Of a stretch of DNA of 37,251 nucleotides, positions 1 to 37,251 are shown one piece after another. Source of the DNA: Clostridia bacterium (GTDB lineage Bacteria; Bacillota; Clostridia; Oscillospirales; Acutalibacteraceae). The stretch is taken from positions 1-37,251 of the forward strand of contig JAGAMK010000017.1 of assembly GCA_017624735.1 (NCBI GenBank). Direction: 5' to 3'. How positions within the stretch are numbered: position 1 is the first letter of the stretch; each line of letters starts with the position of its first letter. Under the pieces are notes generated by a model, which ran no database searches, was not told the origin of the DNA, and was given only the letters and a program-made list of their open reading frames with translations. The translations under genes and the position numbers were made by a program.

Positions 1-170
1 AAATTGGGGTTTGTCGGGTTGTTTAATTGAGTTATTCTCGGCTCCCCTGAAAGGGGAGCTGGCAAATGCGTAGCATTTGACTGAGGGGTTTGTTCGTTTT
101 ACACCTTACTAACTGAGGCTTTTTTCGTAACCCCTCTGTCACTCCGTGACATCTCCCCTTTCAGGGGAGA
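1..170. repeat. Hairpin-rich palindromic repeat (MITE-like), left copy
   Basis: This stretch can fold into four hairpins closed by a central stem. Hairpin A is 41-48 with 52-59 (GCTCCCCT/AGGGGAGC), B is 63-69 with 73-79 (CAAATGC/GCATTTG), the central stem is 83-90 with 129-136 (GAGGGGTT/AACCCCTC), C is 137-142 with 146-151 (TGTCAC/GTGACA), and D is 152-159 with 163-170 (TCTCCCCT/AGGGGAGA). A and D are inverted copies of each other, so the element has terminal inverted repeats. Bases 1-61 align without gaps to 37113-37173, so the repeat reaches beyond the left edge. No transposase is present. Mobility is inferred from the structure and the second copy only. Confidence 0.85.
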
Positions 171-230
171 CAAGAAAGTAAAAGAACTCGACAAATTAAA
201 ATTTATCTGTGCGAATGATTAAAATAATTG

Positions 231-258
231 TTGATTTTTTATTTTGTAATGGTACAAT
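231..258 (+). promoter_or_regulatory. Probable sigma-A promoter of the iron alcohol dehydrogenase
   Basis: TTGATT at 231-236 and TACAAT at 253-258 are separated by 16 bases and lie 21 bases before the ATG at 280. It is outside the repeat, so the gene does not need a promoter from it. Confidence 0.5.
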
Positions 259-279
259 AATCTCATTGGAGTGATATTT

Positions 280-1389
280 ATGACCTACGATTTCAGTTTT
301 TATATGCCTGTGAATGTTATTGGTGGCAATTCAGTATTAGAAAACAACAAAAGTGTGTTTTCGCAATTTGGCAAAAGATGTGTTATTGTTACGGGTGCAT
401 CCTCTGCGAAAAAGTCAGGTGCTTTAGACGATGTTATCGCAATACTAGATGAACTTAAAATTGAATACACAATTTTTAACAAGATTACCGAAAATCCATT
501 AACTTCAACTTGTTGTGAGGGTGGCAAAGCTGCAAGAGAGTTCTCTGCCGACTATATTATAGGTATTGGTGGTGGCTCACCTCTTGATGCATCAAAGGCT
601 GTTTGTGTATATGCTACCAACCCACAAATCATTGACGACGGTATCTACACGGAAAAAGTGATAAACGAGCCTTTACCACTTATTGTAATCGGCACAACAT
701 CTGGCACGGGTAGTGAGGTTTCAGGTGTTTCTGTGCTCACTCGCAAGGATGGTCGCAAACAGAGTGTGAGTGGTAAGAACTATTATGCAAAGGTTGCTCT
801 TGCAGATGCTAAATACACATATTCCGTTCCATTTAGAACAACCGTATCAACTGCACTTGATGCTCTTGCCCACGCAATTGAATCAATGTTTACAAAACGT
901 GCAGATTTTCTTACAACCCAATTTGCTCTCATTTCAATTAAAATGATTTATCCAATTCTCGTTAAATTGAATGAAACAAATGAATTGCCTACACAGGAGG
1001 AAAGAGATATTCTCTACTTTGCATCACTCTACGCAGGTTTCGCTCTTAACAAGGGTGGCACAGGTTTCCCACACGGAATGGGTTATGCACTTACAGAAGA
1101 TTACGGTGTGCCGCACGGAATTGCTTGTGCAATCTTCCTTCCACAATATTTAAGCGAATGTGAAAAAGCGAATCCTACTCTTTTCAAGCAACTTTTAGAT
1201 GCTATGAATAGCGATAAAAATACTGTTGAAAAGCTCATTCTTAAATTATGTGATTTGCACTTTTCTATTCCTGAAGAAAGAATAAATGAATATGTAGGTC
1301 GTTGGGAAACACTTAAAAACTTTAAAAACTCCCCTACTGATTTTAACAATATTGATGCAGGAAATCTCGTTAAAAAGTTATTTAGATAA
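280..1389 (+). CDS. Iron-containing (type III) alcohol dehydrogenase
   Basis: A 369-residue member of the iron-dependent alcohol dehydrogenase family, which interconverts alcohols and aldehydes or ketones with NAD(P)H in the cytoplasm. The N-terminal half carries the dinucleotide-binding segment GIGGGSPLDASKA and the GTTSGTGSEVS loop. The metal ligands are all in place: Asp194 and His198 in LDALAHAIE, His265 in FPHGMGY and His279 in VPHGIAC. The ATG at 280 is preferred over an in-frame GTG at 271, because GGAG at 268-271 is the ribosome binding site and overlaps that GTG. It has its own promoter and is followed by about 300 bases without a gene, so it is probably monocistronic. Substrate cannot be read from the sequence; butanol, lactaldehyde and propanediol type enzymes share these motifs. 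Confidence 0.9.
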   Translation: MTYDFSFYMPVNVIGGNSVLENNKSVFSQFGKRCVIVTGASSAKKSGALDDVIAILDELKIEYTIFNKITENPLTSTCCEGGKAAREFSADYIIGIGGGSPLDASKAVCVYATNPQIIDDGIYTEKVINEPLPLIVIGTTSGTGSEVSGVSVLTRKDGRKQSVSGKNYYAKVALADAKYTYSVPFRTTVSTALDALAHAIESMFTKRADFLTTQFALISIKMIYPILVKLNETNELPTQEERDILYFASLYAGFALNKGGTGFPHGMGYALTEDYGVPHGIACAIFLPQYLSECEKANPTLFKQLLDAMNSDKNTVEKLILKLCDLHFSIPEERINEYVGRWETLKNFKNSPTDFNNIDAGNLVKKLFR

Positions 1390-1438
1390 TTTTTAACTAA
1401 TTAATGACTTTTACAATTAAAAACTTTATATTCCCTAT

Positions 1439-1485
1439 AAAATCACCATTTCCGCTGATTCTTGATAACAATGAATGGTGATTTT
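1439..1485. terminator. Long-loop inverted repeat downstream of the alcohol dehydrogenase
   Basis: AAAATCACCATT (1439-1450) and AATGGTGATTTT (1474-1485) are perfect 12-base inverted arms with a 23-base loop. The A-rich start and T-rich end resemble a bidirectional terminator, but the loop is long and the stem AT-rich, so termination is uncertain. The rest of 1390-1689 holds only another weak hairpin near 1505-1550 and the promoter of the next gene. Confidence 0.4.
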
Positions 1486-1594
1486 AATTTTGCTTTTAAA
1501 ACATTAAATAGACGATTTTTATCTATGAAATGCGTCTTTTTGCCTATTTAGATGTTTTTTAACTATTAGGTGTAAAGTATTTTTCTGAAAATTG

Positions 1595-1622
1595 TTGACA
1601 GTGTGGAAAATAATGTTATAAT
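1595..1622 (+). promoter_or_regulatory. Consensus sigma-A promoter of the PLP enzyme/aldolase pair
   Basis: Exact TTGACA at 1595-1600 and exact TATAAT at 1617-1622 with a 16-base spacer. Transcription would start near 1629, giving a leader of about 60 bases before the ATG at 1690. A perfect match in both boxes is consistent with strong expression and with the biased codon use of the downstream gene. Confidence 0.85.
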
Positions 1623-1689
1623 TGTATATGAACTATTATCTGTTGTAATGGCAGATAAAAATTACTTCAAAAAATGGAGGAGAAAAATT

Positions 1690-3180
1690 ATGGCAGACAC
1701 AAGATTCGCAATCGCACATTACCATGATGCTGCTCAGATTAACAGACAGCTTGACGAACTTATCAGCAAACCAATTTATTCAATTAAACCTGACGTTCTC
1801 AAGACTTATGAAGAAGAGTATTATGATAAAAAGTGTGCTAAATCAAAGGAAATGATTGCTGAAGCAAAGACTATCATCCCTGGTGGTGTTCAGCACAACC
1901 TTGCTTTCAACTATCCATTCCCACTTGTTTTCACAAAGGCTGAAGGTGCTTACCTTTACGACGTTGACGGAAACAAATATTTTGACTTCCTTCAGGCTGG
2001 TGGTCCAACAGTTCTTGGCTCAAATCCTAAGGTAGTTCGTGACCAGGTTATCGACCTTCTTAACACATGTGGTCCTTCAACAGGTCTTTTCCACGAATTC
2101 GAATACAAACTTGCAAAGAAAATCTCTGACTCAGTTGAATCAGTTGATATGTTCCGTATGCAGGGTTCAGGTACAGAAGCTTGTATGACAGCTGTTCGTG
2201 TTGCTCGTCTTGCAACAGGTAAGAAGAACATTCTTAAAATGGGTGGTGCTTACCACGGTTGGTCAGACCAGCTCGGTTACGGTATCCGTGTTCCTGGTTC
2301 TAAATTCACACAGGCAAGTGGTGTTCCACTTTACCTCTTCAAGCACACTCAGGAATTCTTCCCAGGTGACCTTGAAGACCTTGAAAGAAAACTCTGGCTC
2401 AACCAGTTCAACGGCGGTACAGCTGCTGTATTTATCGAGCCAATCGGTCCTGAAAGTGGTACAACTCCACTTGATTATGACTTCAACAAGGGTGTTGAAA
2501 GACTTTGCCGTAAATACGGTGCTCTCCTTGTATTCGATGAAGTTGTTACAGGTTTCCGTATCGGTATGGCTGGTGCTCAGGGCTTCTTCGGCGTATCTCC
2601 TGACCTTACAATCTTCGGTAAAGTTATCGCTGGTGGTTATCCAGGTGCAGGCGGTGTTGGTGGTAAGAAGCAGTACATGAAACATCTTGGTGCAGGTCTT
2701 GACGATTCAGGTATGAAAGTTAAGAAGGCATTCACAGGCGGTACAATGACAGCTAACCCACTTTCATGCTGCGCAGGTTACTTCACTCTTGAAGAAATCG
2801 ACAAGCAGAACGCATGTCAGAAGGCTGGCGAAATGGGTGACAGACTTACTCAAGGTCTTCAGGAACTCGTTGCTAAACATGGTCTTCCATTCGTTGTTTG
2901 GAATGAAGGTTCAGTTTGCCACCTTGAAACAGTTGGTACAATGCACTACTCAATTGACTGGTGCAAGCCTTGGAAAATTCCAGGTGTTCTTTCAGCTACA
3001 AGCGAAAGAAAGAAAGAAATGCAGTATATGGGTGCTGCTTACATGGCAGAAGGACTTGTTACTCTTGCTGGTAGCCGTCTCTACACATCAGCTGCATACA
3101 CACCTAAGATGATTGACCAGGCACTTCAGTGCTTCGACAAGGTATTTGCAAACGTTGCAGTTAAACCTTCAGCAAAATAA
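1690..3180 (+). CDS. Class III PLP aminotransferase, glutamate-1-semialdehyde aminomutase-like
   Basis: A 496-residue fold-type I PLP enzyme. After an unusual N-terminal extension of about 60 residues it follows the GSA-aminomutase pattern: IPGGVQHN, GAYLYDVDGNKYFDF, GSGTEACMTAVR (phosphate loop), GGAYHGWSD, FDEVVTGFR (Asp for the pyridine nitrogen) and FGKVIAGGYPG, with Lys311 as the predicted Schiff-base lysine. The usual aminomutase is roughly 430 residues, so this one is long. The ATG at 1690 follows GGAGGAG at 1676-1682; a longer in-frame start at 1603 lies inside the promoter and is rejected. Codon use is strongly biased (Leu almost always CTT, Gly GGT), unlike the ger genes in this window. 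A role in heme synthesis is unlikely because no other heme gene is nearby and its partner is a class II aldolase. Substrate unknown. Confidence 0.85.
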   Translation: MADTRFAIAHYHDAAQINRQLDELISKPIYSIKPDVLKTYEEEYYDKKCAKSKEMIAEAKTIIPGGVQHNLAFNYPFPLVFTKAEGAYLYDVDGNKYFDFLQAGGPTVLGSNPKVVRDQVIDLLNTCGPSTGLFHEFEYKLAKKISDSVESVDMFRMQGSGTEACMTAVRVARLATGKKNILKMGGAYHGWSDQLGYGIRVPGSKFTQASGVPLYLFKHTQEFFPGDLEDLERKLWLNQFNGGTAAVFIEPIGPESGTTPLDYDFNKGVERLCRKYGALLVFDEVVTGFRIGMAGAQGFFGVSPDLTIFGKVIAGGYPGAGGVGGKKQYMKHLGAGLDDSGMKVKKAFTGGTMTANPLSCCAGYFTLEEIDKQNACQKAGEMGDRLTQGLQELVAKHGLPFVVWNEGSVCHLETVGTMHYSIDWCKPWKIPGVLSATSERKKEMQYMGAAYMAEGLVTLAGSRLYTSAAYTPKMIDQALQCFDKVFANVAVKPSAK

Positions 3181-3194
3181 TCATTGATTCTTTG

Positions 3195-3228
3195 AGGTGG
3201 GTGAAATAAAACTCGCCCACCTTTATTC
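3195..3228 (+). terminator. Intercistronic hairpin with short T-rich tail
   Basis: GGTGGGTGA (3196-3204) pairs with TCGCCCACC (3213-3221), followed by TTTATTCT. It sits between the PLP enzyme and the aldolase. The tail is short, so it may only partly terminate or may stabilise the upstream message, leaving the aldolase at a lower level. Confidence 0.55.
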
Positions 3229-3252
3229 TAAATTCTAACCGAGGTGAAAGTC

Positions 3253-4473
3253 ATGGAAATAATGCAGGCAAAAGAACTCGTAATCAAAGCTGGTAAAGAG
3301 CTTATTGAAACAGGTCTTATTGCTCGTACTTGGGGCAACATTTCTTGCCGTATCAGTGATACACAGTTCGTTATCACTCCAAGCGGTCGTGCTTATGAAA
3401 CTCTCACTCCTGAAGAAATCGTTCTTGTAAACATTGAAGACCTTGAATATGAAGGCGAAATCAAGCCATCAAGCGAAAAAGGTATTCACGCTGCTTGTTA
3501 CAAGCTTCGTCCAGAAATCGGCTTTGTTATCCACACACATCAGGTAAACGCATCTATCGTTTCTGCTCTTGGTATGGATATCAACCATGTCGAAGGCGAA
3601 AATGCTGAAATCATCGGCAGCAATATTCCACTCGCTTCTTATGGTCTTCCCGGCACAAAGAAACTCCGCAAAGGTGTTATTGAAGCAATCACTCGTTCAG
3701 ACGCAAAAGCTGCTGTTATGGCTCACCACGGTGCAGTTTGCATGGGTGTTGACTATGACGATGCGTTCAACGTTGCAAAACGTCTTGAAGATGTTTGTGA
3801 ACAGTTCGTTTTAGATAGATACACTGCTCTTACAGGTATTGTTGCTGACAAACTTACTGCTATCAACGATTATGTTGTTGACAGATTTGTTAAGAAACCA
3901 TCATCAACTCCTGAATTTGAGCCTTGCAAGAGTGAACGTGACGGCCCTGTTTTCAACATTTCAGTTATTGACGGTGACGGCACAATTACAAGAATCGACA
4001 TTGACACAGGTGATGTTATCGCAGGTGACGCAAACAACAGTTCAATTGAACTTCACCGTGCTGTTTACAAAAAACGTGATGATGTTAACTTCATCTACCA
4101 CACAAAAGACCCTTATGCTGTTACATGTTCAAAAATGGGCAAAACAATGCGTCCTCTTATTGACGACTTCGCGCAGATTGTTGGCGTAAGCGTTAAGAGT
4201 GCAAAATATGACCCGAATAACACATTGAAGACTGCTAAGAAAGTTGTTAAGAAGCTTAAAGGTAGAAATGCTGTTCTTCTTGAAAATAACGGTGCTCTTT
4301 GTGTTGCAGGTAGTGAATACGATGCAGGCGCTATTGAATTTATCACTAATAAAGGTGCTAAGATTCAGGTAAGTGCTAAAATGTTTAATAAGGTTGACCC
4401 AATCAACCCAGTTGAAACAAGAATTATGAACCTTGTTTACAGACTCAAGTATTCAAAGCAGGCAGGCAAATAA
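3253..4473 (+). CDS. Class II aldolase/adducin family protein with two tandem domains
   Basis: A 406-residue protein made of two class II aldolase-like domains. Such enzymes use a His-bound divalent metal to cleave or epimerise small sugars. Domain 1 (about residues 1-200) is complete: TWGNISCR, PSSEKGIH with the acid Glu75, HTH with His94 and His96, and HHG with His159 as third metal ligand. Domain 2 (about 225-400) repeats the layout but reads YHTKD (His283 kept, Lys285 at the second ligand) and ENNG (Asn346 at the third), so it has probably lost its metal. The ATG at 3253 follows GAGGTG at 3241-3246; an in-frame GTG at 3244 is part of that binding site. It shares the promoter of the PLP enzyme unless the intervening hairpin terminates. 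Phosphorylated or free substrate cannot be told from sequence. Confidence 0.85.
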   Translation: MEIMQAKELVIKAGKELIETGLIARTWGNISCRISDTQFVITPSGRAYETLTPEEIVLVNIEDLEYEGEIKPSSEKGIHAACYKLRPEIGFVIHTHQVNASIVSALGMDINHVEGENAEIIGSNIPLASYGLPGTKKLRKGVIEAITRSDAKAAVMAHHGAVCMGVDYDDAFNVAKRLEDVCEQFVLDRYTALTGIVADKLTAINDYVVDRFVKKPSSTPEFEPCKSERDGPVFNISVIDGDGTITRIDIDTGDVIAGDANNSSIELHRAVYKKRDDVNFIYHTKDPYAVTCSKMGKTMRPLIDDFAQIVGVSVKSAKYDPNNTLKTAKKVVKKLKGRNAVLLENNGALCVAGSEYDAGAIEFITNKGAKIQVSAKMFNKVDPINPVETRIMNLVYRLKYSKQAGK

Positions 4474-4487
4474 TTACATAAAAAGTT

Positions 4488-4521
4488 ATCCCCTAAGGAT
4501 TGCTCCTTAGGGGATTTTTTT
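4488..4521 (+). terminator. Strong Rho-independent terminator after the aldolase
   Basis: ATCCCCTAAGGA (4488-4499) and TCCTTAGGGGAT (4504-4515) form a perfect 12-base stem with a four-base loop, followed by a run of T to 4521. The opposite strand also gives a short T run, so it probably serves the converging SPFH gene too. Confidence 0.9.
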
Positions 4522-4546
4522 GGTTTTTCGCTTTAGGTTAAATCAT

Positions 4547-5341
4547 TTATTCTTTAAGTGCATCCATACTTAAAAGAATGTCACTGTCACCCATTACTGT
4601 TGGCAACTCGCCATTCCACTTGCTCCACTTGATGTAATCAACATAATCTGGTGATTCTGCAAGAGCATCCTGAATAAGCTTGATACTTTCTGCCTCAGCC
4701 TCTGCCTGTGTAATCTTTTGTTTTGCTTCAACCTCAATACGAGCAAGGTCTTGTTCTGCTTTCAAAGCATTCTGCTGTGCTGTCTGCTTTGCTTCAACAG
4801 CTGCGTTGAATTCTTCAGAAAAATCAAAGTTTACGATATTGAAAATCTCAACTGTAAGACCATACTGATTGATTTTTTCTGACAAAGCATCTTTAATCTG
4901 TTCGCCTACTGTCTGACGTTTTGTAATAAGTTCTTCAGCAGTATATTGTGCTGTTACGGCTTTAATGCTTTCCTGAATTGCAGGTACAATAACAACTGTA
5001 CCGTAGTCAGTGCCCACATTTTGATAAAGGGTTGCTGAAGAATCATTATTAACATGATAGTTTACTGCAACCACATAAGAAATAATCTGCAAATCTTTTG
5101 AAGAAGCACTACCATCGGTTTCAATTTTCTGAGTACGATTATTCATCTGCACTACCCTTTGAATAAAAGGAATTTTGAAGTGCAAGCCTTCGTCAAGGAC
5201 TGTATCCTCAACTGCACCGAATGTAAGTACAACACCTGTATGACCTGCTGAAACTACAGTGAAGCTTGATATTGCTACAACCACAACAAGAATTGCACAC
5301 GCAGCAATTACTGCTATTTTTACTATTTTTTTTGTATCCAT
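4547..5341 (-). CDS. SPFH/prohibitin (band 7) family membrane protein
   Basis: A 264-residue protein with one N-terminal membrane segment (about residues 6-28), then an SPFH domain (about 28-190) recognisable from VVSAGHTGVVLTFGAV, DEGLHFKIPFIQRV and the following helix VPAIQESIKAVTAQYTAEEL. A charged, Ala/Glu/Gln-rich coiled coil follows (about 185-240, AEQDLARIEVEAKQKITQAE). Family members form large rings at the membrane and often guard proteases such as FtsH; no protease gene is next to it here. The start at 5341 is chosen because AGGAGG (5348-5353) lies 6 bases upstream. A longer reading to 5398 would begin inside the leader terminator and is rejected. It is a single-gene unit with its own promoter and a structured leader resembling a manganese riboswitch. 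Confidence 0.88.
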   Translation of the reverse strand: MDTKKIVKIAVIAACAILVVVVAISSFTVVSAGHTGVVLTFGAVEDTVLDEGLHFKIPFIQRVVQMNNRTQKIETDGSASSKDLQIISYVVAVNYHVNNDSSATLYQNVGTDYGTVVIVPAIQESIKAVTAQYTAEELITKRQTVGEQIKDALSEKINQYGLTVEIFNIVNFDFSEEFNAAVEAKQTAQQNALKAEQDLARIEVEAKQKITQAEAEAESIKLIQDALAESPDYVDYIKWSKWNGELPTVMGDSDILLSMDALKE

Positions 5342-5383
5342 ATTTATCCTCCTGCTTTTTCTTTTTCCTATGATAGAGTAATC

Positions 5384-5509
5384 AAAAAACTCATACACAG
5401 CGAAAAACCATGTATGAGTCTCATTTACTTATGACACACCGAAGAGAAAATCTCTTGTCCTGACGATGATGTCTCGCATTATTTATTTTGCGGAATTACT
5501 CCCTCATAT
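5384..5509 (-). promoter_or_regulatory. Candidate yybP-ykoY (manganese) riboswitch with terminator
   Basis: Read on the minus strand, the leader has the family landmarks in order: a 5' P1 strand TATGAG (5508-5503) running into GGGAGTA, a hairpin CCGCA...TGCG, the core segment ATCGTCAGGAC, a hairpin AAGAG/CTCTT, and a closing TGAGACTCATA. The CTCATA there (5418-5413) can pair with the 5' TATGAG to close P1, or with the later TATGAG to form a terminator, ACTCATACATGG...CTGTGTATGAGT followed by T6 (5419-5384). The two pairings exclude each other, which predicts an ON switch: ligand closes P1 and blocks termination. Family assignment comes from remembered consensus and has not been tested with a covariance model. 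Confidence 0.68.
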
Positions 5510-5517
5510 TGTCATTT

Positions 5518-5546
5518 ATTATAACATATTCCCATAATTCTGTCAA
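5518..5546 (-). promoter_or_regulatory. Consensus sigma-A promoter of the SPFH gene
   Basis: On the minus strand TTGACA (5546-5541) and TATAAT (5523-5518) are both exact with a 17-base spacer. Start of transcription would be near 5511, just before the riboswitch-like leader. Confidence 0.85.
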
Positions 5547-5612
5547 GAAACGACAAAAAATGTAAAATTTATATTTCTTCATCGGGTTATACAAATGCCC
5601 GACAAGCATACA

Positions 5613-6854
5613 TTATGATAATTTGTGAATAAACAATCCAGATAAGAGTTTGGGCTCAAACCAAGTTGATTTTGGTGGCATAACCTTTCCTGCATCTGCA
5701 ATATCCATAAGTTCGTTGAGTGATGTTGGATACATAGCAAAGGCTAATTTCATACCCTCTGCACATCTTCTCTCAAGTTCACCTAAGCCACGGATACCAC
5801 CTACAAAATCAATTCGTTTATCTGTTCTTGGGTCAGTGATGTTGAGAATTGGTGTGATAAGGTTATTCTGGAGGATTGAAACATCAAGACATTCAACAGG
5901 GTCATTCTCATTGATGAACTCGGGTTTTGCAGTTACTTTATACCATTTATTATCAAGATACATTCCAAATGTATGACGTTCTTTTGGTGCATATGGGCTT
6001 TCATCTGCTTCTTCAACTACAAATTTTTCACCCATTTTTACGATGAATTCTTCACTTGTATTTCCGTTAAGGTCTGCCATTACACGGTTGTAATCCATAA
6101 TTTTGAGTTGGTCGCAAGGGAAGATAACTGAAAGGAAGAAATTAAACTCCGCATCCTTATCATATTCGCCTTCACCGCGTCTTCTCTCACCTACTCTTAC
6201 TGCGGAAGCACATCTGTGGTGACCATCAGCAATATAAAGATATGGAATTTCGGCAAATTCTTTAACAAGTGTATCGATAACTGCGTCGTCATCAATTACC
6301 CATACTGTCTGTGCAACACCGTCATCACTTACAAAATCGTAAACTGGTGTATGTGTATTTTTCCAGTTTTCTGTAATATCAGAAACTGTTTTATTTTCAC
6401 GATGAGTAAGGAAAATTGGACCTGTATTTGCATCAAGAGTATCAACATGACGGATTCGGTCTGCTTCTTTATCAGCACGAGTGAATTCGTGCTTTTTAAT
6501 TACGTTGTTTATGTAATCATCAACTGCAGTACAACCTACAATACCTGTCTGCTCCCTGCCATTCATAATCTGACGATAAATATAGAGCATTGGTTTTTCG
6601 TCCTGTTTACAAATACCGTTAGCACTTAATGCTTCAAGATTTTCCTTTGCCTTTTCGTAAACCTCTGCCGAATAAATATCAATTCCCTGTGGTAAATCAA
6701 CCTCTGCCTTATCAACGTGCAAGAATGAGTATGGTTTATCCTTTACCATTTCACGAGCTTCTTCTGAATTCATTACGTCGTAAGGTAAAGCACCAACCTG
6801 ACTTGCGTATTCATCCTTTGGTCTTACTGCTTTAAAAGGTTTAAGAATTGCCAT
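5613..6854 (-). CDS. DUF1015 family protein
   Basis: A 413-residue cytoplasmic protein matching the DUF1015 family across its length: the N-terminal FKAVRPKDEYASQVGALPYDV, the segment EHTR-like HEFTRADKEADRIRHVD, and the signature IADGHHRCASA near the middle, with the C-terminal PKSTWFEPKLLSGLF. The biochemical function of the family is not established. In other Firmicutes I recall it beside serine-biosynthesis genes, but no serA or serC is present here. AAGGAG stands 8 bases before the ATG. Its first 14 bases overlap the end of the vanZ-like gene, so it is the last gene of a three-gene operon. A short GC hairpin without T run (about 5581-5602) follows it. Confidence 0.85.
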   Translation of the reverse strand: MAILKPFKAVRPKDEYASQVGALPYDVMNSEEAREMVKDKPYSFLHVDKAEVDLPQGIDIYSAEVYEKAKENLEALSANGICKQDEKPMLYIYRQIMNGREQTGIVGCTAVDDYINNVIKKHEFTRADKEADRIRHVDTLDANTGPIFLTHRENKTVSDITENWKNTHTPVYDFVSDDGVAQTVWVIDDDAVIDTLVKEFAEIPYLYIADGHHRCASAVRVGERRRGEGEYDKDAEFNFFLSVIFPCDQLKIMDYNRVMADLNGNTSEEFIVKMGEKFVVEEADESPYAPKERHTFGMYLDNKWYKVTAKPEFINENDPVECLDVSILQNNLITPILNITDPRTDKRIDFVGGIRGLGELERRCAEGMKLAFAMYPTSLNELMDIADAGKVMPPKSTWFEPKLLSGLFIHKLS

Positions 6855-7302
6855 TTGTTTTTCTCCTTTTCGTTATGTAAAGTATAATCTTTAATGCTAT
6901 GAATGATGCTATGATACCAATCAAAGCACCTGTACTATCAACTAAAATATCGCTTATTTGAAACGCCCTGCCCGGAACAAAAATCTGATGAATTTCATCA
7001 GTAATTGCATATAAAACTGTCCCTGCAAAAGCAATCAATGGTGTTATTTTCTTTTCACATGTAGCATAGGTAGCATTGAAAATAAGGAGTGAAAGCCCCA
7101 TAAATTCAAGACAGTGTGCACATGTACGAAGGAGTCCTTCATCAACATCCAGTTTAAGCCATTCCAAAATGGCCATTACAAAAGAACCACTCAAATCAGA
7201 TGATTCTTCACCATTTTGCGCAGACAGAGAAAAGATAAACCCCATGCAAACTACAACCAATATCCACGATATTGTAACATATATTTTTCTTGATTTTGTC
7301 AT
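6841..7302 (-). CDS. VanZ-like family membrane protein
   Basis: A 153-residue integral membrane protein with about four membrane segments. The VanZ signature is clear in the third and fourth: YAITDEIHQIFVPGR followed by DILVDSTGALIG. An early segment carries FSLSAQNGEESSD, also typical. VanZ of enterococci gives low-level teicoplanin resistance, but most family members have no proven role and a resistance function should not be assumed. The start overlaps the stop of the substrate-binding protein as ATGA, with AAGGGA upstream as binding site, and the end overlaps DUF1015. This implies one transcript and coupled translation. Confidence 0.85.
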   Translation of the reverse strand: MTKSRKIYVTISWILVVVCMGFIFSLSAQNGEESSDLSGSFVMAILEWLKLDVDEGLLRTCAHCLEFMGLSLLIFNATYATCEKKITPLIAFAGTVLYAITDEIHQIFVPGRAFQISDILVDSTGALIGIIASFIALKIILYITKRRKTNGNS

Positions 7303-8879
7303 TTCATTTGTCCCTTGTAAAAGTAAATATTTGCACTGTCAAAAGCACAATAAACCCCACTTATGTCTTTTGATATAACAAAAACTGAGTTTTCATCTGC
7401 AATAGGCATAACAACAGCATTTTTCAACAGATAAGTCTGGCAGTCCGTTGCTTTCGCCTCTGACGGTGATAATCTAAAATCATTATATATTCTGTCATAC
7501 TCTTCAGACGTATAACGAGAAATATTAGTATCACTATCGGACTTGAACATTCCAAGAAAATCTACTGCACGATTTGAGTTAACTGTCAATGGATAAATCG
7601 CTGCAGTATATGAACCACTTTTAATCTTACTGTCAAAATCCTTTTGTTCAACAACTGTTACAGTACCATTAAGTTCAACACCAATATTCGTCTGCCAACA
7701 GCTTACAATATTTTTTGCAACACTTTCATTTTCGGCGGTACATAAAACATCGATTGTGAGTTTATCTATTTTCAACTCATTGAATGCAGTTTTCAGTTTT
7801 TCTCTTGCACTATCAATATTTGTTGCTAAAGCAAGGGATTTGTCCGTACTATATTTAACCACGGATGGAACAAGATTGTTGGCAGGATTTTCTGTAATAT
7901 TTGACAAAGTCACACTCTCAATAAGTCCTGTCCTAAGATTATTATTCTGCATTGTTTCATTAGACATATTAAACATCAAAGCTGTTGTTGTGTTCTGGAA
8001 ATCAGATTTTACAACTTTCCTATTTAACTCGCCTACTGCATCTTTTGATGTCAAAAAACTTACAGAGTAATCTCCTTTATTTATCTTCTTTGAAATTTCT
8101 GTCTGGTTAGAATTCACATATAATCTTACAGAGGTTGGAGTTGCTTTGAATTGTCCCTTATATTCTGTATTATTAGAAAATCTTACTGATTCATTTTCAA
8201 CTATATCGGACAGATAAAAAGCACCATTTGAAAGAGTATATTTTCTTTCAAGTCCATATCTACCTGCAGTCAAATTGAAGAAGGTCTCGTCGCAGGGATA
8301 TGACACAGGTTGACTGAGTGCAAACAAAAACTCATCAGATTTTCTTTCGAGAGTAATTTCCAATGTATAATTATCCACAACACGGACACCGAGAGAAGAT
8401 GCCGCAATACTGCCGTTGTGAACACTTTCTGCATTTTTGATGGTGCTCAAAAGGTCATAGTCCGGAGCATTTGTTTCGGGAAGAATTGCTCTTGTTATAC
8501 CAAAAGCAAAATCTTGAGCAGTTACTTTTACATCAATCTGTGCTTCTTGGTCTTCAATGAATGATTTAGTTGTTTTTGAAATATAATACTCTAGATTATC
8601 ATGAAGATAAAAGGTGTAAACAAGACCATCTGCAGAAACTTTATAATCTTTTACGGCACAATTCTGTATCTGACCATTTTCATTTAATTTAAAAAGTCCG
8701 TCATATGTATTTACAGCAACAATTTTTTCGCCCTGACTTTTTGCAATCTGTGGGTCAAAATGTTGTGGCATTTCATTTATTGGGCATGACAAATAAATCT
8801 CCTCATCGTCCGAGCAACCGCTGAAGCAAGTCAGAAATAACACAAGAGCTATTATAATACATAATATTTTCTTACACAT
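7299..8879 (-). CDS. Family 5 extracellular solute-binding lipoprotein (oligopeptide-type)
   Basis: A 526-residue predicted lipoprotein. It starts MCKK, continues with a hydrophobic stretch and ends in the lipobox TCFSGC with the Cys at about residue 22. The mature part follows the peptide/nickel-binding family 5 pattern: PQHFDPQIA, then NTYDGLFKLNENGQI and SADGLVYTFYLHDNLEY. These proteins capture peptides or other solutes for an ABC importer, but no permease or ATPase of that type lies in this window, so it is an orphan or serves a distant importer. The ATG at 8879 is chosen over upstream GTG and TTG codons because it puts the Lys residues directly before the hydrophobic core; the ribosome binding site is weak (GGTGA). 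First gene of the operon with vanZ-like and DUF1015. Confidence 0.85.
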   Translation of the reverse strand: MCKKILCIIIALVLFLTCFSGCSDDEEIYLSCPINEMPQHFDPQIAKSQGEKIVAVNTYDGLFKLNENGQIQNCAVKDYKVSADGLVYTFYLHDNLEYYISKTTKSFIEDQEAQIDVKVTAQDFAFGITRAILPETNAPDYDLLSTIKNAESVHNGSIAASSLGVRVVDNYTLEITLERKSDEFLFALSQPVSYPCDETFFNLTAGRYGLERKYTLSNGAFYLSDIVENESVRFSNNTEYKGQFKATPTSVRLYVNSNQTEISKKINKGDYSVSFLTSKDAVGELNRKVVKSDFQNTTTALMFNMSNETMQNNNLRTGLIESVTLSNITENPANNLVPSVVKYSTDKSLALATNIDSAREKLKTAFNELKIDKLTIDVLCTAENESVAKNIVSCWQTNIGVELNGTVTVVEQKDFDSKIKSGSYTAAIYPLTVNSNRAVDFLGMFKSDSDTNISRYTSEEYDRIYNDFRLSPSEAKATDCQTYLLKNAVVMPIADENSVFVISKDISGVYCAFDSANIYFYKGQMK

Positions 8880-8974
8880 TTTATTCACCAAACATAAGTA
8901 TAACAAAAAATCTATTTTATGGCTACATTTTAATAAAAATTTTTATAAAAATATATCTTTTATTGTAGTTACTA

Positions 8975-8983
8975 TGTTATAAT
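8975..8983 (+). promoter_or_regulatory. Extended -10 promoter element of rmuC
   Basis: TGT precedes TATAAT (8978-8983), giving an extended -10 with no good -35 box 17 bases upstream. The ATG of rmuC lies 31 bases further on. No convincing promoter is visible for the divergent lipoprotein gene in this same gap. Confidence 0.5.
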
Positions 8984-9014
8984 ATGTATATATTTTTACA
9001 ATGGAGAGATAATT

Positions 9015-10325
9015 ATGCCTTCAAACGATGTTTTATTGATACTTTCAGTTATTATGTCTGCACTTTCCGTAATTCTTGTTGCAGGTGTTTTAAAAAAATC
9101 AGGTAAAAATACAACTGATTCACTTGAACAGAAAATTGACTACATAAGCAAGAATATGGGTGATGAGTTCCACAGAATCCGTGTTGAAAATCAAAATGCT
9201 AACAAAGAAATCCGTGAAGATGTGAAAAAAAGCCTTGATGAAATGTCAGGACGTATCGACAATATGAATAAGGGCAATTTTGAGCATCGTGAAAAGATGA
9301 ATGAAATGCTTGTGTCAATGAGCGAAAAGAATGCTCAACAAAGTGAAAAGCAGAATAAAACTCTTGAAGATTCAATTACTAAAATGCAGGAGTCAAACGA
9401 AAAGAAACTTGAAGAAATGCGAGTTACTGTTGACGAAAAACTTACTGCGACACTTACAACAAGACTTAATACATCATTCAAGACTGTTTCTGACCAGCTT
9501 GAAAACCTTTATAAATCCCTTGGTGAAATGCAAAAGCTTTCAACAGGTGTTACTGAAAATGTTACTGCACTTAACCGAGTGCTTACAAATGTTAAGGCTC
9601 GTGGCACATGGGCAGAAGTTCAACTGGAAGGAATTTTAAATCAGACAATTCCAAATATGTTCGAAAAGAATGTGGCAACCGTGCCAAACTCACTTGACCG
9701 TGTTGAATTTGCTATTCGTATTCCATCAAGTGAAAAAGACGGCAACGATATTCTTCTTCCTATTGACTCAAAGTTCCCTATGGAAGACTATGTGCGACTT
9801 TGTGATGCTGCTGACCGTGCAGATGCAGATGCAGTAAAACAAGCACGAAAAGAGCTTGAAAACAGAGTGCTCGGCGAAGCAAAATCAATCGCAAAATATA
9901 TTCACGTTCCAAATACAACTCCATTTGCAATTATGTATCTTGCAACAGAAGGACTTTATGCCGAAATTGCATCATCAAGAACAGGTTTACCTGAAAAAAT
10001 ACAGAATGAATACAATGTTATGATTGCAGGTCCGTCAACAATTACTGCACTTTTAAATTCTCTTTCAATGGGCTTTAAGACAATCGCCATTAACGAAAAA
10101 GCAAACGAAGTCCGTGAAATTCTTGGTGCTGCAAAGGCACAGTATGAGAAATTCGGCGACCTACTCGCTAAGGCAAAGAAGAAAGTTGACGAAGCAGGTA
10201 AAACGCTTGAAGACGCTGAAAGGAAAAATCTCTTTATTCAGCGCAAACTCAAAAACATTGAATCCATTGATACCGTTTCGGCTGACAAACTTTTATTTGA
10301 CGAAACCGACAGTATTGATGTATAA
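9015..10325 (+). CDS. rmuC: DNA recombination protein RmuC
   Basis: A 436-residue RmuC-family protein. It has an N-terminal membrane anchor (about residues 4-25), a long charged coiled coil (about 35-180, many Glu/Lys/Met heptads) and the conserved nuclease-like RmuC domain (about 185-400) with GTWAEVQLEGIL, LLPIDSKFPMEDY and FAIMYLATEGLYAEI. RmuC of E. coli limits recombination at inverted repeats; the domain is related to restriction-nuclease folds. GGAGAG at 9003-9008 is the ribosome binding site. The GH3 gene 44 bases downstream has its own promoter inside the end of this gene. The presence of palindromic repeats at the window ends is suggestive but not evidence of a link. Confidence 0.92.
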   Translation: MPSNDVLLILSVIMSALSVILVAGVLKKSGKNTTDSLEQKIDYISKNMGDEFHRIRVENQNANKEIREDVKKSLDEMSGRIDNMNKGNFEHREKMNEMLVSMSEKNAQQSEKQNKTLEDSITKMQESNEKKLEEMRVTVDEKLTATLTTRLNTSFKTVSDQLENLYKSLGEMQKLSTGVTENVTALNRVLTNVKARGTWAEVQLEGILNQTIPNMFEKNVATVPNSLDRVEFAIRIPSSEKDGNDILLPIDSKFPMEDYVRLCDAADRADADAVKQARKELENRVLGEAKSIAKYIHVPNTTPFAIMYLATEGLYAEIASSRTGLPEKIQNEYNVMIAGPSTITALLNSLSMGFKTIAINEKANEVREILGAAKAQYEKFGDLLAKAKKKVDEAGKTLEDAERKNLFIQRKLKNIESIDTVSADKLLFDETDSIDV

Positions 10326-10326
10326 T
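10297..10326 (+). promoter_or_regulatory. Promoter of the GH3 gene within the rmuC 3' end
   Basis: TTGACG at 10297-10302 and TATAAT at 10321-10326 are separated by 18 bases. The -35 box lies in rmuC coding sequence and the -10 spans its stop codon. Confidence 0.6.
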
Positions 10327-10369
10327 AGGAATGTTAATTAAAAATGTAAATTTTTAGGAGGAAATGGAA

Positions 10370-12808
10370 ATGGCTCTTAAACATGCTGACCTTATTGCAC
10401 AGATGACACTTGAAGAAAAAGCAAGTATGTGCGATGGTCTTGACTATTGGCACTCACAGCCTGTGGAAAGACTTGGTATCAAGTCTATAAGCCTTAACGA
10501 TGGCCCTCACGGTATCCGTAAAAAAGGTGACCCAGGCGATACACCAAAAGGTGAAACAAATCTTTTGAAAGGTGTTCCTGCTATCTGCTTCCCAACAGCA
10601 TCTGCTACTGCTTGCTCATGGGATACAGACCTTCTTTACAAAATGGGTCAGGCACTCGGTGAAGAATGCTTGAAAGAAAAGGTTTCTGTTCTTTTAGGAC
10701 CTGGTACAAACATCAAACGTTCACCACTTTGCGGACGTAACTTTGAATATTTCTCAGAAGACGGTGTTCTTGCAGGTGAAATGTCTGCTGCATTCGTAAA
10801 TGGTGTTCAGAGCAAGGGTGTTGGCACATCTCTTAAACACTATGCAGCGAACAACCAAGAAACTCGCAGAATGACTGTTAATGCAGTTGTTGACGAAAGA
10901 ACACTTCGCGAAACATATCTTCTTCCTTTCGAAATCGCAGTTAAAAAGGCTCAGCCTTGGACAATCATGAACTCATACAACAGAGTTAACGGCACTTATG
11001 CCGCTGAAAACAAATGGCTCTTAACAGACGTTCTTCGTGATGATTTCGGTTTTGAAGGCGTTGTTATCACTGACTGGGGCGCAGAAAACGAAAGAGTTCC
11101 AGGCCTTATTGCAGGTCAGGAAATCGAAATGCCAACATCTTCAGGTATCGGCACAAAGCTTATCATTGACGCTGTAAAAGATGGTACTCTTGACGAAGCA
11201 ATTCTTGATGCAGCTGTTGATAAGATTATTGATATGAGTAAACGTGCAGAAAAAGTATTTGGTGATTATACATACGATAGTGATGCACACCATAACCTTG
11301 CTCGTGAAATTGCAGGTCAGTGTATGGTTCTTATGAAGAACGACAACAATGTTCTTCCACTCAAGAAGGATGCAAAAATTGCTCTTATCGGTGAAATGGC
11401 TAACACTCCTCGTTATCAGGGTGCAGGTTCATCACTCATTAACCCAATCAAGCTCGATTCTGCTTACAGCACAATGAAAGAAATGGGCGTGAACTTTACA
11501 TTCTCTGCAGGTTACACTCTTAAGGGTAAAGCAAAGAAGGATATGGAACTTCTTCTCCAGGCAAAAGAGGCTGCAAAAAATGCTGACGTTGCTCTTGTAT
11601 TCGTAGGTCTTACTGACGAATACGAAACAGAAGGCAACGACAGAGCTCACATCAATCTTCCACCTACACACAATGCACTTGTTGAAGAAATTCTCAAGGT
11701 TAATCCTAACACAGTAGTTGTTCTTTCAGGTGGTGCATCCGTTGCAATGCCTTGGGCAGACAAAGTTCCTGCCATCCTTAATATGTTCCTTACAGGTCAG
11801 GCTGGCGGTAGTGCTGTTTGCGATATCATCTTCGGTGATGTTAACCCAAGTGGTAAGCTCAGCGAAACATATCCACTTGCTCTTGAAGATAATTCAAGTT
11901 TCAACTACTTCCCGGGCACATCTGTTTCTGTTGAATACAGAGAAGGCATTTACGTTGGTTACAAATACTATGACACAGCAAACAAGGAAGTTGCATTTCC
12001 ATTCGGTCATGGTCTTTCATACACAACCTTTGAATACAATGACGTTAAGGTTTCTGCTGATAAGATTAAAGACACAGGTACAGTAACAGTTTCATTCAAG
12101 GTTAAGAACACAGGCGATGTTGACGGTGCTGAAGTTGCACAGGTTTATGTAAACGACGTGGAAAGCACAATCTATCGTCCTGTTAAGGAACTTCGTGGCT
12201 TCAAGAAAGTATTCTTAAAGGCAGGCGAAGAAAAAGAGGTTTCAATTGACCTTGACAAGCGTGCTTTTGCATACTACAATGTTGAACTCGGTGATTGGCA
12301 CGTTGAAAGCGGTGACTTCAAGATTTTAGTTGGTGCATCAAGCCGTGATATCAGACTTGAAACATCAGTTTATGTTGAATCAACAGTTGAGGCTACTGTT
12401 CCTGATTACAGCAAAACTGCTCCATCATACTACGGTGCAAACATTATGAATGTTCCTGCAAATGAATTTGAGGCAGTTTATGGCAAGGCTCTTCCTCCGT
12501 CAAAGAGAGATAAAGACGCACCATTCACACTTCTTAACACAATTGAGGACGCACAGGACAGCAAATGGGGTGGCAGAATTTACCGCCTTCTCATTAAGAT
12601 GCTTGGCGCTGACACAATGGCAGGTGCAGTTGCTACACAGCTTCCAATCAAGAACTTTATCTCTATGAGTTTTGGTCTTTTCAGCCCTGAAATGGCAGAA
12701 GGTCTTATCCTTATTCTTCACGAAGATAAGATGGGTAAAGGTCTTAAAATCATCTTCAAGGGTATTCCAAACCTTATTAAGAATCTCGGCAAATTAAAGC
12801 AAATTTAA
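10370..12808 (+). CDS. Glycoside hydrolase family 3 (beta-glucosidase-like)
   Basis: An 812-residue intracellular GH3 enzyme without signal peptide. Domain order: TIM barrel (about 1-290), alpha/beta sandwich (about 300-530), fibronectin III-like domain (about 560-650) and a C-terminal extension of some 150 residues. The catalytic nucleophile is Asp235 in VVITDWGAE; Glu421 in YETEGNDR fits the acid/base position. KHYAANNQETRR carries the substrate-binding Lys-His. Two ATGs compete: AGGAGG (10356-10361) leaves only 2 bases to the one at 10364 but 8 to the one at 10370, so the latter is chosen. Codon use is biased like the PLP enzyme, implying good expression. The sugar released (beta-glucose, xylose or GlcNAc) cannot be decided here. 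Confidence 0.92.
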   Translation: MALKHADLIAQMTLEEKASMCDGLDYWHSQPVERLGIKSISLNDGPHGIRKKGDPGDTPKGETNLLKGVPAICFPTASATACSWDTDLLYKMGQALGEECLKEKVSVLLGPGTNIKRSPLCGRNFEYFSEDGVLAGEMSAAFVNGVQSKGVGTSLKHYAANNQETRRMTVNAVVDERTLRETYLLPFEIAVKKAQPWTIMNSYNRVNGTYAAENKWLLTDVLRDDFGFEGVVITDWGAENERVPGLIAGQEIEMPTSSGIGTKLIIDAVKDGTLDEAILDAAVDKIIDMSKRAEKVFGDYTYDSDAHHNLAREIAGQCMVLMKNDNNVLPLKKDAKIALIGEMANTPRYQGAGSSLINPIKLDSAYSTMKEMGVNFTFSAGYTLKGKAKKDMELLLQAKEAAKNADVALVFVGLTDEYETEGNDRAHINLPPTHNALVEEILKVNPNTVVVLSGGASVAMPWADKVPAILNMFLTGQAGGSAVCDIIFGDVNPSGKLSETYPLALEDNSSFNYFPGTSVSVEYREGIYVGYKYYDTANKEVAFPFGHGLSYTTFEYNDVKVSADKIKDTGTVTVSFKVKNTGDVDGAEVAQVYVNDVESTIYRPVKELRGFKKVFLKAGEEKEVSIDLDKRAFAYYNVELGDWHVESGDFKILVGASSRDIRLETSVYVESTVEATVPDYSKTAPSYYGANIMNVPANEFEAVYGKALPPSKRDKDAPFTLLNTIEDAQDSKWGGRIYRLLIKMLGADTMAGAVATQLPIKNFISMSFGLFSPEMAEGLILILHEDKMGKGLKIIFKGIPNLIKNLGKLKQI

Positions 12809-12824
12809 CCTTTACAGACATAGC

Positions 12825-12856
12825 AAAACCACTACGGATTTCCGTAGTGGTTTTTT
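12825..12856 (+). terminator. Rho-independent terminator, probably bidirectional
   Basis: AAAACCACTACGGA (12825-12838) pairs with TCCGTAGTGGTTTT (12841-12854) and runs into six T. It lies between the converging GH3 gene and the minus-strand ABC operon. Confidence 0.88.
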
Positions 12857-12870
12857 ACTATGTTATTGAG

Positions 12871-13308
12871 TTAAGCCACACCTGTTATACGATATTCAAC
12901 TATTTTGCCGTTGGCATAGTTTTGTGAGCCTACAACAATGTATTCTGCTGACCCCGAATATTTAGGTTTGAAAAAGTACGTTCCGTCTCGTTCACCAAGT
13001 CCCAACTCTTTCATCGCATTTTCTTCGGTGTAGTCGTCACTCATATAAAAATATCCGATTGTGCAACCATCTTTACAGTCACCATCACCACAGTATTCGG
13101 CAACTTTAAGATGGTGTAATTCCACTTTGCTTAAATCTATACTCATGCCTTCGGCAATTTTTACTCCCTCACCATGTTCGGTATTGAATTGCCCTGTAAT
13201 ATTGAACATTTCTCTTGTGAACAAGCCTGCGGGTGTCAGAAAGAACAGAAGATAGATAACAACTCCGATTATAAAAAGGATAGTTATTGTTTTTAATGCA
13301 GTTTTCAT
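12871..13308 (-). CDS. Small membrane-anchored protein of the ABC operon, function unknown
   Basis: A 145-residue protein I do not recognise. It has one N-terminal hydrophobic segment (about residues 7-28, LFIIGVVIYLLFFLTPAG), which should be an uncleaved anchor because no clear signal-peptidase site or lipobox follows. The outside part holds a compact Cys group, EYCGDGDCKDGC (spacing C-x4-C-x3-C), that could form disulfides or bind a metal. The start follows the permease stop codon directly, so it is the last gene of the GntR-ATPase-permease operon and is probably made together with it. A sensor, substrate-protein or accessory role is possible; nothing in the sequence decides. Confidence 0.75.
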   Translation of the reverse strand: MKTALKTITILFIIGVVIYLLFFLTPAGLFTREMFNITGQFNTEHGEGVKIAEGMSIDLSKVELHHLKVAEYCGDGDCKDGCTIGYFYMSDDYTEENAMKELGLGERDGTYFFKPKYSGSAEYIVVGSQNYANGKIVEYRITGVA

Positions 13309-15729
13309 TTATTTCACCACACTCACATTAGCCTCCGGCAGGTAGTAGCAAACCATTACGCCATCCTCATAAATAACATAGACATATCTTCCGTTATCAT
13401 TGAGTGTAAGATATTGAGAAACTGTATTGTCAACTATTTCACGTGCCTTTTCTGTGTCTGTTACAGAAAGTAACGGATGACCTGCCTCACTATACATTTT
13501 CTTGAGCAAATCATACTCTGTGATAGTATCTTGTACAAGATATTCCATCATATCATTTCCGTACATATTAACATGTGAGTAATCAAACATCAAATCATCG
13601 TAATCATAATAAAGCAAATTTTTATAACTGCCGGGTCCGTCATATTCCTTTTTATTTGCTTCAATAAATTTAATCTTCGCACCGACAAAGCTTAAATCAG
13701 TGTCTGTGTAAAGAATTTCCTTGATTTTAAGCTCCTCGGCAGGGATATCGTATCCGTTGGCTTTAAGGAAATCAAGAGTATTTGTCATTTCGGCATACAC
13801 AGGAATAGTATCAATAAGGAGTGAATATCTGTATGCATCTTCTTCCATTTCCCTATCGAGATATACCGTATCGTTAACAGGCACATATTTACGATTCCAA
13901 TATGCAGGAGTTATTCCCGGCCAATCTGAATACTCATCAGCTGTGAAAAGGTATCCCACAGGACGATTAGTATTTTTAAACAACTGCTCAAAGGTCATAT
14001 TTGAAAGGTCTTTGTAAAGTGCCTCGCAAAGTCCGTTGACATCATCAATGTAATTAATTTCCTTGCCAATTTCAATAAGCAAATCGTTATCGGTAAAAGC
14101 CCATTTAAAGCCTTTGAGATATCCAGTTGAATCATTTTTTGGATTTTCAGGTATATCCTCAAGAAGATAATTCTCAAGAATTGCATCAAGAAAATCTGAA
14201 CTGTAAATAGTCTGAATATATTTCAAATATGTTTCTTTTGAGTAGATTTCAAATTGACGGTATTTAACGTTGTTATCTTTATCCCTTATTGCAAGTCTTA
14301 CTATGTCAAGAGCATCTTCTCCGTATTTCACCTTTTCGTTTTTAAGAAGTTCATATACGGAAAGAACTGCTGTCTTGCTTTCGTCAGTTGAACTTTCAAC
14401 AAAGTCCTCTCCCTCGTTCCAAGGATAAATATAATGAATATAACAAGGAAGTGCATTTGCCTCTATGGAAACACTTTTAACCTCTGCCTTGTCGGGAACT
14501 TTATTGAACGTTCCGAAAAGTCCTGTTCCTATTACAAGCATACATACTGCCCATACACCCATAAGCACTCCGTACCATTTAAGGGATTTTACTGCTGTTT
14601 TAACCTTTCGTGTAAGAATAAGCTGTGCAACAAAATATGCAATAGCAGAAGCAAGTGCAATAATAAGGAACATAAGGAATAGGTTTATTTCGCCGCCAAT
14701 GGTATGTGCCATAACGAATACAATTCCTGCAACACCGAAAGTACAAATTACTGCTCTTGAAACAGAAAATTTACCAAGTGAATTTGCGTGTTCTGCCTTT
14801 CTGCGATTGAACAATGCAACTGCCACAAAAAGTGCTATAACAGAAACAACTGTCCAGAGAATAGGTGAAAGTGTGAAGCCTAAATCGATTTGCAATTCTT
14901 CAGGCACCTTAAACTTGTCAGGAGTTGTATTTCTCTCTAAAAGTCTTAAAATTTCCGAACTTGTGATATAGGTAGAATAATCGTACATTCCATCATAAGA
15001 AAAGTGCATATATTCTTCGTTAAGATTTGTGCCCATCATCCACGGATTAAAGAGACTTACCAATCCGCCTTCTTCAATATGAGTATATCCTTTAAGATAA
15101 GTGAGCATCAAGCCCTCTCCGGCATAAATTGCAAGAAACGGAATGAGTGTAAGAGAAACAGTTGAAACTGCAACCTCTACAATATTACCCGAAACCATAA
15201 TCATTAATGAAGCCAATGCAAAGCCTGTAACACCACATACAAAAAGTAAGGATGTAATGTACAAAAACAACTCCAAAAGATGTGTTGAGAATCCGAAGCA
15301 AGCAATATTGATAATAAAGATTATTAACATTGGCACTAACACAGCAACAAAAAGAGTAATGATTGCAGGAATAAGTCTGTTAACAAACATTGTATTACGC
15401 TTAATTCCAAGGCTTAAAAATACATTAACCTGTTTTTTTGAAAGCAGAAATCCAAATGATTTAAGTGCTGTCAACATTCCGCAAGCGAGCATACCCACAG
15501 GAAGAAGGTCAAACATATATGAAAATGTAGAGCCCGGAGCTAAAAACATTGTATATTCATTATGCTCTTTTGCCACTAAATATGATTCACTTGTAACATA
15601 CTGTATAACAGGCGCTGTTACAAACACAAAAAGCACAAAAAATGCGATTGCAGGGAAAAGAATTGAACCCACAAGACTGCGCTTAAAATCATTTGCGTTC
15701 ACATTATTCAAAGATTTTTGTGATGTCAT
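13309..15729 (-). CDS. ABC transporter permease with large C-terminal soluble domain
   Basis: An 806-residue permease. The first half contains about ten hydrophobic segments of ABC-2 exporter style (first near residues 18-42, last near 390-410), interrupted by an external loop around 230-290. The last roughly 390 residues are hydrophilic with no clear membrane segment and probably form a domain outside the membrane; this layout resembles permeases of clostridial YtrA-type operons annotated with DUF6449, but I cannot check the match. The ATG at 15729 follows GGAGGA (15738-15743) by 8 bases and lies within the 3' end of the ATPase gene, overlapping it by 26 bases. Export of a peptide, antibiotic or lipid is the likely general role. 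Confidence 0.82.
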   Translation of the reverse strand: MTSQKSLNNVNANDFKRSLVGSILFPAIAFFVLFVFVTAPVIQYVTSESYLVAKEHNEYTMFLAPGSTFSYMFDLLPVGMLACGMLTALKSFGFLLSKKQVNVFLSLGIKRNTMFVNRLIPAIITLFVAVLVPMLIIFIINIACFGFSTHLLELFLYITSLLFVCGVTGFALASLMIMVSGNIVEVAVSTVSLTLIPFLAIYAGEGLMLTYLKGYTHIEEGGLVSLFNPWMMGTNLNEEYMHFSYDGMYDYSTYITSSEILRLLERNTTPDKFKVPEELQIDLGFTLSPILWTVVSVIALFVAVALFNRRKAEHANSLGKFSVSRAVICTFGVAGIVFVMAHTIGGEINLFLMFLIIALASAIAYFVAQLILTRKVKTAVKSLKWYGVLMGVWAVCMLVIGTGLFGTFNKVPDKAEVKSVSIEANALPCYIHYIYPWNEGEDFVESSTDESKTAVLSVYELLKNEKVKYGEDALDIVRLAIRDKDNNVKYRQFEIYSKETYLKYIQTIYSSDFLDAILENYLLEDIPENPKNDSTGYLKGFKWAFTDNDLLIEIGKEINYIDDVNGLCEALYKDLSNMTFEQLFKNTNRPVGYLFTADEYSDWPGITPAYWNRKYVPVNDTVYLDREMEEDAYRYSLLIDTIPVYAEMTNTLDFLKANGYDIPAEELKIKEILYTDTDLSFVGAKIKFIEANKKEYDGPGSYKNLLYYDYDDLMFDYSHVNMYGNDMMEYLVQDTITEYDLLKKMYSEAGHPLLSVTDTEKAREIVDNTVSQYLTLNDNGRYVYVIYEDGVMVCYYLPEANVSVVK

Positions 15730-16603
15730 ATTTCTTTTCCTCCATTTCATTTAAGAATACCTCTTCCATTGTAAGTCTGTATTCATCCATCGCCATTGGA
15801 AGAAGTGCGTTAAGTTTTTGTTTCTGTTCAGCAGTATTCTTATCAAAAATAATCATTGCAATTCTGCCGTCAATATCAAGAGATTTATACTGGATTCCCT
15901 TGAAATCAGCCTCTGTAACCTCACGGTCAAAAATAAGTCTGATTTTACTGTAATTCTGTGAAATATCATATACAGAACAGTCCATTGTAAGCTTTTTACC
16001 GTTAATAAGACCAACATTATCACAAAGGTCTGAAAGTTCTGACAGATTGTGAGAGGAAATAATGAGGGACGCCTCTGTTTCTGCCATATATTCCATAAAA
16101 ATTTTCTTTGTTACCTCTTTTTTCTGTGGGTCAAGTCCGTCAAAGGTTTCGTCAAGCAACAAATACTTAGGACGGGATGCCAAAGCAAGAATAATCTCTG
16201 CCTGACGTTGCATACCCTTTGAAAATCCTCTGATTTTCTTCTTGCCGTTAAGTCCGTAAACCTCTAAAAGATTATTAAGTGTTTTATAACTGAAATCAGG
16301 ATGATATTCAGCATAGAACTTCGCCATTGAATTAATTGACGCATTCATTGGGAAATACAGGTCGTCAGGGATATAAAATAATTTCTTTCGCATATCGTCG
16401 TTATCAAATACATCCTGACCATCCAAGCAGACCTTGCCGCAATCAGCCTTATAAATACCTGCTGCTGTTTTTAAAAGTGTAGTTTTACCGGCTCCATTAT
16501 AGCCAATGAGACCGTAAATAGATGAGGGTTCAACTTTAAATGATATTTCTTCAACTGCCGTAAAGTCGCCAAACTTTTTGGTTACATTTGCAAATTCAAT
16601 CAT
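15704..16603 (-). CDS. ABC transporter ATP-binding protein
   Basis: A 299-residue ATPase subunit. Walker A is GYNGAGKTT (about residues 31-39), the signature is FSKGMQRQ, Walker B is YLLLDETFDGLD, and the switch His is in SSHNLSEL. The C-terminal 80 residues form an accessory domain usual for BcrA/YtrB-type exporters. The ATG at 16603 comes one base after the stop of the GntR gene (TGA-A-ATG), which implies coupled translation; an upstream ATG at 16633 inside the regulator gene is less likely. It powers the adjacent permease. Operons of this order respond to cell-wall antibiotics in Bacillus, which is only an analogy here. Confidence 0.92.
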   Translation of the reverse strand: MIEFANVTKKFGDFTAVEEISFKVEPSSIYGLIGYNGAGKTTLLKTAAGIYKADCGKVCLDGQDVFDNDDMRKKLFYIPDDLYFPMNASINSMAKFYAEYHPDFSYKTLNNLLEVYGLNGKKKIRGFSKGMQRQAEIILALASRPKYLLLDETFDGLDPQKKEVTKKIFMEYMAETEASLIISSHNLSELSDLCDNVGLINGKKLTMDCSVYDISQNYSKIRLIFDREVTEADFKGIQYKSLDIDGRIAMIIFDKNTAEQKQKLNALLPMAMDEYRLTMEEVFLNEMEEKKYDITKIFE

Positions 16604-16604
16604 T

Positions 16605-16979
16605 TCAGTCTTCAGCTCCTTTAAATATTTCATTGATAAGATGTTCTATCTGTTTTCGGTCAGCACCCATAGCCTTGGCATTGACCAAAGAAGCCTTCAC
16701 AGCCTCAATAGACTGTTGAAGATAAACATTCTGTGATTGTTCATCACCGCTTACGAATACACCTTTTCCTGCGATTGTGTAGATAACTCCCTGAGCCTCC
16801 AACTCCGATAACGCGCGTTTTACCGTGTTGATATTCAAGCCCAGTTGCGCTGAGAGTTGTCTTAAAGACGGTAGCTGGTCGTCTTTTTTCAACACACCCC
16901 TACTGATATCAAGAACAATTTGTTCTTTAATCTGTTCATAAATTGGGGTTCTGGAATGATAATCAAGAAAAATATTCAC
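16605..16979 (-). CDS. GntR-family (YtrA subfamily) transcriptional regulator
   Basis: A 124-residue regulator: a winged helix-turn-helix (about residues 10-75, PIYEQIKEQIVLDISRG, LPSLRQLSAQLGLNINTVK, GVIYTIAGKGVFV) followed by only about 50 residues of helix, the short C-terminal domain that defines the YtrA branch. The start codon is GTG, supported by a complete anti-16S match AGGAGGTGAT 5 bases upstream. It is the first gene of the operon with the ATPase and permease. A 10-base-arm palindrome directly downstream of the promoter -10 box is the probable site through which it represses its own operon. Confidence 0.9.
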   Translation of the reverse strand: MNIFLDYHSRTPIYEQIKEQIVLDISRGVLKKDDQLPSLRQLSAQLGLNINTVKRALSELEAQGVIYTIAGKGVFVSGDEQSQNVYLQQSIEAVKASLVNAKAMGADRKQIEHLINEIFKGAED

Positions 16980-17006
16980 GGTGTATCACCTCCTGCATAC
17001 TGTACT

Positions 17007-17033
17007 AACTGTGCTATTTCAGTTAGCACAGTT
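17007..17033 (-). promoter_or_regulatory. Palindromic operator of the GntR/YtrA-type regulator
   Basis: AACTGTGCTA (17007-17016) and TAGCACAGTT (17024-17033) are perfect 10-base inverted arms with a 7-base spacer. The palindrome begins 2 bases after the -10 box on the minus strand, so it covers the transcription start. Binding there would block initiation. Confidence 0.75.
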
Positions 17034-17035
17034 TG

Positions 17036-17064
17036 ATAATACAGCAGTTTTTTCCTTTTGTCAA
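17036..17064 (-). promoter_or_regulatory. Promoter of the GntR-ABC operon
   Basis: On the minus strand TTGACA (17064-17059) and TATTAT (17041-17036) with a 17-base spacer, followed immediately by the palindromic operator and then AGGAGGTGAT of the regulator gene. Confidence 0.8.
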
Positions 17065-17074
17065 TAGATTTTTA

Positions 17075-17110
17075 TAAAAAACTCCGTAGACATTTTATCA
17101 TCTACGGAGT
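17075..17110 (-). terminator. Rho-independent terminator of the GH51-like gene
   Basis: On the minus strand ACTCCGTAGA (17110-17101) pairs with TCTACGGAGT (17090-17081), followed by T5-6. The stem ends 11 bases before the -35 box of the GntR operon and insulates it from upstream reading. Confidence 0.88.
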
Positions 17111-17123
17111 TTCGTTTTATTAT

Positions 17124-19406
17124 TTATTCATTTTTGTTATCTTCTTTTTTCTTGTTACCAAGCACTATCTTGTGATGTCTTATTCTTACAAGAATAATAA
17201 CTGCACTTGTAATTACTGCTATGCCTAAAACTGAGCCTGAAACAATTAAGCCAACATTTGTTGGTATATATGGTGAAACAATATCCATTGTTGGCAACTC
17301 ATAAATTGATGAGCCATCATTTGTATCATAAGGAATTCTTATAACATTTATTGAAAATCCACCAATATCATATGGTATTGTGTTATTATCTATTTTAAGC
17401 CTTGCTTCAACAGGAGCAACGTGCAATAACTGTCCCGGCTCATTACAAGCAGATTTGAAGTTTTCGGACATATACTGTACTGACGGATTTTTAACATTGT
17501 TAAAGCCATCAAGACTGATATTGATTTTCTGTGGTTTTCGTGAATTGTTTGTGATTTTTACATATATCACTTTTTCTTCTGTATCAACAGTAATTGAGTG
17601 ATATATTCCGTCTTCTTCCATATTAAATTCGGATGAAATACAATTTGTACCCATATTATTTGCAAACATCATCTGCATATAGTAATCAGGAGTATAAATA
17701 ACTTCGTTTGAGGAAAACCATACTGCACTTGTATCCGTTGTCTGTGCGTTTATTTTTGAGAAGAAGGTCTGATATGAAGCCATCTGCACTAAGTCTGAAT
17801 TTCTTTCGAGGCTTGTTAAAAATGCTGCATTTTCAATAGCGGACCAGATATTATTCTTTGTAAGAGTGTCACCTACAGTTGTATTTACACCATACTCACC
17901 AACAGCAATTTTTGCCCCTGTACGACCATAATTATCATATTTGTATAAGTTTTTATATAGAGTTCCGCCACCTACACTGTTGTTTTCTGTAAAGATAACG
18001 TCAGGATATAAGGCATTTACTTTTTCCAATGCGTTCTTATTATCATCTTTATTTATTTCATCACCAAAACAAGAAACGATTGTGATTTCTGGATGATTTT
18101 CCTTGATAATCTTATAAATAGCATCAAAATTACGCCAATAAACATCACCGAATTCACCATTACCAACGGCAATATATTTTAACCCGAATGGCTCGTTGTG
18201 ACCATCGGCAACTCTTTTTGCGCCCCACTCAGTTGTTACATCACCATTTGCATATTCAATTAAATCTAAAATACTCTGAACATAATTTCCGAACTCGTCC
18301 ATTTCAGGGCGGAGAGAGATTTCGTCGATATATTTCTGCCAAGCATCTTCAGTAATTGTACCATTAGCATATTTATTTGACATATCTACATATTGGCTCT
18401 TTGAAGATGACAAAATTCCACCGTTCACCATCGGAATTGCGTCTGCACCAACATCCTCGCAGAGAAGAAGATATTCATACATACCCATCAGGTTGGAGTT
18501 TATATAATAAACATTCTTTTCGCCTTTTGTATAAGACTGTTTTCTCTCCTGAGGATTGCCGATTGTATTTTTCCAGCTGCCCAAATCTTCAAGAGTTTCA
18601 CTCTCATCAAACTCACCTGCAGAAAAACGGATAAAAGCAGGAGATAACTCCTTCATTGAATTAACAAGGTCATTTCTCAAGCTTGCATAAGTCCATTTTT
18701 CCGAGTTGTATCCATAACTGTTTTCAGGAGTCAACGTTACATAGTCCATATAGAAGGTTCCTGTGCCATCACAAGTCAAAAGCATTGAGCCATCAGCAGT
18801 AGCATCTGATTTTATCTGGAGTGTAATATTTGTCCAATCCTCACAAGTGTCAAGGTTAAACTGATATTTTTCCTTGTTTCCGTTGGCAGAAAGAGAAAGT
18901 GTGATTGTTCCTTCATAATCCTCATTCTTAAAAAATGCAGAAAAAGAATATGATACATTTGCTCTAAAGCTCATATCCCCTGTTTTTGACAGTTTTTGAT
19001 TCACCTGATAAGACTTGTAGTTGTAAAACTCATTATAGCCTATATTCTCAATTGTTCCTTGCTTATCAACTGTGACAGAAAGGTAATTGCTATTATTCTC
19101 GTTCAATCCGTCTTCTGAAAGGATTTCGTGAGCCTTTGTGGTGATATTCCATGATGCTTCGTAAGTGTCTGCGTGTTCAAAGGAATTGTTATTAACAAGA
19201 TTTGATACAAGTCCACCGTCAATGGCATTACCTGTGTTCTCAAGATTAATTCCATACAAACGGTCGTTGATGGCATAAGAAATTCTATCTGCTGAAATCT
19301 CCATTGTAGGTGAAATCTTTTCAGTTGCCTTTCCACCAGTTAAAGTGATTGTTGCAGATATGACAACTAATACTACCATTATAACGGAAACTATTTTTTT
19401 CATCAT
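17124..19406 (-). CDS. GH51-like (alpha-L-arabinofuranosidase family) surface-anchored protein
   Basis: A 760-residue protein with an N-terminal signal peptide (MMKKIVSVIMVVLVV), a GH51-like body and a C-terminal membrane helix (about residues 715-737) ending in a Lys-rich tail, so it should be held on the outer face of the membrane. GH51 landmarks: GGLVSNLVNNNSFE near the N-terminus, FIRFSAGEFDE (family usually RFPGG), SWKNTIGNPQERK, and KIAVGEYG with Glu504 at the nucleophile position. The acid/base motif, normally GNE, reads VGNGEFGD: Gly417 sits where Glu is expected and Glu418 follows. Residues 70-240 look like an inserted carbohydrate-binding beta domain. AGGAGG stands 7 bases before the double ATG. 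Activity is therefore uncertain; binding without catalysis is possible. Divergent from the mannosidase operon. Confidence 0.72.
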   Translation of the reverse strand: MMKKIVSVIMVVLVVISATITLTGGKATEKISPTMEISADRISYAINDRLYGINLENTGNAIDGGLVSNLVNNNSFEHADTYEASWNITTKAHEILSEDGLNENNSNYLSVTVDKQGTIENIGYNEFYNYKSYQVNQKLSKTGDMSFRANVSYSFSAFFKNEDYEGTITLSLSANGNKEKYQFNLDTCEDWTNITLQIKSDATADGSMLLTCDGTGTFYMDYVTLTPENSYGYNSEKWTYASLRNDLVNSMKELSPAFIRFSAGEFDESETLEDLGSWKNTIGNPQERKQSYTKGEKNVYYINSNLMGMYEYLLLCEDVGADAIPMVNGGILSSSKSQYVDMSNKYANGTITEDAWQKYIDEISLRPEMDEFGNYVQSILDLIEYANGDVTTEWGAKRVADGHNEPFGLKYIAVGNGEFGDVYWRNFDAIYKIIKENHPEITIVSCFGDEINKDDNKNALEKVNALYPDVIFTENNSVGGGTLYKNLYKYDNYGRTGAKIAVGEYGVNTTVGDTLTKNNIWSAIENAAFLTSLERNSDLVQMASYQTFFSKINAQTTDTSAVWFSSNEVIYTPDYYMQMMFANNMGTNCISSEFNMEEDGIYHSITVDTEEKVIYVKITNNSRKPQKINISLDGFNNVKNPSVQYMSENFKSACNEPGQLLHVAPVEARLKIDNNTIPYDIGGFSINVIRIPYDTNDGSSIYELPTMDIVSPYIPTNVGLIVSGSVLGIAVITSAVIILVRIRHHKIVLGNKKKEDNKNE

Positions 19407-19495
19407 GTATCACCCTCCTGACAATTATACATAATATATTTTAACAATAATACCCTATTATGTCGAGTGTTTTTTGATTTTTTTATATTGTTTTA

Positions 19496-19525
19496 TTGAC
19501 TTTTTTTACTATCTAAATATATAAT
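19496..19525 (+). promoter_or_regulatory. Promoter of the GH38-GPH operon
   Basis: TTGACT (19496-19501) and TATAAT (19520-19525) with an 18-base spacer. A second TATAAT lies at 19531-19536. The gap 19407-19556 is otherwise AT-rich and I see no clear operator. Confidence 0.65.
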
Positions 19526-19556
19526 CAAGTTATAATAGGATTTGGAGGACCTTTTT

Positions 19557-22500
19557 ATGGGAAAGAAAAAGATTTACACCATTTCAAATGCCCATCTTGA
19601 CACAATCTGGAGTTGGGATTTTGAAACGACTGTCAATAAATACATATACAACACTTTAAACGAAAACTTTCAACGTTTTGAGAAATATCCTGAATATAAA
19701 TTCAACTTTGAGGGCTCCTATCGTTATGAATTGATGAAAGAATATTATCCCGAAATGTGGGAAAAGATGAAATCTTACATAGCAGAAGGTCGTTGGAATG
19801 TTTGTGGCAGTGCTTTTGAAAATGGTGATGTTAATGTTCCTTCACCTGAGGCTCTTTTCAGAAACATTCTTTTAGGTAACGAATACTTTGACAAAAATTT
19901 TGGTAAACGCAGCTGCGATATTTTCCTTCCCGACTGTTTTGGTTTTGGCTATGCCCTGCCATCAATTATGCACCACGCAAATCTTAAAGGTTTCACAACA
20001 CAAAAACTCACTTGGGGTTCAGCTTACGGTATTCCTTTTGACCTTGGTAAGTGGTATGGTGTTGACGGCAATTATATATATGCCAACACAAATCCTGGTT
20101 CTTACGTGACATCATTCTTAAAAGTTAGAGATAAAAAATTCATTGCTGACAAGTTAAAGGACAATGAGAAATATGATTTACCTATGACTGCTGCTTTCCA
20201 CGGTGTTGGTGACCGTGGTGGTGCACCAAAGGAAATCTCTGTTAAAACAGTTTGCGAAGAAATCAAAACAAATGATACAAGTGATGTTGAGGTTTTATCT
20301 GCTCCTGCTGACCAAATTTTCCGTGATATTGACGCATTACCTGAGGAAACAAAGCAGAAATTACCTGTATGGAACAACGAACTTGTTATGACAAACCACG
20401 CAGTTGGTGGTTACACATCACGTGCGATTGGTAAGCGTTGGAACAGACGCAACGAAGAAATTGCGGATATGGCTGAACGTGCTTGTGTTACTGCAACAAC
20501 CCTTAATGGATATGAATATCCACAGGAAACACTCACAAAGGCTTGGAAACGAGTTATTGCTCACCAATTTCACGACGATTTGCCCGGCACATCTGTTCAA
20601 CGTGCATATCGCAGAAGTTGGAATGACTATGCAATGTCACTTAACCAATTCGCAAATGAGTATGAGGGTGCAGTAAAGTCAATTGCTAAAAATCTTGACA
20701 CATCCTTTGTAAAAGGTACTGCAGTTGTTGTTAATAACCCTATGGAATATGAACGCACCGGCGTTGTTTCAGTTAAAGTTCCTTCAAAATTCTGTGGCAA
20801 AAATATGACTGTGCTTGATGCAAATGAAAAAGAATATCCTACACAGATTACAGAAGTAAAAAATGGCTTTACAACTATTCTTATGTATGTAACAATCCCT
20901 GCTATGGGCTATAAAGTGTTTGATGTGAGAAACAGAAAGTGTCAGATTAAATCAAAACTCTCGGCATCAATCAACAAGCTTGAAAATGAAAAATATTTTG
21001 TTCAGTTTAACAGTAACGGTGACATTTCTTCTATCTTTGATAAAGAATTAGGCAAAGAACTTCTTAAAAAGCCTGTTACAACTGGTATTTTTGATTACAA
21101 CGGCAGTAGTAGTTGGCCTGCTTGGGAATTAAACTACGAAGAATTAAACCGTGAGCCACAAAACACAACCAAGATTAAGGCCATTAAGGTTATCGAAAAT
21201 GGTCCTTGCAGAGTTGCACTTGAAATTGTAAAGACTTTCGGTGACAGTACCTTCACATCCATCGTTGCTCTTAGTCGTGGTGGTAAGGTTGTTGAAGTCT
21301 ATAACGAAACTGAATGGCGTAGCAAACGTCACCTTGCAAAGGAGATTTTCTCATTTACAGCAGAAAGCCCCGTTGCAACTTATGATTTAGGTCTTGGTGC
21401 AATTAAGCGTGGCAATATGAATGACAAACTTTTCGAAGTTCCTGCACAGAAATGGGCAGATATTACCGATGATAGTGGTGACTTTGGTGTTTCTGTTATC
21501 AGCGAATGTAAATACGGTTGGGATAAGTTTGATAACAACACACTCCGTCTTACACTTATGCATACTCCACTTAAAAACTACAAAGTTGACAGTATGCAAT
21601 CCATGATGGAATTAGGTCTTAACAGATATTCTTACGCGATTTTCTCTCATAAAGGTGCAGTTGCACACGACACACAGACAGAGGCTCGAAACTTTGTTTT
21701 GCCAATGGCATCCTTCATCGTTTCAAAGCATGAAGGCGAATATAGCGAATATTCATTCGGCTCGCTTTCAGGAAATGCTATTTTGCGTGCAGTTAAAAAG
21801 GCTGAAAACAGTGATGAAATCATTATCCGTGTCGGTGAAAGTGAAAAGAAAGCACAGAAAGATGTTACTTTTGCACTCAATACTGAAATCCTTTATGCAA
21901 GAGAAATTTTTGCATCAGAAGAGCATATTTCTGATATTGTCCTTACAGACGGTAAACTTGTATTCGACTTAAAACCATATGAAATTAAGTCATTTGCTCT
22001 TACAGTTAAGAAAGCAGATGCAAAAACAGAAACTAAATTCAAAGTTGATATTTTAGGTAATATTACTGCATTCTCAACAAATGCAAAACCATCAGGCGAA
22101 TTACCTGTAATCGGCAAAACAATTCCTGCAGAAATTATGCCTGAAACTGTATCTTCAAACGGTATTAAATTCCAGTTGCCAAAGAATAACAAAGGCATGC
22201 TTTGTGGTGGACAGAGTCTTATTCTTCCTGAAAACACAAAGAAAGTGCACGTTCTTATGGCATCTCTCAATGGTGACAAGCACGTTAAAATCAATGGTTG
22301 TGCATATAAAATCAACGATATTACAGAAAATTACGCAGGTTGGGATTTATACGATTTCAAAGAGGTTGCTTATACAAAGCAAGGCAAGTTAGGTTATGAA
22401 TTCACCCACTCACATACAGAGAAAGGTGATGCACAATGTCAACAGCTATTCTTCTGGCATGTAGAGGTTGATACTAACGGAAAAGGTTTTGTCAACTTCC

Positions 22501-22718
22501 CTGTTGACCGTGATATTCTTGTACTTTCCGTTGTAGCGGATACGGAAAATGAAACCTGTTCACTTGCTTGTGACCTTTATGACAAAATCGAAGGCAGAAT
22601 CTTCAACTACAAGGAAAATGCAAAAGAGAAACTCATATATTTAAACTGCAAAAACTCTTATTTGCTCAACGACAAGGGTGGAGCAATCAAACACAGAAAT
22701 AAGGGAAGGAGAAGGTAA
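19557..22718 (+). CDS. Glycoside hydrolase family 38 alpha-mannosidase
   Basis: A 1053-residue intracellular GH38 enzyme. The catalytic domain starts at once: SNAHLDTIWSWDF gives zinc ligands His13 and Asp15, LPDCFGFG carries the nucleophile Asp126, and AHQFHDDLPGT gives His339. A helical middle domain (about 270-380) and long beta-rich C-terminal domains follow. GH38 enzymes cleave alpha-mannosides with retention, using Zn2+ or another divalent metal. No signal peptide, so its substrate must be imported, probably by the GPH symporter encoded 2 bases downstream. The ATG at 19557 follows GGAGG (19544-19548) by 8 bases; a TTG at 19542 is upstream of that site and is rejected. It is quite different in layout from the second GH38 protein at 25643-28579. 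Confidence 0.93.
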   Translation: MGKKKIYTISNAHLDTIWSWDFETTVNKYIYNTLNENFQRFEKYPEYKFNFEGSYRYELMKEYYPEMWEKMKSYIAEGRWNVCGSAFENGDVNVPSPEALFRNILLGNEYFDKNFGKRSCDIFLPDCFGFGYALPSIMHHANLKGFTTQKLTWGSAYGIPFDLGKWYGVDGNYIYANTNPGSYVTSFLKVRDKKFIADKLKDNEKYDLPMTAAFHGVGDRGGAPKEISVKTVCEEIKTNDTSDVEVLSAPADQIFRDIDALPEETKQKLPVWNNELVMTNHAVGGYTSRAIGKRWNRRNEEIADMAERACVTATTLNGYEYPQETLTKAWKRVIAHQFHDDLPGTSVQRAYRRSWNDYAMSLNQFANEYEGAVKSIAKNLDTSFVKGTAVVVNNPMEYERTGVVSVKVPSKFCGKNMTVLDANEKEYPTQITEVKNGFTTILMYVTIPAMGYKVFDVRNRKCQIKSKLSASINKLENEKYFVQFNSNGDISSIFDKELGKELLKKPVTTGIFDYNGSSSWPAWELNYEELNREPQNTTKIKAIKVIENGPCRVALEIVKTFGDSTFTSIVALSRGGKVVEVYNETEWRSKRHLAKEIFSFTAESPVATYDLGLGAIKRGNMNDKLFEVPAQKWADITDDSGDFGVSVISECKYGWDKFDNNTLRLTLMHTPLKNYKVDSMQSMMELGLNRYSYAIFSHKGAVAHDTQTEARNFVLPMASFIVSKHEGEYSEYSFGSLSGNAILRAVKKAENSDEIIIRVGESEKKAQKDVTFALNTEILYAREIFASEEHISDIVLTDGKLVFDLKPYEIKSFALTVKKADAKTETKFKVDILGNITAFSTNAKPSGELPVIGKTIPAEIMPETVSSNGIKFQLPKNNKGMLCGGQSLILPENTKKVHVLMASLNGDKHVKINGCAYKINDITENYAGWDLYDFKEVAYTKQGKLGYEFTHSHTEKGDAQCQQLFFWHVEVDTNGKGFVNFPVDRDILVLSVVADTENETCSLACDLYDKIEGRIFNYKENAKEKLIYLNCKNSYLLNDKGGAIKHRNKGRRR

Positions 22719-22720
22719 GT

Positions 22721-24178
22721 ATGACACAGAATAATGACGACATCCGTTATGTAGGTGTCAAAGAAACCGTCATCTACGGTATTGCAAATGCCGGTCAATG
22801 CTTTGGCTACAACATTATTGCAGGTAGTTATCTATCACTTTTCTTTACAAAGGTTTTCGGCGTGCCATCTGAAATAGTTGGTACTATGATGCTTATATTA
22901 GGTCTTTGGGATACCTTTAATGACCCACTTATGGGTTCAATCGTTGATAAAACACGAACAAGATATGGTAAACTCCGTCCTTATCTTTTCATTGTTCCTA
23001 TTCCATTAGGGCTTGCAACAATTATGCTTTTCGCGGGCCCTGAAATTCTTGGTGACAAAGCTGAACTTACTGCAAAAGTAATCTATATGTTTATCACATA
23101 TTTTATATGGGAACTTTTCTATACATTAGGTGATGTACCCTTCTGGGGTATGAGTGCGGCAATCAGCCCATCTCCGAGTGACAGAACAAGAGTTGTTTCA
23201 GCTGCTCGTTTTGTTTCAGGTCTTGTTGGTGGTATTTCTACACCAATTCTTACAGTGCTTATGGACCTTAGCAACAATGGTACGATTCCGCTCTCATTGT
23301 CACAGGTATTCTTGCTTATGGCTGTGATTTCAGGTACATTTGGTATGGCTCTTTTCTCACTTTCAGGCTTCTGCACAAAAGAGAGAGTTGTACAGACAGT
23401 TAAGGAGCCAAGTATTCTTGATGGCTTTAAAGCGCTTATTAAAAACAAACCTTTGCTCTTAATTGTTATCGGTAATGTACTCGCCGCAATCAGTGGTATA
23501 GGCGGATTTTTCCAGGCATACTACTATTCAGAAGTTGTGCAGATGAACTCACTAACAATTATTATTTCACTTCCCGGTACAATTTTAGGTTTCGTTACAT
23601 ATCTTCTTATTCCTAAAATTAAAAAGCACTTTGATAACAGACAAATTATCTTCCTCAACGGATTTGTACGACTTATTATGGGCACACTTGTATTCCTTAT
23701 AGGAATGAAATGCTTTACAAACCTTTGGGTTGTTGTGCCTCTTCTTATGGTGCAAAATCTTCTTTTCAGTTTCTTTAACACAATCAATATGGTTATCCCA
23801 ACGGAGATGATTGGTGACACAATTGACTATATGGAATGGAAAACCGGTAGCAGAAATGAGGGTGTTTCATTCTCCGTTCTTACCTTTGTAGGTAAGCTTA
23901 CAGGCTCAATTTCAGGTGCACTTGGCGGATGGCTTCTCCCTGTAATCGGCCTTACTTTTGCCGGAGAAACAGGTGTTGCAATAAAAGCCTATGAGCAAAC
24001 TGATTTCTATATCTGGGGTATGTTTACATTAGCCCCTGCAGTTTTAGGTCTTCTTCCACTTATTCCATATATCTGGTACGACCTTACAGGGAACAAATTA
24101 AAGCAAGTACGTGAAGAAATGGCAGAACGCAGAAAAGTTCTTTCTGCACAAGTTTCAGGAGGTGGCGAAAATGAGTAA
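22721..24178 (+). CDS. GPH-family (MelB-like) sugar:cation symporter
   Basis: A 485-residue integral membrane protein of the glycoside-pentoside-hexuronide family within the major facilitator fold, about 12 membrane segments. Family marks are the early Asp-containing segment GLWDTFNDPLMG followed by VDKTRTRYGKLRPY, and the later EMIGDTIDYMEWKTGSRNEG. These carriers import glycosides with H+ or Na+. The start lies 2 bases after the GH38 stop, with the ribosome binding site GGAG inside the end of that gene, so both are translated from one message. Its cargo is inferred to be a mannoside from this pairing. The end overlaps the zinc-ribbon gene by 8 bases. Confidence 0.92.
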   Translation: MTQNNDDIRYVGVKETVIYGIANAGQCFGYNIIAGSYLSLFFTKVFGVPSEIVGTMMLILGLWDTFNDPLMGSIVDKTRTRYGKLRPYLFIVPIPLGLATIMLFAGPEILGDKAELTAKVIYMFITYFIWELFYTLGDVPFWGMSAAISPSPSDRTRVVSAARFVSGLVGGISTPILTVLMDLSNNGTIPLSLSQVFLLMAVISGTFGMALFSLSGFCTKERVVQTVKEPSILDGFKALIKNKPLLLIVIGNVLAAISGIGGFFQAYYYSEVVQMNSLTIIISLPGTILGFVTYLLIPKIKKHFDNRQIIFLNGFVRLIMGTLVFLIGMKCFTNLWVVVPLLMVQNLLFSFFNTINMVIPTEMIGDTIDYMEWKTGSRNEGVSFSVLTFVGKLTGSISGALGGWLLPVIGLTFAGETGVAIKAYEQTDFYIWGMFTLAPAVLGLLPLIPYIWYDLTGNKLKQVREEMAERRKVLSAQVSGGGENE

Positions 24179-24782
24179 TAAATGCCCAAAATGTGGTGAA
24201 AAGCTCTCACCTTTATACATGAAGCAAAACTGTCCTAAATGCAACACAAATCTTGTTTATTACGACCTTGAAAACAGATTGAAAGCCGACCACGAGCAGG
24301 CTATGAGAGAGCAAGAAGCAGTTGACAGAGTGCTTAACAATATTAAGACCTCTGCTTTTGGCGGACCTTTGCAGACAATTCGCTTTGTGCTAATGTTCTC
24401 CCCACTTTTGTGGATGTGTTTGCCGGTATTCAAGGCAAATGATGGTGAAGGGGTTACACTCATAAACGTAATTATGGGAATTATAAATGGTGGTTTTGAT
24501 TTTAGTAACTCATCTTATTTATTCCCCTTTATCACAATGGTTTGTATTATTCTTTTTTCCCTTATGGTGATTATTTCCTCACTTTTCTCAACTGGTAAAA
24601 AGGCGCTTTCAAGAAATGAAACCTTCAGCATAATCAATTCATTGGTGTTTTTGATTATATCAATTGTTGCATGCAAAGTTGGTGGGGCACATCTCTCAAC
24701 TGGTTGGTTCTTAGTATCAATCACCTATATAATTGAACCGGAAATGCATGCACTCGTTGACAAAAAGCTCAATAAAGAATAA
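24171..24782 (+). CDS. Zinc-ribbon membrane protein, function unknown
   Basis: A 203-residue protein I cannot assign to a characterised family. It begins with a zinc ribbon of two CPKC knuckles (Cys5, Cys8, Cys21, Cys24), then a charged helix (about 30-60), then about four membrane segments (near 68-86, 118-140, 150-172 and 175-190). The ATG at 24171 lies inside the symporter gene, 8 bases before its end; AGGAGGTGG just upstream is the binding site, so translation should be coupled. It ends the GH38-GPH operon at a terminator. A cytoplasmic ribbon on a small membrane domain could mean a regulator or assembly partner of the symporter, but this is a guess from position. Confidence 0.8.
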   Translation: MSNKCPKCGEKLSPLYMKQNCPKCNTNLVYYDLENRLKADHEQAMREQEAVDRVLNNIKTSAFGGPLQTIRFVLMFSPLLWMCLPVFKANDGEGVTLINVIMGIINGGFDFSNSSYLFPFITMVCIILFSLMVIISSLFSTGKKALSRNETFSIINSLVFLIISIVACKVGGAHLSTGWFLVSITYIIEPEMHALVDKKLNKE

Positions 24783-24785
24783 ATT

Positions 24786-24810
24786 AAGGAGCAAGTTTTT
24801 GCTCCTTTCT
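24786..24810 (+). terminator. Rho-independent terminator of the GH38-GPH operon
   Basis: AAGGAGCAA (24786-24794) pairs with TTGCTCCTT (24799-24807) over a four-base loop, followed by a short T-rich tail. It separates the operon from nagB. Confidence 0.75.
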
Positions 24811-24839
24811 TATTGCAAATTTGGGTATTTGTGGTAAAA

Positions 24840-24845
24840 TATAAT
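24840..24845 (+). promoter_or_regulatory. -10 box upstream of nagB
   Basis: TATAAT at 24840-24845, 30 bases before the ATG. No good -35 box is visible at 16-18 bases upstream, so this gene may need an activator or be weakly expressed. Confidence 0.4.
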
Positions 24846-24875
24846 CTCAAAGAAAATTAGAAGAGGGTGCAAAGA

Positions 24876-25595
24876 ATGAATTTACATATTTTTGACAATG
24901 CTGAACAAATTGCAGTTGCAGTAGGTAATATGATTATCGAGCAGGTAAATCAGAAACCTGACAGCGTTTTAGGTTTTGCAACAGGTGCTTCTCCGGTGCC
25001 TACATACAATTATTTGATAAAGAAATTCAATGAAGGCAAGGTAAGTTTCAAGGACATTACAACATTCAACCTTGACGAATATTGTGACCTTCCTGTTGAA
25101 GACAAGAACAGTTATTTTACATTTATGCACGAAAATCTTTTCAACCACATTGATGTGAATGAAGATAATGTTAACTTCCTTAATGGTAACGCTGTTGATG
25201 CAAAAGCAGAATGTGACCGTTACGACAATCTTATTCTTGAAAAGAAAATTGATGTTCAACTTTTAGGTGTTGGCAGAAACGGTCATATCGGCTTTAACGA
25301 GCCTTCTAACAAATTCACAAAGGGCTCTTTCAAAGTTCAACTTACACAAAGCACAATTGATGCTAACTCAATTTATTTTGATGAAAACCCAATGCCACAC
25401 TACGCACTCACAATGGGTACTGTTTCAATTATGAAGTCAAAACAGATTATCCTTATTGCAACAGGCAAAAGCAAGTCTGACGCTATTAATGGACTTGTTA
25501 ACGGAGATATTTCACCATCATGTCCTGCATCCGTTTTACAACTTCACCCTGATGTTCATATCTTTATGGATAAAGATGCAGCATCAAGACTTTAA
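24876..25595 (+). CDS. nagB: Glucosamine-6-phosphate deaminase
   Basis: A 239-residue NagB: converts glucosamine 6-phosphate to fructose 6-phosphate and ammonia in the cytoplasm. Motifs in order are GFATGASPVPTYNYL (phosphate binding), TTFNLDEYCDL with the catalytic Asp, GVGRNGHIGFNEP with the active-site His and Glu, and ALTMGTVSIMKSKQI. The length is that of short Firmicute NagB enzymes. The ATG at 24876 is chosen because AGAGGG (24862-24867) lies 8 bases before it, whereas an in-frame GTG at 24867 overlaps that site. Single gene between two terminators. No nagA or GlcNAc kinase is present in the window, so the amino sugar phosphate must come from elsewhere. Confidence 0.95.
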   Translation: MNLHIFDNAEQIAVAVGNMIIEQVNQKPDSVLGFATGASPVPTYNYLIKKFNEGKVSFKDITTFNLDEYCDLPVEDKNSYFTFMHENLFNHIDVNEDNVNFLNGNAVDAKAECDRYDNLILEKKIDVQLLGVGRNGHIGFNEPSNKFTKGSFKVQLTQSTIDANSIYFDENPMPHYALTMGTVSIMKSKQIILIATGKSKSDAINGLVNGDISPSCPASVLQLHPDVHIFMDKDAASRL

Positions 25596-25610
25596 TTCAA
25601 AGAATAAAAG

Positions 25611-25643
25611 CACCGAACAGAAATTAATCTGTTCGGTGTTTTT
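25611..25643 (+). terminator. Bidirectional Rho-independent terminator between nagB and the second GH38 gene
   Basis: CACCGAACAGA (25611-25621) pairs with TCTGTTCGGTG (25628-25638), followed by T5 on plus; on minus the stem is followed by CTTTTATT. It serves both converging genes, and its T run reaches the stop codon of the GH38 gene. Confidence 0.88.
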
Positions 25644-28579
25644 CATTTTACTTTAATGCCAATTGTGATAATCTCGAACGGTTTGTATTCTATAACATCA
25701 ATTTCGCCAATCACGTCTTCAAGGAAGTTAAGGAGTTTAACTTTTCCGTCGAGTTTGATTCTGCCACGTCTACCATTTTGTTCAGAAAGACGGATAACTA
25801 TCATTGTATCGTCTTCACTCATCTTCATTGTCTGCATATAGAGTTCGCCGAATGAATTTTCACAAGTCAAATCTGCTTTGCCAAGCGGAACATTATATTC
25901 ATATGCAATATTATTGATTTCGGCCTTAACAAAATCGTCACCATGTGGATAAATCATATACGCAAATTCGTGATGTCCCAAGTCACTTGTAACATCAGGA
26001 CGAATTGTTGCACGAAGAAGTGACAAACTCATCGAGTTTTCAAGCAATCCGACACCATATTTTGAATCATTAATAATTGCAATACCACCATCAGTTTCTG
26101 CCATATCAACCCATTTATGGTGGCAAACCTCAAATCGAGCCTGTTGCCATGTTGTATTTCTATGAGTTTCTCTTTCAACAAAACCTGCACTTGTGTCGCA
26201 AACAGCCTTTCTTGTAAGTACATTACAGTCAAACTGTGCTTTTGCAAGCACATGTTTTTCATTCCAATCAACGATATTTTCGACCTCAATACCACGGGAC
26301 TGGCGGAATACACGGATGATTCGTTTCCAAGTGCTTTTTTCTGTTGCGAGAGTACAAGCAAATGACACTACCTCAGAATTCTTTTCAACAGTTTTAAGAG
26401 GTGAAATAATCTTGATTTCAACTTCTCTATCCTTATAGTTAGGAAGAATATCCCAAGCATCATATACACCGGGGTTATCCTTATATAATTTCAATTCATT
26501 GAATTCACCATCTACCCATTCACGCTGTAACTCTCTGTCATAAAGGCTTTCGATACTACCATCCGTATTGAAAATGATTTCATAGAATGGTGTAATTACC
26601 TTTTCACCGATAGAAATCCATTCGTCACTTATTTCATCTGGGAAAATCTCACCACAAGAAAGGGCAGGAAGATTTGGAATTACCCAGTTACCTTTTTTGC
26701 CGTAACGAGTGCTATTACCAAACTCATTTTCAACGAATGTAAGATGCTTACGTGGGAAGTTAAGTGAATTGAAATACTCTTCACCTGTGCCGATAATCTT
26801 ATTAACTCTCTGCTCAATTTCTTCGTAATCTGACATAGCATCACGATAAACAGGTGTAATATGGCTACCGGGAAGAATATCGTGGAACTGGTTTATCAGT
26901 AACTTTTTATAGATATCACGAATTTCACCGTGTGGGTACTCCTCACCCTTTAAATGACGGAGTGTTGAAACGATTTCTGCCTCACGTAATTTATATTCAA
27001 GTTGACGGTTATATCTCTTCATCTTTGACTTTGTGGTAAATGTACCACGGTGCATTTCAAGATAAAGTTCGCCATCCCACTTTGCAAGATTTTTATTATC
27101 TTTCAAATTCTTTTCAAGGAATTCCTGACCGCCAACATGTTCTGTTTTTGGCATAATTGAGAGCTTATTGAAACGATGCATAACCTCAATCATTTCTTCG
27201 GTACAACCACTACCGCCGTCACCATAACCAAACATAGACATTGTTTGTCCGCCTTGGTTTTTGTCCTGATATGCTTCCCAGTTTTCCTGAATTTGGGAAG
27301 GCATATTCCAAGTTATAAAGTGAGTTGGTGGCACACAGGCATAAACCTCGCTACCGTCAATACCTTTCCAGATAAAGTTATTATGCGGGAAGCGATTTGT
27401 ATCATTCCAAGTTGACATTTTGTTTGATACAAAGTAGTCAACACCACTCTTTTTAAGAATCTGTGGTAAAATCCAGGAGTTGCCGAAAACATCGGGCAAC
27501 CAACAGTTTTTGATAGTCTTCCCGAATTTTTCACGGAAATAGTGCTGACCATACATAAACTGGCGGATTAAACTCTCTGCACAAGGGATATTGCAGTCAG
27601 GCTCAACATACATAGCACCAACAGGCTCAAACTGACCCTTTGCAATTTTCTCCTTAAGTTCTTCAAAAACATCTGGATAATACTTTTCAAGCATTTCATA
27701 AGTGTATGCTTGTGTATGAGTGTATTTAAAGTCAGGGTATCTGTCCATAAGACGAAGCTGAATAAGAATTGTACGGAGATTCTTTTGTACAGAGTGAATT
27801 CTACGCCAATAATACGCAATATCAAGGTGGGAATGTGCAACAAGTGCAACATCACCATTACCTTTGTAATCATCATTTGCAAAAATTACATCATCAACAT
27901 ATTTCTTTGCACTTGCAACATCTTCATTTTTCACATCATCAAAGTCAATGAGATTAAGTGCGTTGTTGATTTCACGATTCAAGAAACTGCGATAATCTTC
28001 ATTGAAAAGTTCACTTTTTGCAATATCCAAAAGCAATTCAAGGTCATAGACCAAGTCAAGAACAGTGTGATTGATTGTTGCAAGGTAAGCACCCTCAAAA
28101 ATCTGACGACAACCACGGACTGAAAGTGACTCGGGGTTTCTTTCGTCATCGGGCTTTGAACGGTTATAGCCCTCCATTTCAAAATGGAGAAAATCAGAAT
28201 TAATATATGGACTTAAAAGTATTCTGTCACGATTAGGGTCAACACCACCAACATATTTACCGTTTACCTTAACGATAATCTCTGCTGCAGTTTTAAGTGA
28301 AAACCAAAGTTCTTTGCCACGAAGATGTGGGGGGATTACCACATCTGCTTCAAAAAATGCAGTTCCGTCGGGAGTGAAATACATATCACCCTTGCGTAAG
28401 TTTCGCCAACCCTCGGGATAATACTCATACTGCATTTCGGCTACCTGACGAGCATCACGGACCATAAGGTTTTCGATTTCGTATTTTTCACTATATATGT
28501 ATCTTTTAAGCCAACCAAAGCGTAAATCCGTCCATTCTTCAGGACGCATACTTCTTCTTACAACTTTAATATGAGCCAT
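25643..28579 (-). CDS. Second glycoside hydrolase family 38 alpha-mannosidase
   Basis: A 978-residue GH38 protein of the longer layout: an N-terminal beta domain (about residues 30-230), the catalytic domain (about 243-510), a helical middle domain (about 530-610) and C-terminal beta domains. Zinc ligands His251 and Asp253 lie in VAHSHLDIAYYW, the nucleophile is Asp363 in CWLPDVFGN, and the late His is in INQFHDILPG. No signal peptide, so it acts in the cytoplasm. The start has a weak GGTGAAG site and lies 15 bases after the NifU-like gene in the operon phosphohexomutase, NifU-like, GH38. Together with the plus-strand GH38 gene it suggests two mannoside linkages or chain lengths are handled. 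Confidence 0.93.
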   Translation of the reverse strand: MAHIKVVRRSMRPEEWTDLRFGWLKRYIYSEKYEIENLMVRDARQVAEMQYEYYPEGWRNLRKGDMYFTPDGTAFFEADVVIPPHLRGKELWFSLKTAAEIIVKVNGKYVGGVDPNRDRILLSPYINSDFLHFEMEGYNRSKPDDERNPESLSVRGCRQIFEGAYLATINHTVLDLVYDLELLLDIAKSELFNEDYRSFLNREINNALNLIDFDDVKNEDVASAKKYVDDVIFANDDYKGNGDVALVAHSHLDIAYYWRRIHSVQKNLRTILIQLRLMDRYPDFKYTHTQAYTYEMLEKYYPDVFEELKEKIAKGQFEPVGAMYVEPDCNIPCAESLIRQFMYGQHYFREKFGKTIKNCWLPDVFGNSWILPQILKKSGVDYFVSNKMSTWNDTNRFPHNNFIWKGIDGSEVYACVPPTHFITWNMPSQIQENWEAYQDKNQGGQTMSMFGYGDGGSGCTEEMIEVMHRFNKLSIMPKTEHVGGQEFLEKNLKDNKNLAKWDGELYLEMHRGTFTTKSKMKRYNRQLEYKLREAEIVSTLRHLKGEEYPHGEIRDIYKKLLINQFHDILPGSHITPVYRDAMSDYEEIEQRVNKIIGTGEEYFNSLNFPRKHLTFVENEFGNSTRYGKKGNWVIPNLPALSCGEIFPDEISDEWISIGEKVITPFYEIIFNTDGSIESLYDRELQREWVDGEFNELKLYKDNPGVYDAWDILPNYKDREVEIKIISPLKTVEKNSEVVSFACTLATEKSTWKRIIRVFRQSRGIEVENIVDWNEKHVLAKAQFDCNVLTRKAVCDTSAGFVERETHRNTTWQQARFEVCHHKWVDMAETDGGIAIINDSKYGVGLLENSMSLSLLRATIRPDVTSDLGHHEFAYMIYPHGDDFVKAEINNIAYEYNVPLGKADLTCENSFGELYMQTMKMSEDDTMIVIRLSEQNGRRGRIKLDGKVKLLNFLEDVIGEIDVIEYKPFEIITIGIKVK

Positions 28580-28594
28580 TTACACTTCACCGCC

Positions 28595-28831
28595 TTAATC
28601 TTTGTCCCAGAAAAATGGTCTCTTTTTCTGTGCTACAACCTTTACACTTTCGTCCATATCCCGCATAATTTCGCTTTCTATCCAACGAAGACAGCGGTCA
28701 ACAATAAGGCATTTTGAACATTCACCTTGTAAAAGCACGGTGAGTTCACCATTCTCATAAGAAACAAAGTCAATTTCTCCACCGTCACCCTGAAGTTTCG
28801 GCTTGATTATTGTATTTATGTAATCTTTCAT
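28595..28831 (-). CDS. Small NifU-like (NifU C-terminal domain) protein
   Basis: A 78-residue protein consisting of a NifU C-terminal domain only. The typical opening IIKPKLQGDGGEIDFVSYE is followed by LTVLLQGECSKCLIVDRC, where Cys-x2-Cys is the cluster-binding pair of the family; a third Cys follows. NifU/Nfu domains carry and pass on iron-sulfur clusters. Nfu proteins are usually found with other cluster genes, but here it lies 2 bases after the phosphohexomutase stop and 15 bases before a GH38 gene, neither being an iron-sulfur enzyme. GAGGG precedes the ATG. The usual family Pro/Ser after the second Cys is replaced by LIV, so cluster binding should be tested. Confidence 0.8.
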   Translation of the reverse strand: MKDYINTIIKPKLQGDGGEIDFVSYENGELTVLLQGECSKCLIVDRCLRWIESEIMRDMDESVKVVAQKKRPFFWDKD

Positions 28832-28833
28832 AA

Positions 28834-30474
28834 TTATCCCTCAATTACATTCTTTAAAATTGCACGGATATTTTCCATTTTTTCTGTTGCAACTGTCTTT
28901 GTTTCGCCACACATTGAGTAATAAACCTTGAGTTTTGGCTCTGTGCCTGACGGTCTTACTGCAATCCAACTGCCATCTGTAAATGTATATTTAAGCACAT
29001 TTTCCTTTGGTAAATCATCGATACCCTTTGAGTAGTCAAGAACATTTTTGATATTTTCAAAGAGTGATTTACCATTTTCGCGCATATTTGTCATTATGCT
29101 CTGGATTTTCTCTGCACCGTCCTTGCCTTTAAGCACAAAGGTATCGAGTGCATCAAGATAAAAACCGTATTTTGCATAGATTTCGTTAAGTGCATCAACA
29201 AGTGTTCTTCCGTTATTCTTGTGATATGCTACCATCTGACAGATAAGCATTGAAGAAACAACTGCATCCTTATCGCGTGCGTGAGTGCCAACAAGATAAC
29301 CGTAGGACTCTTCATAGCCTATTACAAATTCCTTGTCCCCGTTAATTTCGTAACGACCAATCTGGTCTCCGATATACTTAAAGCCTGTGAGAGTGTCAAC
29401 AATATTAAGTCCGTAGCTTCTCGCAATATCTGCACCAAGTTCACTTGTAACGATTGTTTTTACAAGTGTTGACTTTTCATTGAGTGTGTCTTTTTTGTGT
29501 GAAAGTACAAAATCAACAAGCAAAGCACCAATCTGATTGCCTGTCATAAGCACATATTCACCATTGTGTAAAACTGCAGTACCAACTCGGTCGCAGTCAG
29601 GGTCCGTACCCAACACAAAGTCTGCATTTTCTTCCTTTGCCTGTGCTATTGCAATAGTAAGAGCATCTTTTTCTTCAGGATTTGGTGAACGAACTGTGCT
29701 GAAATTACCGTCGGGCAATTCCTGTGATTTTACGATTGAAACATTCATACCCTCAAGGGCTTTTCTTACGGGGATATTACCTGAACCGTGAAGCGCTGTA
29801 TAAACGATTTTAATGTCTGATTTTTCTTCGTAAATTGACTGCTTTTTAACTTCTTTAATGAATTCATCAAGGACATCATCACCAATTACAACGATTTTGC
29901 CCTTTTCTACTGCTGTGTCAAAATCGTCCACTGCAACTGATTTTATATCTGTAACTGCATTTACAAACCCGATAACCTGACTTGCAAACTGTGGCACTAA
30001 CTGGCAACCTTTTTCGTCATAGATTTTGTATCCGTTATATTCCTTTGGATTGTGGCTTGCAGTAAGCACAATACCACCGTTGCAACCTAAATGCTTTGCA
30101 GTAAATGAAAGCACGGGAGTTGGCATAAGTGTATCGTAAATATAGACTTTAATTCCATTAGCAGAAAGCACCCCTGCTGCCACTTGTGAGAAATATTGTG
30201 AGTTGTTTCGTGAATCGTAGGCAATAGCAACGCTGATTTCACCGTCAAAACGGCTCTTGAGATAATCTGCATAACCTTTTGTTGCTTTTGCGATTGTATA
30301 TCTGTTCATTCGGTTAGGACCTGCACCCATAATTCCGCGAAGTCCGCCTGTACCGAATTCCAATTCTTTATAAAATCTGTCTTCAATTTCCTTTTCGTCA
30401 GTAAGACCTAAGAGTTCATTTTTTGTGTCCTCATCAAATGTACACCAAAGGTCGAATTTCTCTTTAATTGTCAT
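28834..30474 (-). CDS. pgcA: Alpha-phosphohexomutase (phosphoglucomutase/phosphomannomutase)
   Basis: A 546-residue phosphohexomutase that moves phosphate between C1 and C6 of glucose or mannose. The N-terminal YKELEFGTGGLRG, the phosphoserine loop TASHNPKEYNGYK with Ser140, the metal loop TDPDCDRVG, the sugar loop EESYGYLVG and the phosphate site RPSGTEPKLKVYY are all present, matching the PgcA-like branch of Firmicutes. The ATG at 30474 follows AAAGGAG; a longer start at 30498 would place that site inside the gene. It leads the operon with the NifU-like and GH38 genes, so mannose phosphate is a plausible substrate, though the motif set does not separate glucose from mannose use. Confidence 0.93.
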   Translation of the reverse strand: MTIKEKFDLWCTFDEDTKNELLGLTDEKEIEDRFYKELEFGTGGLRGIMGAGPNRMNRYTIAKATKGYADYLKSRFDGEISVAIAYDSRNNSQYFSQVAAGVLSANGIKVYIYDTLMPTPVLSFTAKHLGCNGGIVLTASHNPKEYNGYKIYDEKGCQLVPQFASQVIGFVNAVTDIKSVAVDDFDTAVEKGKIVVIGDDVLDEFIKEVKKQSIYEEKSDIKIVYTALHGSGNIPVRKALEGMNVSIVKSQELPDGNFSTVRSPNPEEKDALTIAIAQAKEENADFVLGTDPDCDRVGTAVLHNGEYVLMTGNQIGALLVDFVLSHKKDTLNEKSTLVKTIVTSELGADIARSYGLNIVDTLTGFKYIGDQIGRYEINGDKEFVIGYEESYGYLVGTHARDKDAVVSSMLICQMVAYHKNNGRTLVDALNEIYAKYGFYLDALDTFVLKGKDGAEKIQSIMTNMRENGKSLFENIKNVLDYSKGIDDLPKENVLKYTFTDGSWIAVRPSGTEPKLKVYYSMCGETKTVATEKMENIRAILKNVIEG

Positions 30475-30512
30475 ATTTTTACGCTCCTTTAAAGGCACAA
30501 TTATATATGATA

Positions 30513-30541
30513 ATAGTACACTAAAATGAAAAAAGTGTCAA
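30513..30541 (-). promoter_or_regulatory. Promoter of the phosphohexomutase-NifU-GH38 operon
   Basis: On the minus strand TTGACA (30541-30536) and TACTAT (30518-30513) with a 17-base spacer. Confidence 0.75.
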
Positions 30542-30556
30542 ATAAAAATAATAGTA

Positions 30557-30585
30557 TTGCTTTTTATGTTTTATTAAACTATAAT
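30557..30585 (+). promoter_or_regulatory. Promoter of the GH36 gene
   Basis: TTGCTT (30557-30562) and TATAAT (30580-30585) with a 17-base spacer, back to back with the promoter of the minus-strand operon; the two -35 boxes are 15 bases apart. Confidence 0.7.
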
Positions 30586-30608
30586 TTTTATATAGGGAGG
30601 CTGATGCT

Positions 30609-32243
30609 ATGAAACGCTTTAAAATAAATCTTGAATATATGGTTGATAAAGTGGTTTACAAAACCAATCTTTTCCATACTGAACATTTTGTAATTGATTA
30701 TCTTGCAACTCAGGACCATATTAAACTTACTGTAAAACCATGTGCTGAATTGGAAAATGTTAAGTTTAAAATGACTATTCCCTATGAATTCCAAAAGGAT
30801 TCTCGCATTTTCCTTAACGGATATCAGTCATGGACTGAATGTAAAGAATACTTTATCAATGACGAGCCTCTTAGATTAAATCTTCGTCAGGAAGCATTAA
30901 GAAGAGTAACACCATCATCTTCTTATGGTGATTACAATTTTGTTAAGTACGACCAGAAGAAAGGTTATTTCCACGGCTTTTCATACGGTTATGTCCGCAA
31001 CGAAGAAAACTTTGACCTTTTCGGCTCATTGAGTGAACGTTGGGGATACACTATTATCCGTGCACTTGCTCCCGAAAATGAAATCTCATTTGAACGCGAA
31101 TTGGAAGGCATTGTAATTAATGATGAATATGTACTCATTGACGTTATTCACTTTAATGGCAACGAAAATGAGGTTTATGACAAATATTTTTCTGCTATGA
31201 ACATACCGTCCCCTCGTGTTGGCAGAACAAACGGATATACAACTTGGTACAACTATTACCAGAATATCACAGAAGATATCGTTACAACTGACCTTGAATC
31301 TCTTTCAAATGTCCCGGCAAAAATTGACATTTTCCAGGTTGACGACGGTTATCAGACTGCTGTTGGTGACTGGTTGAGCATTGACGCAAACAAGTTCCCT
31401 AACGGAATGAAATTTGTTGCTGACAAAATCCACGAAAAAGGAATGAAAGCAGGTCTTTGGCTTGCTCCACTTTCCTGTCAGGTAACATCACAAATTGCAA
31501 AAGAGCATCCGGATTGGATTATCCGTGATAGAAATGGCAAAAAATTACTTTGTGGCTTTAACTGGGGCAATTTCTATGGTCTTGACATTGAAAATGAAGA
31601 AGTACGTGCACACATAAAGAATTTCTTTAACGTTGTCCTTAATGACTGGGGATATGACATGGTTAAGCTTGATTTTCTTTATTCTGCATGTGTTGTTCCA
31701 AGAGACAACAAGTCACGTGGACAGTTAATGTGTGAGGCCATGGACTTTATCCGTGAATGTGTTGGTGACAAGCTCATCCTAGGTTGCGGGGTACCACTTC
31801 ATCCTGCATTCGGCAAAGTTGATTACTGTCGCATTGGTGCTGACATTGGTCTTGAATGGGACAGAAAAAAGATGATACTTGAAGATGTATGCACAAGAAC
31901 AACTCTTTGGAACACTATTTTCCGTCGTGGTCTTGACGGCAGAGCATTTGCTAACGACCCTGACGTATTCTTACTGCGTGATAACAATATGACAAGCACA
32001 TTTGACCAGAGAAAAATTTCTGCAATCGTTAACCATATTTTCGGTAGTCTTCTCTTTACATCCGACAATGTTGGTGACTACAACGATGAAAAAATGGATG
32101 TTTTGTTACATATCTTCCAAAACGGCAGACCACAGCTTCTTTCCGCTGAATTCATTACAAAAAATCTTATTGAAATTAAATATCTTGAAAATGGTGAAGA
32201 AAAACGGCTTTGCTTTGATAGTAATAACGGCGAATTGTACTAA
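30609..32243 (+). CDS. Glycoside hydrolase family 36 (alpha-galactosidase-like)
   Basis: A 544-residue intracellular enzyme. An N-terminal beta domain (about residues 1-200, with the GYQSWTECKEYF segment) precedes a TIM barrel (about 205-490). Family marks are IFQVDDGYQ, KAGLWLAPL, VKLDFLYSA with the nucleophile Asp355, and RIGADIGLEWD with Asp412 as acid/base. It is much shorter than the 700-residue clan GH-D enzymes and has only a small C-terminal beta domain. GGGAGG (30595-30600) lies 8 bases before the ATG at 30609; an ATG at 30604 runs straight into a stop. The stop codon interlocks with the stop of gerC on the other strand, and I see no terminator between them. Specificity for galactose rather than GalNAc is assumed, not shown. 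Confidence 0.9.
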   Translation: MKRFKINLEYMVDKVVYKTNLFHTEHFVIDYLATQDHIKLTVKPCAELENVKFKMTIPYEFQKDSRIFLNGYQSWTECKEYFINDEPLRLNLRQEALRRVTPSSSYGDYNFVKYDQKKGYFHGFSYGYVRNEENFDLFGSLSERWGYTIIRALAPENEISFERELEGIVINDEYVLIDVIHFNGNENEVYDKYFSAMNIPSPRVGRTNGYTTWYNYYQNITEDIVTTDLESLSNVPAKIDIFQVDDGYQTAVGDWLSIDANKFPNGMKFVADKIHEKGMKAGLWLAPLSCQVTSQIAKEHPDWIIRDRNGKKLLCGFNWGNFYGLDIENEEVRAHIKNFFNVVLNDWGYDMVKLDFLYSACVVPRDNKSRGQLMCEAMDFIRECVGDKLILGCGVPLHPAFGKVDYCRIGADIGLEWDRKKMILEDVCTRTTLWNTIFRRGLDGRAFANDPDVFLLRDNNMTSTFDQRKISAIVNHIFGSLLFTSDNVGDYNDEKMDVLLHIFQNGRPQLLSAEFITKNLIEIKYLENGEEKRLCFDSNNGELY

Positions 32244-33385
32244 ACTACAAATTCGTGTCCGATTCTCCTGATTTCTAAACTGACCTCGACTTCGAATTTG
32301 CTATTTTGCAAAACGGAGTCGAGATTTTTTTCGTTCTCTTTAAAAAACTCTGTTTCGTGAATATATAAAAGTCTTCCAAACCCTACTGCATCGCTATTAT
32401 ATCCGTTGTACATTTTGTAAATCAGTTTTTCTGAATCATTTTTTATATAGTTTTCTCCTGCTCTGCTTATTTTGTCAATTTCTTGTAATTCCATTTTTGC
32501 AGAAACTCCACCATTAATTTCAGTAATATCTGCTTTAAGTTTTATTAATATTTCAAATGTTGGTTTTCCGTTTTCCACCCTTACTTTTCTTTTAGTTTTG
32601 GCTTCAATGATATTAAGAGAAACCTTTTTTCCGTCTTCGTAATCATAGGAGAGTGCCGAATTGTTTATTCTGTCGTAAAGCATATTGAGAAAGACCGTTT
32701 CTTCCTTTGAAACCTTTTCTCGGTATTTTGTGTTGTTAAAAAGTGCTGTACCTGTGATTTCAACACTTTTTTCCTTATCTTTTTCCACGACTGAAAGTAA
32801 AGGAATCGCAAAATCCTTTGTGCTTGAATTATATCGGTTTATCAGTTCATACAATTGCATGCGAAAAATTCGTCCGTCGTACTCACTTGAATTGATTGCT
32901 ATTTCAATATTTCTTGCACTTATATATTCTTCACCGTTTTTAGCTTTCAAAATTTCACTTGCAGTCTTCTCTGCCGCTGCAATACAAACGGATGAACTAT
33001 TCTCCACATCACGGACAAAAAAGTCAATAACATCATCCATATTTTCTTCCGTTATGCTTTTCCCAAGAATTATAATTCTGTTTTGTGAATACAAAGGCAG
33101 TTTGCCTTCCAATTCCGTTACACTTTTGATTGCAGTATAAATTGTGTCACCTTTTACATTAAAAGTCTTCAACGGTGGTTTTGATGCGTCATCGGAAGAA
33201 GATGCAGATTGTGCGTCGGTATCAATAGCCTGAATTGTAACGGAATACTTTCCGTCATCTTCCACATCAATTCCAATTCCCTGAATAACAAGACGATTCC
33301 TTATATCTTTCTTGAAAATTTCATTTCCATTAAAAGAAAATATAGAAACAATTAAAGCAAGTATTACTATTCCAACTTTTCGCAC
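32240..33385 (-). CDS. gerC: Ger(x)C family spore germination protein lacking the lipobox cysteine
   Basis: A 381-residue C subunit of a GerA-type germinant receptor, full length for the family. After an N-terminal hydrophobic segment the family start motif (normally C-W-D-x-x-E-I) reads SFNGNEI, so Ser17 (codon TCT, 33337-33335) stands where the lipid-modified Cys should be; a single change from TGT would explain it. The rest is normal: LVIQGIGIDVEDDGKY, LPLYSQNRIIILGKS and the C-terminal helices. The GTG start at 33385 has AAGGAG 8 bases upstream and lies inside the end of gerB, overlapping by 19 bases. Without the Cys the protein would be held by an uncleaved helix instead of a lipid, if functional. 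Confidence 0.88.
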   Translation of the reverse strand: MRKVGIVILALIVSIFSFNGNEIFKKDIRNRLVIQGIGIDVEDDGKYSVTIQAIDTDAQSASSSDDASKPPLKTFNVKGDTIYTAIKSVTELEGKLPLYSQNRIIILGKSITEENMDDVIDFFVRDVENSSSVCIAAAEKTASEILKAKNGEEYISARNIEIAINSSEYDGRIFRMQLYELINRYNSSTKDFAIPLLSVVEKDKEKSVEITGTALFNNTKYREKVSKEETVFLNMLYDRINNSALSYDYEDGKKVSLNIIEAKTKRKVRVENGKPTFEILIKLKADITEINGGVSAKMELQEIDKISRAGENYIKNDSEKLIYKMYNGYNSDAVGFGRLLYIHETEFFKENEKNLDSVLQNSKFEVEVSLEIRRIGHEFVV

Positions 33386-34458
33386 ACTCTTTTCTCCTTT
33401 CTAAAAAGCATCAACACAAGTAATGGAATTAACACCACAGTAATTAAAGTTAAAACAATTTTTATCATGCTGTTATCAATAAAGTTAAACCATTTAATCT
33501 GTCCTGAAACAAACAAGTTTGCGATTATTGTTATAATTCCGATTGCGAAAATAAAAGTTGTTCTTCTGAATTTTCCAAAGTAAGTTGTAAGGATATCCGA
33601 TTGAAGATAAATAAGCAACCCTGCTTTAATGAATGCACACATAATCCACACACTTGTGAATATAGCATCAAGACGACTGAACATGGCAAATTCGGCAAGA
33701 CTTGCAAGAGTATGAAATGGGAAAAGCTGAGTTGATGCGAAATTTCCCATTACTGTACATGCAAAAAAGAACATAACTGCCATTAAAAATGTCTGTGAAA
33801 TTAACCAAATAAAAAATCCTTTTTTTACGTTACCTGTAACTCTTGGTAATGCGAGAGCGATTATCGCGTATTCAACTGTTTGTCCGACGGAATCAATGGC
33901 AACCTTCACTACGGGCGTTACACCATTATAGAAAATTGGTGTAAGATTTAGAAAATCAACTTTTTTAACAAGAGTAATCATAATAAAAATTAAAGCAGGA
34001 ATGACAAAAGCAGAAGAAATAACCGAACTGCGTCCCAATGCTTCAAAACCTAAAAATGCACCATAACAACAAAGAACAATTGCAAAAATCAGAATATATG
34101 TCAGGTCTGTTTCAGGGAACACAATCGTTCCCGCAAAAAGGTCGAGTCTTGCAATAGTTACAACTGTAAAATAAAAGAAAAATAGCACAAAAATTATTGA
34201 GAGTCCTCTTGCCACAAGTTTTGATTTACTATTTACAATATCCAATAAGTTTTTGTCCGTATTTCTTTTATAAAGGAAATACAAAGGAATCATAATAATT
34301 GAACCGATTATAATTCTGAAAAAAGGTTGTATAAGCATATCGGAAAGACGGATATTTTCCGTATACGACGACAAATAGGTTACTGTTGTAAGAGTGCGGC
34401 TCAAAAAAAGCATTGTAAAAAACTGAAACGCACTTATTTTTCCTTTTGATAATTCCAT
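33367..34458 (-). CDS. gerB: GerAB-type spore germination permease
   Basis: A 363-residue membrane protein with about ten segments, the B subunit of a GerA-type receptor and a member of the amino acid/polyamine transporter superfamily, believed to bind the germinant in the spore inner membrane. The opening GKISAFQFFTMLFLSRTLTTVTYL and the later ITLVKKVDFLNLTPIFYNG are typical. GGAG before the ATG is formed by the last codons of gerA, and the start comes one base after the gerA stop, so the three subunits are translationally coupled and made in equal amounts. Which germinant it senses cannot be predicted. Confidence 0.92.
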   Translation of the reverse strand: MELSKGKISAFQFFTMLFLSRTLTTVTYLSSYTENIRLSDMLIQPFFRIIIGSIIMIPLYFLYKRNTDKNLLDIVNSKSKLVARGLSIIFVLFFFYFTVVTIARLDLFAGTIVFPETDLTYILIFAIVLCCYGAFLGFEALGRSSVISSAFVIPALIFIMITLVKKVDFLNLTPIFYNGVTPVVKVAIDSVGQTVEYAIIALALPRVTGNVKKGFFIWLISQTFLMAVMFFFACTVMGNFASTQLFPFHTLASLAEFAMFSRLDAIFTSVWIMCAFIKAGLLIYLQSDILTTYFGKFRRTTFIFAIGIITIIANLFVSGQIKWFNFIDNSMIKIVLTLITVVLIPLLVLMLFRKEKRVCEKLE

Positions 34459-34459
34459 T

Positions 34460-35965
34460 TTATTTCTCCAACTTATTTACTTGCATTCTGCCTTTACTCA
34501 TATTCTTCCAGCCTGCACGAAAAATCAAATCACGCCATGCTCCGATTTTTGTAGGTGACAATGGCGAAGTAAACGGTACTCCGTATGGGTTTATTGCAGA
34601 GGCATTAATAAGCACCGCAGCAAAGCAAAGCATAATACCATAAAGACCTGAAATTCCACCTACAATGATAAAGGCAAACCGAAGTACTGCAACAGGCTCA
34701 TAGAGTGTTGAAACCACAAACGAGCTTACTGCAGTAAGCCCAACTACAATAAGCATTGGTGCAGAAAGAATCCCTGCTGTTACAGCGGATTCACCAATTA
34801 CCAATGCACCCACAATGGAAATGGCATGTCCCACAGTTTTTGGCATTCTGAGTCCACCCTCACGGACAATCTCATAAATCAGGTGAATAAACAAGGCTTC
34901 AAACATTATAGGTAATGGTGTGCGACTCTCCTGACCTGTAATTCCAAAAATCATTGTTTCAGGTATTATTTCTTGATGGAAAGTACAAACTGCAACATAA
35001 AGTCCCGGCAAAAAAACGCTAAAAAGAAATGAAATCAATTTAAGCACACGGATAAATGTTGCATAATATGGCCTTTTGAGATAATCGTCAAGAGAATGAA
35101 AATGTTCAACAAAAAGATATGGCACGATGAGTGCATTGGGTGTACCATCAACAATTATACAAATTTTTCCCTCACTTATTTTTGCAGTAAGCACATCGGG
35201 TCTTTCTGTAAATCCCACACCACTGAAAATTGAAGAATATTTTGTGTCAAGAAAAGGTTGTAGATATCCCGAGCCTAAAACCGTATCAAGAGTTGAATTT
35301 TTAAGTCTTTCGACAATGTTTTCAAGCATCTTTTTATCCACTCTGTCGGACATATAACAAACACAGGCACGCGTTTTGGTTGTCGTCCCCACTTCCACAA
35401 TCTGCGTTTTAAAAACAGGATTTCGCACTCGACGACGAATCATTGTCACATTATCTTTAAAGCTTTCAACAAAGGCTTCACGTGAGCCACGTTCCTGCAT
35501 CTCCGTTGAGGGTTCAAGTACTGCTCTTTTGGGGAATCCCTGAACGCCGAACATAATGACAAAGTGTGAGCCTTCTGTAAGCATTATTATACTGCCGTAA
35601 ATCGCCTCACGGATTGCCTCGTCAATATCATTGGTTATTGATTTATCAATACTTGCCGAAACTCTGTCAGCAGCCGAATGAATGAGTTTATCTCCGCTTT
35701 CACTACTAAAATCTGCTTCAATAATAGGTAAAATCACTTGTTCTGTAGCAAGTAAACTGTCGCACATTCCGTCAACCATAATAAAGTAAACTTCTTTACC
35801 GGATGCATTATATTTTCTGTATTTAACATCAAAGGCATCACCGAATTGTTGCTTTATATACATTACATTTTTCTGTAAATCCGTGTCTACAAATCTTTTT
35901 TCTGTACTGTTGTTATCCTTAACAGTTATCTCATCTATTTTTTTCTGAAACCAATTTTCACTCAT
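34460..35965 (-). CDS. gerA: GerAA-type spore germination receptor subunit A
   Basis: A 501-residue A subunit. The hydrophilic N-terminal region (about residues 1-270, two subdomains) is followed by four to five membrane segments (about 285-470). Family motifs are complete: ICIIVDGTPNALIVPYLF, SRTPLPIMFEALFIHLIYE, REGGLRMPKTVGHAISIVG, GALVIGESAVTAGILSAPM and the C-terminal PYGVPFTSPLSP. With GerB and GerC it forms the receptor, now regarded as an ion channel gated by germinant. The ATG at 35965 uses GGTGAT as ribosome binding site. First gene of the operon; expected to be forespore-expressed, but I could not find a satisfactory sigma-G promoter upstream. Confidence 0.93.
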   Translation of the reverse strand: MSENWFQKKIDEITVKDNNSTEKRFVDTDLQKNVMYIKQQFGDAFDVKYRKYNASGKEVYFIMVDGMCDSLLATEQVILPIIEADFSSESGDKLIHSAADRVSASIDKSITNDIDEAIREAIYGSIIMLTEGSHFVIMFGVQGFPKRAVLEPSTEMQERGSREAFVESFKDNVTMIRRRVRNPVFKTQIVEVGTTTKTRACVCYMSDRVDKKMLENIVERLKNSTLDTVLGSGYLQPFLDTKYSSIFSGVGFTERPDVLTAKISEGKICIIVDGTPNALIVPYLFVEHFHSLDDYLKRPYYATFIRVLKLISFLFSVFLPGLYVAVCTFHQEIIPETMIFGITGQESRTPLPIMFEALFIHLIYEIVREGGLRMPKTVGHAISIVGALVIGESAVTAGILSAPMLIVVGLTAVSSFVVSTLYEPVAVLRFAFIIVGGISGLYGIMLCFAAVLINASAINPYGVPFTSPLSPTKIGAWRDLIFRAGWKNMSKGRMQVNKLEK

Positions 35966-36046
35966 AAAAATATCACCATTTATATCATTTACCTTTGTTT
36001 ACAGAATATTACTCCGCCACGTGGTAAAAATACAAATGGTGATTTT

Positions 36047-36721
36047 ATGTTTGTTACTTTAATAAGAACAGTTGCTTTGTATATTCTTGCAATCGTCAGC
36101 GTCCGTGTTATGGGCAAAAGGCAGATTGGAGAATTACAACCGTCGGATTTAGTTGTAACGCTACTCATTTCCCAGATTATTTCAATTCCCATTCAGGACA
36201 CAGATATTCCGTTGGTAAACACCTTAATACCAATATTTTTGCTTGTGGGGTTTGAAATTTTAACATCAGTTTTCAATATGAAAAGCATTAAATTTCGCAC
36301 TTTTATGCAGGGAAAACCCGTTGTGATTATCAATGACGGAAACCTAAATCAGAAATTACTGAAAGAATTGCGATTTACCATAGATGACTTACTTGAAGCA
36401 CTCCGGCAAAAAGACATTTTCGACATCTCACAGGTGCAGTATGCTGTTGTTGAAACCAATGGACAAATTAGTGTGCTTTTAAAGGCAGAATACGATACAG
36501 TTACAAAGGAAGATTTGAATTTAGAACCCGAACCACAAGGGTTTAAATGCACAGTTGTAATTGACGGAAAAATTGTTACGCAGGATTTTCAAATATGCAA
36601 CATGAACAAAAGCAAGGTGCATAAGATTGCAGAGAAAGAAAAAATCGAAATCAAGGATATTATGCTTATGACCGTTGATACAGTAGGAAATCACACAATA
36701 ATCAGAAAGGATAATATATGA
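36047..36721 (+). CDS. DUF421 (YetF-like) membrane protein
   Basis: A 224-residue protein: three N-terminal membrane segments (about residues 3-75) and a cytoplasmic YetF-like alpha/beta domain. Family motifs are VRVMGKRQIGELQPSDLVV, KPVVIINDGNLN, LRFTIDDLLEALRQKDIFD and QVQYAVVETNGQISVL. In Bacillus, DUF421 proteins (YetF, and the 2Duf protein of the spoVA2mob transposon) lie in the spore inner membrane and affect spore heat resistance and germination rate, which fits its place divergent from gerA. GGTGAT (36038-36043) precedes the ATG. The stop overlaps the start of the next gene as ATGA. Confidence 0.9.
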   Translation: MFVTLIRTVALYILAIVSVRVMGKRQIGELQPSDLVVTLLISQIISIPIQDTDIPLVNTLIPIFLLVGFEILTSVFNMKSIKFRTFMQGKPVVIINDGNLNQKLLKELRFTIDDLLEALRQKDIFDISQVQYAVVETNGQISVLLKAEYDTVTKEDLNLEPEPQGFKCTVVIDGKIVTQDFQICNMNKSKVHKIAEKEKIEIKDIMLMTVDTVGNHTIIRKDNI

Positions 36722-37098
36722 AGAGAATAATAGTTGCTGTTTCTGCAATTCTTGGTGCATTTGCAATCTCTTTTACGGGATATTTTTTAGTTGATAATGC
36801 TTGTAAAAAACTCGAAAATCATTTGTGGGGAATCTGTGCAGTTGCACAAAAAGAAGAAACTGAAAAAGCTGTTACTATGTCGGATGATGCTGTAACTTTA
36901 TGGGAAGATGTTCATGGTCTTGTTGAAAGTTTTATCCGTCATGAAGAAACAGACAAACTTGAAGAATTAATAAAAAGCCTTCCTGTGTATGCCCAACAAG
37001 GCAATATGGAAAGACTTGAACAACAAGCTGACTTGGCTATTGATGAATTGCACCACTTAATCCGTAGCGAAAAGCCAATAATCAGTAATATATTTTAG
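36718..37098 (+). CDS. DUF4363 family protein
   Basis: A 126-residue protein with an N-terminal hydrophobic segment (about residues 4-25) serving as signal anchor and a helical outer part rich in Glu and Lys, matching the DUF4363 family through the segments KAVTMSDDAVTLWEDVHG, FIRHEETDKLEELIKSLP and LAIDELHHLIRSEKP. It overlaps the DUF421 gene by four bases (ATGA); clostridial DUF421 genes are often followed by such a gene. Function unknown; a helper of the DUF421 protein in the spore or forespore membrane is the natural guess. No terminator follows before the right-hand repeat. Confidence 0.82.
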   Translation: MKRIIVAVSAILGAFAISFTGYFLVDNACKKLENHLWGICAVAQKEETEKAVTMSDDAVTLWEDVHGLVESFIRHEETDKLEELIKSLPVYAQQGNMERLEQQADLAIDELHHLIRSEKPIISNIF

Positions 37099-37112
37099 TT
37101 TGTTGATTTAAC

Positions 37113-37251
37113 AAATTGGAGTTTGTAGAATTGTTTAATTGAGTTATTCTCGGCTCCCCTGAAAGGGGAGCTGGATTGCCGAAGGCAAGACTGAGGGGTT
37201 TATTTGCACATTATTATAACCCCTCTGTCACTTCGTGACATCTCCCCTTTC
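37113..37251. repeat. Hairpin-rich palindromic repeat (MITE-like), right copy, cut by window end
   Basis: Same order and orientation as the left copy: hairpin A at 37153-37160 with 37164-37171, B at 37176-37180 with 37184-37188 (TTGCC/GGCAA), central stem 37193-37200 with 37218-37225, C at 37226-37231 with 37235-37240, and the first arm of D ending at the last base. Hairpin B has a different sequence from the left copy but still pairs, and C differs only in its loop. About 40 bases before hairpin A are also shared. The hairpins could act as a terminator for DUF4363, as it begins 14 bases after that gene. Confidence 0.85.

Follow-up and report, generated by a model that had tools for sequence, protein, structure and literature searches.

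The window, the whole stretch of 37,251 nucleotides analysed here (contig JAGAMK010000017.1, from a member of the Acutalibacteraceae), carries a gene for a prohibitin-like SPFH protein behind a structured leader (Table 1). All parts of the leader lie on the minus strand at the place given in a preliminary description of the sequence, confirming its existence. That description had let the leader span 5339..5546; the landmarks are in place there, but these coordinates include the promoter, so the RNA should begin near position 5510. The promoter is the sole perfect match among four promoter-like sites in the window (2.0 expected), and the fold of the leader beats 200 of 200 dinucleotide shuffles (z = -3.79). 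A simple terminator scan listed none at 5384-5420, a miss that we think is due to its stem extension consuming the T-run, as the fold shows the hairpin.

The SPFH gene is taken to be alone in its unit because the next gene is convergent. The earlier view of its product as prohibitin-like was right: the best solved match to a profile of five such proteins is prohibitin-2 (8rrh_B, E = 2.2e-40), with HflC and HflK next. The protein stays under the NCBIfam equivalog cut-offs for both hflK (TIGR01933, 61.7 of 159.4 bits) and hflC (TIGR01932, 46.7 of 134.4 bits). An FtsH-type peptidase is encoded in the same genome.

Table 1 Features of the SPFH locus in the order of transcription (R2, lineage covariance model described in the text)
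Feature	Position	Strand	Basis
Sigma-70 promoter	5518..5546	-	TTGACA (5546-5541), 17-nt spacer, TATAAT (5523-5518); 12/12 consensus bases
yybP-ykoY-type aptamer lacking helix P4, 98 nt	5412..5509	-	R2 68.6 bits, E 3.8e-14; E 4.9e-13 genome-wide
Helix P1.1, 5' strand UAUGAG	5503..5508	-	Partner 5418-5413; 94.0% of helix cells pair (14-leader alignment)
L1 motif GGGAGUA, first G in P1.1	5497..5503	-	Identical in 93/94 leaders
Helix P1.2, 5' strand	5494..5496	-	Partner 5425-5423; A-U/G-C exchange, 100% of cells paired
Hairpin P2	5475..5492	-	Alignment and covariation of leaders
P3.1, L3 and P3.2	5433..5473	-	P3.1, 5473-5464 with 5441-5433; P3.2, 5456-5452 with 5446-5442
L3 loop UCAGGAC	5457..5463	-	A5461 corresponds to the adenosine that binds Mn2+ in reference loops; NCA in 92/94 leaders, 2 gapped
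Helix P1.1, 3' strand CUCAUA, common to terminator	5413..5418	-	6/6 bases inside terminator stem
Intrinsic terminator	5384..5420	-	Fold -17.1 kcal/mol, then T-run
Stretch complementary to aptamer 5' arm	5368..5383	-	Duplex -14.2 kcal/mol against shuffled mean -3.9; 0/200 shuffles as good
Ribosome binding site AGGAGG	5348..5353	-	Read from sequence
Prohibitin-like SPFH/Band_7 gene, 264 aa	4547..5341	-	Pfam PF01145, E 2.8e-38; ATG 5341-5339

Homology of the leader

Infernal with RF00080, the Rfam model on which the preliminary description had staked its assignment to the yybP-ykoY family, gave no match to the leader, an outcome that the same description had named as refuting: at gathering scores Rfam finds nothing in the window, and at E<=10 the leader has five Rfam matches, RF00080 not among them. 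This silence at either threshold favours a rival explanation, in which an unrelated, hairpin-rich 5' leader resembles the family by chance. RF00080 is, however, an insensitive and poor judge in this lineage. Its one place in the whole genome is weak (15.5 bits, E = 0.034) and is a leader of like layout directly before mntP, the gene for Mn2+ efflux; it lies, as does the leader of the window, under the cut-off of 45 bits; because this mntP leader was nearly missed, RF00080 alone was rejected as a test. The E. coli alx leader also scores under the cut-off, and so do all 20 class-level loci matching the lineage model R2 (below), two of them matching at E<=0.01. Across 249 genomes of the phylum, RF00080 gives matches at E<=0.001 in 50, and seven pass the cut-off.

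Two covariance models built from leaders of this lineage support the yybP-ykoY assignment. R1 comprises eight leaders (that of the window, three from congeners, one from genome G057 and three from genome G055), six of them before SPFH genes. At E<=0.05 it has matches at 91 places, spread over 86 of the 394 genomes searched in the order, and scores the own-genome mntP leader at 38.9 bits. R2 comprises 75 of the 94 leaders of alignment A3, all before non-SPFH genes, mostly those of cation exporters; the 19 leaders before SPFH, flotillin, Na/Pi, OAD_beta, CitMHS, unknown or doubtful genes are excluded, with the caveat that the leader set was collected with R1. This SPFH-free model matches the leader of the window strongly (Table 1), and in the genome as a whole it yields two places only at E<=5, the mntP leader (76.4 bits) and the SPFH leader (68.6 bits). 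It also matches each of the 17 leader-bearing sources supplied, one of them twice (18 matches in all), whereas at E<=1 neither E. coli alx nor any of 10 leaderless SPFH loci gives a match. R2 matches all of 20 loci chosen with RF00080 (the first 20 of 30; E from 9e-15 to 0.0025), seven of which are over Rfam's own cut-off; R1 reaches only four of the 20 at E<0.01, two strongly. E. coli alx is non-significant with both models (R1, 14.5 bits, E = 0.42; R2, 10.4 bits, E = 3). The call made in the preliminary description is thus right by homology, in that the lineage models link the SPFH leader both to cation-exporter leaders and to loci chosen with RF00080.

Of 147 genomes sampled in the order, none has an RF00080 score over the cut-off, against 86 of 394 with R1 matches at E<=0.05, which suggests that Mn2+ leaders of the order are under-annotated, with the qualification that samples and thresholds differ. 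With the leader as query, a DNA search was clearly positive only for three congeners and for two genomes belonging to other families; at E<=1, 56 of 59 genomes show some match, mostly by chance. In two such loci (L006 and L007, 1501-1550) the similarity is limited to the terminator part; their leaders presumably belong with the Mg2+ (ykoK, M-box) type, ahead of an mgtE-like gene.

Architecture, covariation and the metal loop

The features found are those by which yybP-ykoY riboswitches are recognised: helices P1.1, P1.2, P2, P3.1 and P3.2, an L1 motif opposite AGA, and a 7-nt L3 loop with adenosine in third place. The AGA partner of L1 stands ahead of the P1.1 3' strand in eight of eight rows of alignment A1, the alignment behind R1, in which the G057 row is partly misaligned (unpaired in 8 of 26 column pairs) and was kept in the model; a further alignment, A2, was poorer than A1 and was dropped. 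Scanning of SPFH loci gave 14 leaders, of which 13 stand before SPFH genes and the last before a Na/Pi-type gene next to one. In these, two-sided changes affect 12 of 26 pairs (mean after shuffling, 5.9), including four of nine in P3.1 and four of five in P3.2, and 95.1% of cells pair, compared with 29-53% in slid controls. In the set of 94 leaders, 93 of them distinct, two-sided changes affect 24 of 26 pairs, with 95.6% of cells paired and a covariation score of 0.636, compared with 0.227 after shuffling. As each alignment had been fitted to the model, these values are biased in its favour. Taken with the R2 matches to the window and to 20 of 20 RF00080 loci, this covariation in both sets speaks against a chance likeness, and given the match to an SPFH-free model that rival is very unlikely, with a probability close to nil.

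The helix P4 of the crystal-structure four-way junction is missing, and the RNA is therefore filed as a P4-less, three-way-junction variant. Not even a three-pair hairpin occurs at this position in 94 leaders of the order, in 30 of the class (best R2 matches only) or in the 14 of the SPFH scan, these zeros carrying a selection bias because the models favour short linkers. In its place these leaders have a linker of 5-11 nt (median 7). At 13 of the 20 RF00080 loci, a hairpin of at least four pairs is found there; the other seven include some true short linkers (L301, L306, L307) and some probable misalignments (L292, L294). A separate observation concerns Rfam SSRC10 (RF02617, Streptococcus sRNA 10), which matches the P4-less leaders L281 (1502-1614), L286 and L290 below its cut-off. 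It is alike in the short linker where P4 would be and differs in being filed in Rfam as an sRNA; at a guess, it may be the same kind of RNA, that is, a streptococcal Mn2+ leader.

The L3 sequence given for the L. lactis riboswitch is UCA41AUUC and that for X. oryzae is ACA48UACU; in each, the numbered adenosine binds Mn2+ through N7 (PMC6754395). The leaders of this lineage contain both types. All nine SPFH leaders of A3 are UCA-type (counted by eye; automatic classes placed six of seven prohibitin-like rows under 'other'), as are those ahead of the Na/Pi and OAD_beta genes and of two CitMHS genes out of three, and leaders before MntP genes are ACA-type (14 of 15 as aligned; in the exception, L098, the alignment has slipped and the loop reads ACATACT). 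This partition would suit a retuning of the same fold, by which the P4-less, UCA-type SPFH leaders answer another divalent ion or another Mn2+ threshold. However, UCA-type loops also occur in the L. lactis Mn2+ riboswitch, in E. coli alx and, among the present leaders, before P-type ATPases and Na/Ca exchangers, and the correlation between loop type and target is confounded by relatedness; we regard such retuning as unlikely. An altered-ligand subclass defined by L3 sequence is likewise weakened by the alx loop, which by eye reads UCAUUAC after AUCG where the window has UCAGGAC after AUCG, and by the identical TCAGGAC ahead of two ATPase genes (L052 and L054).

Distribution of the leader before SPFH and other genes

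The preliminary description regarded an SPFH gene as an unusual target. Pfam assigns the frames downstream of the 91 R1 places (the longest frame within 420 bases, a choice that seems to have picked the wrong frame in L131 and L136 and a partial one in L104) to P-type ATPase (49), Mntp (15), Na_Ca_ex (9), Band_7 (6, two with Flot), CitMHS (3), GDT1 (2), OAD_beta (1), Na_Pi_cotrans (1) and a small remainder. Most places thus lie before genes for P-type ATPases, Mntp and Na/Ca exchangers, and six of the 91 places in the 394 genomes precede SPFH genes, four prohibitin-like and two flotillin-like, the latter two belonging to another family of the order. In the class, R2 matches 154 of 391 genomes at E<=0.001; none of 29 such loci checked by eye lies before an SPFH gene.

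The search for the same leader before SPFH genes of relatives, which had been proposed as a check, showed the pairing of leader and SPFH gene to be present in several genera. Of 203 confirmed SPFH relatives, 80 were retained in the scan of named genomes, in records that are mostly metagenome-assembled Clostridia from ruminant and deer guts. The leader stands ahead of 13 of these 80 genes: 13 of the 20 with at least 69% identity and none of the 60 with 61% or less. Within the genus, a close ortholog (at least 89%) is present in four of 39 genomes, each time with the leader, and 10 genomes have a homolog of 45-48% identity without it. Seven of the 20 closest relatives in the scan have no leader, none being seen when the upstream DNA was inspected. 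Regulation would appear dispensable, because several close orthologs do without it, and this could be read as a sign that the leader is a constitutive relic, duplicated from an exporter leader and since devoid of regulation. Set against this is the persistence of the aptamer core, the compensatory pairs and the terminator overlap in 14 distinct prohibitin-type leaders, and we consider a relic highly improbable.

Several other arrangements were seen. Genome G055 (L032:2696-5618, together with L031) has three such leaders, one before the SPFH gene, one before the adjoining Na/Pi-cotransporter-like gene and one before a gene of unknown family (L031:1685). Tandem leaders, 51 bases apart, lie ahead of an apparent P-type ATPase gene (L289:1501-1593 and 1645-1733). 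By eye, L275, L280 and L291 (match at 1501) have the leader ahead of an ABC-transporter ATPase-like gene, another unusual target. The leader in L116 precedes an oxaloacetate-decarboxylase beta subunit, and, from the Pfam tally and inspection by eye, those in L066, L124 and L130 precede CitMHS-type transporters.

Predicted switching and comparison with known systems

At the level of sequence, the promoter, the homology of the aptamer, the conserved metal-loop bases and a terminator incompatible with helix P1.1 are established. The competition between terminator and P1 claimed in the preliminary description is borne out in all 17 leaders folded: the terminator takes six of the six P1.1 3'-strand bases in 16 (14 prohibitin-type and two flotillin-type) and five of six in the own-genome mntP leader. 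A terminator that shares P1.1 is the arrangement of the L. lactis riboswitch, an ON switch (PMC9190785, PMC11087558). By analogy with the solved relatives, the P1.1 3' strand would join the terminator when Mn2+ is absent and transcription would stop, whereas Mn2+ bound between L1 and L3 would keep P1.1 closed and allow RNA polymerase to read through. We thus consider it highly probable that this is a yybP-ykoY-type riboswitch sensing Mn2+, built as a three-way junction without P4, that turns on a single-gene prohibitin-like SPFH unit at high cytosolic Mn2+.

The stretch immediately after the terminator (Table 1) may add to this. When its complementarity to the aptamer 5' arm was compared with mononucleotide shuffles, the duplex was better in 13 of the 14 prohibitin-type leaders at p<=0.035 and reached p = 0.06 in the remaining one (L197); L031 also passes. 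The flotillin-type leaders (0.94 and 0.25) and the Na/Pi leader (0.71) are not above shuffles, and p<=0.05 is also reached by 12 of 81 further leaders. The 15 duplexes (the 14 and L031) comprise 11-17 pairs; at one position of the arm A-U and G-C replace each other, and the pairs beyond the core vary. This conservation is suggestive only, because the 14 leaders are relatives. Read-through RNA alone could form the duplex, which would preclude the aptamer; at a guess, it might act as a stabilising stem at the 5' end. A bolder reading, which we hold to be rather unlikely, is a two-stage device in which the P4-less, UCA-type aptamer decides co-transcriptionally on Mn2+, after which the post-terminator stretch captures the 5' arm, dissolves the sensor and locks a message-stabilising 5' stem, the product being a prohibitin-like cage, induced by Mn2+, that would direct FtsH proteolysis or the metalation of membrane proteins. 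Since the local fold after the terminator does not consistently hide the ribosome site, we do not propose a second switch at the level of translation.

For the Mn2+-induced ON switch itself, the consequence would be a membrane scaffold, perhaps acting with FtsH, that protects or remodels membrane proteins in Mn2+ excess, beside MntP, whose gene is the sole other one of the genome found with such a leader; this step is less certain than the switching. Two studies bear on it: in B. subtilis, FtsH and the rhomboid protease YqgP remove MgtE at high Mn2+ (PMC7231995), and FtsH, FloT and FloA co-purify with the TerC-type exporters MeeF and MeeY (PMC10550928). A Mn2+-induced prohibitin-like scaffold would fit both sets of findings, and we infer both the Mn2+ dependence of the SPFH leader and the link to a partner protease. 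The yybP-ykoY targets named in print include transporters (PMC3766115) and Mn homeostasis genes (PMC9334652). Among open-licence full texts, a body that mostly leaves out the subscription papers in which an earlier report may stand, none was found that connects yybP-ykoY with SPFH, prohibitin, stomatin or HflC, and the connection with flotillin is confined to the TerC work. A Mn2+ switch ahead of the gene for a membrane scaffold, not a metal pump, suggests that Mn excess also controls membrane upkeep, and a metal riboswitch ahead of prohibitin-like and, separately, flotillin-like genes offers a testable signal, Mn2+ excess.

Like prohibitin and HflK/HflC, the SPFH protein of the window combines an N-terminal hydrophobic stretch with the SPFH domain; its best solved matches are prohibitins, and it falls below the family cut-offs for hflK and hflC. 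The predicted Mn2+ riboswitch control is a feature of the window gene, none having been found in print for prohibitin or HflC. The closest comparison within the genome, the mntP leader (G000:C65:66563-66649), has the same P4-less architecture and P1.1-sharing terminator and scores higher with R2; it differs in its L3 (ACATACT against TCAGGAC in the window), and by eye a comparable post-terminator complement is not seen in it. With the yybP-ykoY riboswitches (RF00080; L. lactis yoaB, X. oryzae yebN and E. coli alx), the leader of the window has in common the L1 motif, helices P1.1, P1.2, P2, P3.1 and P3.2, the 7-nt L3 with its Mn-binding adenosine and, as in L. lactis, the P1.1-sharing terminator, but it is without helix P4, lies under the Rfam threshold and has as its target an SPFH scaffold rather than an exporter.
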